Shown: piece by piece, positions 1 through 64,000 of the stretch
Position numbering within the stretch: position 1 is the first letter of the stretch
How the letters are laid out: each line of letters opens with the position of its first letter
Assembly: GCA_022760475.1 (NCBI GenBank)
Contig: JALEFZ010000089.1
Span: 186,001 to 250,000 of the forward strand
Reading direction: 5' to 3'
Length of the DNA: 64,000 nt
Origin: Bacteroidia bacterium
GTDB taxonomy: Bacteria > Bacteroidota > Bacteroidia > J057
Notes under the pieces: model-generated
The model's input: only the letters and a program-made list of their open reading frames with translations
Database searches by the model: none
Told to the model about the DNA's origin: nothing
Position numbers and translations under genes: made by a program

Positions 1-1
1 G

Positions 2-211
2 GAGTCCGGGGAGTCTTACAATCCATCATTGTTAGCGAACTATTGTTATGACCTTTCGAAGGAGTACAACCGTTTCTTCCACGACGGCAAGATCCTTCAA
101 TCTGACAAGCCTCACACTTCTGCCTTCCGTTTTGCCTTGAGTGATATGGTTGGTAAGACGTTGAAAGAAGGAATGAAATTGTTGGGCATAGAAATGCTGG
201 ATCGAATGTAA
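2..211 (+). CDS. argS: Arginyl-tRNA synthetase, C-terminal end (5' truncated by window)
   Basis: Only the last 69 residues are present and the reading frame is open to the left window edge. The segment contains NPSLLANYCYDLSKEYN, then FRFALSDMVGKTLKEGMKLLGIEMLDRM-like sequence ending at the stop. This is the characteristic end of the class I ArgRS anticodon-binding (DALR) domain, including the terminal LLGIEMxDRM signature. The enzyme charges tRNA-Arg with arginine in the cytoplasm. The HIGH and KMSK catalytic motifs lie upstream, outside the window. An internal TTG at 29 could be mistaken for a start, but homology clearly continues upstream of it. Confidence 0.93.
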   Translation, partial: ESGESYNPSLLANYCYDLSKEYNRFFHDGKILQSDKPHTSAFRFALSDMVGKTLKEGMKLLGIEMLDRM

Positions 212-321
212 GCCGAGCCGGCGCATATTCACATCTATTGGCAACGGATGCAAAAATTAGGTAACTTCCAGCATTCTTAAGCGTCAATGGAACGTAGACT
301 TAAATCAGAGAACCAAGACTT

Positions 322-1152
322 ATGTTAAGATATTTCATCAGCCGCGAATTTTTACTAACCCTGATAGGCCTTGGGCTATTGGGAGTGTTGTTATATCTGG
401 CTGTTTTCTTCTGGATCATGCCTGTTTATACCCGTCATGGTTCAGGGGTATTGGTTCCAGATGTGAGTGAAAAACCATATAAGGAAGCCGTTGCCATCCT
501 TAAGAAATCAAAATTGCGTCCTACTGCAGATCCGGATTCGGTTTTCATGGAAAACCTTCCTCCTGGAGTCATCATCAAACAATACCCTGCTCCCTACAGC
601 CGTGTGAAGCCCAATAGGACGATTTCATTGACCATCAATAAATTTCAGCCACCGATGGTGGCCATGCCTGAGGTCGTAGACCAGACGCTCTACCAGGCGA
701 AGGTACGCCTGGAAAACTGGGGCCTTTCCATCGGCAAGGTGATGCGTAAGCCTGACTTTGCGGAGAATGCCGTTTTGGAAGCCAAGTACAAAGGAGGAGA
801 CATAACCCCAGGCACCAAGATCCCACGAGGATCAAAGATTGATGTAATTGTGGGTTCAGGACTTGTCTCAGGAAAAGTTACCCTGCCTGATTTGACAGGA
901 TATACCTATGAGGATGCCATTGCCATCCTTACTGAGTTAAACCTTGGATTGGGCTCGGTAGTCTATGAAGAAAATGCCCCTGCAGAACAGATCGGAAAAA
1001 TCTATGACCAGCGCCCAAGATACATTCAGGGCGACTCTGTGAACATGGGTTCATCCATTGACTTGTATATATACGGTTCTGAACCAACCTCCAATGAGGG
1101 AATTGTAGTTGAGGGAGAGCTTCCTGAAAGCAAAAATGATGACGATGAGTAA
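322..1152 (+). CDS. PASTA domain membrane protein
   Basis: This 276-residue protein has a short cytoplasmic N-terminus, one membrane segment at about residues 12-32, then three consecutive PASTA repeats (about 43-112, 113-183 and 188-255). Each repeat carries the VPDV / MPEV / LPDL strand and a hydrophobic helix. The tail is acidic. PASTA domains in other bacteria bind peptidoglycan fragments or act as spacers in penicillin-binding proteins and Ser/Thr kinases. No kinase or transpeptidase domain is attached here, so the protein is probably an envelope-facing binding or scaffold protein. It overlaps the next gene by 8 bases, suggesting translational coupling. Confidence 0.85.
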   Translation: MLRYFISREFLLTLIGLGLLGVLLYLAVFFWIMPVYTRHGSGVLVPDVSEKPYKEAVAILKKSKLRPTADPDSVFMENLPPGVIIKQYPAPYSRVKPNRTISLTINKFQPPMVAMPEVVDQTLYQAKVRLENWGLSIGKVMRKPDFAENAVLEAKYKGGDITPGTKIPRGSKIDVIVGSGLVSGKVTLPDLTGYTYEDAIAILTELNLGLGSVVYEENAPAEQIGKIYDQRPRYIQGDSVNMGSSIDLYIYGSEPTSNEGIVVEGELPESKNDDDE

Positions 1153-1495
1153 AAAGATCTTTCTTTCATTTTTTCTCTTGCTCTTATTAGTTGCTTCTGC
1201 TATTGCAGTCCAAGGACAGACCCGTAATTCCAACCTTGATTCTCTGATGTATTATCAGAGGACTTACAACCTTCGCATCAAGAACTTGACTCAGGCTGAG
1301 CTTGGAGAAACTTTGGCTGCCATTGGGAAAATGACCATTCAGGATACCGCCACTTTCAATGTGGATTCCTTGAAGCGGGTGATTGCCAGGGGGCAAAAGA
1401 TCATTGATGAGGATAAGACTGCGCTTTATCTTAGAGGGAAATACGAGCATTTTTTAGCGCTTGTAAAGAAAGGCGAAGCTCGTAAGGAGGATTAG
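1145..1495 (+). CDS. Small exported protein of unknown function
   Basis: This 116-residue protein begins with a clear Sec signal peptide: Lys-Lys, a Leu-rich core, then AVQGQ. The ATG at 1145 is preferred because it places the basic residues directly before the hydrophobic core. In-frame ATGs at 1136 and 1139 and a TTG at 1109 would only add residues ahead of the signal. The mature part is about 90 residues, helical and charged, with no motif I recognise. It overlaps the end of the PASTA gene, so the two are probably one transcript and may act together in the envelope. Function unknown. Confidence 0.7.
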   Translation: MSKKIFLSFFLLLLLVASAIAVQGQTRNSNLDSLMYYQRTYNLRIKNLTQAELGETLAAIGKMTIQDTATFNVDSLKRVIARGQKIIDEDKTALYLRGKYEHFLALVKKGEARKED

Positions 1496-1505
1496 GAAGA
1501 ATAGG

Positions 1506-1550
1506 AATAGGAGTTTACCATGGTTCTGATGCCATAGATAAACCCCTATT
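1506..1550. repeat. Hairpin between convergent genes
   Basis: Arms at 1506-1517 and 1539-1550 pair over 12 bases with one mismatch. The loop contains a further ATGG/CCAT pairing. It lies between two genes that end facing each other. There is no U-tract on either side, so it is only a possible bidirectional terminator or mRNA-stabilising hairpin. Confidence 0.4.
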
Positions 1551-1571
1551 AGGATCAAGCATCCAAAAATT

Positions 1572-2966
1572 CTACTGTTCCTTAATCCACCCAATCATAT
1601 CCTTGATTACCTGCTCCGAAAAGGTCTCCGTCAACTGGCCATACTCTGTAACCAATCCTGTCTCAGCCTTTTGGAAAAGGTGATTCATATCGGGATAGAC
1701 TTTTGAGCTAAATTCAGGATTGCTTTCCATCAGGCTAGCCAGTGCGGCCAGGTTTGGAGAGGCCAGAACCTGGATATCTTTTCCTCCGAAAAGGGCCAGG
1801 ATGGGAATATCGGCTTCATTGATGAAGGGCTTGGGATCTGTCTCCAGAAAGTACCGCATCCAGGGCGAAGTCATAGGTTTTGTTCTGCTTTCCAAGTTGT
1901 CTCCAACTATGCCTAAACTTGCTTTATCTTCTTCTGTAAATGAGGAAAGAAGCTCGCTGGTTTGGTCATTTACCTTTTGAAGTGCTTCGTCATTATCAGG
2001 AGTTTTAAGTATGATCTGGTAAATCTTTCTTGAAAGCTCCTTGTTTTTTGCGACCAATTCTTTTTCAAAGCCACTTTTTTCAAGGTATGCCTCCTGCTGA
2101 GTGATGAGAATTTCATCTCCTGGAAGTCCAGGCCCAGCCAACATGACAATATAACTGACCGAGCTCTCTATGCTTGCAACCATAGGGGCAATCAATCCCC
2201 CTTCGCTATGCCCTACCAGTCCAATTTTGCTTTGGTCTACCTCAGATCTGGTCTTCAGGAATTCAATTCCGGATTGAATGTCCCTCGCAAAGTCCTTGGA
2301 GGTGGCAGACTTAAAGTCGCCCTCAGATTCGCCAATCCCTCTGTCATCCATTCTCAATACAGCTATGCCATTGCGAGAAAATGCATCCGCAATTACCCAG
2401 AAAGGTTTGTGTTCAAATATTGTCTCGTCTCTGTCCTGAGGTCCTGATCCTGTAATCAGAATCACAGTCGGAAAGGGGCCTTTTCCTTCAGGTGTGGTTA
2501 GCGTCCCTGCCAACTTAAAATTCTCCACCACATTCTCTACCTTTACTTCTTCAACGCTGTATGGAAAGGGAGCCTTGGGAGTTTGAGGCCTTTCAGCTTT
2601 GGTGGTACCGTAAGAGAGGTTCAATGGTACTGCCCCCATTCCTTGAACAAAGGTTCCGGAAATGCTCTTGGCTTCAGGATCGTACTTTCCTGTGTAATTG
2701 ATAAATAGCCTGTCTAATTTGATGTTCAACTTAGGTGCTTCGAAGGAGATCTCAGAAACGGGAATGCCATAGGCACCCTGATCAGGACTGTCCATGGTAG
2801 CGGCAAGGACGCCCTCTTCTTCGCTGATGTGAAATATAATTCTCATGCTCTGAGCTCCAACTTCCAGCTTCCCCTCCCAATCTCCAAGAGGTTTTTGAGC
2901 GAAGGAGGTGGCTCCCATACCAAGAATAAGTAAAAGCGACATGGCAATTTGAGTAAGTTTGTGCAT
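1572..2966 (-). CDS. Exported alpha/beta hydrolase
   Basis: This 464-residue protein has a signal peptide (about 1-23, ending SFAQ), an N-terminal beta-rich domain of roughly 120 residues, and a C-terminal alpha/beta hydrolase. The nucleophile elbow is GHSEGG at 252-257, so Ser254 is the presumed nucleophile. LITGSGPQDRDE near 170-181 contributes the oxyanion region, and a DMNH sequence close to the C-terminus supplies the likely catalytic His. This two-domain arrangement is common for periplasmic S33-like or dienelactone-type hydrolases of Bacteroidota. The substrate (ester or peptide) cannot be inferred. It stands alone, convergent with the PASTA pair. Confidence 0.85.
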   Translation of the reverse strand: MHKLTQIAMSLLLILGMGATSFAQKPLGDWEGKLEVGAQSMRIIFHISEEEGVLAATMDSPDQGAYGIPVSEISFEAPKLNIKLDRLFINYTGKYDPEAKSISGTFVQGMGAVPLNLSYGTTKAERPQTPKAPFPYSVEEVKVENVVENFKLAGTLTTPEGKGPFPTVILITGSGPQDRDETIFEHKPFWVIADAFSRNGIAVLRMDDRGIGESEGDFKSATSKDFARDIQSGIEFLKTRSEVDQSKIGLVGHSEGGLIAPMVASIESSVSYIVMLAGPGLPGDEILITQQEAYLEKSGFEKELVAKNKELSRKIYQIILKTPDNDEALQKVNDQTSELLSSFTEEDKASLGIVGDNLESRTKPMTSPWMRYFLETDPKPFINEADIPILALFGGKDIQVLASPNLAALASLMESNPEFSSKVYPDMNHLFQKAETGLVTEYGQLTETFSEQVIKDMIGWIKEQ

Positions 2967-3027
2967 ATGTATTAGATATTTAGAAAAATGTCTAATTATC
3001 CTAACGAAGGATAAAACAATTGGTTAC

Positions 3028-3059
3028 AAAAAAATCCCGTTGGCAAACACCAACGGGAT
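3028..3059 (-). terminator. Intrinsic terminator of the OmpA-type lipoprotein gene
   Basis: A perfect 10-bp stem (arms 3034-3043 and 3050-3059) with a 6-nt loop is followed on the minus strand by a run of seven T (plus-strand A at 3028-3034). It lies 24 bases past the stop of the gene ending at 3083. Confidence 0.9.
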
Positions 3060-3082
3060 CAAAGTATCTTTAAAGATATGGA

Positions 3083-3841
3083 TTAGTTATTTCCTCCATC
3101 CATAGACTTTTTGAAGTCCCAAAGACCTTCCACGTCAGGAACGATAACGAACTCTGTACGACGGTTCTTTTCTTTGTTCTCTTTGGTATCGTTAGGAGCG
3201 ATAGGCATGGTATCACCTTTACCGGTAGCAGTCAAACGCTTGGTAGAAACACCAGCTTCTTCCAAAGAGCGAACTACTGCAAGGGCACGAGCCGCAGAAA
3301 GAGACCAGTTGTCTTTGAACTTGTTTCTGTGGATCTTTACAGGATCAGAGTCAGTATGACCTTCAACCATTACGCTTAGCTTTCCGTTTTTGTTGAATAC
3401 TTCAGCCATTTTTCCGATAAGCTCCTCAGACTCTTTGGTCAATTTGTCGCGTCCAGCGTCAAACAAAATTGCGTTAGAAAGGGCGATGTACAATTTACCT
3501 TCGCGCTCTTCAACGTTGATGTCAGAAGGGTTGTAAGTTTCAAAAACCTCGTTGATAGCTGTTTCTAGCTCAGAGATTTCTTTCTTGTTCTCAGCAATTG
3601 TCTTGCTCAGATCAACGATTTCCTGCTTGCTCATGTTTAAGTTTTTCTCTAGTTCAGAGAAAGCAGCAGATAGAGAATCATTCTTGGCGTTTGCAGAAGA
3701 GATTTGGCTTTCAAGGCCAGCTTTTTCTGCAGCAGCGCGGGTTACTTCTTGGTCGTATTTCTTCTTAGAAACACAAGAAGTAAGGGTAGCCATAGCAGCA
3801 ACCAATACAGTAATTTTAAGGACCGTAACTGAAAGTTTCAT
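3083..3841 (-). CDS. OmpA family lipoprotein
   Basis: The 252-residue precursor has a signal peptide with lipobox LTSC (Cys23). Residues 30-105 are a charged coiled coil. The C-terminus is an OmpA-like peptidoglycan-binding domain, recognised by EGHTDSDPV, the LSAARALAVVRSL helix, GKGDTMPIAPNDT and the NRRTEFVI end. The Asp and Arg that contact diaminopimelate in this family are present. It probably tethers the outer membrane to peptidoglycan, like Pal-type proteins. It is monocistronic, with its own terminator and a long upstream region shared with a divergent histidine kinase. Confidence 0.9.
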   Translation of the reverse strand: MKLSVTVLKITVLVAAMATLTSCVSKKKYDQEVTRAAAEKAGLESQISSANAKNDSLSAAFSELEKNLNMSKQEIVDLSKTIAENKKEISELETAINEVFETYNPSDINVEEREGKLYIALSNAILFDAGRDKLTKESEELIGKMAEVFNKNGKLSVMVEGHTDSDPVKIHRNKFKDNWSLSAARALAVVRSLEEAGVSTKRLTATGKGDTMPIAPNDTKENKEKNRRTEFVIVPDVEGLWDFKKSMDGGNN

Positions 3842-3941
3842 GATAATTGAGCGTTGTGTAACAAGTTATTCGATGAATATGGTATCGTCTAATGCCATTC
3901 AAATTCTAGTGTGCATAGTTATTGATACTTATGCAAAAAGG

Positions 3942-3949
3942 CAAATTTA
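3942..3949 (-). promoter_or_regulatory. Candidate -7 promoter element for the OmpA-type lipoprotein
   Basis: On the minus strand the site reads TAAATTTG, an exact match to the Bacteroidota -7 consensus TAnnTTTG. It would give a 5' leader of about 95 nt. No TTG (-33) was found at the expected spacing, so support is modest. Confidence 0.35.
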
Positions 3950-4117
3950 GTGCCCTGATTCTCCACTTTTTAACGTATAATTTAAAGTTTTGATGAATTT
4001 TCTACGCGTAAAAAGTTATGGAAATCCGGAAACTACGCTTTTCAAGTATCGGTTTTCACCTTTTATGACACCAGGAACGCACCAAAGTTACCCAAAAGTT
4101 GAATTTTTTACCAATTC

Positions 4118-4139
4118 AAGGCCAACTGCTTGGCCTTTT
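4118..4139 (+). terminator. Orphan terminator-like hairpin
   Basis: A perfect 8-bp stem (4118-4125 with 4130-4137) with a CTGC tetraloop is followed by TTTT on the plus strand. No annotated gene ends here. The next plus-strand gene begins 112 bases downstream and the previous gene runs the other way. It could end a small RNA or an attenuated leader of the kinase operon. Confidence 0.45.
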
Positions 4140-4250
4140 AATGAATTTATTTCTCATTTTTTTTGAGACTTAAAACATTGAGAATGAATTTTATCCGCTG
4201 TAACTTATTGTCTCGACCGATTTATTATCCAATTCTGATCCTGCCTAAAC

Positions 4251-6083
4251 ATGTATAAGTTTCTTTTTGCCCTGACTCTCATTTTTTTCATTCCTTCAAA
4301 GAAATATGCCCAAAAATTAAGTGTCGATAGCATGAAGCAAATAGTCCAAGGGCAGGTTTCCGTTCAGAAAATGAAAAGCTTGCTGAACCTCAGTTCAGAG
4401 TTGAAGCAGGTAGATCGAGAACTCGGAGAGGCATATGCGCATCAAGGCAGGAAAATTGCTTTGAGGTTGCAAGATACCGCCTACACATGGCTTGGTCATG
4501 TGGAGACAAGTTTTTATAAACGGATGAAGGCTGAGTATGATTCTGCTATTCTCTATGCCACTGAGTCACTAAGGTGGGCAGAGTTACTGGCTAATGAGCG
4601 AGCAGTAGGGGCTTCAGCAAATGAACTGGGTAAAATATTCGCGAGAATGGACGATCCTGAGAAGTCTATTTATTATAATAAAATCGCCCTTCAAATAGCT
4701 CATCAGACCAACAGTAATCGGAGGCTTGCCAGCTATAGAATGAGTATTGGAAATAGCTTCTATGATTACTTTCGCAAGACTCAAGATAGCCAATTTCTCG
4801 ATTCTGCCTCTTTTTATTATGAAGAATCCGCAAGCAGCTTTTTAGAAATGGGAGACTCCAGTGGCTATTTTCAGGCTGTTGGTAACCAAACCAATGTCTT
4901 CAGGAGGCAAGGGGCGTACCAAAAGGCCCTGGAGGTTAGTAGAGTAGAATATGCCTATTATGAGAGAAGTGAGGACGTTTTGAACCTGTTGATCAGTTCA
5001 ACCGGGCTTTCTACAGTTCTGAATAAACTTGGAAAGCATAAAGAAGCCCTTTACTACGATAAAATCGGAGAAAGGATAGCTGATTCCCTTGGAGACAAAG
5101 AGGCATTAAGGCAAGTCTATTCCAACATGAAGGCCAATTTTCATGAATTGAATGATTTCAAGCAAGAATCAGAGACTTGGGGAAAATGGAGTTTTGTAGA
5201 TAGCATGCTTAATGATAGAGAGATGAAAGAGTTGAGCTATGATTTGGAGGCCAAGTACAAAAATGAGAAGCAAGCAAAAGAGATAGTTGAAAAGGAGTTG
5301 GAGATAAATGCGGAACGGATCAGAAATAGAAATGCGTTTCTGGTTCTTGGTATTTTTATGGTAGCCATGATCCTGACTGGCTTGATCACTTATTTCAGGT
5401 ATAGATTTATCCAAAAGCTCCGCATGCAAAAATTGCTGGCTGACCAACAAAAAAAGAGGTTTTCTGCTGTTATGGAGGCCCAAGAAAGAGAACGGACCCG
5501 TATCGCTATGGATTTACATGATGGTTTGGGGCAATTACTTTCGGCAGCAAAGATGAATGTATCTAGTCTTGATGAAGCAATAGCAAGCGGTGGAGATAAA
5601 GAGGATGAAAAAATCTACTCCTCTTCTGTAAAGCTTCTCGATGAAGCTGCCCAAGAGGTAAGGCAGGTATCGCACAACCTGATGCCCATTAAGTTAAAAG
5701 AACATGGATTGATTGCTGCTCTGAAAGAAATGGCTGAGCAGATAAACTCCGCAAGGGAAACTCCAATGTTAACAATTGCATCCCATGATTTTGTAGGAAG
5801 GATGGAAGTCGAAATGGAGATATCTGTTTATAGAATTTGCCAAGAGATCATCAACAATAGCCTAAAGCATTCAGGAGCAGACAAAATGAGTTTGGATATC
5901 AAGAACCCTGGAGGAAAACTTGAAATAGTATATAAAGATAATGGTAAGGGGCTAAGCCTGGATGATCTGAATAAGGGTTCGGGTATAGGTTGGAGCAATA
6001 TCCAGCTAAGGGCAGAACTCATTGGGGCAAGTTTGAAGGTAGAAAGCCTGGAACAAGGCGCCAGAATACAACTCTATCTTTAA
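4251..6083 (+). CDS. TPR-containing sensor histidine kinase (NarX/HisKA_3 type)
   Basis: This 610-residue protein has a signal-like N-terminus ending KKYAQK and a periplasmic helical region of tetratricopeptide-like repeats (about 25-330). A coiled coil follows, then one membrane segment at about 361-381. The cytoplasmic part has a HisKA_3 dimerisation domain with MDLHDGLGQ, where His423 is the phospho-acceptor. A HATPase domain ends it, with an N-box around IINNSLKHS and a G-box DNGKGLSLDD. Such kinases pair with NarL-type regulators, one of which lies two genes downstream. The periplasmic TPR region suggests it senses a protein or peptide signal, which is inference. Confidence 0.92.
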   Translation: MYKFLFALTLIFFIPSKKYAQKLSVDSMKQIVQGQVSVQKMKSLLNLSSELKQVDRELGEAYAHQGRKIALRLQDTAYTWLGHVETSFYKRMKAEYDSAILYATESLRWAELLANERAVGASANELGKIFARMDDPEKSIYYNKIALQIAHQTNSNRRLASYRMSIGNSFYDYFRKTQDSQFLDSASFYYEESASSFLEMGDSSGYFQAVGNQTNVFRRQGAYQKALEVSRVEYAYYERSEDVLNLLISSTGLSTVLNKLGKHKEALYYDKIGERIADSLGDKEALRQVYSNMKANFHELNDFKQESETWGKWSFVDSMLNDREMKELSYDLEAKYKNEKQAKEIVEKELEINAERIRNRNAFLVLGIFMVAMILTGLITYFRYRFIQKLRMQKLLADQQKKRFSAVMEAQERERTRIAMDLHDGLGQLLSAAKMNVSSLDEAIASGGDKEDEKIYSSSVKLLDEAAQEVRQVSHNLMPIKLKEHGLIAALKEMAEQINSARETPMLTIASHDFVGRMEVEMEISVYRICQEIINNSLKHSGADKMSLDIKNPGGKLEIVYKDNGKGLSLDDLNKGSGIGWSNIQLRAELIGASLKVESLEQGARIQLYL

Positions 6084-6101
6084 TGAGAGACAATAAATAG
6101 C

Positions 6102-6109
6102 TAGCTTTG
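6102..6109 (+). promoter_or_regulatory. Possible internal -7 promoter element before the DUF2750 gene
   Basis: TAGCTTTG matches TAnnTTTG exactly but ends only three bases before the ATG at 6113. Any transcript from it would be leaderless. It may be coincidence, since the gene can also be read from the kinase promoter. Confidence 0.2.
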
Positions 6110-6112
6110 GGC

Positions 6113-6535
6113 ATGGAAAATAAGATTCTGGAAGAAGTTCAGTCTCGGAGTCCCGAGGAATTGTACCGACTATTTATTGAGCGTGTGGTAGAGCAGGAAG
6201 CGATTTGGGGGCTCTATCAGGAAAAAAAGGATGGCTGGGCTGTAACTGTGGACGAGAACAAGACTGAAAGACTGGTCTTGTGGTCTGAGTCGGGTTTTGC
6301 TAAAATGAATGCTGTCCAGAATTGGAATGCCTATGGCCCTGAACCGATTGACCTTTATGGCTTTGTAGAAAGTGGCATAGAGGAACTTGTTTCTGAGGGA
6401 CGAAGTGTAAGTATCATGTACTTTCCTGAAGTAGGTGGACTGGAAGTAGGACTTGAATTCCTGAAAAGAGACCTGGAAGGATGCATTGAGCAATATTATC
6501 CTTCGGAAGAGGATGGAGGAAACGAAGAAGAATAA
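6113..6535 (+). CDS. DUF2750 family protein
   Basis: This 140-residue cytoplasmic protein has no signal peptide or membrane segment. The pattern matches DUF2750 as I remember it: FIERVVEQEAIWGLY, a Trp-Ala strand, LVLWSESGFAK, and WNAYGPEPIDLYGFVE. Its biochemical role is unknown. The ATG at 6113 is chosen over a TTG two codons upstream. The gene begins 29 bases after the kinase stop and overlaps the response-regulator start by 23 bases, so it is embedded in the two-component operon. It may be a regulator or partner of the pathway, or a passenger. The tail is very acidic. Confidence 0.72.
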   Translation: MENKILEEVQSRSPEELYRLFIERVVEQEAIWGLYQEKKDGWAVTVDENKTERLVLWSESGFAKMNAVQNWNAYGPEPIDLYGFVESGIEELVSEGRSVSIMYFPEVGGLEVGLEFLKRDLEGCIEQYYPSEEDGGNEEE

Positions 6536-7169
6536 AATAAGGCTACTACTGGTAGATGACCATCAAATAGTCATTGATGGTATAAAAAACTTACTCAGGA
6601 AATCGGAAGAATTCTGGGTTGTTGGAGAATTTCAAAATGGCTACGATGCCCTGGAGTTTTTACAAGAAAATAGGGTAGACCTGATGATTACCGACTTGCA
6701 AATGCCTTCCATGTCTGGCATCGAGCTATGTCAAAAGGTAAAAGAACAATTCCAGGAAGTAAAAATCCTTGTTCTCAGTATGCACCATGATCCTGATGTG
6801 GTTAGAAAAATCTTTGCTAGCCATGCAGAGGGTTATATTTTAAAGAATACAGATAGAAAAGAACTCAAGGATGCTATTTACCAACTCGTAAATGGAGGAA
6901 CTTATTATAGCAGAGAGGTTTTGCAAAGCATGCTGGGGGAAGTGATCTCTAAAGAAAAAGAATCCCAGGTAAAGTTAAGTCCTCGGGAAATAGAAATCTT
7001 ACAATTGATTGCTGAAGAACATACCACTCCAGAAATTGCTGAAAAATTATTCATTAGCCCGAGAACTGTGGAAACCCATCGCAAGCACCTGATGCAGAAA
7101 TCAGGTTCGAAATCAGTGGTGGGTTTGATCATGTTTGGATTGAAAACACGAATCATTACCCTCAATTAA
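6513..7169 (+). CDS. NarL/FixJ-type response regulator
   Basis: The 218-residue protein has a receiver domain (about 8-125) with the acidic pair DD at 15-16, phospho-acceptor Asp61 in ITDLQMPSMSG, and a Ser/Lys switch region further on. A LuxR-type helix-turn-helix follows at about 155-215 (LSPREIEILQLIAE, then RTVETHRKHLMQK). The ATG at 6513 begins the conserved MEETKKNKIRLLLVDDH sequence; upstream in-frame codons add only unrelated residues and lie in the DUF2750 gene. It is the evident partner of the HisKA_3 kinase at 4251, and probably regulates the downstream HTH and barrel genes. Confidence 0.94.
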   Translation: MEETKKNKIRLLLVDDHQIVIDGIKNLLRKSEEFWVVGEFQNGYDALEFLQENRVDLMITDLQMPSMSGIELCQKVKEQFQEVKILVLSMHHDPDVVRKIFASHAEGYILKNTDRKELKDAIYQLVNGGTYYSREVLQSMLGEVISKEKESQVKLSPREIEILQLIAEEHTTPEIAEKLFISPRTVETHRKHLMQKSGSKSVVGLIMFGLKTRIITLN

Positions 7170-7202
7170 ACTGAAGCTCAAGTTTGCTACCCATTTGAAC
7201 TG

Positions 7203-7559
7203 ATGCAACATCCGTATTTACCCGGATGGAATTTACCCAAGAATACGGATACCCAGTTGCCGTCCCAGAGCCTAGCTTTGTATCAAAAGTTCAACCCACA
7301 AATGAAGAAAAGGTGGATTACGCATCAATCCCTGACAGCCAGGGAGCGAGAAGTTTTATTGCTCATAGTTTCGGAGAAGATTAGCCATGAGATTGCTATA
7401 GAACTCGGAATTAGCAAAGGAACAGTAGAAAACCATCGGCGGAGCATCATCAGAAAAACAAAAATTCGTCATGTCGCTGGGCTGGTGAAGTTTGCCATCA
7501 GGCAGGGGTGGGTTGAAGCCTATTATTTCAAAAATACTCCTAAAAAATTTAAGTCATGA
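7203..7559 (+). CDS. Stand-alone LuxR-type HTH protein
   Basis: This 118-residue protein has an unstructured, Pro/Gln-rich N-terminus of about 40 residues and a single LuxR helix-turn-helix (LTAREREVLLLIVSE, then GTVENHRRSIIRKT). No receiver domain is present, so it cannot be phosphorylated like a normal response regulator. The HTH resembles that of the response regulator just upstream, suggesting duplication followed by loss of the receiver. Its stop overlaps the next gene's ATG in an ATGA, so the two are translationally coupled. It may form heterodimers with, or compete with, the response regulator; that is inference. Confidence 0.82.
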   Translation: MQHPYLPGWNLPKNTDTQLPSQSLALYQKFNPQMKKRWITHQSLTAREREVLLLIVSEKISHEIAIELGISKGTVENHRRSIIRKTKIRHVAGLVKFAIRQGWVEAYYFKNTPKKFKS

Positions 7560-8542
7560 AAAAGTGTTTGATTCTACTTGCCTTGTTATTTACCCATGTT
7601 TTATTCGCCCAAAATGTTTCTTATACCGTCTTAGAAACCCATGCCAAATTGCCTTTTGCCCAACTTGGTCTTATAGCTGTAGGGGGAGATATCGCCGCCA
7701 ATTTCAATGAACTTGATGGCATGCAGATCAATTTTGGTCCCGGTTTCGATTCCAAAATCCACCTTGGAAATATCCTTCATCTACATGCCCACGGCTATCG
7801 AGCTTCTTATGTGGACGTTCAGAGGTTCCTCAATTCTGATAATGGGGAAATTGACGCAGCTAATATCAATGAAACTGTGGATAGAAAAGCCTCCTCTCTT
7901 GATCTTGGCGTTAGTTTTACCCCCTTTGTAAAAAAATCTCAAGGACGAATTGCTGTTGCAATTAAAGAAGGAAGTTATGTAAGTGGAGGGGCAACAAGCT
8001 TCTCCAGCAAATATATCATGGCGAAGAGTGATGTTGTAAGCATTTTTGGATTCAGGGGAGGAGTAAGCAGGTATAGGTATAACCTTATTGGGAACCTGGG
8101 AACTGAATCAGGGGAAAATCTCAGGGATCATTATGCTGTTTTGAATGGAAATGCCCTTTTCGGAGGAGTTGTATTTACAAGTTTCGGTCATGTGAAAATC
8201 AATGCCAAGGGCTATGGAATCAAGGAAGCCGGAAGGTATTTCAACCTCTATGCAGATGTTCTATTTGGCCCGGACACTCGGATGATGGCTACCTCAGGCC
8301 AACAAGAGTTGCAGGTTATAAAGATTTCAGGTTCGGACATCGGTAACAATAGCCTAGGCTTCAGACTGGGCTGGGAAAAGTATACTTCCAAAAGATGGGG
8401 GATAGGATATCGGTTCGAAACAGGAATCCGACCTGGCTTTGGCAAGTCGCCCTATTTGAGGATGGACGTGGTGCTACCCATGTTTGCAGTTACGCGGAGT
8501 CCCCAAAAGGCCAATCAGTTATTGAAAAAATTGAAGCCATAA
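7556..8542 (+). CDS. Exported protein, probable outer-membrane beta-barrel
   Basis: The 328-residue protein begins with a signal peptide (MKKCLILLALLFTHVLFAQ). The rest is rich in alternating hydrophobic/polar strands with many Gly and aromatic residues, as expected for an outer-membrane barrel. I do not recognise the family. The start is fixed by the ATGA overlap with the HTH gene. Because it closes the operon, it may be either the output of the two-component system or part of its sensing route. The C-terminus (NQLLKKLKP) is basic and lacks the terminal aromatic of classical barrels. Confidence 0.65.
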   Translation: MKKCLILLALLFTHVLFAQNVSYTVLETHAKLPFAQLGLIAVGGDIAANFNELDGMQINFGPGFDSKIHLGNILHLHAHGYRASYVDVQRFLNSDNGEIDAANINETVDRKASSLDLGVSFTPFVKKSQGRIAVAIKEGSYVSGGATSFSSKYIMAKSDVVSIFGFRGGVSRYRYNLIGNLGTESGENLRDHYAVLNGNALFGGVVFTSFGHVKINAKGYGIKEAGRYFNLYADVLFGPDTRMMATSGQQELQVIKISGSDIGNNSLGFRLGWEKYTSKRWGIGYRFETGIRPGFGKSPYLRMDVVLPMFAVTRSPQKANQLLKKLKP

Positions 8543-8606
8543 GGACAAGGTTTGGTATGGCCTACAGACAACTGTGGAACGGGGGTCGTTTTCGGCCCCT
8601 TAGTAT

Positions 8607-11066
8607 TTACACAAGGCTTTTGTCTCGTCCGTCCGAAAGTACCATGGTAGCTGCAGGAAAGTAAAAGGTAAATGTAGTCCCTTTTCCTACCTGACTTTCG
8701 ACTGTAACCCTGCCATTCATCACCTCTGTCTGGATTTTGACCAGGTAAAGCCCCATGCCTTTGCCTTCTACTTCGTCGTGGAACCTCCTGTAGAGATTGA
8801 AAATTTCATTTCCGAATTTTTCCATGTCAATGCCCCTGCCATTGTCGCTAAACTTGACACAAACATTGTCTCCAATATGTTCTGATTCAATACGGATTCT
8901 TGGCGCCCTACCAGGATGATGGTATTTCAGGCTATTGGAAAGCAGGTTTTGAAATATTCCTGAATAATAGGACTTAATGCCATTTACTACTGTATTTCCT
9001 TCGATTTGATACGCTATCTGGGCTCTGAGATCAAGGATTTCATGCTCAAATGAGGAGTCCATTTCTTCAAACACCTCCTTCAGGTCAATTGAAGAAAACT
9101 TTTTAAGGGATTCGTTTTGATAAGAAAATATCAGGTTGAGATCTTTGATCGCTTCGTCCAGTTTTTGAACTACTTGACCTAGCATGGCAATGGTATCTTT
9201 TAGGCCTACACTATCATTAGAATATTCTTTGAGGATTTCCTGAAGTCCCATGATATTGGCTACTGAGGAGCGAAAATTGTGAGAAACTACATATCCAAAT
9301 TGTCCAAGTTGGCGGTTCTTTTCATTGAGATCCACCATCTGGTGCTTGATGGTGTTGGCTTGTCTTTTCTCCTCACTGATGTCCCTGACAATGACCATGG
9401 TCAGGATTTGATTTCGGGGATAAACAGGTTGCAGGATACAATAGGAAGGAAACTCCTTTCCGTTTGATGCTGTGAAGTTCCACTCAAAACCAGTAACATC
9501 AAAGTCCTGATGGTAGCGGTGAAAAATTTCATCCAGTTTCTCTTTAGATAATTGGCCGTCAGCCTGTCTGTCAGGACTGAAATCCAGGAGGGATTTAAAA
9601 CTTTCCCTATCATTGGTAAAACCAACCATTTCTTCCCATTTCTTATTACTCTCCAAAGGAATAAGTTTGCCTTGGGTATCAATCAGCAATAGTCCTAGAG
9701 GCATGGATTCAAAAAGCCCTTGGTACTTTTTCTGACTAAAATTTAATTCGATTTCCTTTTCCTTTAATGCAGAAATATCAGCAATGGTGGCCAATTGTTC
9801 TACCACCTCTCCTTCCATGTTTTTGATGAGGGATTTCCTAACTAGGGCATAGCCTGTTGTCCCATCTTTTCTATGGTATAAGCAGGACAATTCGAAGAAA
9901 CTGATCTCTCCATTCTTTAGCCTCTCAACTTCTCGTTGGGCAAGTGCAGGGTCTAATACCTCTACGATCTCGTACACATTGCGCCCCACCAATTCATTTC
10001 GCTTATAACCCGTCATTTCACAAAGGGAGTTGTTGACACTGGTGAGAAAGCCGTTTTGGTCGGTCGCCATGCCAAACTGGTTGTTCTCTGTGAGGTTCCT
10101 GTATCGAGATTCAGACTCAAGAAGAGCTTCCTCAGCCTTTTTCTGGATGGTAATGTCCTCTGCGAAAATGATCATCCCATGAATTTTCCCCTTGTTGTCG
10201 AGCAATGGCTTCTTTTGGGACTTGAACCATTTCGGCCCACTGGCTGTACTTGGGTGGAATTCGAGGATATCTTTATAAACTTCACCTGTTTGTAAGACTT
10301 GCTCTTCTGATTCTTTGATATAATCACTTCCCTCAAGGACAAACTCCTGTAGCTCTTCATTGCTTTTTCCAAGGATAATGTCTTGGTCTACATCATAGAC
10401 ATCAAGGGCGGTTTTATTGGCAAATGTAATCCTTAAGTCATTGTTCTTGGTTACTATAGCCATTGGGTTCTGGTCAACCAGCATTTTGAGAAATGACCTG
10501 GTTTCTTCAAGAGATTGGTTTTGGGCGCTAATGTCTTTTTGATACCTATACCAGATCAGAATAACAAAGACAAACCCAGTACTGATACTCAAAATATTCA
10601 GGTAGGGTGCAGGGGTAATTGAAGCAACCTGAGGTAGATTTTCTATGATGAAATACGCACTCAATGCAAGGGATGCCACAATAATGTTTAATCGCTTGTA
10701 GGCTTTACTTTCCAGGATATAGGAAAGTACCAGAAAAACGTTAAGGAAGTTAAGGTAAACTCCAGATAGATAACCTGTGAAGAAGGGTAGAGAAGCCAGC
10801 CAGATATAACAGAATACACCTGCAATCACAACCGAAATTTCTATTTGCTTCCGCTTAATCAGCACAAGGCCAATAGACAGAGCAATTACTCCCAAAATCT
10901 CAAATGAAAGGAGCCTGTAGTCTTTCTGAAAAAATGAAACCAGAATGACCACTATGAATAGTATTAAATTAAACTCAAAAAGCCTTAACACCAGAATTTC
11001 CTTCTGACGCATTAACTTTTCATTTAATGGGGGCATTAAATCCATAGGGCGTTGCAAGTTCTTCAC
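8607..11066 (-). CDS. Membrane PAS-domain sensor histidine kinase
   Basis: This 819-residue kinase has a membrane domain of about five to six segments (residues 22-175). Three PAS domains follow at roughly 189-310, 313-435 and 440-565; the second has the classic TGYKRNELVG motif. The DHp domain has SHNFRSSVANIMGL with phospho-acceptor His596. The ATPase domain (about 690-805) has NLLSNSLKYH (N-box), DNGRGID (G1) and GKGMGLYLV (G2). No receiver domain or neighbouring response regulator is seen, so it is an orphan kinase. It is convergent with the operon at 4-8.5 kb. Ligand unknown; PAS domains could sense redox state or small molecules. Confidence 0.92.
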   Translation of the reverse strand: MKNLQRPMDLMPPLNEKLMRQKEILVLRLFEFNLILFIVVILVSFFQKDYRLLSFEILGVIALSIGLVLIKRKQIEISVVIAGVFCYIWLASLPFFTGYLSGVYLNFLNVFLVLSYILESKAYKRLNIIVASLALSAYFIIENLPQVASITPAPYLNILSISTGFVFVILIWYRYQKDISAQNQSLEETRSFLKMLVDQNPMAIVTKNNDLRITFANKTALDVYDVDQDIILGKSNEELQEFVLEGSDYIKESEEQVLQTGEVYKDILEFHPSTASGPKWFKSQKKPLLDNKGKIHGMIIFAEDITIQKKAEEALLESESRYRNLTENNQFGMATDQNGFLTSVNNSLCEMTGYKRNELVGRNVYEIVEVLDPALAQREVERLKNGEISFFELSCLYHRKDGTTGYALVRKSLIKNMEGEVVEQLATIADISALKEKEIELNFSQKKYQGLFESMPLGLLLIDTQGKLIPLESNKKWEEMVGFTNDRESFKSLLDFSPDRQADGQLSKEKLDEIFHRYHQDFDVTGFEWNFTASNGKEFPSYCILQPVYPRNQILTMVIVRDISEEKRQANTIKHQMVDLNEKNRQLGQFGYVVSHNFRSSVANIMGLQEILKEYSNDSVGLKDTIAMLGQVVQKLDEAIKDLNLIFSYQNESLKKFSSIDLKEVFEEMDSSFEHEILDLRAQIAYQIEGNTVVNGIKSYYSGIFQNLLSNSLKYHHPGRAPRIRIESEHIGDNVCVKFSDNGRGIDMEKFGNEIFNLYRRFHDEVEGKGMGLYLVKIQTEVMNGRVTVESQVGKGTTFTFYFPAATMVLSDGRDKSLV

Positions 11067-11285
11067 CGAATAAACAGTCCTAACGAACTATTTAAATTTA
11101 CTATAATTTGTTAAAAAAATATTCCTTTCAATTTGTCATTGGGCTAAAATTCTGCGTGGTAAGAAATTATTGTAGTTGGAAATAGGATTTTTCATTTAAT
11201 ACCATTCGGATAGGGCTTTTTGATTCTAAAGGAAATTATATTTCTAACTGCCTGATTAGGGGAATGTTCAGCTTCTGAGCTATAT

Positions 11286-11315
11286 AAAAAAGGTCCCCTG
11301 GAAACAGGAGACCTT
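11286..11315 (-). terminator. Intrinsic terminator of the superoxide dismutase gene
   Basis: The arms 11290-11300 and 11305-11315 pair over 11 bases with one G-U, closing a four-base loop. On the minus strand the stem is followed by T residues (plus-strand A at 11286-11291). It lies just past the stop at 11337. Confidence 0.85.
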
Positions 11316-11336
11316 GACCTATTTTTCTGGCTTTAG

Positions 11337-12068
11337 CTAGCCGATCTTGTCATAGTTTGCAGCAACTTCTTCCCAGTTGATGATATTGAAGAAGTTGTTG
11401 ATATAATCCCCACGCATGTTTTTGTAATTGAGGTAATAAGCATGTTCCCATACATCAATACCAAGAATTGGGCTTCCTGCTTGCTCGGCAATATTGGTCA
11501 TAAGGGGATTATCCTGGTTGGGAGTGGAAGTGATGAATAATTTCTGATCAGCTCCTGCACATAGCCATGCCCAACCTGAGCCAAAAACACCTTTTGCCTC
11601 ACTTGAAAACTTACTTTTGAAGTCCTCAAAGCTTCCAAAGGCTGAGTTGATGGCATCCGCCAATTTTCCTTCAGGATTTCCTCCTTTGGGGCCGATTGTC
11701 CTCCAGAATAAGCTGTGGTTGTAGTGTCCACCACCATTGTTCCGGACGGCGGTATCAGCGTCGCTGTCAGTAATTCCAGCCATGATGGCTCCAAGTTCCA
11801 TTCCAGCATACTTGCTCCCTTCCACAGCTGCATTTAGCTTACGCACATAACCGGCATGATGCTTATCATGGTGGATTTCCATGGTTCTTGCATCTATGTT
11901 GGGCTCAAGTGCGTTGAAGGCATATGCCAAAGCAGGAAGTTCAAAAGCCTTGGCAGCACCAGTATCGGCTTTTTTTTCTTCTCCTTCATTTTTACAGGCT
12001 GTAAGTGGGGAAACTACCAGACCTGCAGTTGTAAGCGCAGATATTTTTAGGAATGTTCTCTTGTCCAT
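11337..12068 (-). CDS. Exported superoxide dismutase, Mn/Fe family
   Basis: The 243-residue protein has both iron/manganese SOD domains. Likely metal ligands are His66 (MEIHHDKHH), His118 (YNHSLFW), Asp205 and His209 (DVWEHAYY). The GGGHYNH context and the Gln in NQD favour a Mn-type active site, an inference from family patterns. Unusually, the N-terminus is an export signal: KRTFLKIS resembles a twin-arginine motif with Lys-Arg, followed by a hydrophobic stretch and lipobox LTAC (Cys25). It is therefore predicted to be a lipoprotein outside the cytoplasm, disproportionating superoxide in the envelope. It is monocistronic with its own terminator. Confidence 0.93.
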   Translation of the reverse strand: MDKRTFLKISALTTAGLVVSPLTACKNEGEEKKADTGAAKAFELPALAYAFNALEPNIDARTMEIHHDKHHAGYVRKLNAAVEGSKYAGMELGAIMAGITDSDADTAVRNNGGGHYNHSLFWRTIGPKGGNPEGKLADAINSAFGSFEDFKSKFSSEAKGVFGSGWAWLCAGADQKLFITSTPNQDNPLMTNIAEQAGSPILGIDVWEHAYYLNYKNMRGDYINNFFNIINWEEVAANYDKIG

Positions 12069-12223
12069 GTTTTATGACCTTAGGTGTGTTAGCATAAGTG
12101 TTTATGCCTAAAAGTAATTAAATGAGTCGAAAGCAGAAAATTCTCGAAGGCTTGATGGGAAGATTTAAAACCCTTACTCATAAAAGAATTTTATAACTTT
12201 TCGAAAACTTCGAATTTGGAGTT

Positions 12224-12976
12224 CTACTTCTTTTGTACAAGCTCAAAATGATGAAAGTTGCTCCCCTTTACCAACAAGTAGTAACATCCTTTTGCCAGCA
12301 GAGAACCATTGAGCTTCATTTTGTCATTTCCTTTGCCTTCCCAGCAAATTTTTCCTTGACTGTCGATCAGCCTTAGCTCAAATTCTGTCGCTTGCCCATT
12401 AGCTTCTATATTCAACACATCATCGAATGGATTGGGGTAGACATCGAAATGTATAAGGGCCTCATTTGAAAGCAGGAGTCTAACTACTGGGCTCTTTGTC
12501 GCCTTTCCAGAAAGGTCAATACGGGTGATTCGATAGAAAATAATTTGTGGTTGATTGAATTCTTCTTTTTTGTCTTCATAAACATAAAGGGAGCCAAAAC
12601 TTTGACCTCCTTTTGTCCCTATAAATTGAAAATCTGCCCCATTGGTACTCTTTTCGACGAGGAATCTATCCGTATTCGGATGAACTGGAAATTCCCACTC
12701 GACATTGATCCCGTTTTGCCCTCTATTGGCTGATACGTTAATAAAATCAGCTTCTAATAACACAGGAGTCAAGGGTTGTTCCATTCCTATGGTCAGTATG
12801 GGGATGGTGGTGAAATCCGAGCCAACTACCGCCTCACCCACAAAAGTGGAATAATCCTGTCCTCCCGAGGTGGATGCATCACCCATAGAACCAATGACCA
12901 TCCTGTCAATGCTCTGGGCATTGAGGATGTGTAATGTGTTTAGGAGGATTAAGAAAATGATATTTGTTCGAATCAT
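12224..12976 (-). CDS. T9SS type A sorting-domain surface protein
   Basis: This 250-residue protein has a signal peptide (ending ILNAQ). A short N-terminal module contains VIGSMGDASTSGGQDYS, then TFVGEAVVGSD and GMEQPL, a pattern recurrent in small T9SS cargo. A fibronectin-like region follows, and the C-terminal sorting domain begins FDVYPNPFDDVLNIE and ends KGCYYLLVKGSNFHHFELVQKK. It should be exported by Sec, then by the type IX system, and attached to the surface. Its start overlaps the stop of the S74 fibre gene (TCAT on the plus strand), indicating translational coupling. Function beyond surface display is unknown. Confidence 0.87.
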   Translation of the reverse strand: MIRTNIIFLILLNTLHILNAQSIDRMVIGSMGDASTSGGQDYSTFVGEAVVGSDFTTIPILTIGMEQPLTPVLLEADFINVSANRGQNGINVEWEFPVHPNTDRFLVEKSTNGADFQFIGTKGGQSFGSLYVYEDKKEEFNQPQIIFYRITRIDLSGKATKSPVVRLLLSNEALIHFDVYPNPFDDVLNIEANGQATEFELRLIDSQGKICWEGKGNDKMKLNGSLLAKGCYYLLVKGSNFHHFELVQKK

Positions 12977-15360
12977 TGGTCTTTGTTTGAAAGTTTATCC
13001 TCCAATTTCTTCAGTCGCCCTTTCAACTCCAGCATTTCCAACTGTTGCTTTTCGATCATTTCTTGTTGCTCCTGCATTCCTTTGATCAAGATGGGCACCA
13101 ATTCAGCATAATTGACTCCCAGTGGTACCTCAGGGTCTTGATGGCTTTTGACTACTTCCGGTACAACTTTTTGCAAATCCTGAGCGATTAGGCCAATTTT
13201 CTTTTCTCCTTGTACACCACTGATCCATTCGAAAGAGACGGGTCTCAATTGGCTGATGGTAGCGAGTCCATAATTCAGAGCTGCGATGTTCTTTTTGAGT
13301 CTTCCATCTGAGGTTTGAATGATACCATTGGTTGCCCATACATTGTCCCATCTTCTTGTTGGGGCGCCTACATCATAAGAATTATCTGCATTGGGATAGA
13401 TGTCATCTCCAAAATTGGACTGGCCACTGACGCGCAAGCCATTGGTTGGAGGGGTAAGGTTGGCTCCAACAGATGCCCCAAGGTTGTCATGGACCCTGAA
13501 GGCGGTAACTCCGTTGACCTGAGCCCTGAAAGCATCCTCGCCTGTGGCAGAATTGACATGAAGTCTGTCCGTAGGATTCAGGGTTCCAATTCCAACCTGC
13601 CTGTCTGTCCCAATGGCCAAGGATGCATTGGAAGAGGTCGCACTATTTCCAATCAAAAATTTGTCGCTTCCGGCTGCCCATGTACTTGCGGCTGCCCCCA
13701 TATACCAACTACTTCCCCCTGCGGCTGTATTTTCCAGTCTGAATTGCCAACCTGTACTCTCCACATCAAGTTTGGCTGCTGGTGCATTGTGACCAATTCC
13801 TACATTTCCCCCTCCAACTACAAGGTCTACATCCTGAGTAGAGTTGAAATTCACAAAGAGGGTACCGCCTATAGATTCTATTTGGTTGGCGTCGAATGCA
13901 AGTCCAGAGGTGGAACTTCCAATCAGGATACTTGCCCGGCTAGGGTCCAGGCCTCCGTTGCTGAGACTTCCCAATGCAGAGCTCACATTGAGCATTCCGG
14001 TAGGGGAATTATAACCCACAGCGGTTTGCCCATTTTTTTGGATTACGAATGAATTTGATCGGTTGGTATTAGATGTGCCATCTCCGATCATGAAGATGGG
14101 GTCTGTGGTGACCCATGCGGCACTGTCGCCATTAATTACATTGAATCTACCCAAGGCCATGGAGGCATACGGATAGGAATTGGTTTGGTACCCAAATGTG
14201 GAAGAGTAGTTTCCTCGCGCTTCAGTTACCCAGCCTGTGGAGAAAGAGTTGTAGCCATAGGCATCACTGGGGCCAAGTGCAATGGAGGCTTGCCCACGGG
14301 CATCGGAGTTCCATCCAATGGCAATGGCATAATCTTCCCTCGAAGAGGAAGCGCCCAGGCCAGTAGTGCCCCCACCGATAGATACCCCGTATCTTCCTCC
14401 TGTGTAGCCGTACATGGCAATCCCTCCTTCTTCATCCGCAACTCCCTCTACCGTAAATGAACCCCTTCCTTTCGAACTACCACCGAATGTATAGCTGTTA
14501 TTGCCTGTGGCACTCCCAAAAAAAGCAACAGAACTACTTCCGTCGGCCCACCCAAAGGAACCAAAGGCAAAAGCTCCAAAGCCTTTGGCTCGAGAGTTTT
14601 GACCTGCGGCAAAGGAGTAGTAGCCCACCGAGTCATAATCCCAGAATTTGTTATAGTTGTATCCACCAAATGGATTATTCAGGTATCCAACTCGCAAGGC
14701 TCCCTTTGCCCCATAGTATAAAAACTTGAATCCTGAGCCCGTAAGGTCATTTCCAAACAAAACATTTGCGGTATCACGTAGGTGCAGGGTAGCCTTGGGG
14801 GTGTCCAAGCCAATGGCAACCCTGCCATCGTTGTAATAATTATTGTTCCCATTTACTTGCCAAATCTCTCCTGAAAAACTGGCTGGTACCCACTGTGTCC
14901 CATCCCAACTGAGGGATTGACCTGTACTTAGGCCAGTCATGTCAATGTCTGCAATATCATCCAGTGTCATATTTACCTTTCCTGCTTCCAGGGCATAGGG
15001 TACAGACTGAAGGTCTCGCTCAGTGAGTGCTGTATTGTTGATCAGGATTTGAACTTTGTGCTGACTTGCAGCCCAGTCAATCGCCGAAAATGTCCCACTG
15101 ACAGGGGTTCCCTGTCCCATGATCACATTGAAAAGGCCATATTGATCCGTAAGGACAGAGTGTGTCTCCTCATATTGGATGGTTCCAGCAGCATTTTTGA
15201 GCCTGATACCAACTGTAATTGGACTAAAACTATAAGGAATACCGCTGGCGTCCCTGGCAACGGCCTGAAGGGAGATTCCCTGAGGTACCTGAGCAAAGGC
15301 TGAACTCATGGTCAATGCCATAGAGAATATGACCAAGAAAAGTTTTAGGGAGCTTCTCAT
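12973..15360 (-). CDS. Exported fibre-like protein with S74 (endosialidase-type) intramolecular chaperone
   Basis: The 795-residue protein has a signal peptide (ending SSAFAQ) and an N-terminal beta domain (about 25-130). A Gly/Ala/Ser-rich region follows (about 255-410) with repeated YadA-head-like units such as AIAIGWNSDARGQASIALG. The C-terminal domain starts at SDGRLKKNI. In the S74 family this Ser and Lys form the autocleavage dyad; here they are Ser684 and Lys689. The final residues form a coiled coil. These features predict a trimeric fibre that trims its own chaperone after folding. S74 domains are best known from phage tail spikes, but no phage genes are nearby. It is the first gene of a two-gene operon. 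Confidence 0.88.
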   Translation of the reverse strand: MRSSLKLFLVIFSMALTMSSAFAQVPQGISLQAVARDASGIPYSFSPITVGIRLKNAAGTIQYEETHSVLTDQYGLFNVIMGQGTPVSGTFSAIDWAASQHKVQILINNTALTERDLQSVPYALEAGKVNMTLDDIADIDMTGLSTGQSLSWDGTQWVPASFSGEIWQVNGNNNYYNDGRVAIGLDTPKATLHLRDTANVLFGNDLTGSGFKFLYYGAKGALRVGYLNNPFGGYNYNKFWDYDSVGYYSFAAGQNSRAKGFGAFAFGSFGWADGSSSVAFFGSATGNNSYTFGGSSKGRGSFTVEGVADEEGGIAMYGYTGGRYGVSIGGGTTGLGASSSREDYAIAIGWNSDARGQASIALGPSDAYGYNSFSTGWVTEARGNYSSTFGYQTNSYPYASMALGRFNVINGDSAAWVTTDPIFMIGDGTSNTNRSNSFVIQKNGQTAVGYNSPTGMLNVSSALGSLSNGGLDPSRASILIGSSTSGLAFDANQIESIGGTLFVNFNSTQDVDLVVGGGNVGIGHNAPAAKLDVESTGWQFRLENTAAGGSSWYMGAAASTWAAGSDKFLIGNSATSSNASLAIGTDRQVGIGTLNPTDRLHVNSATGEDAFRAQVNGVTAFRVHDNLGASVGANLTPPTNGLRVSGQSNFGDDIYPNADNSYDVGAPTRRWDNVWATNGIIQTSDGRLKKNIAALNYGLATISQLRPVSFEWISGVQGEKKIGLIAQDLQKVVPEVVKSHQDPEVPLGVNYAELVPILIKGMQEQQEMIEKQQLEMLELKGRLKKLEDKLSNKDQ

Positions 15361-15460
15361 TAGGATTTGGTTGGAGTATGGAATTAAATGATGGTATAAA
15401 AGTACAAATTTTTGAAAAACACAGCAAAATAGGGGTGTAAAAGGATGAAAGCCAGAATTT

Positions 15461-15502
15461 TAAAAGAAAAGGGATTCACTTTTGTGAATCCCTTTTCTTT
15501 TA
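15461..15502. terminator. Bidirectional-looking intrinsic terminator, 19-bp perfect stem
   Basis: The arms 15461-15479 and 15484-15502 are perfectly complementary around a TTTT loop. The outer stem is A-rich on one side and T-rich on the other. It follows the minus-strand aminopeptidase stop at 15518 and should end that transcript before the S74 operon. Confidence 0.88.
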
Positions 15503-15517
15503 AATGAATAGGTCAGT

Positions 15518-17884
15518 TTATTTCTCGCCGTCAGCACCATTAGGAATTTTGCCTTCCTCCTGAAGCTGTTTGATTTGTCTTTCCAACTGCATAGGATTCA
15601 TACCGGGTCCTTGTGGATCGAATAATTGATAGCGACTAGGCTGGCTTTTAGGAGGCCAGAAGTTGTTGCTCACATCGGTATCCGCTGTTTCCAAATAGGG
15701 GTCCAGCTCCATGCTAACTACCTTTTTATCGGTGATAAAAATCTTGGTGATTTCCTCGTTGTTTTTTACCCATACTTCAGCAGGAATTCTCTTGACTTCC
15801 TTACTTCCATCTTCGTAAGTGAATTCAAGGATGATGGGCATGACAAGCCCACCTACATTGGTAAACTTGATCTCATAGAAGTTTTTGTCAGTATCCAGGA
15901 GTTCTTTGAGTTCTTCCGGAAACTGGTTCATGAGGTAGTTGTATTGTAATTTGTCGTAGGTAGACACCTTATTGGGGTCGTAATTGTTATAAAAATCCTT
16001 TAGCTCTGGCTTTTTATCAACCAGTCTTTCTGGGAATGCTTTCTTATTCCTAATGTTACCAATGTACTTACGTGCCTTGTCATCCTGCTCGGCGGCAATT
16101 GGCTTTTCTACCTCGGGGTTCATGCTATTGATCTGGTACCATTTTACGTCGTCAATAGAAATGTCCACATTGTCGGTGGTGAAGAACCAACCTCTCCAAA
16201 ACCAGTCAAGATCTGTCCCAGAAGCATCCTCCATGCTACGGAACAAGTCCGCGGGCATAGGCTGCTTGAACATCCAGCGCTGAGAGTATGTTTTGAAAGC
16301 ATGGTCAAAGGCCTCACGGCCTAGGATCGTTTCACGTAGAATGTTCAATGCGGTGGCAGGCTTTCCATATGCATTGTTTCCAAACTGCAATACAGACTCA
16401 GAATTGGTCATGATTGGCATGATGCCAGACTTATCACCCTTCATATAAGAAGTGATTTTATAGGCAGGGCCTCTTCTTGAAGGATAGTTTTCTTCCCACT
16501 CAGATTCAGAAAGGTACTGAAGGAAAGAATTTAGGCCTTCATCCATCCAAGTCCACTGACGTTCGTCAGAGTTTACGATCATAGGGAAGTAGTTATGTCC
16601 CACTTCGTGGATTACTACAGATATCAACCCATATTTGGTTCTGGCAGAGTATGTGCCATCAGCCTCAGGACGATATCCATTGAAACAAATCATGGGATAC
16701 TCCATTCCGATTCTGTTGATGTGTGCTGAAATGGCCACCGGGTAAGGATAATCGAAGGTGAATTTCGAATAAGTCCTCAAAGTATGAGCTACAGCCGCGG
16801 TAGAATACTGTCCCCATAGTGGATTGGCCTCTTTTGGGAAGTAAGACATTGCCAAAACAGTACGATCTCCAAATTTAACCCCTTGGGCATCCCACATGTA
16901 TTTTCTTGAAGTCGCGAAACCAAAGTCCCTTACATTATCTGCATGGAATTTCCAGGTTTTTTCTGAAGTTGCTTTTTCACTTTCATGAGCAATTGCTTCA
17001 TCTTCAGTAACGATCATTACGGGTTTATCGCTGTTTTTGGCTTCTTCAAGCCTCGATAGTTCTGCAGATGAAAGAATCTCTTTTGCATTTTTAAGCTCGC
17101 CGGTAGCTCCCAATACGTGGTCTGAAGGAACTGTGATTCTTACGTCATAATCTCCAAAGGTCAGGGTGAACTCACCTCTTCCCAGGAATTGCTTGTTTTG
17201 CCATCCGTCTACCTCGTTGTAGGCACACATCCTTGGGTAAAACTGCGCGATGGTGTATATGTAGTTGTCATCCTCAGAAAAGTATTCCATCCCTGATCTA
17301 CCCCCTGAATTGGATACGCCTTGCGGCTTGTCTCTATCGTTGATGTTGTACCACCACTTTACTTTGAACTTGTAGCTTTTTCCCGGCTTGAGTGGCTCTT
17401 TCAGGTCAACCCTCATCATGGTACGGTTGATGGTATATGGCAGGTCTTGTCCACTGGCATCCTTCACATGGTCTATTTTGAAACCCCCATCAAATACCCT
17501 AAGGGCTTTGGTGATGTTCTCAAACGTCATGTCCTCCATACTTCCTGTTTCAACGGTATATTTGTCCGAGTTTTTTTCCCTTACATTCTGATCCAACTGA
17601 AGCCATAGGTAATCCAGTTTGTCCGGAGATTCATTGTAGTATGTGATTGTTTCTTCTCCGTAGATTCTTTGGGTAGAATCTTCCAGGCGGATATCCATGT
17701 CATAATCCGCACGGTTTTGATAATATTCGTGGCCGGGGGCACCAGCAGCGTTGCGGTATACGTTAGGAGTGGGAAGTTCTTCGTAAAGTTGTTTGAATTT
17801 GCTCTGGTTATAACTTGGTTTCTCTTGTGCTACGAGCCATGAACAGGCAAACACCAGAGCCAAAACAATACTTATTTTTTTCAT
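15518..17884 (-). CDS. M1 family aminopeptidase, exported
   Basis: This 788-residue zinc metallopeptidase has a signal peptide (ending WLVAQEK), an N-terminal beta domain and a gluzincin catalytic domain. HEVGH at 426-430 and Glu449 provide the HExxH-18-E zinc site. An upstream strand, EYPMICFNGY, sits where the GAMEN substrate motif lies in M1 enzymes but is diverged. The C-terminal part is helical with an extra beta region. It probably trims peptides in the periplasm or on the cell surface. It faces a DUF6702 gene on the other strand; I recall the two families occurring together in Bacteroidota. Confidence 0.92.
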   Translation of the reverse strand: MKKISIVLALVFACSWLVAQEKPSYNQSKFKQLYEELPTPNVYRNAAGAPGHEYYQNRADYDMDIRLEDSTQRIYGEETITYYNESPDKLDYLWLQLDQNVREKNSDKYTVETGSMEDMTFENITKALRVFDGGFKIDHVKDASGQDLPYTINRTMMRVDLKEPLKPGKSYKFKVKWWYNINDRDKPQGVSNSGGRSGMEYFSEDDNYIYTIAQFYPRMCAYNEVDGWQNKQFLGRGEFTLTFGDYDVRITVPSDHVLGATGELKNAKEILSSAELSRLEEAKNSDKPVMIVTEDEAIAHESEKATSEKTWKFHADNVRDFGFATSRKYMWDAQGVKFGDRTVLAMSYFPKEANPLWGQYSTAAVAHTLRTYSKFTFDYPYPVAISAHINRIGMEYPMICFNGYRPEADGTYSARTKYGLISVVIHEVGHNYFPMIVNSDERQWTWMDEGLNSFLQYLSESEWEENYPSRRGPAYKITSYMKGDKSGIMPIMTNSESVLQFGNNAYGKPATALNILRETILGREAFDHAFKTYSQRWMFKQPMPADLFRSMEDASGTDLDWFWRGWFFTTDNVDISIDDVKWYQINSMNPEVEKPIAAEQDDKARKYIGNIRNKKAFPERLVDKKPELKDFYNNYDPNKVSTYDKLQYNYLMNQFPEELKELLDTDKNFYEIKFTNVGGLVMPIILEFTYEDGSKEVKRIPAEVWVKNNEEITKIFITDKKVVSMELDPYLETADTDVSNNFWPPKSQPSRYQLFDPQGPGMNPMQLERQIKQLQEEGKIPNGADGEK

Positions 17885-17981
17885 AGATTAAGTAGTTACG
17901 CTTGCGTTGAATTTTAGCCTTAAAAATAAAAAAGACTTTGGAATAACGTTAACTCTCTTTTACATAAATAGGTTTATCCTG

Positions 17982-17989
17982 TACATTTG
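17982..17989 (+). promoter_or_regulatory. Candidate -7 promoter element for the DUF6702 gene
   Basis: TACATTTG matches TAnnTTTG exactly and lies 24 bases before the ATG at 18014. It argues for that ATG over an upstream in-frame start at 17987. No TTG at -33 spacing is seen. Confidence 0.45.
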
Positions 17990-18013
17990 TCTTCTAATAA
18001 GCATAAATATCCT

Positions 18014-18496
18014 ATGAAGTATTTGGCTTTTCTTGCATCTTTTTTGTTGGTAGCCCATCCTTTTCATCTAAGTACCACAGAAATTTTTTTCAATCAGGAT
18101 CAAAAGACCCTGGAAATTTCCCTGAAGTTATTTGTCGACGACCTGGATGACGGCTTGGAAAAGGCTGGATTTGGGAAAATGGATTTAGGGACTTCCAAGG
18201 AAAATGAAAATGCTGATATTTTCCTCTACAAATACCTGCTTGACAACTTTGAATTAGCGGTAGACAACAAGCCTCGTAAGTTTAGTTTTATTGGAAAAGA
18301 GTACGAAAAAGGTAATGTTGTCTGGTGCTATTTGGAAGTCAAGGGGGTCAAACGAATGTCTAGCCTGTATTTGAGAAATCACATTTTGACGGAGGTATTT
18401 AGCGATCAACAAAATATAGTCCACGTTAAAAAAGACAGCAAAACCAAAAGTTTAAGGTTAAGAAAAGACAAGGATAGTGGGGAAATAATGTTCTAA
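18014..18496 (+). CDS. DUF6702 family exported protein
   Basis: This 160-residue protein begins MKYLAFLASFLLVAHPFHLSTTEI, a signal-like stretch with a conserved HPFHLSxTE motif. It continues with ISLKLFVDDLDDGLE and a predicted all-beta body. This pattern fits DUF6702, proteins of unknown function. The ATG at 18014 is chosen because a candidate promoter box lies just upstream and the longer form would place charged residues before the signal. The protein is probably periplasmic. It is divergent from the M1 aminopeptidase and just ahead of the sigma/FecR cassette, but is probably not part of it. Confidence 0.78.
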   Translation: MKYLAFLASFLLVAHPFHLSTTEIFFNQDQKTLEISLKLFVDDLDDGLEKAGFGKMDLGTSKENENADIFLYKYLLDNFELAVDNKPRKFSFIGKEYEKGNVVWCYLEVKGVKRMSSLYLRNHILTEVFSDQQNIVHVKKDSKTKSLRLRKDKDSGEIMF

Positions 18497-18551
18497 GTTA
18501 TTATTTTGAAAAGAAGTCAACACTCCCCGGCTATCATCATTTAATCAATTT

Positions 18552-19136
18552 ATGAAGGAAACTTCCTGGTGGGAACAACTCCGACAAGGCAATAAGGAGG
18601 CCTTATCACATATTTATCATGAGCATATTGGCTTATTGATAAATTATGGGAGGAAATTCACCAAAAATGACCAACTGGTGGAGGACGCTGTGCATGACCT
18701 CTTTGTCGATCTATGGCAGAAGCATCAGAATCTTGGCCAAACGGATTCAGTCGCTCGATATTTACTGGGTTCCTTGAGAAGAAGGATTATTCGACAGGAT
18801 CAAAAGGTGAAAAAACACCTCCAACAAGACCTCGATCCAGATCTTTATAACTTTCATGTTAGCCTCGATGTTGAAAAACTCATGGTGTTGGCAGAAGGAG
18901 AGGAAATGCGAAGTCAACAACTCAAAAATGCCATTAATGGATTGAGCAAACGACAAAAGGAGGCAATTTACCTACGATTCCAATCTGAAATGGACTACGA
19001 GCAGGTAGGAGAAATCATGAATATCAGCTATCAGTCTGCCCGCAATCTCATTCATAATGCTATAAAAGTCCTCCGAAAGACCATGACCTTGATCATACTT
19101 CTGATCAGTAGCTCGATCTTTAAAATTTTTTTTTAA
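18552..19136 (+). CDS. ECF RNA polymerase sigma factor (FecI-like)
   Basis: The 194-residue protein has sigma region 2 (about 18-85), including DAVHDLFVDLWQ, and region 4 (about 120-175), with KRQKEAIYLRFQSEMDYEQVGEIM and a helix-turn-helix SYQSARNLIHNAI. No region 3 or 1.1 is present, as expected for ECF factors. It precedes a FecR-type anti-sigma factor and an STN-domain TonB receptor, the standard cell-surface signalling set. When the receptor binds its substrate it should direct transcription of the cassette. The C-terminus ends in a hydrophobic stretch (MTLIILLISSSIFKIFF), which is unusual and could associate with membrane. Confidence 0.93.
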   Translation: MKETSWWEQLRQGNKEALSHIYHEHIGLLINYGRKFTKNDQLVEDAVHDLFVDLWQKHQNLGQTDSVARYLLGSLRRRIIRQDQKVKKHLQQDLDPDLYNFHVSLDVEKLMVLAEGEEMRSQQLKNAINGLSKRQKEAIYLRFQSEMDYEQVGEIMNISYQSARNLIHNAIKVLRKTMTLIILLISSSIFKIFF

Positions 19137-19203
19137 CCGAATGGGTACAAAAATAACTTCCTGGTCTTAAGTGGGTGAAAAGACCAAAAAAAATTGCAGA
19201 TGA

Positions 19204-20202
19204 ATGAAAAATTACGATACATATTTTTTAGAAGATTTCGTGGCAGACGAGGCCTTTTGCAGGTGGGTCTTGTACGACGAAGGTCCTGAAGCCGAGCTTG
19301 ACGGCTGGCTAAAAAAGAATCCTTCCAAGGTGGAGATGATAGAGGAGGCAAAGGAAATGGTACGAAGTTTGAAATTTAAAGATAGCTCCATAGATGAAGA
19401 ACTTGTGAGCCGCTTATGGGGAAGGATTGAAGAAAGTACTTCAGTTAAGGCGACAAAGGTTCGACCACTCAGAAGCCCAATGAGGTATTCTCTGGCTATT
19501 GCGGCTGGTCTAGCACTAATTTTTGCCCTTTACTTCCTATTAAAACCCGGGGACATAAAAGTATATAAGGCAGCTCAGGGGGAAACCCTTGCTTTAACAT
19601 TGTCAGATGGCAGTGAGGTGGTGCTGAATTCAGGTTCTTCCTTGAGCTATTCAAGAGAATCATGGAAAGAAGGTACACGTGAAGTAATGTTGGATGGGGA
19701 AGCCTATTTTTCTGTGGTAAAGGGGAAAGGAAGATTCTCAGTTCAATCTTCTATCGGTGACCTGGTGGTTTTAGGTACAAAATTCAATGTCTTTGATAGG
19801 CAGGGAGCTTATACAGTCAGGGTTTTTGAAGGGCGCGTATCCGTAAAGGCAGAAGAAGTGGAGAAAAAAGAATTGACAAAGGGATATCAAAGTGAGTTTA
19901 CCCAAGGTAGTGACTCCCTGACTGTGAAAACTTTCAGTTTTGAAGAAGAGAGCTATAAGGATTGGAGAGCTGGTTATTTCGAGTATAAAGGTGCAAGCCT
20001 GGAAAAGGTGATGGAGGAGATCGGTAGACGCTATGGGAAAGAATTGGTTTTGGATTCATCGCTAATGAACCTGGACATTACCACTACATTTGATATAGAT
20101 GAGATGACCCTTGAAAGAGTCATGGAAAATGTTACTTTTTCTCACAAGACTAAATTGGACTACCAAATCGAGAGAGAAAAAATTGTTGTAACGAAGAAAT
20201 AA
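19204..20202 (+). CDS. FecR family anti-sigma factor
   Basis: This 332-residue protein has a cytoplasmic N-terminal part (1-93), a single membrane segment at about 94-113, and a periplasmic FecR domain (about 118-215) with LSDGSEVVLNSGSSLSY and LDGEAYFSV. A C-terminal DUF4974-like domain (about 260-330) contains YKGASLEKVMEEIGRRYG, which resembles the receptor's STN fold. It should hold the sigma factor inactive and relay the receptor signal across the inner membrane. It starts 67 bases after the sigma gene and 27 bases before the receptor gene, all on one strand. Confidence 0.93.
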   Translation: MKNYDTYFLEDFVADEAFCRWVLYDEGPEAELDGWLKKNPSKVEMIEEAKEMVRSLKFKDSSIDEELVSRLWGRIEESTSVKATKVRPLRSPMRYSLAIAAGLALIFALYFLLKPGDIKVYKAAQGETLALTLSDGSEVVLNSGSSLSYSRESWKEGTREVMLDGEAYFSVVKGKGRFSVQSSIGDLVVLGTKFNVFDRQGAYTVRVFEGRVSVKAEEVEKKELTKGYQSEFTQGSDSLTVKTFSFEEESYKDWRAGYFEYKGASLEKVMEEIGRRYGKELVLDSSLMNLDITTTFDIDEMTLERVMENVTFSHKTKLDYQIEREKIVVTKK

Positions 20203-20229
20203 AAATGAAGAGTTAAGGGCCTGCAATCT

Positions 20230-22962
20230 ATGCTTCATTTTAAAAATATATGTGTTATATGCCTCCTTACCTTGGCTAAATTGACTCCTGTCTTTGGACA
20301 GGGGCTTTTTCAGTTAAAGAGGTCTTATGAAAACGAGCCGTTATTAGAGGTACTTGAGGAATGGGAAGCCAGCTATGGCATCCGCTTTACTTATAGCCCC
20401 AACGAGTTGAAAGACCTCAAACTTTCTGCAGAGATCGATGCGGAGAACCTGAAGGAGGCTGTTGAACAATTGCTGCGCGACTGTCCCCTCGATAAAAAGT
20501 GGTCAGATAAAAATTCACTTTTACTGCGCTACAATCCCAATTGGACCCGGCCATGGAAACTGCTTGTCCTTTCGGGAAGGGTACGAGATCAACACACGGG
20601 GCAGAGACTTTCATACGCTTCACTCTTCGTACCCGGTTCACGTTTTGGGACCACCGCAGATGAAAATGGTTCATTTTTCCTTCAAATTCCGGATACACTC
20701 AGTACCCAAAAGCTGATTTGCAGATATTTGGGTTATAAGGCCAAGTCCATACCCATTCAGTCTGCCAAAAGTTTTATGGAAATCGGAATGGTGCAGGACG
20801 AGAATAGCCTTCCTGCCATCGAGATTGAAGACCTTGGGAAAAACCTGGTTTCTCCCCTCGAAAATGGCAAATATGATATTAAGCTAGGAATTCAGGAAAA
20901 TTTCATTTCTCTAAATCAGCAAAACCCATTGGCCTTGATCCAATACTTGCCTGGTATAAATGCCACAAGCGAGAACCTTTCGCAGTTGAGTGTACGTGGT
21001 GGTCAAAGAGATGAAAACCTCGTGATGCTGGATCAGATTCCCCTCTATAATGTGGATCATTATTTGGGGATATTCTCCATCTTTAGTCCCGATGCTGTAA
21101 GTGGCTTTTCCTTCTACCAGACAGATTTTCCAATAGAATATGGCGGGAGAACATCCAGCATATTGGCAATCCGAGGCGAAAATCCTGATTTGGAACAGAA
21201 TTCATTTAAGGTTGGAGCGGATTTGTTTTCAGTGAACGCGAGCATGAACCTTGTCTTGAATAAAAAAGTCGGGCTCTATGTCTCTGCAAGGGGGAGTGAT
21301 ACCCGTATTGGGACAAAGTTTACCACTGAGTTTGATGAGATTGAGGCGAGGGGAGTTGTCGAAGACAAAATCCTAGAAGATTCACTGGGTAGGGAAGTTG
21401 CCAATGTACCTATCCCAGAGTTGAAGTTCTATGATCTATATGCCAAACTTTACATAAAAAGCTCAGCTAAATCGAGGTTGGAGCTTACTTTTTTTGATAG
21501 CAAAGACAGGATGGATTTTCTGGGTAATGTTGGGGGGAATAAGATGCCGCCCAAGCAAATATTTCCTATGCGAGAACTTGATTCTACTGGAAGGCCTAGG
21601 CCCGTAGGATTGAATGTAGTCAGGCATGAGACGGGATGGGACAATCGTGGTGCGAGTTTATCTCACATCCAAAACTGGTCTGAAGGATTCTCGAGTAAGA
21701 CTTATGGTTTTTTTTCCAATTATGATCGCTTTTTCCAGTACCAAACCTACAGGCCTGGACATCCAAATTTCTATCAATTCAACGATACCAATCAGATTAG
21801 ATCCTATGGCATTGGGCACTATTCTCGTTTGGTAAAGGGTTTAAATACCCTTGAAGCTGGATTTTCCCTTAAAAACATGGAAGTTAGTTATGACAAAAAT
21901 ATCAAGGAAGGAGGCTTAGCTGATTCCACCAAACAGCGTCCCAAGTTTGTAGATCTAGGCAATTCAAGTTTAGTAGCTGAGTTTTATGCTTCCTATACCC
22001 TGTGGATTAAGGAAAGGCTAAGGCTCAAGATGGGGCTTCGAGAAACATATTTGCAAAGCAGGGATGAATGGCTTCATTCTCCAAGGGTTTCGGCAGCCTT
22101 TCTGCTTTCAGAAAACCTGAGTTTGAAGGCATCTGCAGGTATTTATAACCAATATTTGAGGGAGATCTACCAGATGAGCGTGTTTAGTACCAGTGAGGCA
22201 TATTGGTCATTGGCTGATGATGAGGCTATCTCGGTAAGTTCTGCGACTCACCTAAGCATAGGTGCCAATTGGTCATCATCACAGCTGAGTTTCAATGTTG
22301 AGTATTACTACAAAAGCTTGGATGGCCTTATCAATGAGTCTGTAATCAACAATTATGACGAGCAGGATCGCCCACTTGCAGTCCCGGTTTTTTTCGATGG
22401 AGAGGGGTTTTCCACTGGTTTGGATGCCAATTTGCAGGTTTCAACGGGTAGGTACAGTGCCTGGTTTTCCTACTCGCTTGGTTTTGTACGGCATCAATTT
22501 GACGAACTCAACAAGGGGGAGCCTTTCTTTGCCCAGGAAGATCAGCGTCATCAGTTCAAGCTGGTCAATAATTACAAACTGAATAAATGGAATTTTTCCT
22601 GCTCATACATCTTTGGTTCGGGAAGGCCATATCTTGTATGGAATGCCGAACTTGCTGAGGCTGTGGTAGACCAGGACTGGAGGAAAATCAGGTTGCCACA
22701 AGAACGTCTACCGGATTATCACAGGTTCGATGTAGGTGCTACCTATATGCACGATTGGAAAATCAATGGCAAGACAGTACCCATTCAATTGGGGGCAAGT
22801 ATTTTTAATGTCTTTAACAGAAGTAATGTTTCTTTCAAGCAATTTGTGGTCTCCGTAGGTCAAGATACCGAAGTAGGAAACATAGGGAGAACAGATGTTA
22901 TAGGTTCAAGGGTTCCGTTACTTGGAGCAACCCCTAACCTGAGTTTTGGCATCAGCTTTTAA
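20230..22962 (+). CDS. TonB-dependent outer-membrane receptor with STN signalling domain
   Basis: The 910-residue protein has a signal peptide (to about residue 25) and an STN domain (about 27-95) that would contact FecR. A carboxypeptidase-like regulatory domain (about 110-195) contains YASLFVPGSRFGTTADENGSF. A plug domain has LSVRGGQRDENLVMLDQIPLYN at about 250-275, and a large beta-barrel ends at LSFGISF. It takes up a substrate powered by TonB and reports occupancy through the sigma/FecR pair. No SusD-like lipoprotein follows, so iron-complex, cofactor or peptide uptake is as likely as glycan uptake. It is the last gene of the cassette. Confidence 0.93.
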   Translation: MLHFKNICVICLLTLAKLTPVFGQGLFQLKRSYENEPLLEVLEEWEASYGIRFTYSPNELKDLKLSAEIDAENLKEAVEQLLRDCPLDKKWSDKNSLLLRYNPNWTRPWKLLVLSGRVRDQHTGQRLSYASLFVPGSRFGTTADENGSFFLQIPDTLSTQKLICRYLGYKAKSIPIQSAKSFMEIGMVQDENSLPAIEIEDLGKNLVSPLENGKYDIKLGIQENFISLNQQNPLALIQYLPGINATSENLSQLSVRGGQRDENLVMLDQIPLYNVDHYLGIFSIFSPDAVSGFSFYQTDFPIEYGGRTSSILAIRGENPDLEQNSFKVGADLFSVNASMNLVLNKKVGLYVSARGSDTRIGTKFTTEFDEIEARGVVEDKILEDSLGREVANVPIPELKFYDLYAKLYIKSSAKSRLELTFFDSKDRMDFLGNVGGNKMPPKQIFPMRELDSTGRPRPVGLNVVRHETGWDNRGASLSHIQNWSEGFSSKTYGFFSNYDRFFQYQTYRPGHPNFYQFNDTNQIRSYGIGHYSRLVKGLNTLEAGFSLKNMEVSYDKNIKEGGLADSTKQRPKFVDLGNSSLVAEFYASYTLWIKERLRLKMGLRETYLQSRDEWLHSPRVSAAFLLSENLSLKASAGIYNQYLREIYQMSVFSTSEAYWSLADDEAISVSSATHLSIGANWSSSQLSFNVEYYYKSLDGLINESVINNYDEQDRPLAVPVFFDGEGFSTGLDANLQVSTGRYSAWFSYSLGFVRHQFDELNKGEPFFAQEDQRHQFKLVNNYKLNKWNFSCSYIFGSGRPYLVWNAELAEAVVDQDWRKIRLPQERLPDYHRFDVGATYMHDWKINGKTVPIQLGASIFNVFNRSNVSFKQFVVSVGQDTEVGNIGRTDVIGSRVPLLGATPNLSFGISF

Positions 22963-22965
22963 GAC

Positions 22966-23865
22966 CTAGTCTGTAATAGATTTCAATTCTGACTGATAGA
23001 CTTCCTTGCTATCGAAGTTGTAAACGAATGCAATGATCTTACAATTGTTGACATTCCAGGATGGGTCCATTTCAAAGGAGTAACTTTTGGTAAGTGTCTG
23101 GTTGGCACCCATTCCATCCTGGCTCAGGGGTTCTCCCCATGTTCCGTTAAGATTTGCTCTTAAGGCATTGTGGTGGCTGTATTCGGGGATGTCTGGCGAT
23201 ACTCCAGATGGAACGGAGTAATCTTTTTGCCAATCTACGATTTCATCTTCTACCATGACTACTGAGAGTCTGGTGTTTGCCCCAAGATTCTCCAGTGCCA
23301 GAACGTCAACCACTACTCCCAGGCTTGAACTGTCGGTTTCGTAGCAGGTAAATATTTCCAAATTAGATTTCAGAGGGCTAGCCAGCCTTTCCTGGACAAA
23401 ACCTGCCCACTCATTGGCATTCGTGCCTACCAGGGTCCTATCTACCATGCCAAATGGAACGGCATTCCTGTCATTCAGGTTGGAGTACCATTCATCTCCT
23501 GCATCTGTAGTGAAGTCAGTGCTGTATTTGGGTTGCCCGGGACGGTTATTGGCCAAGGGACCTGCATGCACCGAGATGAAGATTAATTGTTCACCATATT
23601 GTGATTGTAGGCTCAAAACCTCCTTGGTTGCCGTAGGGCAATTGCCACATTGATGCCCGGTCATCTCTTCCACCAATACATTCTTTTTGAAGTCTGTGGT
23701 GCTCAATTGAGCCCTTAACTCATCTGCTTCAAGCAGGCATCTTTCATCAGCTGGCAGGCTTTTCAAATATTCTTGCTCAAAGTAAGGCGCTTCAATGACC
23801 TCACAGGCACTAACAAAAATGAAGGGAAGGACAATTATGAGTAATTTTTTCATCCCGGATTTCAA
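22966..23865 (-). CDS. Omp28-related lipoprotein with thioredoxin-like fold
   Basis: The 299-residue precursor has lipobox VSAC (Cys21) when started at 23865; a second Met four codons in gives the same signal. The body resembles Omp28 family outer-membrane proteins: VLVEEMTGHQCGNCPTATKEV with a CGNC redox-type pair (Cys73/Cys76), then LIFISVHAGPLANN. The CxxC suggests a thioredoxin-like fold, but redox activity is unproven. It ends 3 bases from the TonB receptor stop on the opposite strand, so it is convergent and not cotranscribed with it. Known relatives are surface lipoproteins of Porphyromonas. Confidence 0.83.
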   Translation of the reverse strand: MKSGMKKLLIIVLPFIFVSACEVIEAPYFEQEYLKSLPADERCLLEADELRAQLSTTDFKKNVLVEEMTGHQCGNCPTATKEVLSLQSQYGEQLIFISVHAGPLANNRPGQPKYSTDFTTDAGDEWYSNLNDRNAVPFGMVDRTLVGTNANEWAGFVQERLASPLKSNLEIFTCYETDSSSLGVVVDVLALENLGANTRLSVVMVEDEIVDWQKDYSVPSGVSPDIPEYSHHNALRANLNGTWGEPLSQDGMGANQTLTKSYSFEMDPSWNVNNCKIIAFVYNFDSKEVYQSELKSITD

Positions 23866-23952
23866 TTATTTTTAAGCAAAATAGTTAATTATACTTGTCG
23901 AAAATGTCGCAGGTAGAATAGTAGATAAAATATTAACTAAAATCCTCACAAA

Positions 23953-24345
23953 ATGATAAAAATTGAGCACCTGGCCCTCTATGTCGAAAAACTTGAAGAA
24001 ATGAAGGACTTTTACCAAAAGTACTTTGGTGCAAAGTCAGGGGAGAAGTACCACAACCCTAAAAAGGGTTTTACCTCTTACTTTCTCTCTTGGGACAATG
24101 GGCCAAGGCTGGAGCTTATGCACAGGGGAATCATTCCCGAGAAAGAATTGCCCACTGGAGCTGAACATCTGGGCCTTACTCACTTTGCCATTGCACTTGG
24201 TACAGAAAAAGCCGTAGATGAACTCACCAATCAACTGCGAAATGAGGGTTTCAAAGTAGTAGGCGAACCCAGATGGACAGGAGATGGGTATTATGAGTCA
24301 GTAGTTCTTGATCCAGAAGGAAATCGTTTGGAGTTAACAGTTTAA
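23953..24345 (+). CDS. VOC superfamily (glyoxalase-like) protein
   Basis: This 130-residue cytoplasmic protein has the two beta-alpha-beta-beta-beta modules of the vicinal oxygen chelate fold. It begins IKIEHLALYVEKLEEMKDFYQKYFG, has LELMH at the end of module one and LTHFAIALG at the start of module two, and ends DPEGNRLELTV. The His and Glu residues typical of metal sites are present at these four places. The substrate could be an aldehyde adduct or an antibiotic; it cannot be read from sequence. It stops 3 bases before the AraC-type regulator, so the pair is probably one operon. Confidence 0.88.
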   Translation: MIKIEHLALYVEKLEEMKDFYQKYFGAKSGEKYHNPKKGFTSYFLSWDNGPRLELMHRGIIPEKELPTGAEHLGLTHFAIALGTEKAVDELTNQLRNEGFKVVGEPRWTGDGYYESVVLDPEGNRLELTV

Positions 24346-24348
24346 TCA

Positions 24349-25464
24349 TTGGAACTAAAAGCCATTAACATTAGCGGGATTGCCATTGTGGCGGTGTTTG
24401 TTCTCTTTATTTTAAATAAAAAGAATAAGCAGCTGTCTGATTGGCTGCTATTAATCCTGAACATCATCTTTGGTGTGATCCTGTCCGCAGATATTTGGGT
24501 AGAAGAACACAATTCTTCCATCATTTTTATTCTTCATTCTTTCCTTCCACATTTCATTTTTCCGGTATACCTGTCCTATTCCTTGCTCCAACTTCATGCC
24601 CAAAAATTCAAGGGCTATTATTGGTGGTTTTTCTTGTTCCCCGCGATTTTCTTCTTTTATGGAATTGGTGATCACTTCATTTGGAATTCCTATCAGTCGT
24701 ATGAGTTGAAGGAGTTGTACCACGAACCTCCGGCGATCTACCATTTTTTTTACAAAAGCATCAATGTCTTTGTAATTCTAGGCCTGATCTGGTTTTTGAA
24801 TAAGCTGGTCAAATATCGCAAAGGTCTGAAACAAGGGTTTTCCTATATCGAGAAACTCCGTTTGGACTGGATTTTCAATTTCACCTTGCTTTATCTTTTC
24901 ATTTGCCTGATTGCCTTATTTGGTTTCCTGATTGCAAATTTTCAACTTTTCCCCATTGATATTCCTGCTGTTTTTGTGGGTATCAATATGGTGCTGACCT
25001 TGGGGATTTTTTACTTCACCTTTCATGGAATCCGCCATTATGTGATGACAGAACTACCCGAAGTGAAGGCAGAAGATGCCCCTGTAGAGATAAGGGAGGA
25101 AAAGGAAAAGGATCAGCGGTATGCTGAAATCCTTAAGCTGTTCGAAGAAGAAAAATTGTACCTGGAACCCAAGCTCTCCGTAGCTGACCTTTCCGCTCGA
25201 ATGAAGATTCCCCCTCATCAGCTTTCCGCTTTGATCAATGATGAAAGTGGAAATGCATTTTATGATTTTGTGAATGAGTATCGGGTAGAGCATTTGAAAA
25301 AAATGCTCCATATGCCTGAAAAAAAACACCTCACTATTCTAGCCCTTGGCCTGGAAAGTGGCTTCAATTCTAAAGCATCTCTAAACAGGGTTTTCAAACA
25401 GCACACAGGAAAAACTCCCTCCCAATTTCAGAAAAACCTGCCCTCAAAAGAGGTCTCATCTTAG
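24349..25464 (+). CDS. Membrane-bound AraC family regulator
   Basis: The 371-residue protein has seven hydrophobic segments in residues 8-240 followed by a cytoplasmic AraC/XylS DNA-binding domain (about 275-365). That domain has LSVADLSARMKIPPHQLSALIN and a second HTH, LALGLESGFNSKASLNRVFKQHTGKTPSQF. No ATG exists in the first 200 residues and an in-frame stop lies at 24343-24345. A TTG at 24349, three bases after the VOC stop, is the likely start. The membrane domain probably senses a signal directly and the HTH acts near the membrane. Two direct repeats at its 3' end may be its own binding site. Confidence 0.88.
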   Translation: MELKAINISGIAIVAVFVLFILNKKNKQLSDWLLLILNIIFGVILSADIWVEEHNSSIIFILHSFLPHFIFPVYLSYSLLQLHAQKFKGYYWWFFLFPAIFFFYGIGDHFIWNSYQSYELKELYHEPPAIYHFFYKSINVFVILGLIWFLNKLVKYRKGLKQGFSYIEKLRLDWIFNFTLLYLFICLIALFGFLIANFQLFPIDIPAVFVGINMVLTLGIFYFTFHGIRHYVMTELPEVKAEDAPVEIREEKEKDQRYAEILKLFEEEKLYLEPKLSVADLSARMKIPPHQLSALINDESGNAFYDFVNEYRVEHLKKMLHMPEKKHLTILALGLESGFNSKASLNRVFKQHTGKTPSQFQKNLPSKEVSS

Positions 25465-25482
25465 AAAATCAGGTCTCATCTT
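25451..25482 (+). promoter_or_regulatory. Direct repeats at 20-bp spacing, candidate AraC operator
   Basis: AGGTCTCATCTT occurs exactly at 25451-25462 and 25471-25482, start to start 20 bp, nearly two helical turns. A diverged inverted copy (CGCCTCATTTT read on the minus strand) follows at about 25485-25496. The first copy overlaps the last codons of the AraC-type gene. AraC-type activators often bind direct repeats about 21 bp apart. The site lies 76-107 bases before the exported-protein gene at 25558. Confidence 0.5.
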
Positions 25483-25557
25483 CCAAAATGAGGCGATTGG
25501 GAGCATAAAATTGCTGCTCTTGCTCCCATCATTCACACTTCAAATATTTAATTCAAG

Positions 25558-26187
25558 ATGAAGACTTTTCTGAAGATTTTTATTGTTGCTATGGGCTTGG
25601 CTGTACTGGCTTCTCCACTTTTTGCACAGGATGACCAGCGAATCAATTCCAACAAACTCTCCATCATGACCGGGCTATCTCAGCCTTTCCTTTTAAATGG
25701 AGTCAACCTGGCATTTACTTATACCACGGATAAACTTTATTTCGAATATTCACATGGAGCTTTTTTGAATTACCATAATTTCGGCAAAGCTGCGATGAAG
25801 GCGGCCGATAGAGAAAACTTCGACACCCAAGTAGCCCCCTTTTCTACAGGCGGAGGTGTAGGATACAGGTTCAATTCCAATGGGCAAATTTTCTGGGAGT
25901 TTAAGGTCCATCAATACGACCTGAAGGAATCTAGCACTGGCAATGAAATTAGCTATAAAACATTTGAAATGGGGCCAGCCTTGTCTTATCGTTTGTTTCT
26001 GGATAAGGAGAAGAAATTCTTTTTCGAACCTGTGGCTCGCTACTGGTTCCACGTTGCCAGTTTTGGAAATGAAGGGCTTGATGGAAGACAAATTGCGCTG
26101 ACAAGGGCTGATAATTCCAGCTTTACCCACACTACCTTTGAGTCTGGCTTTTTCCTGAATATGAGCTTGGGATTTGTGGTAAAGTGA
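25558..26187 (+). CDS. Exported protein, probable small beta-barrel
   Basis: The 209-residue protein has a signal peptide (ending ASPLFAQ). A body of alternating Gly- and aromatic-rich strands contains GGGVGYRFNSNGQIFWEF and ends FLNMSLGFVVK, which resembles an outer-membrane barrel. I do not recognise a named family. It follows the membrane AraC-type regulator by 93 bases, with direct repeats in between, so it may be that regulator's target. A terminator-like hairpin follows at 26194-26222. The function (transport, adhesion or sensing) cannot be inferred. Confidence 0.7.
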   Translation: MKTFLKIFIVAMGLAVLASPLFAQDDQRINSNKLSIMTGLSQPFLLNGVNLAFTYTTDKLYFEYSHGAFLNYHNFGKAAMKAADRENFDTQVAPFSTGGGVGYRFNSNGQIFWEFKVHQYDLKESSTGNEISYKTFEMGPALSYRLFLDKEKKFFFEPVARYWFHVASFGNEGLDGRQIALTRADNSSFTHTTFESGFFLNMSLGFVVK

Positions 26188-26193
26188 ATAAGT

Positions 26194-26222
26194 GGCTTCT
26201 GTCAGATGGCCTGGCAGAAGCC
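26194..26222. terminator. Hairpin between convergent genes
   Basis: The arms 26194-26203 and 26213-26222 pair over 10 bases with one G-U. It lies between a plus-strand gene ending at 26187 and a minus-strand gene ending at 26231. It has no clear U-tract on either strand, so terminator function is likely by position only. Confidence 0.5.
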
Positions 26223-26230
26223 AAAATCAT

Positions 26231-27871
26231 TTACCAGGTACTGGTCAGGGTCATGTTCAATCCATTGGAGGCAGGCACCTCTCGACAGATTCCGCCTACA
26301 CATAGTAAGCCCCTTCTTTGTCTGCTATATGAAATTCCTATTCGGTTACTTCCAAAGGCATAAGCCACTGAGGCGTTATAGTAATGAATTCTCAGCGCAG
26401 GGTCAGGATTGCCATAGTTATACTCATCAAAAAGCGTGAAGTACCAATTCGGACTGACAGATAATTCCCCCAAAACCATTGCCCAACTTCCCAAATCCTG
26501 CTGGGTACCCATGTGTTGAATTTCACTTCTGAAAGCGAGCTTTTTATTTATTTTGTATTGGCCTTCCAAAACAAAAATATGTGATTCTACAATTCCAAAA
26601 CCCGCAGCAGGTGTACCAAATTCAATGATGTCCTTGTTGTAATTGAGCCAAATGTAGGTAAAAATGGTCCTGAATTTTTTCGTCCACCTGCGGTTGATCT
26701 CAATGTTGAAGTCCTGGAAATACAGGTTCTGAGGGTCGCCCAGGAGATTGGTCTCATATCGGAAATTTGGTTCGATAAAAGTGGTGTCCGGGGCATGGTA
26801 CCGAGAAAAATTGACCTGGATTTTGGTCCCATATTTTCCTCCAAGGGGAGTTTTACGGGGGATTTTATAATAGAGCGTCGCCTGAAAACCCAGCTCTCCA
26901 TTGAATTGTGTTGCGTAGGGATAGAGGGTAGGCAGGCGATAGGTCTGGATTTTGGTGCCAGGAGGCAGAAAGTTGAGTGTCAACTCTTGCAGGCTGATGT
27001 TTCGCTCTGACCTAAAGTCAAAATTATCAATCCTCTTTAAGTTAAAGTCGATTCCCAATCCCTTTCTTGAATAACTGGCATTGAAGAAGAATGCATGGCC
27101 AGGGTTGTACACAAAATTGTTCAATCCAAAAGGGTCATTGATTTTGTAGGCGTATTCTCCATTAAAAATGAAATTACCAACATAGAGTTTGGCCCTGCCT
27201 GAAACTGCGGAAACGTTCTCCGGCAACTGCAAGACCACATCTGTATCTTCCAGAAAACGGTTGAGGACTGAACCCCCGATGCTGAGATTTATCTTTTCCC
27301 CCATGAACTTTGGGAACAACTCATTGAGCGAAGCTTCTATGTCGGCTCCTCTAATGATCGACTCACTGCGATCGAAAAACTTTCGTTGGGTACCCAGTAT
27401 CCCTTTGACTTCCAGCCCCTTTCGTGGCCTGAACCTCAGGTGTATCCCGTCAATTGAATTGTCTATCCCTAGATTCCATTCCTGATAAGCCCTGAAAATA
27501 AGGCCATTGCCAAACTGATCGTAGATGTTGCCGATGGTCAGGTCCAGGCGATCTCCTTGATAAGAAAAAAAGCGGTAGGGGATTCCCTGACCTTCATATC
27601 TTTCATCAAACCCAAGGACTGGATTCAGGTATGCTTCATATCTAAGTCCGGCTGAAAATGGCCCCTGATCATAGGTAACCTGAAGAAAGGTATTGGATAG
27701 TATCCGTTCGCGGGGGGCAGTCGCCCCAATGATGGTATCCGTTATCAGATACTGAACATCTGACTGTAAAGAGCCTGAAATGCGAGGAGGGGGTAATTTA
27801 CTGTTTTGAGAAAAGCTTGTAAGGCCGCTTGAAATAAAAATTACAGAAAATAGAACTTGCCATTTATTCAT
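26231..27871 (-). CDS. DUF6029 family exported protein, probable beta-barrel
   Basis: The 546-residue protein has a signal peptide (ending SFSQ). Its beta-strand-rich body contains LDLTIGNIYDQFGNGLIFRAYQE near the first third, a signature I associate with DUF6029. Later segments are typical of outer-membrane barrels (regular aromatic/Gly strands), with a Cys pair near the C-terminus (LLCVGGICREVPAS). Function is unknown. I recall this family near secretion and gliding genes in Bacteroidota, but nothing here supports that directly. It is divergent from the TetR regulator, separated by 139 bases. Confidence 0.75.
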   Translation of the reverse strand: MNKWQVLFSVIFISSGLTSFSQNSKLPPPRISGSLQSDVQYLITDTIIGATAPRERILSNTFLQVTYDQGPFSAGLRYEAYLNPVLGFDERYEGQGIPYRFFSYQGDRLDLTIGNIYDQFGNGLIFRAYQEWNLGIDNSIDGIHLRFRPRKGLEVKGILGTQRKFFDRSESIIRGADIEASLNELFPKFMGEKINLSIGGSVLNRFLEDTDVVLQLPENVSAVSGRAKLYVGNFIFNGEYAYKINDPFGLNNFVYNPGHAFFFNASYSRKGLGIDFNLKRIDNFDFRSERNISLQELTLNFLPPGTKIQTYRLPTLYPYATQFNGELGFQATLYYKIPRKTPLGGKYGTKIQVNFSRYHAPDTTFIEPNFRYETNLLGDPQNLYFQDFNIEINRRWTKKFRTIFTYIWLNYNKDIIEFGTPAAGFGIVESHIFVLEGQYKINKKLAFRSEIQHMGTQQDLGSWAMVLGELSVSPNWYFTLFDEYNYGNPDPALRIHYYNASVAYAFGSNRIGISYSRQRRGLLCVGGICREVPASNGLNMTLTSTW

Positions 27872-27965
27872 TAGAAATGCCTTTGGATAAGCAAGTTATC
27901 CAAATCCCCCAAGAAATTCTTTTCTAAAAAGACAATTCACCCTAACCTAAGATGAAAATCTTTCG

Positions 27966-27973
27966 TATATTTG
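27966..27973 (+). promoter_or_regulatory. -7 promoter element of the TetR-type gene
   Basis: TATATTTG matches TAnnTTTG exactly. It abuts a 16-bp palindrome (27976-27991) and lies 37 bases before the ATG at 28011. A repressor on the palindrome would cover the transcription start. Confidence 0.6.
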
Positions 27974-27975
27974 AT

Positions 27976-27991
27976 CGGACTGGGTAGTCCG
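27976..27991 (+). promoter_or_regulatory. Palindromic operator upstream of the TetR-type gene
   Basis: CGGACTGGGTAGTCCG has arms CGGACT and AGTCCG. The same arms recur at 28690-28705 ahead of the ABC genes. Position just after the -7 box fits autorepression by the regulator. Confidence 0.7.
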
Positions 27992-28010
27992 TTTTCGCTT
28001 TTGTAGAAAT

Positions 28011-28673
28011 ATGCCAACAGAAACTTTTGAAAATTTACCGGAAGAGAGGAAGAAAAGATTTATTGAGGCAGCTTTCGATGAATTTATCCTGAATGATTAT
28101 GAAGGGGCTTCCATTAGCAGAATGGTAAAGAAATTGGGATTCGGAAAAGGGTCGGTGTATCGCTACTTTGAAGATAAAAAAGACCTGTATTTTTACTTGA
28201 AGGGGATTGCAGAGGGGCAAAAGATGGAAATGGTCATGCCCTTGTTGAGAGACCACTCAAAAGACTTTTTTGAGATGTACCGATCCTTATTCAAGGCAGG
28301 GCTTGAGTTCATGAGGCAAGAACCTCGGTATAGCCAGTTTCTCTACAACATGTCTCGTGAGACCAGGAGCAAGGAACTTGGAGATATCATGCTCGAAAGC
28401 AAGCGTATGGCCATTGAGGCATTTGAAAAAGAAATCAGACGATACCAGGAGGATAAGGTAATCAGAAACGACATATCCAGCTTTCTGATAGCTCTTATGG
28501 TGGTGGAGGCTTCGAATGTGATCTCTGAGTACATCCTGGTAAAGTATAAGGATGCCTTTGATGCAAGTTTGAAAAATCCAGGTGAGCGATTTATGCTTGG
28601 GGACATTGAGCTAGATGAAATTTCTAATGCAGTCTCCAGGATGCTCGAGGAAGGAATAGCCTACAAGGCTTAA
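28011..28673 (+). CDS. TetR/AcrR family repressor
   Basis: The 220-residue protein has the TetR N-terminal HTH (about 10-60), with FIEAAFDEFILNDYEGASISRMVKKLGFGKGSVYRYFEDKKDLYFYL as the recognition region (key residues GKGSVYRYF). The C-terminal helical half would bind ligand and dimerise. It is followed 65 bases later by a three-gene ABC exporter. Matching palindromes precede both units, so it most likely represses itself and the exporter until an inducer, perhaps an exported compound, binds. The inducer is unknown. Confidence 0.93.
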   Translation: MPTETFENLPEERKKRFIEAAFDEFILNDYEGASISRMVKKLGFGKGSVYRYFEDKKDLYFYLKGIAEGQKMEMVMPLLRDHSKDFFEMYRSLFKAGLEFMRQEPRYSQFLYNMSRETRSKELGDIMLESKRMAIEAFEKEIRRYQEDKVIRNDISSFLIALMVVEASNVISEYILVKYKDAFDASLKNPGERFMLGDIELDEISNAVSRMLEEGIAYKA

Positions 28674-28689
28674 TTTTTTTGATTAAGCT

Positions 28690-28705
28690 CGGACTGGTCA
28701 GTCCG
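28690..28705 (+). promoter_or_regulatory. Palindromic operator before the ABC exporter genes
   Basis: CGGACTGGTCAGTCCG has 7-bp arms (CGGACTG / CAGTCCG) with a GT spacer. It shares the half-sites of the operator at 27976. It lies 33 bases before the ATG at 28739, within the gap between the regulator and the exporter. Confidence 0.75.
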
Positions 28706-28738
28706 ATTGGATATAAAAACACCCATATTACAAATGTT

Positions 28739-29587
28739 ATGATTAGTGTTAAACATCTGGACTTTACCTATCCGGGGGCAGATGTCCCAGCGGTAAAGGA
28801 TGTGTCCTTTGAAGTCGAAGAAGGTGAAATCTTTGGATTTCTTGGACCTTCGGGTGCCGGAAAAAGTACCACTCAAAAAGTACTGATCAGACTTTTAAAA
28901 GGCTTTGAAGGAGAAGTAAATGTCATGGAAAGGGCACTTCCAAGTTGGAAGGAGGACTATTACGAGCACATTGGGGTAGGATTTGAATTGCCCAACCACT
29001 ACACAAAATTATCGGCCATCGAGAACCTTCAGTTTTTTGGCTCTTTCTACAAAAAGAAGGTCAGAAAGCCCCAGGAACTTTTGGAAATGGTAGGTTTAGG
29101 AGAAGATGGTCATAAAAAGTTGAGTGAGTTTTCCAAGGGAATGAAGATGAGGCTAAATTTTATCCGTTCCTTTATGCATAACCCTGAAATTCTTTTCTTT
29201 GACGAGCCTACCTCCGGTCTTGATCCCGGTAATGCCCGAATCATCAAAGACATCATCCTTGACCTCAAAAATCAGGGAAAAACCATTTTCCTCACCACTC
29301 ATGACATGACCGTGGCCGATCAACTTTGTGATCGATTGGCATTCATGGTGGATGGAAAATTGGCACTAATGGACTCCCCGCAATCATTGAAAATCAAGCA
29401 TGGGAAGCGATTGGTCAAGGTGGCTTATGGTGAAGCCGAAAGTGAGCTTGAGTTTGACCTGGATAGCCTTGGGCACAATGAGGAATTTCTGAGGATCTTG
29501 AAAGAGGAACGGCTCCATACCATCCATTCGGAGGAAGCTACACTTGAGAATATTTTTATATCTGTAACCGGAAAAAGTCTCCAATGA
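28739..29587 (+). CDS. ABC exporter ATP-binding protein
   Basis: This 282-residue ATPase has Walker A GPSGAGKST, signature LSEFSKGMKMRL, Walker B ILFFDEPTSGLDPG and switch His in LTTHDMT, in order. The signature motif has FSKGM in place of the LSGGQ core, as in several drug-export ATPases. The ATG at 28739 is chosen because an upstream in-frame start (28679) would place the operator inside the coding region. It drives export by the two permeases that follow. It overlaps the first permease by 4 bases. Confidence 0.93.
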   Translation: MISVKHLDFTYPGADVPAVKDVSFEVEEGEIFGFLGPSGAGKSTTQKVLIRLLKGFEGEVNVMERALPSWKEDYYEHIGVGFELPNHYTKLSAIENLQFFGSFYKKKVRKPQELLEMVGLGEDGHKKLSEFSKGMKMRLNFIRSFMHNPEILFFDEPTSGLDPGNARIIKDIILDLKNQGKTIFLTTHDMTVADQLCDRLAFMVDGKLALMDSPQSLKIKHGKRLVKVAYGEAESELEFDLDSLGHNEEFLRILKEERLHTIHSEEATLENIFISVTGKSLQ

Positions 29588-30276
29588 AAAGTTTAGCAAA
29601 TCTCATTCGCTGGGACTTGACTGTTCAGTCCCGGTATCAAATCCTAACTGTCTTGATGGGAATTACTTCCATCTACCTGCTGTTATTTTGGTTGGTGCCT
29701 GAAATCAGGTATATGGAATTGCTGATCCTGATTATTTTTTCAGATCCTGCACTCCTGGGATTAACATTTATTGGTGCCCTCGTTCTTTTTGAGAAAGGAG
29801 AACGTACCCTGGATGCCATGGTGGTCACTCCGATAAAGGATTGGCAATACATCTGGTCGAAAGCCATTTCTCTAACCATAAGTTCTACAGTGGTGGCTAT
29901 TTTACTTGCCCTGGCAGGTCATGGCTTAGACCTCAACTATTTGACTTTCGTAAGTAACCTGATTCTGACCTCACTTCTATATGTACTGTTGGGATTTATC
30001 CTTGTTTCAAGATCAGAGAGCCTGAATGAATATGTGATCAAGTTGGCAGTAATTCTACTTCCAATCAGTTTGCCACTGCTGAACCTGTTTGGGCTTACAG
30101 ATAGCCTGATTCTGTATTTGATTCCTTCTCAGGCTTCACTTTTGCTCTTCCAGGGAGCTTTTGGAGAAGAAATTCAGATCTGGGAGTATTTCTATAGCTA
30201 TGGTTATTTGTTAATCAGCATAGCAGTCATGTACTTTTTTGCAAGGAGGGCTTACCACAATCACATTGTCCAATAA
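29584..30276 (+). CDS. ABC exporter permease, first subunit
   Basis: The 230-residue protein has about six membrane segments and a cytoplasmic start (KSLANLIRWDLTVQSRYQI) typical of ABC-2 type permeases such as fluoroquinolone export subunits. A charged loop FEKGERTLDAMVVTPIKDWQYIWSK between helices 2 and 3 should contact the ATPase. Its ATG overlaps the stop of the ATPase gene (ATGA). With the next gene it forms a heterodimeric channel. The substrate is not visible; resistance to a toxic compound is a reasonable guess because of the TetR control. Confidence 0.85.
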   Translation: MKSLANLIRWDLTVQSRYQILTVLMGITSIYLLLFWLVPEIRYMELLILIIFSDPALLGLTFIGALVLFEKGERTLDAMVVTPIKDWQYIWSKAISLTISSTVVAILLALAGHGLDLNYLTFVSNLILTSLLYVLLGFILVSRSESLNEYVIKLAVILLPISLPLLNLFGLTDSLILYLIPSQASLLLFQGAFGEEIQIWEYFYSYGYLLISIAVMYFFARRAYHNHIVQ

Positions 30277-30288
30277 TCAACCATTGAT

Positions 30289-31002
30289 ATGCAAAAGATT
30301 ATTTCGCTTGGGTTAAATGATTTTAGGAACATCTTTCGGGAACAAATCCTGACCTTCATTTTTACCCTCTTTCCGCTCTTGAGCCTGGTCGCAGGTACCT
30401 GGCTGATTCCCATGTTGGGGGAGGCCTATCCTGAAGTGATCCCCTATTACCCATTGATCCTCACTTTTTTGATTTTGCAAGTGAGCATGGGGGTAGGTTT
30501 TGTGGTGGCAGCCTTCTTCCTAGAGGAGAAGGATCAACATATCCTGGATGTCCTAAAAACAGTTCCACTTTCGTCTACTGCCTTTCTGACATACCGCACA
30601 TCCTTTGGAATGTTGTACATGTTTGGCTTCAGTTTATTGATGATCAATGCTACGAATTTGATTGAAGTATCTGCTTTGCAGTCGATTTTGATGTCAATAT
30701 TATTTACGATTCCTGCACCCTTGATTAGCCTGATTATGAGTATTTTTGCTCAAAATAAGGTGGAGGGATTGGCCATTTTCAAGGGGATTGATTTAGCGAT
30801 GCTCTTGCCCTCGGTAGCATTTGCCTTGGATACCGATTGGAAGCATGCTTTCGGGATTGTACCAGTTCACTGGACATTTCAATATGTAGATGCAGCGGCA
30901 ACTCGTAATCCTGTGGAGTGGGTGTATTTTTCAATCGCGCTAATTTTCGGGGCTGCATTGATAGCACTGCTGGTTTGGCTGTTCAGAAAGCGGATATTTT
31001 AG
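30289..31002 (+). CDS. ABC exporter permease, second subunit
   Basis: This 237-residue protein has about six membrane segments and the same layout as the preceding permease. It has a cytoplasmic start (LGLNDFRNIFREQILTF) and a coupling loop LEEKDQHILDVLKTVPLSSTAFLTYRTSF. It starts 13 bases after the first permease stop. The two are similar in length and architecture, so they probably pair in one transporter. A strong terminator at 31027-31054 ends the operon. Confidence 0.85.
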   Translation: MQKIISLGLNDFRNIFREQILTFIFTLFPLLSLVAGTWLIPMLGEAYPEVIPYYPLILTFLILQVSMGVGFVVAAFFLEEKDQHILDVLKTVPLSSTAFLTYRTSFGMLYMFGFSLLMINATNLIEVSALQSILMSILFTIPAPLISLIMSIFAQNKVEGLAIFKGIDLAMLLPSVAFALDTDWKHAFGIVPVHWTFQYVDAAATRNPVEWVYFSIALIFGAALIALLVWLFRKRIF

Positions 31003-31026
31003 TAGAATGTAATGGAGTTAGAATAA

Positions 31027-31054
31027 AAAAACCTACGCAGATGCGTAGGTTTTT
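31027..31054. terminator. Bidirectional intrinsic terminator
   Basis: The arms 31027-31039 and 31042-31054 are perfectly complementary (13 bp, with a 2-nt gap), with A-run and T-run at the ends. It lies between the ABC operon ending at 31002 and the minus-strand gene ending at 31075, so it can serve both. Confidence 0.88.
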
Positions 31055-31074
31055 ATGTTTTGAATAGGCAGAGC

Positions 31075-31782
31075 TTAGAAATAATAGCCGAGGTCAATGG
31101 AAAAGTAGCTGATTCTGAATGTTTCACCACTTCCAAGGGTTCCCTCGGCGAAATTCTTTTTACGGTTCATGTTGGTCAAGCCCCAGTGGTAAACCAGGCC
31201 AATGTATCCCAGTCCTGCGCCACTGAAATCATACTCGGTACCAGCCCCGAAAAGGAATGAAAAGTTGATGGGGTTAACAAGGTTGGCTTGGGATCTCAGG
31301 GTTCCGGCGGTAGCAATTTCATTGGTTGCAGGATTGATTCCAGTCCATGCATTGGAATTACTTGCCGTAACATCTGCTGACAGTCCAAAAAGTCCGTTGA
31401 TGTTCCAGTCAGAACCTCCAATTTGCCCGGTTTTCAGTTTGAGAGCCAATGGGATTTCAACTGTGGTGATAGAAACATTTTGACTTGCTGCAACAGTAGC
31501 GGTATCATTCAAAGAAACATTTCCGTCCCTTTTGAATCCCTTGTTCACAATATGAATTCCTGTGTGGAATCCATAGTTTTCGCTGAAATAGTAATCAGCC
31601 ATCAATCCAAAAGAGCCCCCAAGTTTTGAAGAAACTTCTGCATCGACGCCATTCCCTTGAGCATCAGTAACATTAGCACTGGAAATGATTGGACTTACCC
31701 TCAATCCCAGCTTGAGACTGTTCTGTGCCTGTAGAGTTCCGAGAAGGAGAATCGAAATAAAAAGTAGGGAAACAACTCTCAT
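31075..31782 (-). CDS. Outer-membrane beta-barrel protein (PorT-like fold)
   Basis: The 235-residue protein has a signal peptide (ending GTLQAQ) and a body of eight or so strands. It contains LKLGLRVSPIISSANV, SFGLMADYYFSENYGFHTGIHIVNKGF, VEIPLALKLKTG and a C-terminal aromatic end (SIDLGYYF). This pattern is the common small OMP barrel of Bacteroidota. The VEIPLALK strand is characteristic of the family. Function unknown, possibly porin-like or structural. It has its own terminator. Confidence 0.85.
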   Translation of the reverse strand: MRVVSLLFISILLLGTLQAQNSLKLGLRVSPIISSANVTDAQGNGVDAEVSSKLGGSFGLMADYYFSENYGFHTGIHIVNKGFKRDGNVSLNDTATVAASQNVSITTVEIPLALKLKTGQIGGSDWNINGLFGLSADVTASNSNAWTGINPATNEIATAGTLRSQANLVNPINFSFLFGAGTEYDFSGAGLGYIGLVYHWGLTNMNRKKNFAEGTLGSGETFRISYFSIDLGYYF

Positions 31783-31930
31783 AGTATATCTGTTTTTAGT
31801 AGCGAAAATGGATGATTAGTTCAATTATGACGTGATACTTATGTAGTTTGTAACAGGTTAATATCATTTTCTGCCTCGAAAGTACTTGTATTGCCATATT
31901 TATCCTAACAAGAAAAGTCTGATTCTTATT

Positions 31931-33013
31931 ATGTCAAAGACCTTATACCTAAAATCCGGGTTGCTGATGCTTGCCCTTTCCTTCATTTTTTTTTCCTGCA
32001 GCTCTAATGCAGATGATGACATCTCCGGCATTGAGGTAAAACTTGATTTTGTCCGTGTAGATAGCCTTATGTGGGCCTACGCCAATGCTTATGCTGAAGA
32101 CAGCAACATGAATCTGTATGAAGGATTTGACAAATACCTGGGTTCAGAGGAGGAGTTTTTCTACGAATTTCTCAACATTGACCAAGTCAAAAGAATACGG
32201 AGGTTGTCCGATGAACTGGCTGATTCTGTTTTAAAAGCGCAAATGGCCAGTCTCCTGAAGGAGGAAGCTATGCTTAGGCTTCTGGACACGGTTAGAAAGG
32301 AGTTTCCCTATGACATGGACCTTGTTTCACAGCTGGAAGATCCCTTAAAGCGATTGAATAAGCATTTTCCTGAGATTCAATTGCCTAAATTCAGAACCTT
32401 TGCCAATGGCTATATGCCGGGTGGAGACATGAGGTCTGTAGACAATGTGGTTCCCATTCCGAATTACTTTGGATTTGGCCTACATTATTTTTTAGGTAAA
32501 AATTATCCTTACTACCCTGAAAATGTACCTGCATATGAAAGAAGGTATTTCAAAAAAGAATATATGGCATTTGCGATGGCAAGGGAAATCACCGAGGGAA
32601 TGGTAGCTCAACTGCCAAGAAACCAGTCGCCAAACTTGATTTCAGGCATGATCAGAGAGGGTATCAAGCAGTATTTTCTGGAAAGGCTTTTGCCGGAAAC
32701 AGCAGATTCGGTCAGGCTGAGGTATACTGCCAGCCAAATGGAATGGGCAAATATCTATGAGGCACGAATTTACAAAGAACTGGTGGATAAATTCTTTGAG
32801 TCAGACTTCAAAATTCAGCGAGAATATTTGGGGGAAAAGCCCTTTACCTCTTCTTTGTCCAAAGAAAGTGCCCCCAGGATTGGAGAATATTGTGGGTGGA
32901 AAATCGTTAAGAGTTATATGAAACGCCATCCTGAGGTAAGTCTGGCAGAACTGACGGAAATGCAGGATTATGAAAAGATTTTGCGCGAAGCCCGATACAA
33001 ACCCGAGGGATAA
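31931..33013 (+). CDS. gldB: GldB-like gliding motility lipoprotein
   Basis: This 360-residue precursor has lipobox FFSC (Cys23). The body carries features I associate with GldB: LEDPLKRLNKHFPEIQLPKFRTFANGY, then VPNYFGFGLHYFLGKNYPYY, and the helical YERRYFKKEYMAFAMAREI region. GldB is an essential lipoprotein of the gliding/T9SS machinery in Flavobacterium. The ATG at 31931 is preferred because it starts the signal peptide directly; an upstream in-frame ATG at 31886 adds 15 residues. Identification is from partial pattern recognition, so the symbol is tentative. Confidence 0.68.
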   Translation: MSKTLYLKSGLLMLALSFIFFSCSSNADDDISGIEVKLDFVRVDSLMWAYANAYAEDSNMNLYEGFDKYLGSEEEFFYEFLNIDQVKRIRRLSDELADSVLKAQMASLLKEEAMLRLLDTVRKEFPYDMDLVSQLEDPLKRLNKHFPEIQLPKFRTFANGYMPGGDMRSVDNVVPIPNYFGFGLHYFLGKNYPYYPENVPAYERRYFKKEYMAFAMAREITEGMVAQLPRNQSPNLISGMIREGIKQYFLERLLPETADSVRLRYTASQMEWANIYEARIYKELVDKFFESDFKIQREYLGEKPFTSSLSKESAPRIGEYCGWKIVKSYMKRHPEVSLAELTEMQDYEKILREARYKPEG

Positions 33014-33037
33014 GGCTCCTATTTTAGATAAATGAGG

Positions 33038-33066
33038 AAAGGCTGTCTATTTGCAGACAGCCTTTT
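33038..33066 (+). terminator. Intrinsic terminator of the GldB-like gene
   Basis: The arms 33038-33048 and 33055-33065 form a perfect 11-bp stem with a 6-nt loop, ending in TTTT on the plus strand. It lies 25 bases past the stop at 33013. Confidence 0.87.
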
Positions 33067-33091
33067 CACATTACAATTATCCAAACCAATT

Positions 33092-33493
33092 TTATTCAAT
33101 GATGTCGTCGGTCTTGACTGTGCGGGTAACTTTTGAATACATCAATGAGACACAATTGATGTCAAATGCCGGATATCCATTACAGAAATCGTCCACAAAG
33201 GAGGCCTCATCAATTTCAACGACAAGGGTTATATTGTCTTCCTTGACATTCTTAAAAAGATCGGTGCTGGTAGGTACAAAACTCATGTTTCCTTCGCTCC
33301 AATCGAGGATAAAACCACAAGAATTTTCGTCTTCATCGATCCTGTAGACCACCGAATAGACGCAGTTGCCCTGGGCGCCATCTTCAGGACTTACCAACTC
33401 TGGTTCCATTCCAGCTAGTTGATCCTCAGGTAGTACATTACAGGCAGAAAAACTTATGAGCAGGGCCAAGGCGATAAAAAGTACATTTTTCAT
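33092..33493 (-). CDS. Small lipoprotein of unknown function
   Basis: The 133-residue precursor has a signal peptide with lipobox FSAC (Cys18). The mature part is acidic with four cysteines (GNCVYSV, NSCGFIL, DDFCNGY, DINCVSL) that could form two disulphides outside the cytoplasm. I do not recognise the family. It is convergent with the GldB-like gene and separated from it by the terminator at 33038-33066. Composition is like neighbouring genes. Confidence 0.78.
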   Translation of the reverse strand: MKNVLFIALALLISFSACNVLPEDQLAGMEPELVSPEDGAQGNCVYSVVYRIDEDENSCGFILDWSEGNMSFVPTSTDLFKNVKEDNITLVVEIDEASFVDDFCNGYPAFDINCVSLMYSKVTRTVKTDDIIE

Positions 33494-33806
33494 AAAAACG
33501 TGTGACTGATTAAATGCTATTGCTTTAAAGAGAGAATATTAAGTTTACGGTTACAAATATGGGTATTGTGGAATTAACTAAATAATTGAAATTACGAAAA
33601 ATAAAACATTATATATTTTAGTTAAATATCTTTGACTTATTGATAGAAAAAACAAGGCTACACACTCTGTGATTATGCGAGATTTTGAAAAGGAGTGGAT
33701 ATGGGTTGAAGACAGAATGGAATTTAGGCAGGCTATTTTTGGTGAGAAATGTCACTCTTTTTGGCTTATATTTGTTTAAGACCTGACACATCTTACACCT
33801 TTACCA
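33494..33806. other. 313-bp AT-rich intergenic region
   Basis: It separates a minus-strand lipoprotein from a plus-strand bestrophin. It contains two exact TAnnTTTG boxes on the plus strand, at 33627-33634 and 33767-33774. The second gives a short leader for the gene at 33807. A 34-codon ORF (33675-33779) is present but unsupported. Confidence 0.5.
33767..33774 (+). promoter_or_regulatory. Candidate -7 promoter element for the bestrophin gene
   Basis: TATATTTG, an exact consensus match, lies 32 bases before the ATG at 33807. No TTG is seen at the -33 spacing. Confidence 0.45.
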
Positions 33807-34733
33807 ATGATCAACTACAATTCAAAAAACTGGTTTGAAGCCATTTCCCATTTCAAATCTAGCTACGTTATCCGTAGAACCATGCGGATGACACTGGTGG
33901 TAGGCCTGATTGCGGCCGGACTGGGAGCTATCCAGGAGTTTTTAATGACAGACTTCAAAATTGGCATTGAACCATCCATTTTTTCTTTATTGGGTTTGTT
34001 ATTGAGCTTGTTGCTGGTTTTCCGTCTAAACTCTGCTTATGACAGATGGTGGGAAGGAAGAAAGCAATGGGGAGCTCTGATCAATCATACCCGTGGCTTA
34101 GCAGTCCTATGGCATGGAAAACTGGGCCATAAGGATATCCAGAATAGAACATTTTTTGCCAAAGGAATTTCGGCTTATGTATTGGCCTTGAGTGATCACC
34201 TACGAGATAAGAGCAACCACTCACTGGTAGAAATGTATTCTGAAGAGTCTCCTGAATCTATTAGAACCTATGCCCATGTACCTAATAAGATCGTTCGAGA
34301 TATGTATGAGCGCACCGAGATGCTTTATAAGGACGGCTTTATTGACGGCTTTCAACTCAATCAGGTTCAGCCCGAACTTCAGGAGTTTCTGAATATTCAG
34401 GGAGCTTGCGAGCGTATCAAAGCTACTCCCATTCCATTTGCTCACAACTTCTTTATCAAGTTGTTTGTCCTGACATATTGTGCCTTGCTTCCTTTCGTTT
34501 TGATTCCTGTGATTGGTTGGTGGGCTATATTGATGACGATGTTTGTGAGTTATGCTTTGATAGGAATTGAATTCATCTCAGTAGAGATCGAAGAACCTTT
34601 TGGCCTGGACTGCAACGATCTTCCGACTCACAACCTTGCTGTGAAAATCGAAAAGAATGTGCATGAAATCCTGGAAGTAGAACTACTTGACACCGAGAAG
34701 GAAGTCAAGCAGCAATACATCGTTATCAAATAA
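33807..34733 (+). CDS. Bestrophin family anion channel
   Basis: This 308-residue protein matches the bacterial bestrophin (YneE-type) family. It begins with NWFEAISHFKSSYVIRRT, has a hydrophobic hairpin, then LLLVFRLNSAYDRWWEGRKQWGALINHTRGLA, the family hallmark. It ends with a C-terminal part holding EEPFGLDCNDLPTHNL. Four membrane segments are expected, in pentameric channels conducting anions (some bacterial relatives prefer cations). It is a single gene next to an MFS carrier on the opposite strand. No regulator is adjacent. Confidence 0.92.
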   Translation: MINYNSKNWFEAISHFKSSYVIRRTMRMTLVVGLIAAGLGAIQEFLMTDFKIGIEPSIFSLLGLLLSLLLVFRLNSAYDRWWEGRKQWGALINHTRGLAVLWHGKLGHKDIQNRTFFAKGISAYVLALSDHLRDKSNHSLVEMYSEESPESIRTYAHVPNKIVRDMYERTEMLYKDGFIDGFQLNQVQPELQEFLNIQGACERIKATPIPFAHNFFIKLFVLTYCALLPFVLIPVIGWWAILMTMFVSYALIGIEFISVEIEEPFGLDCNDLPTHNLAVKIEKNVHEILEVELLDTEKEVKQQYIVIK

Positions 34734-34739
34734 ATTATA

Positions 34740-35954
34740 TCAGGCTTGGTCCATGGAAAGCCTGTTATACACAAGCAGGGCGATGAGACCAAGCCCAACA
34801 ATAGCAGCCCAAAATACCTGATAGCCAGCAATAGCTATTAGGCCTAGTCCAAGGGTAGGAGCAAGCACATTGCTCAATGACCATGTCATATAATACCATG
34901 CCATGAAATCCCCTCTATTCTCTTCAGGACTCATTTGAAGGCCAAGGGAATTATTGAGAGGAAGGAAAAATATCTCTCCCAAGGTCCATATGACAATGGC
35001 AATGATGCCTAAATAGGTGGCTCCTGGCAGGAAGAACAACAGGTATGAAGAAAAAATGAATATCAAACCCAAGCGCATGGCTGTTATGGTTCGATTTTGT
35101 TTTTCTATGGTATCAATGATTGGCATCTCGATCAGGGCAACAAGTGCGCTGCTTATTCCCATGAGAATGCCAATATAGCCTTCATTGAATTTCCACACTT
35201 TCTTGATGAAAACAGGAACTGTATGGAACCACTGGAGGAAAATGAAGGATATCAGGAAACTTACCAGTAGGAATAGGAGGTATTTCTTATCCTTGAGTGG
35301 GGATAAAGAGGAATTCATTTTTTTACTGGATTCCGGAGCCTTTTTCGCAGCTATTTTCCAATTTCTGGACCAATAACTAAAGAGAATGGCTGCAGCAATA
35401 CAGGTAAAGCCTTCAATCCAGAAGAGGTATTGGTAACCAAAGGAGACGATTACAAAACCGCCAAGTGCAGGTGCAAGGCTCATCCCGAGGTTTACTGCCA
35501 ATCTTAGCAAAGACATGGTCCTGCCCATCTTTTCTTTGGGTACCAAAGAACCCACCGCTACAGAATAGGCCGGTCGATAGGCTTCTCCGAAAACAGTAGT
35601 CAGAAATAACACTGGCCAGAGGCCATAGACTTCATGGAAAAATTGGAGGCAGAAAAAGCCCACTCCACCCAGAAGCAAACTTAGCCTGATGACCTGTACA
35701 GCCCCCCAGCGATCGGATAGCTTGCCCCCCAAAAAGGAACCTGCCATAGAACCAAAGCCAAATGCCGAGGCGATTAGCCCTGCGGTTTCCAGCTTAAAGC
35801 CTTGATCAGTGGTAAGGTAAACGCTAAGGAATGGGATGACCATAGTACCCATTCTGTTGATGAGGGTAACAAGAGCTAATGTCCAGATTTCTCTTGGATG
35901 CCCGGAATAAGCTTCCTTATAGCGGTTGATGCTGTACGTTATGATGTTAGCCAT
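34740..35954 (-). CDS. MFS transporter
   Basis: The 404-residue protein has about 12 membrane segments. The loop between helices 2 and 3 carries the MFS motif in GGKLSDRWGAVQVIR, and VFGEAYRPAYSVAVGSLVP marks helix 4. It resembles drug/H+ antiporters (DHA1-like), but the substrate cannot be read. It overlaps nothing; its stop lies 6 bases from the bestrophin stop on the other strand, so the two are convergent and unlikely to be co-regulated. Confidence 0.9.
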   Translation of the reverse strand: MANIITYSINRYKEAYSGHPREIWTLALVTLINRMGTMVIPFLSVYLTTDQGFKLETAGLIASAFGFGSMAGSFLGGKLSDRWGAVQVIRLSLLLGGVGFFCLQFFHEVYGLWPVLFLTTVFGEAYRPAYSVAVGSLVPKEKMGRTMSLLRLAVNLGMSLAPALGGFVIVSFGYQYLFWIEGFTCIAAAILFSYWSRNWKIAAKKAPESSKKMNSSLSPLKDKKYLLFLLVSFLISFIFLQWFHTVPVFIKKVWKFNEGYIGILMGISSALVALIEMPIIDTIEKQNRTITAMRLGLIFIFSSYLLFFLPGATYLGIIAIVIWTLGEIFFLPLNNSLGLQMSPEENRGDFMAWYYMTWSLSNVLAPTLGLGLIAIAGYQVFWAAIVGLGLIALLVYNRLSMDQA

Positions 35955-36135
35955 GAGTGAATGGAAAGTAGTTTCTACGGGGACTCATGTAAGTAGTTGG
36001 AGGTTATTTTGATTTAAATTGCTGAAATGTTCATGACTGCATATAAATGAGAACTCTCTCATAAAATTTATTATCGTGTTAAAATAGGGGACTTAAATTA
36101 ATCATTAGTTTAGGTTGACTTTGTAAATTGATTGT

Positions 36136-37242
36136 ATGGATAAGAAGGATAAGTCTTTGAATTTTTGGGGTGTTAAGTTTTTCCCAAGACGAATCAGGAG
36201 GAAAGACTCAGGCTTAATTGTACTGGATCTGATCATGTTGATCCTTGTGAACCTCAATGTTCTGCTATTGGTGTTTTACTGGATTTATCTGAATCCATTT
36301 TTCAGGGAATTTGTAGCAGAAAATATCCCTCCCTTACACCAAATTCTTCAGCCCGTTTTTGAAAGTTTTTTCGCGATAGATACTGTTTTTTTGGTCATTT
36401 ATCTCATCGAGCTTGCTTTCAGGTGGATATTGGCCATATATAGGAAGACTTATCACCGCTGGTTTTTTTACCCATTTGTTCACTGGTACGATGTATTAGG
36501 GTGTATACCGATTGGATCTTTCAGGTTTCTGCGAATTCTTCGTGTATTTGCGCTAATAACACGTCTTCAGCGACTTGATATACTTGATTTCCGAAATACC
36601 TACCTTTATTCCAGATATTTGAAGTATCGTGGGGTAGTGGTAGAAGAAATATCTGATGGTGTGGTGGTGAATGTATTGCAAGGAATGCAAAATGAAATCA
36701 AAAAAGGCCTACCCATTACAGAAAAGCTGCTTCATGAAGTTATTTTGCCTTATAAACCTGTTTTGGTTCAGTGGCTTTCCCGACGTCTCAGGACAGTAAC
36801 TACAGAGTCCTATGGTGTTTATAAGGATGACCTTCAGGATTATGTGTATGATAAGATTAAGACAGCTGTAGATCAAAACAAGGAAATCAGGCAGATCGAG
36901 GCTGTTCCTGTACTTGGGAAGCAGGTTTCAGGTATGTTGGAGCATGCCATTCAGGATATTGTATTTCAAGTGGTCAGTGGTCTTGTGCAAGACATGGCTG
37001 GAAGAGATCATTCCCGATTTTTGGATGAAATCTCTGGATTGGTTCTTGAAACAGTCCTTCATGAGGAAAAAAGGGATGAACATGACCCACTGAATGAAAT
37101 TTTGAGCCGTTTTGCGCTTGATGTGCTGGAGGTGATCAAGGAGCAGGTAGCGGTTCAGGAATGGAAGGAAAGACATCAAAGGGAAAAAGAGGTTGAAGAG
37201 GAAATAAAGCAAGACAAAAAATCAACAGCAAATGCAGAATAG
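36136..37242 (+). CDS. Voltage-sensor-like membrane protein without a pore domain
   Basis: This 368-residue protein has four predicted membrane segments in residues 27-147 resembling S1-S4 of voltage-gated channels. S2 has a Glu at 92 and Arg at 96, S3 has Asp119 in HWYDVLG, and S4 (about 128-147) has Arg130, Arg133, Arg136, Arg143 and Arg146, the first three at every third position. After S4 no S5-pore-S6 follows; residues 150-368 are hydrophilic and helical with a charged tail. This is the layout of voltage-sensor-only proteins, not of a channel. Function unknown. Its stop overlaps the DoxX gene start by 11 bases. Confidence 0.7.
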   Translation: MDKKDKSLNFWGVKFFPRRIRRKDSGLIVLDLIMLILVNLNVLLLVFYWIYLNPFFREFVAENIPPLHQILQPVFESFFAIDTVFLVIYLIELAFRWILAIYRKTYHRWFFYPFVHWYDVLGCIPIGSFRFLRILRVFALITRLQRLDILDFRNTYLYSRYLKYRGVVVEEISDGVVVNVLQGMQNEIKKGLPITEKLLHEVILPYKPVLVQWLSRRLRTVTTESYGVYKDDLQDYVYDKIKTAVDQNKEIRQIEAVPVLGKQVSGMLEHAIQDIVFQVVSGLVQDMAGRDHSRFLDEISGLVLETVLHEEKRDEHDPLNEILSRFALDVLEVIKEQVAVQEWKERHQREKEVEEEIKQDKKSTANAE

Positions 37243-37657
37243 AGCCGTTGGAGTCTGGATTATGAGAATGGTATTAGGCTTAATTTTTTTCATGCAAGGA
37301 TATGGTAAAATCTTTACCATAGGAATCGAACAACTTTATGAAAGTGCCTTTGCTGCATTTGAAAAAACATTTCTCCCCAATTGGCTGCTTTGGTTTACTG
37401 CATCCTTTACCAGTTTTGCTGAACTTTTATGTGGGCTTATGTTAATCTTGGGAATAGGTCGAAAATGGGCTTTGTATATACTGGGGGTAGTGCTCATTGT
37501 GGTAAGTTTTGGACACGGCCTTCAATCTCCGATCTGGGACCTTGGACATGTTTTTCCTAGACTTGTCCTGGTAGGAACATTGCTAGTTATCCCTGAGGAT
37601 TGGGATCGGATTCATTTGGATAATATTCTTAGTCGAAAGTCTGTGTCGAGCAAGTAG
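37232..37657 (+). CDS. DoxX family membrane protein
   Basis: The 141-residue protein has four membrane segments and the DoxX pattern: RMVLGLIFFMQGYGKI near the N-terminus, FTSFAELLCGLMLILGIG in the middle, and LGHVFPRLVLVGTLLVIP at the end. DoxX relatives include quinone-linked oxidoreductase subunits and redox-stress membrane proteins; activity here is unproven. Its ATG lies 11 bases inside the end of the voltage-sensor-like gene, so the two are translationally coupled and may act together in the inner membrane. Confidence 0.88.
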   Translation: MQNRAVGVWIMRMVLGLIFFMQGYGKIFTIGIEQLYESAFAAFEKTFLPNWLLWFTASFTSFAELLCGLMLILGIGRKWALYILGVVLIVVSFGHGLQSPIWDLGHVFPRLVLVGTLLVIPEDWDRIHLDNILSRKSVSSK

Positions 37658-37719
37658 GAGATAAGTAATTGGAACATAATTATTTGACCCCTACCTATCT
37701 CTTCCCTTCTAATTTGCTA

Positions 37720-38181
37720 TTACAGATCAAGGATCATCTGCACATCGCACCTGGCATAGGGAGTCGGAAAGCCTTCGACATCCTTAAACCCAAGTTTATG
37801 ATAAAGTGTAATGGCCGGGGTCAGGACAGAATTTGTCTCCAGATACAAGCGTTTTGCCCCCATCTCACGCGCCTTTTCAATGGTCGCCTGGCCCAGCATG
37901 TATCCCAGGCCATGCCCGCGGGCAGACTCATCTACACCCATCTTGGCTAATTCATAAATGCCTTCCTCTTCCATCTTGATAAGGGCACAAGTTCCCACAA
38001 TTTTCCCCTCAAGTTCGGCTAAAAGAATGGCTCCTCCTGGCTTAAGAATTTTCTCTTGAGGATGATCGAGGGCTTTGAAGTCCTCGATCTCCATTTTGAA
38101 GTATTTTGATATCCAGGCTTCATTGATTCGTTTAAAATCTGCCTGATGTTCAGGGAGGTAAGAAATGATCTTTGCACGCAT
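37720..38181 (-). CDS. GNAT family N-acetyltransferase
   Basis: This 153-residue enzyme has the GNAT fold: a beta strand with GTCALIKMEEEGIYELAKMGVDESARGHGLGYML, which contains the acetyl-CoA pyrophosphate loop (RGHGLG). It continues AIEKAREMGAKRLYLETNS-like sequence and LYHKLGFKDVEGF at the end. It acetylates an amine, but the acceptor cannot be inferred. It is convergent with the DoxX gene and upstream of nothing obviously related. Confidence 0.9.
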   Translation of the reverse strand: MRAKIISYLPEHQADFKRINEAWISKYFKMEIEDFKALDHPQEKILKPGGAILLAELEGKIVGTCALIKMEEEGIYELAKMGVDESARGHGLGYMLGQATIEKAREMGAKRLYLETNSVLTPAITLYHKLGFKDVEGFPTPYARCDVQMILDL

Positions 38182-38247
38182 GTCTTCAAAATTGATGAAC
38201 CCATAATTTAGAAAAATTACTCAGTTTTTGTTTGTGAAAATTGCAGA

Positions 38248-38276
38248 AAAAAATCCCGATCCTTTAGGGATCGGGA
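38248..38276 (-). terminator. Intrinsic terminator of the acetyl-CoA synthetase gene
   Basis: The arms 38254-38262 and 38268-38276 form a 9-bp perfect stem with a 5-nt loop, followed on the minus strand by a T-run (plus-strand A at 38247-38253). Confidence 0.88.
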
Positions 38277-38326
38277 CACTACAATATACTACCTAATCAA
38301 AACAAATAAGTCTCTTCCTACTGGGC

Positions 38327-40225
38327 TTACTTTGCTCCCGCCTTGATATCATCTACCACTGAAGGATCGAGTAGGGTAGAGGTATCTCCAAGATTCCCCG
38401 CAGTTCCCTCTGCAACTTTACGCAGGATACGACGCATGATTTTTCCTGAACGAGTCTTGGGGAGGCCTTTGACCACCTGGATTTTATCGGGTTTGGCAAT
38501 AGGGCCTATGTGCTTGCTTACCACATCACGAATCTCCTTCACGATGGTATCTTCATCTTTCTGCACATTATCCGCCATGGTGATGTAGGCATAAATTCCC
38601 TGCCCTTTTATATCATGGGGGTAGCCCACCACTGCAGCTTCTACCACTTCAGGGTGCTGGTCAATGGCGTCTTCTACTTCTGCCGTTCCCATTCTGTGTC
38701 CAGATACATTGATTACATCATCCACACGACCGATGATGCGGTAGTTTCCATCTGAATCTCTTTTTGCTGCATCACCTGTAAAGTATTTGTTGTCAAACAT
38801 CTTGAAGTAGGTGTTGATGGCGCGCTCATGGTTTCCATAAGTAGTCCTGATCATAGACGGCCAGGGAAATTTCACACAGAGCAGCCCTTCTACTTCGTTT
38901 TCCGTAATTTCATTTCCGTCACTGTCTACCAATACAGGCTGGATACCGGGCATGGGTTTGGTCGCAAAACAGGGCTTAAGTGGCGTTGAGTTGGCAATTG
39001 GAGAGATCATGATTCCACCTGTTTCTGTTTGCCACCAGGTATCTACAATCGGCGATTTCCCTTTGCCTACCATGTCGTGGTACCAATGCCATGCTTCTTC
39101 GTTGATGGGCTCTCCAACAGACCCCAATACCTTAATCGAAGAAAGGTCATGTTTTTCTACAAATTCATCACCCTTTGCCATCAGTGCACGAATAGCCGTA
39201 GGTGCGGTATAGAATTGGTTTACTTTTAGTTTATCTACAATTTCCCAGAACCTACCCGCATCAGGGAAAGTTGGAACCCCTTCAAACATGACGGTGGTGG
39301 CTCCTGCTGAGAGTGGTCCATAAATGATATAGGAATGTCCTGTGATCCAGCCAATATCTGCTGTACACCAGTAAACATCTCCATCCTCATATTGAAAGAC
39401 ATTTTTGAAGGAATAGGTCGTGTAAACCATGTAGCCTGCGGTACTGTGGACAACACCCTTTGGCTTTCCGGTCGATCCTGAGGTATAAAGGATGAAAAGA
39501 GTATCTTCGCTGTCCATCTCCTCTGCCTCACATTCTGTCGACATCCCATCAAGGGCATCATGCATCCATACATCTCGGTGATCGTCCCAATTAACCGCCT
39601 GGCCAGTTCTCCGTAGCACCAATACCTTTTTAATGGAAGGTGTATTGGCTACTGCCTCATCTACTACATCTTTAACTGCAATTTTTTTGCTACCACGGAA
39701 GTTCCCATCAGAACAAATTACCATTGAGCAGGTAGCATCATTGATGCGGTCAGCCAGGGCTGAAGCGGAGAAACCTGCAAATACTACTGAATGGATCGCA
39801 CCAATTCTTGCACAAGCAAGCACAGCAATGGCCAATTCCGGAACCATTGGCATGTAAAAACAGATTCTATCTCCTTTTTTTGCACCCAAAGCCTTTAACG
39901 CATTGGCCATCTTACAAACCTCTGCATGCAATTGTCTGTAAGTAAGGGTAATTGTGTCCTCATTGGGGTCATTGGGCTCCCAAATGATTGCTGCCTGATC
40001 TGGGCGAGTAGCCAGATGTCTGTCAAGGCAGTTCTCCGTAATGTTCAGCTTGCCACCTACAAACCACTTCACATCAAGCTGGCGAAAATCCCATTCTAAT
40101 ACCTTATCCCACTTCTTTTTCCAGGTAAAAGTATCTGCAATAGACGACCAAAATCCTTCAGGGTCTTGAACACTCTGGTTATAGGTAGCCTGATATTCCT
40201 CAAAACTTCCAATCCTAGGAGTCAT
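38327..40225 (-). CDS. acs: Acetate-CoA ligase (acetyl-CoA synthetase)
   Basis: This 632-residue enzyme makes acetyl-CoA from acetate, ATP and CoA through acetyl-AMP. Family motifs appear in order: LYTSGSTGKPKGV (P-loop), DTWWQTETGG (adenylation), YFTGDAAKRDSDGNYRIIGRVDDVINVSGHRM, and PKTRSGKIMRR near the end with the catalytic Lys595. Length equals the usual Acs. The lysine lies in the site that protein acetyltransferases modify in other bacteria. It is monocistronic, with its own terminator. The HTH protein upstream has its own terminator between them, so they are separate transcripts. Confidence 0.96.
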   Translation of the reverse strand: MTPRIGSFEEYQATYNQSVQDPEGFWSSIADTFTWKKKWDKVLEWDFRQLDVKWFVGGKLNITENCLDRHLATRPDQAAIIWEPNDPNEDTITLTYRQLHAEVCKMANALKALGAKKGDRICFYMPMVPELAIAVLACARIGAIHSVVFAGFSASALADRINDATCSMVICSDGNFRGSKKIAVKDVVDEAVANTPSIKKVLVLRRTGQAVNWDDHRDVWMHDALDGMSTECEAEEMDSEDTLFILYTSGSTGKPKGVVHSTAGYMVYTTYSFKNVFQYEDGDVYWCTADIGWITGHSYIIYGPLSAGATTVMFEGVPTFPDAGRFWEIVDKLKVNQFYTAPTAIRALMAKGDEFVEKHDLSSIKVLGSVGEPINEEAWHWYHDMVGKGKSPIVDTWWQTETGGIMISPIANSTPLKPCFATKPMPGIQPVLVDSDGNEITENEVEGLLCVKFPWPSMIRTTYGNHERAINTYFKMFDNKYFTGDAAKRDSDGNYRIIGRVDDVINVSGHRMGTAEVEDAIDQHPEVVEAAVVGYPHDIKGQGIYAYITMADNVQKDEDTIVKEIRDVVSKHIGPIAKPDKIQVVKGLPKTRSGKIMRRILRKVAEGTAGNLGDTSTLLDPSVVDDIKAGAK

Positions 40226-40382
40226 ATGAACTAATTTTTAAATGTGTGCGAATAATAGATGATAAATTGATGTCTTCAAGCTAGGAAAAAAATAAATCAA
40301 TGACAAGTATATAGATATATAGATAACGTTGATTTTTGGCATTGTATTTTTGCCCTATGGCTTGTTTTAAAGGGACAGCATC

Positions 40383-40413
40383 AAAAAAAATGCCCGACTA
40401 GAAGGTCGGGCAT
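40383..40413 (-). terminator. Intrinsic terminator of the HTH regulator gene
   Basis: The arms 40390-40398 and 40405-40413 form a perfect 9-bp stem with a 6-nt loop, followed by T residues on the minus strand (plus-strand A at 40383-40390). It lies just past the stop at 40419. Confidence 0.88.
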
Positions 40414-40418
40414 CATTA

Positions 40419-41441
40419 TTAAACCATTTCTTTAAATCCGAGATTTTCTTTAAGCTTCATCATCCGTTCATTTACACTTCGGAAGAATTTATTTCGAGGT
40501 CGTTCCCCCACAGTAGAGATCATATCAGATTTTTTGTAGAGGTTTTCTAACCAGTATTCAATTGATTTACCGAACTCTTGATCCTCAGTATTCAGGTACT
40601 CAATGGAATGATAAACCATGAAGGTCTGACTTTTGTCTCCTCGGTAATTTATATGGATGATATTATCTATCGAAATAAGGTCATTGTAGTAAAGCGTAAA
40701 GTTTTCAACCCTATCTTTAGGCGGCTTATCGTGGAGGAACTTATACCCTCTTGAACACTCTTCTTCAAGATGTTTAAAGTATTCATCCCCAGCCTTAATA
40801 ATTTTCTTAAGGTCTTCCTCAGAGGCAAATCGTTGGGTCTCGGCGTAATATTCGATCTGTTTCATCAAACTATAAGAAGTCTCAACGCTCCAGATTTCTA
40901 TGGTAGGTATGATGGCATATTTCTCCGCAACCTGTCTTGCCAAAGAAAGGCACTCTCTTTCATAGTCTCCAATTTCGTCCAGAGAAAATTTCTTCCCTTT
41001 GAGGCTATCGTCATTGAAGATGGTATTTTTCCAATAAAATATTTTAAACAGGGTGAGTTCCGGAAATTCGTACAGGTGAAAAACAGGGATATCTTTGCAG
41101 GCAAAGATTACCCGCTCAATTTGTTGGCTTTTAAGTTGATTGAGTAAAGCCAGCAGATTCTGTAAATAGGCCTTGAAGTCCAGGTTGGCTTCATTTAGAC
41201 CTGCCCTTCTGAAGGTGTAAACCCCCGGTATAGCACGCCCTTGTAACTCATCAAGGGAGATTCCAAAGTATTTACTGAGTTTAATGGCTTCATATAATCT
41301 CAAGGGAGTGTCCCCTCTCAGTCTTCGGTAAGCTCCATCAGTGGTAACATTTAATAACTCAGCAATAAATTGGGCAGGAGATTTCTCTTTAGGAATCTTC
41401 TCCTTTATTAACTTGAAAAATAATTCTTGAATTTGATCCAT
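40419..41441 (-). CDS. Transcriptional regulator-like protein with N-terminal HTH
   Basis: The 340-residue protein has a helix-turn-helix at about residues 20-65 (SPAQFIAELLNVTTDGAYRRLRGDTPLRLYEAIKLSKYFGISLDEL), similar in layout to XRE-type domains with a diverged recognition helix. The remaining 270 residues are helical and charged, with no known ligand domain recognised. I do not know its target. It is a single gene divergent from nothing; acs lies downstream on the same strand but beyond a terminator. It could regulate acs, which is only a guess from adjacency. Confidence 0.7.
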   Translation of the reverse strand: MDQIQELFFKLIKEKIPKEKSPAQFIAELLNVTTDGAYRRLRGDTPLRLYEAIKLSKYFGISLDELQGRAIPGVYTFRRAGLNEANLDFKAYLQNLLALLNQLKSQQIERVIFACKDIPVFHLYEFPELTLFKIFYWKNTIFNDDSLKGKKFSLDEIGDYERECLSLARQVAEKYAIIPTIEIWSVETSYSLMKQIEYYAETQRFASEEDLKKIIKAGDEYFKHLEEECSRGYKFLHDKPPKDRVENFTLYYNDLISIDNIIHINYRGDKSQTFMVYHSIEYLNTEDQEFGKSIEYWLENLYKKSDMISTVGERPRNKFFRSVNERMMKLKENLGFKEMV

Positions 41442-41527
41442 ATAACCCCATTGATAAGCTAAAAATAGGAAAAAGTTCCATCTTTCGAAAGATAGCCAGA
41501 CCTAATTATCCTTGGATGAAAGTCCAT

Positions 41528-41566
41528 AAAAAAAACTTTTGAAGAGAATTCTCCTCAAAAGTTTTT
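41528..41566 (-). terminator. Intrinsic terminator after the NifU-like gene
   Basis: The region 41531-41548 pairs with 41549-41566 with a single mismatch, with a small central loop. On the minus strand the stem ends in a long T-run. It ends the mrp-GNAT-nifU-like transcript. Confidence 0.82.
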
Positions 41567-41596
41567 GAGTTATACTGTTGTGTCTTCGGTCTGTGA

Positions 41597-41839
41597 TTAC
41601 TTCTGATTAATCGCGACCACTTGCTTTACCTCAGGAGCAACCTTAAAGATAACTTGCTCAAGCCCGGCCTTCATGGTAAGGTGACTCATGCTACACGCTT
41701 CACAATTGCCCAATAATTCCAGCTCAACTATCCCATCTTCGCTGACTCCGTGAAGGCGAACATCTCCACCGTCCGACTTTAAGTAGTCCCGGATGCTGTC
41801 CAGAGCTCCTTCTATCCTAGTTTTCAAATCATTCACCAT
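41597..41839 (-). CDS. NifU-like Fe-S scaffold protein (C-terminal domain type)
   Basis: The 80-residue protein is the NifU C-terminal domain: LKSDGGDVRLHGV, then ELLGNCEACSMSHLTMKAGLE with the CxxC pair Cys46 and Cys49 that binds a [4Fe-4S] or [2Fe-2S] cluster. It would transfer clusters to apo-proteins. The ATG at 41839 is chosen; a TTG three codons upstream is possible. It lies on the same strand as Mrp, two genes downstream, supporting a shared Fe-S maturation role. The sequence is typical in length for stand-alone NifU-like proteins. Confidence 0.92.
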   Translation of the reverse strand: MVNDLKTRIEGALDSIRDYLKSDGGDVRLHGVSEDGIVELELLGNCEACSMSHLTMKAGLEQVIFKVAPEVKQVVAINQK

Positions 41840-41950
41840 ACCTGCCAAATTAGTAAAAAAAATGATTTATATATAGACTAATTCTTAATAAGTAATTGCA
41901 ACCCACCTTCTTCCACAAAATCTAAACTTCGCAAGTTCGACTTGTCTTGT

Positions 41951-42478
41951 TCAAGGCAAGTATTCTCTCCGAAATTCCCAAAGTTTGACTTCTTGCTTAG
42001 AATTTAAGGATCCTGGAATTGTGGTATACTGCCTCACAAAGCAAAATCCTGCCTTTTCGAGAGCCTTATGAGGGGCTTCGTTGCTTGCCATGGGCTGAGA
42101 ATAAAGAATTTCCAGGCTTAGTTTTTCAAAGAAAATGGGAATCGATTTTTTCAATAAAAGTGTGCCAAGCCCTTTTTGTCTGAAAATCTTGTTCCAAATG
42201 TGTAAGTGTAAAAAGGCAGATTTTCCAAAATCAATGTCATTTATATTACAATGACCGATGCCATGACCTGAACTATCTGTCCAAATCAAGGCATAAGATC
42301 TTTTCCGTTCAAAGGCTGTTGACATTTGTGCTTTAAGCATGGATTCAAGGCCTTCTTGGGATGGCAGTTTATCCAGATCTACTCCCAAATTTCTAAGGTA
42401 TACAGGGTCATTGTTCAGCCAATAATTACAAATCGACCGAATATCTCTCTCTTCTATTTCTCGGACGCCATATTCCAT
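41951..42478 (-). CDS. GNAT family N-acetyltransferase
   Basis: This 175-residue enzyme has the GNAT fold: VREIEERDIRSICNYWL at the start, then GIGHCNINDIDFGKSAFLHLHIWNKIFRQKGLGTLLLKKSI, in which RQKGLG is the acetyl-CoA loop, and a C-terminal ALEKAGFCFVRQY strand. The acceptor is unknown. It starts 6 bases after the mrp stop and is followed by the nifU-like gene 111 bases further. Its position inside an Fe-S pair suggests cotranscription, but a role in Fe-S metabolism is not shown. Confidence 0.9.
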   Translation of the reverse strand: MEYGVREIEERDIRSICNYWLNNDPVYLRNLGVDLDKLPSQEGLESMLKAQMSTAFERKRSYALIWTDSSGHGIGHCNINDIDFGKSAFLHLHIWNKIFRQKGLGTLLLKKSIPIFFEKLSLEILYSQPMASNEAPHKALEKAGFCFVRQYTTIPGSLNSKQEVKLWEFRREYLP

Positions 42479-42484
42479 CCCAAG

Positions 42485-43594
42485 TTATTCCATGCGGACT
42501 TTTTGGCTAGATGGTTTGGTGGCAAGCCTAATGGCCAATTCTTGAGCAAGTCGCTGCGAAAGTTCGGTGAATGACTTTTTAACAAGTTCGTCCTCTCCGA
42601 GGATTACAGGCGTACCGACATCCGCCTTTTCGGCCAATTGCTCCCGCATGGGGATCTGTCCCAATAGCGGTGCCTGAATGGCTTCTGCTAATCCTGCTCC
42701 TCCTCCCTTTCCAAATATGTGGTATTTCTTTTCAGGCATGTCATCAGGTACAAAGTATGCCATGTTTTCGATCACACCAAGGATTGGAACCTGGATTTGA
42801 GGAAGTTGGAACATGTCCGCCCCTTTTCGTGCATCAGCTACAGCCACCTTCTGAGGAGTGGTAACAACTACCGCACCTGTAACAGGAAGTGCCTGGACCA
42901 AGGTCAGATGTATATCTCCTGTTCCTGGTGGAAGGTCGATCAACAGGTAGTCGATCTCTCCCCAATTGGTATCGAAAATCAATTGTCGCAATGCTTTTGA
43001 GGCCATAGGACCTCTCCAAACAATCGCCTGATCGGGTTTTACCAGGACACCTATTGACATTAGTTTTACCCCGTGTCTTTCAAATGGGACCAATAGGTCT
43101 CTTCCTCCTACATTTTCGAGCGTAGGGCGTTGGTTTTCAAAACCAAACATGATTGGCATACTGGGGCCATAGATGTCAGCATCCACAAGAGCTACTTTCG
43201 CACCACTTTGAGATAGTGCGATGGCCATATTGGCTGCTACAGTAGACTTTCCCACCCCTCCTTTTCCTGAAGAAATAGCGATGACATTTTTGACATTGGG
43301 AAGAACCTGGTTGTTCATGTCCTGAACGACCCTGGCAGTCATGTTGACATCGACCTCTGCTTCCATGTCCACCATCAACTTGATGGCGTTGATGCAGGCA
43401 TTTTTAATGGCATCCTTCATGGGGCAGGCTGGTGTAGTCAATACCACCGTAAAGCCAACTTTCTTCCCATCTATTTTTACATCCTTGATCATTCCTAGGG
43501 TGACCAGATCCTTTTTCAAGTCAGGATCATCTACGTGGCCCAGTGCTTCAAGGACTTTTTTTTCTGTAATTCCTTTGTCTTTTTTGAATAACAT
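42485..43594 (-). CDS. mrp: Mrp/NBP35-type Fe-S carrier ATPase
   Basis: The 369-residue protein has a DUF59/MIP18 domain (about 10-95), with TPACPM at 54-59, then a deviant P-loop ATPase with GKGGVGKST at 110-118 and Switch I VDADIYGPSMP. The ATPase domain continues through LIDLPPGTGDIHL. It shuttles Fe-S clusters to target proteins. The C-terminal CPxC pair used for cluster binding in many Mrp proteins is not present; the corresponding stretch reads AYFVPDDMPEKKYHIFGKGGG. This appears usual for Bacteroidota relatives, from memory. It is the first gene of an operon with a GNAT enzyme and a NifU-like protein. Confidence 0.93.
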   Translation of the reverse strand: MLFKKDKGITEKKVLEALGHVDDPDLKKDLVTLGMIKDVKIDGKKVGFTVVLTTPACPMKDAIKNACINAIKLMVDMEAEVDVNMTARVVQDMNNQVLPNVKNVIAISSGKGGVGKSTVAANMAIALSQSGAKVALVDADIYGPSMPIMFGFENQRPTLENVGGRDLLVPFERHGVKLMSIGVLVKPDQAIVWRGPMASKALRQLIFDTNWGEIDYLLIDLPPGTGDIHLTLVQALPVTGAVVVTTPQKVAVADARKGADMFQLPQIQVPILGVIENMAYFVPDDMPEKKYHIFGKGGGAGLAEAIQAPLLGQIPMREQLAEKADVGTPVILGEDELVKKSFTELSQRLAQELAIRLATKPSSQKVRME

Positions 43595-43598
43595 AGCT

Positions 43599-43634
43599 CA
43601 AATATACGAGTACTTTTTCGACAAGCTTTGTCGA
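43599..43634 (-). promoter_or_regulatory. Candidate mrp promoter with palindrome
   Basis: On the minus strand TATATTTG (plus 43599-43606) matches TAnnTTTG exactly but ends only four bases before the ATG, so a transcript would be leaderless. A palindrome with 7-bp arms (43618-43624 and 43628-43634, TCGACAA / TTGTCGA) lies upstream of the box, near the -33 position. It could be an operator. Confidence 0.3.
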
Positions 43635-43685
43635 GCTTTTCACATCATAACATTTTCCCTACCCGGCTTGTTCTGCGAGACTTGA

Positions 43686-45998
43686 TTAGATTTTCATCAA
43701 TTTTTGGGTACTGATGCCTTTGTTATGGCTCAACCTTACCAAGTAAACACCAGGCTGCCAGTCCAGTATGTCAAAACGGAGGTTATTTAGCTTTCTGGAG
43801 TTTGAGAAGTTTTTGTGGAAAATTACCTTCCCTTCAACATTTAATACCTCCAAAGATACCTTACCATGCAATTTTTCTGTTTGGACTTTGAAATGATCCT
43901 GGCCAGGATTTGGAATAAGCTGAAAATTCAGACCTTCTACAACTTCCAATTCTTCATTAGCGGTGATTAAGGCTTTGGTTTCAGGAAGGCTGTCAAAATA
44001 AGTAATAACATTTGCAGAAACCTGATATTGAGGATTATAGCCTGCATTGCAGTTGGTACATGTAATCCCACTGATACAATTAGGATTATTGGGGTGGCAT
44101 TCATCTACATATGTGGAGTCAAAAAGATAAGCCATGGCAATGCTTGACCTGCTTTTGTAGGAAGTCAAGTCATAGATATAGCGATTTGCAATGGCTCCAG
44201 GACACCATCCTGCTCGGTCAAACCACCATGTTCCGAATTGGTCATCGCATGCGTCAGGATTGGGATTGCAATCCGCCCAAAGATCCTGCTTGAATGTATA
44301 AACCCCATCAATCATGATGTCATGATAGGCGTGGTGGAACTCAGCGGCATTGAGGCTGTTGTTTTCACCCCAGCCATGGCCTGTCGTTACAAGGTGTAAC
44401 AATGATTTTTGTCCATCGGGTCTGAACGTAAAATCAATGGTGTCCATGGGTTGTAAGTTGCTTGGATTGCCAAAAGGGAAATTTCCCTTCCAAAGAACAT
44501 CAAGCTGGGAATAGTCATGGTCAGGCTGACCCTCTACATATTCCAGATCCAGGTTGACATCCCAACCCCCGGTCCCCCAGGTATCAATGAACATCCTGAA
44601 ATTCACCTTGCCATGCAGGATTCCCAAATAATCTGTCAAGTCTATTTCATGATCACATCCCTTGCCATATGGGGTAATATAGCGGATGATCTCTACCCAT
44701 TCGCCATTTGGCTTTTGTGCTTCAATCCATGCCAATCTGTCCCAATTATCGCAACCATTTGGAAGGGTATCAGGGCATTTTGTCCAAAAATAAGCATGTA
44801 GTGAATCAATAATTCCAAGGGTTTGAGGCAATTCCACAGTTTTGTATAGCCACCTGCTATTGGTACTTCCAAACTCAATGACATCTCCCTTGAAAACGGA
44901 GTAAAATCGTCGACCAGATGAGGGGAATACATCTACATTGTAGGTCTCCGTCTTAGATACCCCATCCTTGCTGACAGCCGTCAACTGAATCTCATAAAAT
45001 CCGTAGGCAGCCGGCCTCCAATTTACCTGAAATAAATCTCCTTCTTTGGTAGCAGGGTAGGTTTGGCCTTCTATTACAAATGCAATGCTATCCAGTTCAA
45101 ATAGCTCTGGATAATCCAGTTCTGCCCTGGCATACAAGGGATATGCCTTTAACACATCCATTTCAATAGGAAAATTGCCATGCAAAGGGGTAATGATTGT
45201 AGGGGGGAAGTCTTCGGCTGCAAGCACCTCTATTTCCTGTAGGCTTTCCACAGGGTAATAGGTGCCATCTCCAGCTTGGCGAGCCTTTACCTGTATGATT
45301 CCTGCACCGGTAAAGGTCAATTTATTTCCCTGTACCAGCCCAGGCCCTGATACAACTTCAAATTCAACCCCCAGCCCAGAACTGCTACTTGCTACCAAAG
45401 TAAGGCTTGAGTCGATGGTTTTTTGAATTTCAAGTTGTGGAAAGTCAAGGATTTGATTTTGCTTGAGGTTGCTAGCACAACTGTCCTGATAAATATAGAT
45501 TTCTGAAGCCAACCACCTATGGCGATTCGAAGGGTCTTCATTGCTGAGAGCCACAAGCTTAACAAACCTCCCTTCGACAGCTCCAAAGCTCATGATTTTT
45601 TCTCTCAAGTCTTGGTACTCCTCGTAGGATAGCGAGCCACTGGCCTGTGCGCTTCCCCAATTTAAGCTATCCTGACTGACATAGATTTCATACTGAGCGA
45701 TCTTTCCATTCGGAAGATCTATCCTGGGTCGGATGCCGATTTGATTTACTTTATAACTCATTCCCAGGTCGAGCTGGATTTCGTGTGGAAATGGATCGTT
45801 TCCATTAGTACGAAAATAGCTATTTGAATCTCCATCAATGGCATTGATAGCGGGCTGGCCAGCGGTTTCGCTGTCTACAAAGATCAATTTGTAATCCTGA
45901 TGGGGGATTAAGCTGGTATCACATTGTCCAAATGAAAATATTGGAATTAAAAATAATGAGAGTAAGCCCGAAATTAGGCTAACTTTGGTGCCAGTCAT
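43686..45998 (-). CDS. T9SS-exported PNGase F-like protein with discoidin domain
   Basis: The 770-residue protein has a signal peptide (ending FSFGQ), a discoidin/F5-8C-like domain (about 30-170) and Ig-like beta regions (about 190-360). Next is a PNGase F-like region (about 365-670) with CDNWDRLAWIEAQ (Asp420), ITPYGKGCDHEIDLTDYLG, TTGHGWGENN and GWCPGAIANRYIYDL. A T9SS sorting domain ends it (about 688-770). PNGase F cleaves N-glycans from glycoproteins. From memory, the family's second catalytic acid is a Glu in an ETW motif; here it is Asp472 (IDTW). It is probably a glycan- or surface-binding enzyme; activity is uncertain. Confidence 0.82.
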   Translation of the reverse strand: MTGTKVSLISGLLSLFLIPIFSFGQCDTSLIPHQDYKLIFVDSETAGQPAINAIDGDSNSYFRTNGNDPFPHEIQLDLGMSYKVNQIGIRPRIDLPNGKIAQYEIYVSQDSLNWGSAQASGSLSYEEYQDLREKIMSFGAVEGRFVKLVALSNEDPSNRHRWLASEIYIYQDSCASNLKQNQILDFPQLEIQKTIDSSLTLVASSSSGLGVEFEVVSGPGLVQGNKLTFTGAGIIQVKARQAGDGTYYPVESLQEIEVLAAEDFPPTIITPLHGNFPIEMDVLKAYPLYARAELDYPELFELDSIAFVIEGQTYPATKEGDLFQVNWRPAAYGFYEIQLTAVSKDGVSKTETYNVDVFPSSGRRFYSVFKGDVIEFGSTNSRWLYKTVELPQTLGIIDSLHAYFWTKCPDTLPNGCDNWDRLAWIEAQKPNGEWVEIIRYITPYGKGCDHEIDLTDYLGILHGKVNFRMFIDTWGTGGWDVNLDLEYVEGQPDHDYSQLDVLWKGNFPFGNPSNLQPMDTIDFTFRPDGQKSLLHLVTTGHGWGENNSLNAAEFHHAYHDIMIDGVYTFKQDLWADCNPNPDACDDQFGTWWFDRAGWCPGAIANRYIYDLTSYKSRSSIAMAYLFDSTYVDECHPNNPNCISGITCTNCNAGYNPQYQVSANVITYFDSLPETKALITANEELEVVEGLNFQLIPNPGQDHFKVQTEKLHGKVSLEVLNVEGKVIFHKNFSNSRKLNNLRFDILDWQPGVYLVRLSHNKGISTQKLMKI

Positions 45999-46088
45999 AG
46001 GAATTAAGTTATATGTAGAATCCCCAATTTAAGAGAAATTATTGAGAGGAACTGGCTTTATCATGGACTAAAAAAACATAATCTATAA

Positions 46089-47939
46089 TCATAACTTTGC
46101 CATATTTACCAGTTTCCAATCTCCGAATTCAAAAAGTCCATTCGAATTCCTGTATTTTGCTGCAGGAAGGATGGCGTAATCAAATGGATACTTTTGCCGG
46201 AGTAATTTGAGCTGGGCAGGACTAAGCTGGTTGTAAAATTCCTTTTGTTGAGATTTTAGTTCATCCATGTTTCGGGTCTGAATGGCAGGCTTGTTTCCAT
46301 AAAATGAATTTACCCGATTATACCACTCGATTATGGCTCCGTCTCCGAAGGGGAAAGCCTTAAAGTCTACAACCAAAGCCCTCCTACCTTCTACCCTTAA
46401 GGCTCCAAATCCCGGTGGCGAAAGTACGATGGCTTCTTCCGGTAAATTTTCTTTCATAAAACCAGAAAAAGCCAAGCTTTCCTCTGAATAAGGGGCTTCA
46501 AAAATACTTGGCTTCAGGATACGGTTGCTTAACTTTTGGACTGCTTCAGGCAAAACTCCGGGAAGAAAAGTCATTTGACAGAAAAAGAAAATGACCAATA
46601 GACTCAAAAATGCGATCGACAAACTTGATCGAGCCATCAGGATAAGCCCCAAACAAAAAGCATAGACCAGGGATAGAAAGACTACATCGAATGAAAATAA
46701 ATCAGTAATCGAAAAGTAAAGCAAAAGGCCAAAGGATAAGCATAACAATATCCGGGCAAGCATTCTAAACTTGTCCTGATTTGAAAAGTTCAAATGTCCA
46801 TACCACATTGTCAAAGGACTTATATGGGCAAGTAGGTTAAGGATCTTTTCAGAAGGCTCCATTTTATCCCAATTCACAGCCAGCATACCTCCTAGCAGAA
46901 TGAGGAAGAGCCACTTGAACAGATTGAGTAATCGCCAGAGTTGAGCCGTTACGAACAATCTGTTTGGAATAATTTCTACGAAAAGCCATCCCGCCAAAAG
47001 TGAGAGCAGAAGCAAACTTCCAAAAGCATAAAACCAGCGTATCTTCAATTTGGACTCAATGATGGTTTGTAACTTATTTCTGAAGGCAAAAAACAGGATG
47101 CCCACTGAAAGGAAGAATAAACTTAGGTCAAATAGATTTCTAGAAATATAGGAAGGAAGGTAATGGTGTGGGTGTCTGAAGGAAGCAATGATATCGATAA
47201 ATAGCTGATCATCGAGGCTTTTTTCCAATTGGAGATATGGGATAAGGGTCAAAAGTGAGAATAAAACTAAAATTCCTCCTGCCCCAATGATAGGCAGTAT
47301 TTCTTTATAGTTTTTGTTGAAAATATTTGCAAAAAAGGCTGCTCCCAGGACCAAAAGGCCTGTTTCAAGCCCATAAAGAACATGGAAAACAGAAGCCAGA
47401 CCAGCGAGAAAAGCCGCTTGTAAATACCTGCCTTCCCATGCCATCCACATAGATCCCATGACGAAGGGACTTACCAATAAGCCAGGAGTGAGGTAGGCCC
47501 CATACATCACCAGATCAGATCCCATTTCATAGGTGGACATACCCATGACCATAGCTGCCCCAAATAGACCAGCTTTAGGATTGGCAAAAAGGCTGGAGGC
47601 TGCCCTGAAAGAGGTAAGGGATAAAAATAAATTAGACAAGAGGGTGAGCAGAAAGATGGCCCACTTCAAGCCAACTACAGCTGCAATTTCCCCAACAAAG
47701 AGTGAATAGTAATACCTGGGACCAAAGCCTTGGGAGGCATTAACAAAAAAGTCGTTTTGTAAATATGCCGCATCCATCGACCTCATGATGATGGGCAACT
47801 GTTCTATCTGGTCGCTTATCCCGAATTTGTAGGAAAAAAGTGTAGATATTAGACCAAAAGCCCAAATCCAAAGTGAAAAATTTCGTTCTTCATCAGGATG
47901 AAGATTAGAAATGGAAGTAGTTTTGCCTGTTTTTGCCAT
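46089..47939 (-). CDS. Polytopic membrane protein of unknown function
   Basis: This 616-residue protein has roughly 12 membrane segments and a C-terminal extracytoplasmic part. That part has LSPPGFGALRVEGRRALVVDFKAFPFGDGAIIEWYNR, then NQLSPAQLKLLRQKYPFDYAILP. The layout (membrane domain plus such a C-terminal strand) resembles polyprenyl-linked sugar transferase families or DUF6798 proteins, but I cannot assign it. No catalytic DxD motif is obvious. It is single, between the PNGase F-like gene and a DnaJ-like gene on the other strand. Confidence 0.7.
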   Translation of the reverse strand: MAKTGKTTSISNLHPDEERNFSLWIWAFGLISTLFSYKFGISDQIEQLPIIMRSMDAAYLQNDFFVNASQGFGPRYYYSLFVGEIAAVVGLKWAIFLLTLLSNLFLSLTSFRAASSLFANPKAGLFGAAMVMGMSTYEMGSDLVMYGAYLTPGLLVSPFVMGSMWMAWEGRYLQAAFLAGLASVFHVLYGLETGLLVLGAAFFANIFNKNYKEILPIIGAGGILVLFSLLTLIPYLQLEKSLDDQLFIDIIASFRHPHHYLPSYISRNLFDLSLFFLSVGILFFAFRNKLQTIIESKLKIRWFYAFGSLLLLSLLAGWLFVEIIPNRLFVTAQLWRLLNLFKWLFLILLGGMLAVNWDKMEPSEKILNLLAHISPLTMWYGHLNFSNQDKFRMLARILLCLSFGLLLYFSITDLFSFDVVFLSLVYAFCLGLILMARSSLSIAFLSLLVIFFFCQMTFLPGVLPEAVQKLSNRILKPSIFEAPYSEESLAFSGFMKENLPEEAIVLSPPGFGALRVEGRRALVVDFKAFPFGDGAIIEWYNRVNSFYGNKPAIQTRNMDELKSQQKEFYNQLSPAQLKLLRQKYPFDYAILPAAKYRNSNGLFEFGDWKLVNMAKL

Positions 47940-48071
47940 ATTGGTATTCGAAACAATATCACTGATTTTTTACCGTCTAGCACATAAGTAGTTGGCTCAG
48001 AGGGATCAGATTGAGCAATTTACGAAAAGAATGTAGGCTGATCAGGAAGAATTACTATTTTAGCCCTTAGG

Positions 48072-48950
48072 ATGGATTATAAAGATTATTATAAAGTATT
48101 GGGGGTGGATCCCCAAATCAATGAAGATGAGCTAAGGTCAGTTTATAAAAAGCTGGCTGTACAGTTTCATCCTGACAGAAATCCAGATAATCCGCAAGCC
48201 GAAGCACGGTTCAAGGAAATATCTGAGGCAAAAGAAGTACTACTTGACTCGGATAACCGGAGGAAGTATGACGAGCTCCGTCAGAAATACCTGCTTTTCC
48301 AACAATACCAAAAAGGAGGAAAAAGGCCTAAAGATCCTTCTAGCACAAAGAGTGGTGATGCATCCAGAGAAGAAGAATTTGGAAGTGTATTTGGAAACTT
48401 TTTCCAGGAGGTATTTGGTGGAAGAAAAAATAGCAGCAGAAGAGGAAAAAATTACGATGCGAACATTAAAATCTCCTTACAAGAGGCCTACAAAGGCCTT
48501 TCTACCATCCTGAAATTCGAAGGAAGAAGGTTACGTGTTCGCATCCGCCCTGGAATTGAAGATGGACAGGTTCTAAAAATCAAAGGTCAGGGACAAGCAG
48601 GTTTAAATGGTGGTGATCCTGGAGACCTTTATCTAAAGGTGCTGGTTGATAAGGATGACGATTATGTCAGAAAGGGAAGTAACCTGATGAAGACCTTTCG
48701 TGTCCCATTGACTGCCGCTGTCCTCGGACGAAAGATGCAGATAGAAACCCTAAAAGGAAAAATGAGCATCAATATTCCAGCTGGAACCCAGAGTGGCCAG
48801 CAACTAAAGATGCGCGGCCTGGGCATGCCTTATTACGAAAGCCCGGAAGCCGCAGGTGATCTTTTTATAAAAATTCAGGTCATCATCCCCCGGAGACTTT
48901 CTCCCGAAGAGCAAAAGCTATTTAAGGAATTGGAGAACCGAGGCTTCTAA
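48072..48950 (+). CDS. DnaJ-class co-chaperone (CbpA-like, no zinc finger)
   Basis: The 292-residue protein has an N-terminal J domain (about 3-70) with HPD at 33-35, a short Gly-poor linker, then a C-terminal substrate-binding region with two beta domains, seen in IKISLQEAYKGLSTILKFEG and LRMRGLGMPYYESPEAAGDL-like stretches. The CxxCxGxG zinc-finger repeats are absent, so it is the type II/CbpA class. It stimulates DnaK's ATPase and delivers clients. No dnaK or grpE is adjacent, so it is separate from the main chaperone operon. Confidence 0.93.
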   Translation: MDYKDYYKVLGVDPQINEDELRSVYKKLAVQFHPDRNPDNPQAEARFKEISEAKEVLLDSDNRRKYDELRQKYLLFQQYQKGGKRPKDPSSTKSGDASREEEFGSVFGNFFQEVFGGRKNSSRRGKNYDANIKISLQEAYKGLSTILKFEGRRLRVRIRPGIEDGQVLKIKGQGQAGLNGGDPGDLYLKVLVDKDDDYVRKGSNLMKTFRVPLTAAVLGRKMQIETLKGKMSINIPAGTQSGQQLKMRGLGMPYYESPEAAGDLFIKIQVIIPRRLSPEEQKLFKELENRGF

Positions 48951-48955
48951 TGGAA

Positions 48956-49747
48956 TTACTTTCCTTTGAATACCAATTCACGTTCTTCTTGATATCCCTT
49001 AAAGTCACCGTCATGTTCAAGAAGATAGTCCCAATAGGTTTTGTGAACTTTATCCAATAATGGCTTTACATCTTTGTCTTCCATTCCTGCTGTGGGGATG
49101 GGGTCCAGGATCTGAAAGGTTACGATCCCCGGCTTGATCAACAGTTGTCCAGGTTTTTGTACCCGCCTCATGTTCACCAAAACAATAGGTACAATGGGTG
49201 TCTGAGTTGCAACAGCTAAGCGAAATGCCCCCAGGTAGAAAGGAGCCAAGGGAGTTGAGGCACGATTTCGTGTTCCTTCAGGAAAAATTAAGATTGAAGT
49301 ACCTGTCTCTATCCTTCTTACCATGGTTTTGAATCCTGCCTTTCGGCTTTCTCCGCTTGACCTGTCTATGGGGATAGAGGTAATCCTGAGTAGGAATCCA
49401 AATAAAGGTATTCTGAGGAGCTCTTTTTTAATTAGAGGCTGGAAAGGGTGAACCAATCTGGAACCGAGCATGATCATGTCCATCATGTTCACATGGTTGG
49501 ATAGAATCACATACTGCTTCCCCTTTTTAATTTTTTCTTGACCTCTGGTAACCATAAATATTCCACAAAGGGCTCCCCATATGGTCAACCACACAATATT
49601 TACCCTGAATACCCAAATCATTCTAGGATTTCGGGGAACCAGAGACAGAAAAAGATAGATGAATACGATGGGAACCATGGTAATGAAAAACATGGCTACC
49701 ACATATATGGTGTAGATCCATTGGAAAGGCCTCAGGAGGTACTTCAT
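48956..49747 (-). CDS. plsC: 1-acyl-sn-glycerol-3-phosphate acyltransferase
   Basis: This 263-residue enzyme adds the second acyl chain to lysophosphatidic acid in the inner membrane. Two N-terminal hydrophobic segments (about 10-60) anchor it. The acyltransferase motifs are NHVNMMD with His85 and Asp90 (H-x4-D), then FPEGTR (155-160) with the second conserved stretch PIVPIVLVNMRRV. Length is normal for PlsC-like proteins. It is convergent with the DnaJ-like gene, 5 bases away. Confidence 0.92.
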   Translation of the reverse strand: MKYLLRPFQWIYTIYVVAMFFITMVPIVFIYLFLSLVPRNPRMIWVFRVNIVWLTIWGALCGIFMVTRGQEKIKKGKQYVILSNHVNMMDMIMLGSRLVHPFQPLIKKELLRIPLFGFLLRITSIPIDRSSGESRKAGFKTMVRRIETGTSILIFPEGTRNRASTPLAPFYLGAFRLAVATQTPIVPIVLVNMRRVQKPGQLLIKPGIVTFQILDPIPTAGMEDKDVKPLLDKVHKTYWDYLLEHDGDFKGYQEERELVFKGK

Positions 49748-50143
49748 TTTTCTTTTTTAATTTTCGTAGAAGCAGAATCAAATCGCTTCTCATTTTGCTC
49801 GAAAGATAGAAAAATGCCTCATTAGTCTAAAACGATATCTCTAAATGCCTCGATCTGGCATAAAATTAGCTAAACATATAAATACGTAGACTTCTAGATA
49901 TTCACTTAGATAAATAATTTAAAGCGTAATATTTTCCCAAAAAAACATGAAGAAAGTCCCAACTTTTTCCTTTGATTTATAGTTAGTCATGTAGAAGTAA
50001 GCTCAGTCCATCACTTCTAGGCCTACTTTTCAAGGAACACATCACCATTTTCAACTCCCTGATAGGAATCAGGATTTGTACCCTATTACGCCTTCTTCCA
50101 GTTGGGGAGATGGATGAGAAAAGCTATACCTTAATTGAGCCAT
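49748..50143. other. 396-bp intergenic region without a gene
   Basis: It separates the divergent plsC and a plus-strand membrane protein gene. It is AT-rich with no ORF worth keeping, no TAnnTTTG match near either gene, and one weak 6-bp hairpin without a U-tract near 50067. I see nothing else in it. Confidence 0.5.
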
Positions 50144-50713
50144 ATGTTCAATCCACAAAGACCCTTGTTAAAGTCCGCTAGTAATGCGCCTGGCCTGCTC
50201 GTCGAACCTCATGTGGAGTATTATGACATTGCTACCCATGACCGGGGAGAAGTAACTTTTCCCTTTCAACTCATGGCTTACACCCTGCTTTTATTTGTTG
50301 GGTTGGGGTATTTTAATTTTTTCATGGGAGGGACATCCAACATGACCTTAATCGTATTCTGGGTATATTGCATCTTCACCCCCTTCTATTTTCCAGGGAT
50401 TTACCATTTCATGAGCTATTTCAAAAGGGAAAAACAAAAATCTGTAGAAATTGACCTCAAGCATCAATTGGTAACTTACGAAGATGGTGTTTTGGGAAAG
50501 AAACTTCATTTTGGCGCGGAATCAGTGCAAAGTGCTACTATTTATCATAGCCAATTGTTTCCCTATGGAATTGATTATGCCGTGCTTCAGTTGGCGGGTG
50601 GGGAGAAAATTGTTTTATCGTCCCTTCTCATAAGTCCATGGAAGCTACTTACCTGCCTGGAATTGGAATATGAGGTAGTTAAGAAAGTATTCAATGGCTT
50701 GCCACCCCATTGA
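50144..50713 (+). CDS. Membrane protein with PH-like domain, unknown
   Basis: The 189-residue protein has two membrane segments (about 38-70 and 72-95). A cytoplasmic region of about 85 residues follows with beta-strand pattern KSVEIDLKHQLVTYEDGVLGKKLHFGAESVQSATIYHS, which looks like a bacterial PH-type domain. The ATG at 50144 is chosen; a TTG at 50135 is in frame three codons earlier. Function unknown. It ends 3 bases from the dinB stop on the other strand. Confidence 0.7.
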   Translation: MFNPQRPLLKSASNAPGLLVEPHVEYYDIATHDRGEVTFPFQLMAYTLLLFVGLGYFNFFMGGTSNMTLIVFWVYCIFTPFYFPGIYHFMSYFKREKQKSVEIDLKHQLVTYEDGVLGKKLHFGAESVQSATIYHSQLFPYGIDYAVLQLAGGEKIVLSSLLISPWKLLTCLELEYEVVKKVFNGLPPH

Positions 50714-50715
50714 AC

Positions 50716-51786
50716 TTAAAATTCCAGGGTTAACTGTTTACCCCCTTTCTCTTCAATAAGGTCCAGGTTGGACATAGAAATGCCTAAAAGACGAACAGGT
50801 TTGGTAGGAAACTTGGGCTGAATGAGTAATTCTTCTACAATAGGAAAAATATCTTCAAATTTTGACAGGAACCTTCCTTGAGTTCTACTTCTAGTCTGAA
50901 CTTGAAAATCATTGTATTTGATTTTTAAGGTTATGGTTTTACCTCCTGTAGGAATTTTCTCAAGTCGCTCACATACTCGGGCCAAAATTTTCCTTAATCG
51001 TTCCTTCATTTCTGGCACGCTATCAATGTCATCAAAGAATGTGTTTTCCGCCCCGACGGATTTACGAATTCTATTGGGCTTGACAGGTCTTTCGTCCTCT
51101 GCCCTTACTATACGGAAATAGTGTCTGCCTGCCTTCCCAAATAGTTTTACCAATTCAATCTCACTCCTTTTTTTCAAGTCTGCCCCAGTACGAATCCCCA
51201 AACGCTTCATCTTCTCAGCCGTTTTGGTGCCTATCCCATGAAATTTTTTAATGGGGAGCTTTTCCAGAAATCCCAATGCACGTTCAGGGGGTATCAGTGT
51301 AATGCCATCCGGTTTGTGGAGGTCTGAAGCTACTTTGGCCAGAAATTTATTGATGCTAATGCCTGCAGAGGCGGTCAGTTGAGTCTCTTGCTTTATCTCC
51401 TTCCTGATGGCCTTCGCAATAGCAGTTGCAGAATGAATTCCTTTTTTGTTCTCCGTAACGTCCAGGTAGGCCTCATCAAGAGAAAGAGGTTCTACCAGAT
51501 CTGTATAGGTGAAGAAAATCTCTCTGATCTGCCTGGAAACCCTTGCATAATGGTCAAATCTGGGTTTGACAAAAATGATATCAGGGCACAAACGGTAAGC
51601 CCTTGCAGATGGCATGGCTGAACGAACCCCGTACCTCCTTGCCTCATAACTTGATGCTGCGACCACCCCACGTTCTCTGGAACCACCTACAGCAACCGGT
51701 TTACCCCTCAGCTCGGGATTATCTCGCTGCTCAACAGATGCATAAAAGGCATCCATGTCGATATGGATGATTTTTCGATGGCTCAT
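50716..51786 (-). CDS. dinB: DNA polymerase IV (Y family)
   Basis: This 356-residue translesion polymerase has the palm metal residues in IIHIDMDAFYASVE (Asp10) and LSLDEAYLDV (Asp and Glu of the SLDE motif). Helix-hairpin-helix DNA contacts lie in ALGFLEKLPIKKFHGIGTKTAEKMKRLG, and the little finger ends at about 340. It extends primers past damaged bases. The C-terminus is EKGGKQLTLEF; the last residues resemble a beta-clamp binding peptide (QLTLEF), consistent with Pol IV. It is monocistronic. No LexA box was recognised upstream. Confidence 0.95.
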   Translation of the reverse strand: MSHRKIIHIDMDAFYASVEQRDNPELRGKPVAVGGSRERGVVAASSYEARRYGVRSAMPSARAYRLCPDIIFVKPRFDHYARVSRQIREIFFTYTDLVEPLSLDEAYLDVTENKKGIHSATAIAKAIRKEIKQETQLTASAGISINKFLAKVASDLHKPDGITLIPPERALGFLEKLPIKKFHGIGTKTAEKMKRLGIRTGADLKKRSEIELVKLFGKAGRHYFRIVRAEDERPVKPNRIRKSVGAENTFFDDIDSVPEMKERLRKILARVCERLEKIPTGGKTITLKIKYNDFQVQTRSRTQGRFLSKFEDIFPIVEELLIQPKFPTKPVRLLGISMSNLDLIEEKGGKQLTLEF

Positions 51787-51942
51787 TTCAAACTTTCCAG
51801 AAGGAGGTAAACGGTACCCATTACAATTTTCTTACTTTATTTATCGTAATTTAGGGAAAGAAATGCACTGGAACAGAATCAAGTTAGCTTCATGCCCAAT
51901 GTTCCATTCTTATTGATAGAACCAAAATTTTCAATAAACAAC

Positions 51943-52905
51943 ATGATCCTAGAAAAAATACCCACGGTAGACCTGAATGACTATGTGAATGGTGATGAAG
52001 CTACCAAAGCTGCTTTTGTAAAGGCCCTGGGAGATTCTTTTTCCGAGATTGGCTTTGCCATTGTTGATAACCATGGGGTAGAAGCCTCTGTAATCGAAGG
52101 TGCCTACAAGGCATTTAAGGACTTTTTTGCCCTGGATGAAGCCACCAAAAGGAAATATGAGGAGCCGGAACTGGCTGGTCAGCGCGGATATATTTCCAAG
52201 GGAAGAGAGCACGCAAAGGGAGCCAAAGTGGCTGACCTTAAAGAGTTTTATCACATTGGACAGATCGTAGAGGATGGCGATCCCATCAAAGAGAACTATC
52301 CCGACAATGTGTTTCCTGCTGAGGTTCCCGAAGTAGAAAAGTATGGAGTCAACCTGTACCAGTCTCTGGAAGGATCGGGCAAACAATTGCTTCGCGCCAT
52401 TGCCGAATACCTGGATTTACCTGTCAAATACTTTGATGATAAGGTTCATAATGGAAATTCTATCCTAAGGCCTATTCATTATTATGGAATCCAAAATCCT
52501 GACGACTTGCCCGAAGGAGCAGTAAGGGCTGCCGCTCACGAAGACATCAATCTGATTACCTTATTGATTGGAGCGAGCGCCGATGGCCTCCAGGTCTTGA
52601 CCAAAGAAGGCAATTGGTTGGCAGCCAAGCCTGAACCTCATCAGATTGTGATCAATGTCGGGGATATGCTGCAGCGCCTGACCAACAATCGTTTGAAATC
52701 TACTACTCACCGTGTGGTAAATCCTCCAAAGGAAGTACTTCATTTGCCAAGGTACTCTGTGCCTTTCTTCCTTCATCCCAAGTCTAACATGGATTTGACT
52801 TCTTTGGAATCCTGCATCAGTGCAGAAAATCCCAAACAATATGAGGACATGACTGCAGGTGAATACCTGGATCAGCGACTCAGAGAGATCGGGCTAAAAA
52901 AATAA
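51943..52905 (+). CDS. 2-oxoglutarate/Fe(II) dioxygenase, isopenicillin N synthase-like
   Basis: The 320-residue enzyme has the facial triad His199-x-Asp201 (AHEDINLITLL) and His256 (TTHRVVNPP), with the 2-oxoglutarate-binding Arg270-x-Ser272 (RYSVPFF). The N-terminal region (VDLNDYVNG and NHGVE) is that of the IPNS/ACC-oxidase fold. The ATG at 51943 is preferred over the one at 51892, since the protein then starts at the conserved MILEKIPTVDL. The oxidised substrate is unknown; relatives act on plant hormones, antibiotics or small acids. It is followed by a CYTH gene one base after its stop. Confidence 0.9.
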   Translation: MILEKIPTVDLNDYVNGDEATKAAFVKALGDSFSEIGFAIVDNHGVEASVIEGAYKAFKDFFALDEATKRKYEEPELAGQRGYISKGREHAKGAKVADLKEFYHIGQIVEDGDPIKENYPDNVFPAEVPEVEKYGVNLYQSLEGSGKQLLRAIAEYLDLPVKYFDDKVHNGNSILRPIHYYGIQNPDDLPEGAVRAAAHEDINLITLLIGASADGLQVLTKEGNWLAAKPEPHQIVINVGDMLQRLTNNRLKSTTHRVVNPPKEVLHLPRYSVPFFLHPKSNMDLTSLESCISAENPKQYEDMTAGEYLDQRLREIGLKK

Positions 52906-52906
52906 G

Positions 52907-53422
52907 ATGCACCTCAACATTGAGATAAAAGCCAGAACAGACAAGTACCTCCATATCAAGGAGGTGCTTGAATCTCATAATGCCTTGTATAAAGGCCTTG
53001 ATCATCAGATTGATACTTATTACCAAGTATCAGGTGGAAGGTTGAAATTAAGGCAGGGCAACATAGAGAAAAGCCTTATTTTCTATGAAAGGAGCGATCA
53101 GGAAGGCCCCAAGGCCTCTCATGTAAGCCTTTACCACCCTCAAAAAGATCAGGACCTCAAAGCCCTTTTGGGCAGGGCACTGGGAGTATGGCGGATTGTG
53201 GACAAAAAGCGCGAGATCTACTTTGTAGACAATGTCAAAATTCACCTGGATAGGGTAGAGGGCCTAGGTAGTTTTGTGGAGATTGAAGCCATTGACTCAG
53301 ATGGAAGTATAGGGGAGGAAAAGTTAAGGGAGCAATGCAATTACTTCATGGAAAAATTTGAGATTCTTGAATCCGATTTATTGTCCAATTCCTACTCAGA
53401 TATGGTAGGAGAGCAGCCCTGA
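52907..53422 (+). CDS. CYTH domain protein (class IV adenylate cyclase-like)
   Basis: The 171-residue protein has the triphosphate tunnel fold of CYTH proteins: MHLNIEIKARTDKY at the start, KLRQGNIEKSLIFYERS in the middle, and EIEAIDSDGS near the end. The NIEIKAR start matches the CyaB-like subgroup, where Asn replaces the first Glu of the usual ExExK. It could bind triphosphates such as ATP or thiamine triphosphate; cyclase activity is not shown. It begins one base after the dioxygenase stop, so the two are translationally coupled. Confidence 0.85.
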   Translation: MHLNIEIKARTDKYLHIKEVLESHNALYKGLDHQIDTYYQVSGGRLKLRQGNIEKSLIFYERSDQEGPKASHVSLYHPQKDQDLKALLGRALGVWRIVDKKREIYFVDNVKIHLDRVEGLGSFVEIEAIDSDGSIGEEKLREQCNYFMEKFEILESDLLSNSYSDMVGEQP

Positions 53423-53440
53423 TATTAGGGCTTTGGTCTT
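53415..53440 (+). terminator. Weak terminator hairpin overlapping the CYTH stop codon
   Basis: AGCCCT (53415-53420) pairs with AGGGCT (53427-53432) around a 6-nt loop, followed by a mixed T-rich run. It overlaps the stop codon. The stem is short. Confidence 0.4.
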
Positions 53441-53535
53441 TGATTGAAATTAATATTAAAAGAAAAGTCTTACCAAAGGGTAACTTTTCACAACAATTGG
53501 CTTATAAAAGTAAAAAGTCCAACTTATCTTAAATC

Positions 53536-54210
53536 ATGAATTACACCCTTTCAGCAACTATCCTGGCCCTGGGTTTATTTATTGGAGCAAAGCTATATGC
53601 CCAGACTGAAGAACAGGGATTTTTTGAGGGGACCCTTCAGTTTTCAGTCGAGTTCAAAGGCGAACAGGCTGACTTGCTTAAACAGAACGAGCCCAACGAC
53701 GAGATTATCATGCACATCAAGGAGGGAGATTATATCGTCCAACTCCGCGGAGGCAGATACCCCAAGACCTTCATTTTTATGGCAGATTCCAACCATGAAT
53801 ACAGTGTGAATTTCAAGGAAAAATTGGCCTTCAAGTATTCTAAGTATACCGATAGAACCTTGGTGGACAAAAACAAGGAAAAGCCCAGCGCCAAGCCTAC
53901 AGGTAAGCAGAAGGAAATCAATGGAATTCTCTGTGAAGAATACCGAATGGCTACACCCAAGACCGTGTTTTACTATTACGTAAACGATGCTTATGTGGTA
54001 GACCTGGCCAAGTATCCCGATAGACCCCGGACCAAGGCAAGCTGGCTTGCTGAAGGCCTGGAAGGAAAAATCCCCTTACAAACTGTGAAAAAACAAAAAG
54101 ACCTTGTGGTCAAGACTACCGTTAAATCAGTCAAAACAAAGGATTTTGATCCCAGACAGTTTCAGATCCCAAAAGGATTTAAGGTGAAGGGAAGAGACTA
54201 CAGGTATTAA
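53536..54210 (+). CDS. Exported protein of unknown function (DUF4412-like)
   Basis: This 224-residue protein has a signal peptide (ending KLYAQ). The mature part has FFEGTLQFSVEF, then IIMHIKEGDYIVQL and a Cys-containing stretch EINGILCEEYRMATPKTVFYYYV. This pattern (beta-strand pairs with a conserved GxxC and Tyr) is like DUF4412 proteins of Bacteroidota, from memory. Function unknown; probably periplasmic. It is followed by a terminator-like hairpin and the yraN gene. Confidence 0.72.
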   Translation: MNYTLSATILALGLFIGAKLYAQTEEQGFFEGTLQFSVEFKGEQADLLKQNEPNDEIIMHIKEGDYIVQLRGGRYPKTFIFMADSNHEYSVNFKEKLAFKYSKYTDRTLVDKNKEKPSAKPTGKQKEINGILCEEYRMATPKTVFYYYVNDAYVVDLAKYPDRPRTKASWLAEGLEGKIPLQTVKKQKDLVVKTTVKSVKTKDFDPRQFQIPKGFKVKGRDYRY

Positions 54211-54232
54211 AGAATTATTTGCTATAAATTGG

Positions 54233-54274
54233 CACAGCTTTGAACTATAGTTTGAAGCTGTGTTTTTATTTTTG
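54233..54274 (+). terminator. Terminator of the DUF4412-like gene, overlapping a promoter-like box
   Basis: The arms 54233-54247 and about 54248-54262 (CACAGCTT ... AAGCTGTG) pair with two mismatches and are followed by TTTTTATTTTT. The tail includes TATTTTTG (54267-54274), an exact TAnnTTTG match 16 bases before the yraN ATG. So the same segment can end one transcript and start the next. Confidence 0.55.
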
Positions 54275-54290
54275 GGTAAGAACAGAAAAA

Positions 54291-54665
54291 ATGGCAGATC
54301 ACAACGAACTGGGAAAAAAGGGCGAACAATTGGCCTGTGAGTTTTTGATGACCAAAGGGTATCACATCCTTGATCAAAACTACCGCTATGAAAAAGGTGA
54401 AATTGACCTCGTCGTGCTACGCATGGAGCCTGCAGAATTGGTATTCGTAGAGGTAAAAACAAGGAGCTCAGAGAAATGGGGCTTCCCCGAGGAATCCGTT
54501 ACCGAAGCGAAAAAGAAAATGATATTTAAAACTGCAGATGCCTACCTATATGAGAAGAATATGTGGACAGTTCCAGTACGCTTTGACATCATCGCCATCA
54601 ACATGAAAGATCCCGAAAACCCCATGTTTCACCACATCGAAGATGCTTTCCAGATGATTGGATAA
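54291..54665 (+). CDS. yraN: YraN/UPF0102 family nuclease-like protein
   Basis: The 124-residue protein has the PD-(D/E)xK nuclease core: KGEIDLVVL with Asp39, then VFVEVKTRSS with Glu54 and Lys56. This is the UPF0102 (YraN) family, thought to act as a Holliday-junction- or DNA-repair-linked endonuclease, though its role is not settled. The ATG at 54291 is preferred; a TTG/ATG at 54240 would add 17 unrelated residues. It is close to full family length. Confidence 0.9.
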   Translation: MADHNELGKKGEQLACEFLMTKGYHILDQNYRYEKGEIDLVVLRMEPAELVFVEVKTRSSEKWGFPEESVTEAKKKMIFKTADAYLYEKNMWTVPVRFDIIAINMKDPENPMFHHIEDAFQMIG

Positions 54666-54779
54666 GTTTTTTTTGAAAAATATTGTACCCAATTTAAACC
54701 CTCCAGCTTTCCCCTAGTCTTAAGTTCGTCTTTGTTGATATACGTAAACCAAAATTCCAAACTTAAGATTTTACTGGAA

Positions 54780-55643
54780 ATGAAAAATGTAAGCCTGAAT
54801 TTTCAGACATTGCTTCGCTTTGCATGTATTGCAGCTATTGCAACTGTTTTTGCAGCCTGTACCACTGAACAGGATGTAGTTTCACAAGAAGATACTGACC
54901 TGGTTTTGCTGGATGCTACGGCAGAAGATGCCTTTGCTGATGCTGAGGAAGTTAGCTTCGAAGCCCTTGAAATGACCGATGAGTCTATATATGGACGTAC
55001 TTTCCAAACCGGTTCTGCCAGGGCCTTGACGAATGCATGTGTAACCATCACCAATGATTCTGTCAACCGCGTCTTGACCATTGACTTTGGTACGGGCTGT
55101 GTAGGTCCTGATGGAAGGACACGTAGTGGTCAAATCGTGATAGATTACACCCGCCGCCTATATTGGCCTGGGGCTACCCTTTCTGTTAGCCTTGTAAATT
55201 ATATGGTGGATAGTGTAGCGATTGCAGGTACCAAGACTTATACCAATTTGATGCAGAATTTCAGAGACACACTTTCCCTTAACGTTACGCTAAGCGGGGG
55301 TTCTATGACCCTGGCAAATGGCAACTCTGCTACGCGCAGCTTTACCCGCACAACGACTTGGGTGAGGGGAGCGAATCCAGCCCTGGACGAATTCTGGGTC
55401 GACGGCTCCTTGCAAGGAAGCCGCTTCAATGGCAATGCTTTTACCAGAACCATCAATAATACACTGGTATTTCGTAGAGGTTGTAGGAGAAGAGGTGTCC
55501 ACAATCCAGTAGAAGGTACCGTTACCATCACTCGAAGCAATGGACCCAACATTGAGGTAGATTTTGGAAATGGTGCTTGTGATACCTTTGCTGATGTTAC
55601 TGTAAATGGAAATACCAGGACCATAGACTTGAGCCAGCGTTAA
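54780..55643 (+). CDS. Lipoprotein of unknown function
   Basis: The 287-residue precursor has lipobox FAAC (Cys27) preceded by a long hydrophobic stretch. An acidic linker follows, then a beta-rich region with repeated motifs ITNDSVNRVLTIDFGTGC and VTITRSNGPNIEVDFGNGAC, each a TIDFG / VDFGNG strand ending in Gly-x-Gly-Cys. The two repeats may form paired domains. The ATG at 54780 starts the signal; an upstream in-frame start at 54732 is less likely. Function unknown. It ends in a terminator. Confidence 0.82.
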   Translation: MKNVSLNFQTLLRFACIAAIATVFAACTTEQDVVSQEDTDLVLLDATAEDAFADAEEVSFEALEMTDESIYGRTFQTGSARALTNACVTITNDSVNRVLTIDFGTGCVGPDGRTRSGQIVIDYTRRLYWPGATLSVSLVNYMVDSVAIAGTKTYTNLMQNFRDTLSLNVTLSGGSMTLANGNSATRSFTRTTTWVRGANPALDEFWVDGSLQGSRFNGNAFTRTINNTLVFRRGCRRRGVHNPVEGTVTITRSNGPNIEVDFGNGACDTFADVTVNGNTRTIDLSQR

Positions 55644-55668
55644 CCACTTCCCTTTTTTCATGCGCTAT

Positions 55669-55700
55669 AGCCGGATCTTTCCTAGGTCCGGTTTTCTTTT
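55669..55700 (+). terminator. Intrinsic terminator of the lipoprotein gene
   Basis: The arms 55669-55677 and 55685-55693 pair over nine bases with two G-U pairs, closing a 7-nt loop, and are followed by TTTCTTTT. It lies 26 bases past the stop at 55643. Confidence 0.82.
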
Positions 55701-55738
55701 GGTTAATTAGCTAGCTAGTCATTCAATAGAAGGCAGTT

Positions 55739-55746
55739 TAACTTTG
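55739..55746 (+). promoter_or_regulatory. Candidate -7 promoter element for a small ORF
   Basis: TAACTTTG is an exact TAnnTTTG match, 31 bases before the ATG at 55778. The preceding gene has ended in a terminator, so a new promoter is expected here. No -33 TTG at the right spacing was seen. Confidence 0.45.
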
Positions 55747-55777
55747 GACAGCTTATGAAAAGGTGCATTTTGGGCGC

Positions 55778-55930
55778 ATGTGGGGTGACTTTGTGGCAGA
55801 TTTACTGCAGTACCAATTTTTCATGGACAGAAAATACAAAGCCCCAGAAGAATATAAATCCTATAAATATGTTCCTAGGAGGGCTTTCGAGAAGGAGGAT
55901 GGCTATATTTATCGTAGGTGGGATAGATAA
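55778..55930 (+). CDS. Small protein of 50 residues, unknown
   Basis: This 50-codon ORF is too short for most ORF thresholds. It encodes MWGDFVADLLQYQFFMDRKY, then a Tyr/Arg/Lys-rich tail ending GYIYRRWDR. A GTG at 55763 and an open frame back to 55742 allow a slightly longer form. Support: codon and residue composition typical of a real protein, a -7 box 31 bases upstream, and a terminator before that box. It has no membrane segment, signal peptide or recognised motif. It overlaps another-frame ORF (55755-55946) that looks less protein-like. Confidence 0.55.
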   Translation: MWGDFVADLLQYQFFMDRKYKAPEEYKSYKYVPRRAFEKEDGYIYRRWDR

Positions 55931-55989
55931 TTGTACAATTATTTAGTTCAAAGAAACTTCATTTTAATGGAATTACGTATCTTTCTAGC

Positions 55990-56700
55990 ATGGAAGTGCT
56001 GGAATTGTCGGCTGTGGCTCTTGCCCCTGTCATTTTTATAATGACTTATATTTACCTGAGGGATGAGTACGAGCGTGAACCCCTGAAATACCTGATCGTC
56101 ACCTTTGTCTTGGGAGTGCTGGCGGCTATTCCTGTGATTTATATAGGTAGGTTCCTCCAAACTACCTTTAACATTGATAAGGATGGAGGCTTTGAGCAAT
56201 TGATCATCTATTCTTTCTTCGTAGTTGCTTTTACAGAAGAATGGATGAAATACCTGGTATTGAGGTGGTACAATTATCCCCACAAAGAATTTGACGAGCC
56301 TTATGATGGAATCATGTACGGTTCTGCGGTTGCCCTAGGATTCGCCGCCATAGAAAACCTTCTATATGTATTTACTTCCGAAGGAAACGGATTGGAAATT
56401 GGCCTGTTCAGGATGTTTACAGCCGTTCCCGCGCATGCTACATTTGGCGTAATTATGGGTTACTTCGTTGGGAAAGCCAAATTCTTACCCAAGCGACATC
56501 CTTTCTGGGAGCGTATGAAGGGACTATTTGCAGCCATTTTATTTCATGGACTCTATGATTATTTCCTTTTCCTGGGAAATACCTATTTGGCAATTTTTTC
56601 TTTCACCGCCCTGGGGATCGGGATTTTATTGGCCCAGCGAGCCATGAAACTTCACGCATCCATTTCTCCCCATAGGGAAGATGATTCTCCATTCGCATAG
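55990..56700 (+). CDS. PrsW family intramembrane metalloprotease
   Basis: The 236-residue protein has about seven membrane segments and the PrsW motifs: TEEWMKYL (Glu83, Glu84 and Lys87 of EExxK), FAAIENLLY (Glu122, Asn123), PAHATFGVIMG (His149) and FHGLYDYF (His186). These residues bind the zinc or act in catalysis. PrsW in Bacillus cleaves an anti-sigma factor; the substrate here is unknown. It starts 59 bases after the small ORF and is followed 8 bases later by the TIGR02757 gene, so those two probably share a transcript. Confidence 0.9.
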   Translation: MEVLELSAVALAPVIFIMTYIYLRDEYEREPLKYLIVTFVLGVLAAIPVIYIGRFLQTTFNIDKDGGFEQLIIYSFFVVAFTEEWMKYLVLRWYNYPHKEFDEPYDGIMYGSAVALGFAAIENLLYVFTSEGNGLEIGLFRMFTAVPAHATFGVIMGYFVGKAKFLPKRHPFWERMKGLFAAILFHGLYDYFLFLGNTYLAIFSFTALGIGILLAQRAMKLHASISPHREDDSPFA

Positions 56701-56708
56701 CTACGACC

Positions 56709-57491
56709 ATGAAGGATAAGGAATTCGAGGAAATCAAGGCGTTGTTGGACAGCAAATTCCTCCAATACAACCAGCCCTTTTTTGTGGAAGATGATCCCAT
56801 TGCCATTCCTCATATTTTTGACAGGAAGGAAGACATAGAGATTAGCGGCTTTTTAACTGCCTTGATCGCCTGGGGTCGTCGCCCTATGATCATGAAAAAC
56901 GCCCGGAACCTGATGGCCAGGATGGATGAAAGGCCATTTGAATTTGTGATGAATGCCTCCGAAGGTGAACTTTCAAGTTTGGATGGCTATGTGCACCGCA
57001 CCCTCAACGACATGGATACCCGTTTTTTGGTCAAAGGGCTAAGACATGCCTATACCGAATTCAATGGCCTCGAAGACATATTTGCTAAAGGAATAAAAGA
57101 AAGCGACCTCAATGTGTTTGGTGGGATCATGAACGCCAGGACTATATTGAGTTCCATCCCTGATTTTCCCCAGCGAACGCATAAGCATTTGGCTAATCCT
57201 TCTAGGGGTTCATCTGCCAAGCGGATCAATATGTTTTTGAGATGGATGGTAAGAGATGATCACCAAGGAGTAGATTTTGGCATTTGGAAGTCTATTTCTC
57301 CCTCCAAATTGATCTGTCCGCTTGACGTCCATACTGGCAATGTAGCCAGAAAACTAGGCTTACTTGGGAGGAAACAAAATGACTGGAAGGCGGCAGAAGA
57401 ATTGACGGCTATTCTTAGAAGAATGCACCCTCAAGATCCCATAAGATACGATTTCGCGCTATTTGGTCTTGGCGTGTACCAGGAAATCTAG
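56709..57491 (+). CDS. TIGR02757 (DUF2400) family protein
   Basis: This 260-residue protein matches TIGR02757: FVEDDPIAIPHIFDRKEDIEISGFLTALIAWGRRPMIMK near the N-terminus, SAKRINMFLRWMVR in the middle, and LICPLDVHTGNVARKLGLL near the end. It is soluble and helical. The family is widespread in Bacteroidota and its function is unknown; a nucleic-acid-modifying or repair role has been suggested but not established. It begins 8 bases after the PrsW stop, so the two are probably cotranscribed. Confidence 0.88.
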   Translation: MKDKEFEEIKALLDSKFLQYNQPFFVEDDPIAIPHIFDRKEDIEISGFLTALIAWGRRPMIMKNARNLMARMDERPFEFVMNASEGELSSLDGYVHRTLNDMDTRFLVKGLRHAYTEFNGLEDIFAKGIKESDLNVFGGIMNARTILSSIPDFPQRTHKHLANPSRGSSAKRINMFLRWMVRDDHQGVDFGIWKSISPSKLICPLDVHTGNVARKLGLLGRKQNDWKAAEELTAILRRMHPQDPIRYDFALFGLGVYQEI

Positions 57492-57659
57492 GCCTGGACA
57501 AATTTTTTTTTAGTGATGTATTGAACCAAATTGTAATGTGGTAGTCATATCTCAGAATGGTGTAATTTTTAAATTAGCCATAAATGGGGATACTTTCCCT
57601 TTTTGTCGCTGTTTATCTTGTCTTCATTCAAAACCTTAACCTTTACAAAATCACTATTT

Positions 57660-58496
57660 ATGAAAAGATTTTTATCTATCTCCCTGGTAATAGGCTTATT
57701 TTTAATGCTCTTTACTTTACAGTTGGTTTCCTTTTCAGGTGGACCTCCTGCCGGTAGAACGGGAGCACCCGGTGAGTCTACTTGTAACGCTGCCGGCTGC
57801 CACAACTCATTTACGTTGAACAGCGGTGTGGGTGAAGTGTCTATTTTTTCAAATGCACCTGCAGAAGGATATACACCCGGTGAAACTTATACACTGACCT
57901 ACAAGATCAAAGAAAGCGGAATCAATAAATTTGGCTTTTCATCTACAGTTTACAGCCCTGCTGAAATGGGCTTCATCGGTTCCTTTATGATTACGGATAT
58001 GACCAATACCCGGGAATATACCGGAGGAGATCGTCAGTACGTTTCTCATACTTCGGCAGGAAACGCAGCAACGGATAGCCAAATGTGGAGCATAGACTGG
58101 GAAGCACCAGAAGCCGGTGCCGGTGAAGTAGATGTGTATGCAGCTTTCAATGCTGCCAATGGTGCCAATGGGAACCAGGGTGATCATATTTACACGGACA
58201 GGTTGACCATTTCTGAAAATGTATCTACAAGTGTAAATGAAGAAGAAACTCTCAAGAGCTTGAAGTGGTTCCAGAATGGAAGCCAATTGTTTGTGAACTA
58301 TGAAATGAAAACTCCCGGTAACCTGGATTGGTTCATGCTGGATATGAGTGGCAAAGAGGTTTACCGTGAGTATGCTTATTCTTTGGATGGTAGTTATGAA
58401 GGTAATGTGGATGTATCAACTTTCCCTAAAGGGGTATACATCCTGAAAATTAAAAGCCCTGGGAAGTTACTTTCCAGAAAAATCTTGATCCAATAG
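57660..58496 (+). CDS. T9SS surface protein with choice-of-anchor V domain
   Basis: The 278-residue protein has a signal peptide and a Reelin-like/choice-of-anchor V domain that starts GGPPAGRTGAPGESTCNAAGCHNSF. The two cysteines and His in CNAAGCH form a CX4CH pattern, an elongated form of the CXXCH heme site; whether heme binds is unknown. The beta sandwich continues to about residue 180. The C-terminal sorting domain (VYILKIKSPGKLLSRKILIQ) marks T9SS cargo. The ATG at 57660 places the signal at the N-terminus. A terminator follows. Confidence 0.85.
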   Translation: MKRFLSISLVIGLFLMLFTLQLVSFSGGPPAGRTGAPGESTCNAAGCHNSFTLNSGVGEVSIFSNAPAEGYTPGETYTLTYKIKESGINKFGFSSTVYSPAEMGFIGSFMITDMTNTREYTGGDRQYVSHTSAGNAATDSQMWSIDWEAPEAGAGEVDVYAAFNAANGANGNQGDHIYTDRLTISENVSTSVNEEETLKSLKWFQNGSQLFVNYEMKTPGNLDWFMLDMSGKEVYREYAYSLDGSYEGNVDVSTFPKGVYILKIKSPGKLLSRKILIQ

Positions 58497-58528
58497 GTAA
58501 GCCACGGAACTTTCCGTCTGTAAACATG

Positions 58529-58560
58529 CGCAGGGAGAATATCCCTGCGTTTTTATTTTT
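58529..58560 (+). terminator. Intrinsic terminator of the choice-of-anchor V gene
   Basis: The arms 58529-58536 and 58542-58549 are perfect 8-bp complements with a 5-nt loop, followed by TTTTTATTTTT. It lies 32 bases past the stop. Confidence 0.88.
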
Positions 58561-58744
58561 GGCGCAGAGTTTTCTGGGGCATTTGCTGTGGCACTTAATT
58601 TGTTATTTAACTCCTACCTGACTTCTTTACTTGACCTGGAGAATTTATACAAATTCTCATCCTTACTTATTCAATTTCTATTACAAATCCGATTCAGTTG
58701 ATTTTCACTATATTGGACTGCATTCGGGACTAAATGTAAGCGAT

Positions 58745-59887
58745 ATGAAAAAGGTATTTTTGGGTCTGGCTGCCTTATTTTCCCTCCAATTTACATTTGG
58801 ACAAGAACTCATCCTCTACTATCAGGTAAGTACCTATCTTACTTATGACGAAATCCATGTGTATGCCTTCAACAAATCAGGCAGGGAATTGGATCTAAGC
58901 AGCATCCATTTTGCTATTCTTTTTGATTCTACTCAAAATCATAGCCCATCCATTTCTGTAGATTTGCTGGAGAATCACTTTTCTGCCAAGGAAAGCGATC
59001 AGCGAGAACTGAAAGTTCAGCCGTTTGAAATGCTGGATGAGTCAGTATCTCCTCCTGAAATCAAGCGTACCTATCAGGTCAATGGTTACAGCTTGAACTA
59101 CATGCTAAGCTATAAGAGTCAGATGAATGAACAGAGTGGTGAAGCCTTTCCACTTCCTGATAATGGGGCTTTGCTTGATGTCATGACCCTGAGAATGGAG
59201 AAAGTTACTGCCGGACTTGAGCCTGATATTTACCTTGCTCCTGAAGATGCTTTTAGTGATACAAAATTGCTTGGCAGTGATGGAGGTGAACTCAAATTTG
59301 AAGTTGACCTGATTACTTCTATTACCTACCCGGTAGAATGGCTTTCCTTTGAAGCAAGGCAGAAAGGACCTCAATCAGTAAATTTGAAATGGACGACAGC
59401 CAGCGAAAGCAACAACCAGGGTTTTCAGATAGAACGAAGCATCGATGGCAGGCTTTTTAATCCCATTGCCTTTGTCGATGGAATTGGCAATTCGTCATCA
59501 AGCAGGGATTATGATTACCTGGATACTGAAATCGATGGCAAATTGTATTACTATAGATTGAGGCAGCAGGATCGAGATGGGCGCTATTCTTATTCCCAAA
59601 CCACGATGGTCAATCTTGACATGGGATTGGAACCCAAAATTAGCTTGTATCCTAATCCTGTCAAGGATATGCTTAATTTGGAATTTTTGCTTTCCGATGA
59701 AGTAAACTTCTATTATATAGTCTTGTCCGCTGATGGAAAGTTGATACAGGAAGGACGTATCAAAGAAGATTCAGACTCAAAAATGATCATGGATGTTAGC
59801 AATTACAGTTCTGGAATTTACCGGATAAGCCTTTATAGAGAAGGGAGCTTTGAGTTTTATTCTCAAAGTTTTGTGGTCTTCAAATAA
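58745..59887 (+). CDS. T9SS type A sorting-domain surface protein
   Basis: The 380-residue protein has a signal peptide (MKKVFLGLAALFSLQFTFGQ). A beta-rich domain of about 180 residues is followed by a fibronectin-type module (FEARQKGPQSVNLKWTTASESNNQGFQIERSIDG). The T9SS C-terminal domain begins ISLYPNPVKDMLNLEF. The ATG at 58745 starts the signal directly; an earlier in-frame start at 58631 lacks one. It is predicted to be displayed on the cell surface; function unknown. Confidence 0.85.
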   Translation: MKKVFLGLAALFSLQFTFGQELILYYQVSTYLTYDEIHVYAFNKSGRELDLSSIHFAILFDSTQNHSPSISVDLLENHFSAKESDQRELKVQPFEMLDESVSPPEIKRTYQVNGYSLNYMLSYKSQMNEQSGEAFPLPDNGALLDVMTLRMEKVTAGLEPDIYLAPEDAFSDTKLLGSDGGELKFEVDLITSITYPVEWLSFEARQKGPQSVNLKWTTASESNNQGFQIERSIDGRLFNPIAFVDGIGNSSSSRDYDYLDTEIDGKLYYYRLRQQDRDGRYSYSQTTMVNLDMGLEPKISLYPNPVKDMLNLEFLLSDEVNFYYIVLSADGKLIQEGRIKEDSDSKMIMDVSNYSSGIYRISLYREGSFEFYSQSFVVFK

Positions 59888-59913
59888 TAGGAATTAGATT
59901 TTTTCTTAAGAAT

Positions 59914-59947
59914 ATGGGTTCATTATTGAACCCATTTATTTTTTTAC
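59914..59947 (+). terminator. Intrinsic terminator of the T9SS protein gene
   Basis: The arms 59914-59922 and 59927-59935 are perfect 9-bp complements around a TTAT loop, followed by TTATTTTTTT. The distal arm overlaps the -33 TTG of the pncB promoter. Confidence 0.85.
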
Positions 59948-59956
59948 GTAAGTTTG
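59926..59956 (+). promoter_or_regulatory. pncB promoter, -33 and -7 elements
   Basis: TTG at 59926-59928, a 20-base spacer, then TAAGTTTG at 59949-59956 match the Bacteroidota -33 / -7 consensus. The ATG at 59978 follows at a normal distance. This is the best promoter in the window and rules out the in-frame TTG at 59954, which lies inside the -7 box. Confidence 0.7.
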
Positions 59957-59977
59957 TGTAAAAAATACACAAACATA

Positions 59978-61423
59978 ATGAGCCATACACAAAATAATCT
60001 TTCTCTCTTGACAGACCTCTACCAATTGACTATGTCATATGGATATTGGAAAAAGGGTAGGGCAGAAGAAGAAGCGGTATTCCACCTTTTTTTTAGGAAA
60101 AATCCATTTGGAGGGGCTTACGCCATTGCAGCGGGCCTTGAAACGGTCGTCGATTTATTGGAAAACTTTCGTTTCGAGGAGGAGGATTTAGATTATTTGA
60201 GAAGCCTGAAAGGCAATAATGGAGATCCTTTATTCGAGGAAGACTTCCTGACTTATCTAAAAGAAATGGAATTTTCATGTGAAATCATGGCCTTGCCTGA
60301 GGGTAGCCTTTGCTTTCCCCATGAACCCATTCTAAGGGTAAAGGGACCGATTATCCAATGTCAAATCCTTGAAACGCCCTTATTGAACATCATTAATTTT
60401 CAGACGCTGATTGCGACTAAGGCTTCCAGGATTTGTTATGCAGCAGAAGGGGATAGGGTGCTTGAGTTTGGCTTACGTCGTGCTCAAGGAATAGATGGAG
60501 GACTTTCTGCAAGCAGGGCTGCATACATTGGAGGCGTTCATGCGAGTTCGAATGTCCTTGCAGGCAAGAACTACGGCATTCCTTGCAAGGGTACCCACGC
60601 TCATAGCTGGGTCATGTCTTTCGACTCTGAAGAGGACTCCTTCGAAGCATATGCAGATGCCATGCCCAACAACTGTGTGTTCTTGGTTGATACCTATGAT
60701 ACGATAGAAGGTGTAAAGAAAGCCATAGAGGCTGGGAAGAGACTCAGAGACCGTGGCTTTGAAATGAATGGTATTCGTCTGGATTCTGGAGATCTGGCTC
60801 AACTGAGCATTGAAAGCAGGAAGTTGTTAGATGAAGCCGGTTTTGAAAAGGCTTCCATCGTAGCCTCCAATGACCTGGATGAGTACCGCATTAGTGAACT
60901 CAAGGCAAAAGGCGCAAAAATAGATGTTTGGGGAGTTGGTACACGCCTGGTTACCGCATACGATCAGGCGGCATTGGGAGGGGTTTACAAGTTGGCGGCT
61001 CTTAAAAAGGCGGATGGTAGCTGGGATTATAAAATCAAATTATCCGAACAAATCATCAAGGTTTCGAACCCTGGAATGATGCGCATTAAGCGTCTTTATG
61101 AAGGTGGAAAAGTCAAGGGGGATGTTCTATACAATGAAGAATGGGGTTGGGAGACAAGGGCGTTTACCAGCTTGGAAGGAGAAAGAATCGAAATGGAAGG
61201 ACTTGAACGAGACGAAATTCTTGTGAAGGTATTTGAAAATGGAAAAAGGCTCTACGTACTTCCAGACATTCATGCTTCAAGGTCCAATGCCCTCAATCAA
61301 TTGGCGCAATTGCCTGAGGAGTTAAAGTTGCTAAAGCCAGAGAAAAAATATGCTGTTGGGCTGTCTGATGATCTGGCTAAGTTGAAGCAAAAACTAATCG
61401 ATAGGGCAAAAAAACAGGGATGA
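59978..61423 (+). CDS. pncB: Nicotinate phosphoribosyltransferase
   Basis: This 481-residue enzyme makes nicotinate mononucleotide from nicotinate and PRPP, the first step of the Preiss-Handler route to NAD. Recognisable sequences include LLTDLYQLTMSYGYWK at the start, FGLRRAQGIDGGLSASRAAYIGGVHASSNVLAGK, GTHAHSWVMSF (with the catalytic His expected here), and IRLDSGDLAQLS with DVWGVGTRLVTAYD. The ATG at 59978 is supported by the promoter just upstream. Its last codons overlap the terminator of the facing lipoprotein gene. Confidence 0.95.
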   Translation: MSHTQNNLSLLTDLYQLTMSYGYWKKGRAEEEAVFHLFFRKNPFGGAYAIAAGLETVVDLLENFRFEEEDLDYLRSLKGNNGDPLFEEDFLTYLKEMEFSCEIMALPEGSLCFPHEPILRVKGPIIQCQILETPLLNIINFQTLIATKASRICYAAEGDRVLEFGLRRAQGIDGGLSASRAAYIGGVHASSNVLAGKNYGIPCKGTHAHSWVMSFDSEEDSFEAYADAMPNNCVFLVDTYDTIEGVKKAIEAGKRLRDRGFEMNGIRLDSGDLAQLSIESRKLLDEAGFEKASIVASNDLDEYRISELKAKGAKIDVWGVGTRLVTAYDQAALGGVYKLAALKKADGSWDYKIKLSEQIIKVSNPGMMRIKRLYEGGKVKGDVLYNEEWGWETRAFTSLEGERIEMEGLERDEILVKVFENGKRLYVLPDIHASRSNALNQLAQLPEELKLLKPEKKYAVGLSDDLAKLKQKLIDRAKKQG

Positions 61424-61442
61424 ACCTTCCAGTCCATCCCTG
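61408..61442 (-). terminator. Intrinsic terminator of the lipocalin-like gene, embedded in the pncB end
   Basis: The arms 61415-61422 and 61435-61442 form a perfect 8-bp stem, followed on the minus strand by T residues from plus-strand A at 61408-61414. It overlaps the last codons and stop of pncB on the other strand. Confidence 0.82.
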
Positions 61443-61462
61443 CTAACTAAAGTTGATATTTC

Positions 61463-61870
61463 TTAGTGACCGAAGCTGAACAGATAGGTTCCTGTAGAAT
61501 CGGTAAAGTTGTATGAGAAATTATCCTCATCCAAAGTCACGATGCTCAAGGTTTCTGTAGGTTCGCCAGTCTGAGTGATTAGCAACTCTGTTTCGTCATC
61601 AGAAAATGCCCATGTTCCCCCTTCTGCGGTAAAAGTGGTATCAGTGAAAGTAATTTCAAAGCTTCCTGATGCCATGTAATCGAATGTTGCATCAGAATAC
61701 AAGGCTTTGGCCAAATCCACAAAGTCTTGGTCAGCATCATTGCTGGTCAAGTCTGTAAGTTTCCATGGCTCGCTGGTTAGCAGTTCAGAATTGCTAAGCT
61801 GGGTACAACCTCCAAGCAAAAGGGAAGTAAAGGCCAGTAATACAAGGGTTTTTTGAATAAAATTTTTCAT
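61463..61870 (-). CDS. Lipocalin-like lipoprotein
   Basis: The 135-residue precursor has lipobox LGGC (Cys22). The mature protein is beta-rich: LTSEPWKLTDLTS, FEITFTDTTFTAEGGTWAFSDDETELLIT, FSYNFTDSTGTYLFSFGH. This is the layout of small lipocalin-type lipoproteins of Bacteroidota that often follow Trp-Lys-Leu. It may bind a small hydrophobic ligand; function unknown. It has its own promoter-like site and a terminator, so it is monocistronic. Confidence 0.8.
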   Translation of the reverse strand: MKNFIQKTLVLLAFTSLLLGGCTQLSNSELLTSEPWKLTDLTSNDADQDFVDLAKALYSDATFDYMASGSFEITFTDTTFTAEGGTWAFSDDETELLITQTGEPTETLSIVTLDEDNFSYNFTDSTGTYLFSFGH

Positions 61871-61896
61871 GATTTGATGTAATAATTGTTGAGGCG

Positions 61897-61926
61897 CAAA
61901 TATATGCGCAAATCATCTAATTCAAA
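61897..61926 (-). promoter_or_regulatory. Promoter of the lipocalin-like gene
   Basis: Read on the minus strand, TTTG (plus 61923-61926), an 18-base spacer and TATATTTG (plus 61897-61904) match the -33 and -7 consensus. The ATG at 61870 follows after a 26-base leader. Confidence 0.6.
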
Positions 61927-61990
61927 TGATCTTTGGTAGTAGAGAGGTAGGTATTATTGCTTTTCCACATATTTCGTGGAAATAAAGCAA

Positions 61991-62869
61991 TTAATCAAAG
62001 AGACCTGAGCTCAGGTACCTGTCTCCTCTATCACAAACAATGAATACAATGATTCCCTCTTCAATTTCATCAGCTACTTTTAGCGCCGCGGTGAGCGCCC
62101 CTCCGCTACTCATTCCGGAGAAGATGGCTTCTTCCTTTGCCAGCCTCCGGGCCATGGTTCTTGCCTGATCCTGGCTGACATCAATTGTGCGATCAACGCG
62201 ATTGGAGTCAAAGATCTTGGGAAGAAATTCAGGAGACCACCTTCGGATACCAGGAATTCTTGAACCTTCCGTGGGCTGGGTGCCAACGATCTGTACATTT
62301 GGATTTTGTTCTTTCAAATACCTGGATACCCCCATGATGGTGCCAGTGGTGCCCATGGCCGATACGAAATGGGTGATTTTTCCCTTTGTATCCCTCCAGA
62401 TTTCAGGCCCCGTAGTTTTGTAGTGCATCCCCCAATTGTCGTTGTTTCCAAACTGATTTAGCATAAAATAGCCATCTACTTTGGCCATTTTTTCAGCCAA
62501 TTCTCTTGAATACTCGATGGTTTTGCTGGCATCAGTAAGGATAACTGTAGCACCAAAGGCTTTCATGGCCCCGACCCGTTCGGCTGTAGCAGATGCAGGC
62601 ATGAGCAGGGTCATGTCCAGTCCCATCAATCTGGCAATCATTGCCAGGGCGATGCCGGTATTGCCAGAGGTGGCTTCAACCAATTTGTCGCCAGGCTTGA
62701 TGTCACCCCTTTCAAGGGCACCTTTGATCATGCCGTAGGCTGCGCGGTCTTTTACACTTCCGCCCGGGTTGTGTCCCTCCAGTTTTCCATAAATTTCAAC
62801 CTTCTTTTTGGTAGGGATATGTGATAGCCTGACCAAAGGAGTATTTCCAATTAGGTCTGAGATATTCAT
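61991..62869 (-). CDS. cysM: Cysteine synthase (O-acetylserine sulfhydrylase, CysM-like)
   Basis: The 292-residue PLP enzyme makes cysteine from O-acetylserine and sulfide or thiosulfate. Lys40 in NPGGSVKDRAAYG binds PLP and SGNTG (68-72) grips its phosphate; the active-site loop TQPTEGSRIPGI is also present. Length and sequence resemble CysM more than CysK. It lies 17 bases downstream of cysE on the same strand, so one operon makes O-acetylserine and converts it to cysteine. Confidence 0.93.
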   Translation of the reverse strand: MNISDLIGNTPLVRLSHIPTKKKVEIYGKLEGHNPGGSVKDRAAYGMIKGALERGDIKPGDKLVEATSGNTGIALAMIARLMGLDMTLLMPASATAERVGAMKAFGATVILTDASKTIEYSRELAEKMAKVDGYFMLNQFGNNDNWGMHYKTTGPEIWRDTKGKITHFVSAMGTTGTIMGVSRYLKEQNPNVQIVGTQPTEGSRIPGIRRWSPEFLPKIFDSNRVDRTIDVSQDQARTMARRLAKEEAIFSGMSSGGALTAALKVADEIEEGIIVFIVCDRGDRYLSSGLFD

Positions 62870-62886
62870 AAACTCTTATGATTAGC

Positions 62887-63696
62887 TTATTTTAGTTCGG
62901 ACTCGATGGTTTGGAGCCCGACTTGATAATATACTTTTGAGAAGGGAGGGACACTTTTGGTGATCCATACATTTCCCCCAATGATGCTGTTGTGCCCGAT
63001 CACTGTCTTTCCACCCAAAATGGTAGCACCTGCATAAATGACAACATGATCCTCGATGATGGGATGTCTTTTTACATTGGCATCCTTTTTCTGTACACTC
63101 AAAGCCCCAAGGGTGACTCCCTGGTAAAGTTTTACATGTTCTCCGATCTCGGCAGTCTCCCCAATCACCACTCCGGTGCCATGGTCGATACAAAAATATC
63201 TGCCAATGGTAGCTCCGGGATGAATATCTATGCCAGTTTTGCTATGTGCGTGTTCTGTGATGATTCTCGGCAGGTCTTTGACGCCTAGCAAATGAAGTTC
63301 ATGAGCCATCCGATAGGCTGCAATGGCATAAAAACCGGGATATGACCTGATGACTTCCGAGCTGTTACGGGCAGCAGGGTCTCCCGCAAAGATGGCATCT
63401 ACATCCTGGTTGAGTTTGTCGTAGACCTCAGGCAACTTTTTGAAAAAACTTTCCACCACATGCTTTACCCCAAGCGCTCTGTTTTCCCTGTAGCAAGGAA
63501 GTAGTGCCCCCAACTCCGCCTTGAGTTGGTTGAGCAGTGCCTCTACTTCATAGGAAGATTTTAGCTGCTTTTCTGAAAAGTCCTGGTACAATAGCCCCAG
63601 CACAGACCTGAAAAAGTCTATGGTTTGTTGCGGAGGAGGGCAAGTCATTCGAGATTGATGTGCTTGCAGGATTTTATTTACAAATGAGTCATCCAT
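62887..63696 (-). CDS. cysE: Serine O-acetyltransferase
   Basis: The 269-residue enzyme makes O-acetylserine from serine and acetyl-CoA. The N-terminal helical domain is long (about 1-150), followed by left-handed beta-helix repeats: [46 protein letters not shown], then [29 protein letters not shown]. His in DIHPGA and Asp-His in IDHGTG are the expected catalytic residues. It is the first gene of the cysE-cysM operon. It lacks the C-terminal tail that binds CysK in enterobacteria. Confidence 0.94.
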
Positions 63697-63801
63697 GAAA
63701 GAAGACGCTTTATTCTAAGGCCAATTTGCTAGTTATACCTCAATCAAAGACAAAGGTTTGTTCAATTCTTCAAAGACTTTATCAGCTGCTTGACAGTTTA
63801 C

Positions 63802-63831
63802 AAAAAAAGCCCCTCCATCATTGGAGGGGCT
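63802..63831 (-). terminator. Intrinsic terminator of the gene at the right window edge
   Basis: The arms 63808-63817 and 63822-63831 form a perfect 10-bp stem with a TCAT loop, followed on the minus strand by a T-run (plus-strand A at 63802-63808). Confidence 0.9.
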
Positions 63832-63856
63832 ACAACGGCTCAAATATTCATTTTAC

Positions 63857-64000
63857 TTACTTGAATGCAGCTTCCATTGCTGCCATAGAAGCAGAATCGT
63901 TGAATGCAATAGGGGCTACAGCCATCCATTGCTGCTTATACCATCCGTAAGGATAAGGTTTCGCAGCACGTTTTGGATTGCGGAAATGATCCTCTGTAAC
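63857..64000 (-). CDS. Partial gene of unknown function, C-terminal 47 residues
   Basis: The frame is open to the right window edge and stops at 63857. The visible end reads DHFRNPKRAAKPYPYGWYK, then QQWMAVAPIAFNDSASMAAMEAAFK. I do not recognise it. The strong terminator past its stop and the ordinary composition support a real gene. The rest lies outside the window. Confidence 0.75.
   Translation of the reverse strand, partial: VTEDHFRNPKRAAKPYPYGWYKQQWMAVAPIAFNDSASMAAMEAAFK

Follow-up and report, generated by a model that had tools for sequence, protein, structure and literature searches.

Pore-less voltage sensors are known from eukaryotes, in the form of Hv1, VSP and TMEM266 (PMC13095418), and a 2023 review holds that every known prokaryotic voltage sensor has a pore (PMC10377628). 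Since prokaryotic voltage sensors are held to be pore-bearing throughout, a pore-less bacterial family matters, and the one described here, as read from its sequences and structural models, contradicts the statement of the review. Its representative is a 368-residue protein encoded in the window, by which we mean the whole 64,000-nucleotide stretch of DNA analysed, from a Bacteroidia bacterium (GenBank assembly GCA_022760475.1, contig JALEFZ010000089.1, positions 186,001 to 250,000). No paper on this sensor family was found among the open-access papers searched.

The sensor gene occupies positions 36136–37242 of the window on the forward strand, which also holds all window features given below with coordinates, and is present in one copy in this genome. 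Its assignment as a pore-less voltage-sensor-domain protein relies on the open reading frame, the Pfam Ion_trans match and a family of 83 members. It is followed by a gene for a DoxX family membrane protein of 141 residues (37232–37657), for which the Pfam DoxX score of 40.1 bits (E 6e-10) passes the cut-off of 23.6. The two reading frames overlap by 11 bases, as their coordinates show and as had been stated in the preliminary description of this DNA. For the DoxX start at 37232 there is support from the nearest relative (52% identical), in which the start methionine aligns one residue later. Upstream of the sensor gene lies a divergent MFS transporter gene and downstream of the DoxX gene an opposed GNAT acetyltransferase gene, so that sensor and DoxX probably form a two-gene operon here, in the window's genome only. 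A bestrophin-type gene (putative anion channel, 33807–34733) is found 1.4 kb upstream of the sensor on the same strand, with the opposed MFS gene in between, and is probably unrelated to it.

When about 85,000 species genomes were scanned, 209 relatives were obtained, and 80 of them were retained. These, the window copy and two proteins from related genomes, one of which comes from a locus already in the scan, make up the 83 aligned proteins. Members occur in Bacteroidota, Rhodothermota, Gammaproteobacteria, Desulfobacterota and Calditrichota, and many come from halophilic or marine organisms. The named ones belong mostly to Halomonadaceae, Alcanivoracaceae, Salinibacteraceae, Desulfohalobiaceae, Calditrichota and marine or hypersaline metagenome bins. 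Within the window's phylum the family is present in 12 of 394 sampled genomes, the window's own included, and within its order in one of 22, namely the window's own; for Gammaproteobacteria, the class of locus L041, 11 of 369 sampled genomes give matches, two of them weak. The Bacteroidota rows are scattered over the family tree (seven changes), a pattern that is compatible with transfer and is no proof of it, and the window copy forms a long branch. Some genomes carry two or more family copies or fragments (G452, with locus L009; G449, with L007 and L011). A distant, shorter subfamily of about 265 residues, with a pore-less S1–S4 region, the S4 arginines and a related tail, is found in two gammaproteobacterial genomes (L154 and L157); a further match (L155) was set aside, as it is a short match in an open frame of 94 residues only.

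An AlphaFold2 model of the protein was built on a 58-row alignment and has a mean pLDDT of 84.6 and a pTM of 0.55, with values of about 77–84 for S3–S4. The model together with the conservation places S1 at residues 22–52 (36199–36291), S2 at residues 78–103 (36367–36444), S3 at residues 106–125 (36451–36510), with a kinked helix modelled at 106–122, and S4 at residues 127–146 (36514–36573). S3 lies inside the family signature WFFYPFVHWYDVLGCIP, and the block WFFYPFVHWYDxLGCIP is near-invariant across the family. Along S4, arginines are found at every third position: Arg130 (codon start 36523) in 82 of the 83 aligned members, and Arg133 (36532) and Arg136 (36541) in all of them. These are the only basic residues between positions 126 and 142, and they are followed by Arg143 and Arg146, at which nearly all members have arginine or lysine. 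Their acidic partners are Asp82 (82/83) and Glu92 (Asp or Glu in 83/83) in S2 and Asp119 in S3 (81/83, Glu in the other two). The preliminary description had picked out both the arginine spacing and the acids that partner it from S2 and S3, and these residues are retained in all or nearly all of the 83 members. The refuting condition set there, an arginine spacing that homologues do not share, therefore does not apply. Retention of this charge pattern at 30–40% overall identity would imply that it has a function.

S2 further contains Tyr89, Arg96 and Trp97. Residue 89 corresponds to the charge-transfer position, which is Phe in 70 members, Tyr in ten, the window copy included, and Leu in three. 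In S2 the family thus has the pattern D82-x6-F/Y89-x2-E92-x3-R/G96, and its S3 carries the motif D-x5-P. An acid–aromatic–acid–Arg arrangement in S2 and a D-x5-P motif in S3 are typical of voltage-gated channels, and similar patterns are seen in pore-bearing channels of related genomes. In S1, Asp31 and Asn41 are near-invariant, the latter being Asn in 80 of the 83 members. The link between S3 and S4 is unusually short. Asp119 and Arg130 are 11 residues apart in 57 of 58 rows, so that S3b appears to be missing and the S3–S4 loop nearly absent, and S4 may therefore have little room for movement. The window copy deviates at two near-invariant sites, with Tyr48 (36277–36279) in place of the outer acid of S1, which is Asp or Glu in 79 of 83 members, and Gly175 (36658–36660) where 82 of 83 have Arg, and it may thus be functionally changed.

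Ion_trans is the only Pfam family seen in the protein. The match covers residues 30–149 and profile positions 4–117 of 241 (E 0.014) and stays, at 15 bits, under the curated cut-off of 25; at E values up to 1, Ion_trans matches 38 of 58 members, the best at 7.9e-6. Searches of NCBIfam, PADLOC and PHROGs returned no match for the sensor protein, and in the PDB sequence search no channel was matched with either the single protein or the family profile as query. When the family S1–S4 alignment was compared by hhalign with true, pore-bearing Ion_trans channels from related genomes, the score was 53 (P = 6e-8), and the alignment spans S1 to S4 and then ends. Reversal of either side gave P values of 0.007–0.027, DoxX gave 0.2–0.33 and none of 60 locally shuffled versions scored above 33. 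Residues 23–149 of the model superpose on the voltage sensors of GORK, AKT1 and SKOR over 105–108 residues at 3.0–3.3 Å (VIA-align, Z 7.9–8.9), the best match being GORK (106 residues, 3.1 Å, Z 8.9), and nearly all of the best 50 VIA-align rows are voltage-gated channels, Kv and NavMs included. Foldseek with the same model gave no significant match (best E 0.74), its first row being a bacterial sodium channel. For a helical bundle, a Z score close to 9 is modest and alone is no proof of the fold; taken with the profile test, it makes a convincing case. The voltage-sensor-like fold suggested in the preliminary description agrees with these results, and it is well supported by profile and model that S1–S4 is a voltage-sensor domain homologous to those of the voltage-gated channel superfamily. 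In one K+ channel from a gammaproteobacterium, which has the filter TVGYGD (L160:1501-1782), the S3 segment reads DLLACIPAGLF and is much like the family signature; this channel is a candidate for the type from which the sensor arose.

No S5–pore loop–S6 arrangement was found after S4, in that this part of the protein contains neither a strongly hydrophobic segment nor a pore signature and is not matched by Ion_trans. What follows is an all-helical C-terminal region (residues 156–367, 36601–37236) that is expected to be cytoplasmic, with modelled helices of the soluble type at residues 156–189, 194–247, 261–288, 290–312, 318–339 and 342–367. The maximum 19-residue hydropathy mean is 1.11 in this tail, 2.74 in S1 and 2.10 in S2, and is by itself not decisive on the pore because S3 and S4 themselves reach only 0.9–1.2. 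The family's own tail does not match the Ion_trans channels either (hhalign P 0.27). The absence of a pore from the 368-residue protein, already noted in the preliminary description, is well supported, with the Ion_trans match ending at residue 149. The same description had a soluble C-terminal two thirds; the soluble helical nature stands, and the share comes to about 58%.

Several tail positions are conserved like those of the sensor (Tyr164, Glu170, Glu171, Ser173, Asp174, Arg175, Pro258, Gly261, Lys335 and Trp343). In particular, the helix after S4 with the family motif EExSDR is as conserved as S4 itself; in the window copy this motif reads EEISDG (residues 170–175, 36643–36660), with Gly in place of Arg. 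The tail thus forms a separate domain and is no decayed pore. No enzyme was recognised in it, and when it was used alone as a structure query it matched nothing but generic long-helix proteins (best Z 6.8, with an r.m.s.d. of 15 Å), such that no known fold stands out among the matches of the modelled tail and its fold is not shown to be new. DUF445 was considered as a relative of the tail and rejected, with weak matches in three of 58 members and a profile comparison P of 0.037. In the window copy, the tail contains no cysteine, and thus no CX5R phosphatase motif, and Pfam matches no phosphatase there.

The preliminary description had coupled the sensor to DoxX, as a possible voltage- or pH-responsive partner for a redox-linked membrane protein. 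A DoxX profile made from nine relatives was run on 104 family loci with a total of 0.92 Mb. The window's own region accounts for two of these loci, and the profile found only the window's own DoxX reading frame and none in the 102 others. Some genomes have a DoxX relative and no sensor, others the sensor and no DoxX relative, and the two co-occur no more than expected by chance (P about 0.22). As a family property the pairing is contradicted by these sequences, and any partnership of DoxX with the sensor would be limited to the window's lineage. Neighbours differ between taxonomic groups, with a thioesterase and a short-chain fatty-acid transporter in Halomonadaceae and a HemN-like protein in Salinibacter relatives. 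No neighbour common to the whole family was found, and therefore none identifies the output. In nine gammaproteobacterial loci (L018, 885–4868; L009, L010, L016, L017, L028, L029, L035 and L038) a cyclic-di-GMP gene of about 1,300 residues with DUF1631–GGDEF–EAL architecture lies directly upstream of the sensor on the same strand; the architecture comes from a Pfam run on the L018 copy, and the eight others were assigned by sequence clustering. A clade-specific link from membrane potential to cyclic-di-GMP is possible.

We favour real voltage sensing with a cytoplasmic helical output, to which we assign a probability of roughly 0.55 on the basis of alignment and model. The three S4 arginines would sit among the acids of S2 and S3 and the aromatic constriction in S2 and, by analogy with established voltage-sensor work, a change in membrane potential would shift S4. 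This shift might then reach the tail through helix 156–189 with its EExSDR motif, because that helix follows S4 where an S4–S5 linker would be, and more tentatively the cytoplasmic helical region might respond by altering its assembly or binding a partner. The chances are about even that these proteins are the first prokaryotic non-channel voltage sensors, that is, membrane-potential receptors that signal via a helical output in several phyla and mostly in marine or halophilic bacteria. Alternatively, the fold may have been kept only to anchor the protein in the membrane, or as a bundle that senses a ligand or lipid, with the arginines holding it together, and channels exist whose voltage-sensor-like domain senses no voltage. 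The S3–S4 turn, very short and fixed at 11 residues, would suit such a role, and the WFFYPFVHWYD block, aromatic and invariant, points to a unit that is rigid or faces the lipid. However, the charge partners, the S2 aromatic residue and the i, i+3 arginines are all kept together, and a pure anchor needs none of them; we consider this explanation unlikely, although it deserves to be taken seriously.

The protein might itself be a voltage-gated conductance for protons or another ion, formed by the S1–S4 bundle as in Hv1, whose architecture of S1–S4 plus post-S4 helices and no pore is alike. Hv1 has the S4 motif RxWRxxR with a conserved tryptophan and a selectivity-filter aspartate (Asp112) in S1. 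The position of this tryptophan, residue 132, is Leu in 81 of 83 members and Phe in two; at the position that motif spacing, and not a direct alignment, equates with Asp112, S1 has Asn41, as do several pore-bearing channels of related genomes. We consider a conductance improbable. Other Ion_trans channels are encoded in the genome (L112 and L123), on which the protein could dock as a regulatory subunit, but no channel gene is linked to the sensor in the loci read and presumably no S5-type interface remains, so that we give this option very little weight. Just as hard to credit is a sensor–DoxX redox pair with our protein as the sensor half: it has the 11-base overlap in the window's genome in its favour and the 102 DoxX-free loci and chance-level co-occurrence against it.

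If the family does sense voltage, bacteria would own a dedicated membrane-potential receptor, and the reading of membrane potential by cells during electrical signalling, under salt stress and when energy is limited would become directly testable. Such sensing would also inform the question of whether pore-less sensors such as Hv1, VSP and TMEM266 arose in eukaryotes alone, and simple sensors with a soluble tail could serve as voltage indicators.

Compared with known systems, the family shares with the eukaryotic Hv1/VSOP and TMEM266 a pore-less S1–S4 sensor, arginines at every third S4 residue and a helical segment after S4. It differs from them in the lack of the Hv1 S4 tryptophan, in an S1 asparagine at the probable place of the Hv1 aspartate, in a conserved helical tail of about 200 residues, in having almost no S3–S4 loop and in being bacterial. 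As in Ci-VSP, the sensor is joined via a post-S4 helix to a cytoplasmic domain, but this domain is predicted to be all-helical and in the window copy is devoid of a PTEN-like CX5R phosphatase. Bacterial six-transmembrane channels of the Kv/Nav type (for example L112, L114, L122 and L160) have the same S2 acid–Phe–acid–Arg pattern, the S3 D-x5-P motif and the S4 arginines at every third position, and some have the S1 asparagine; the family lacks their S5, selectivity filter and S6, has a shorter S3b–S4 link and carries a different C-terminus. The closest structural matches are the plant K+ channels GORK, AKT1 and SKOR, in which the sensor fold is alike over some 106 residues at roughly 3.1 Å and is accompanied by a pore and by cyclic-nucleotide-binding or ankyrin domains that the bacterial family does without.
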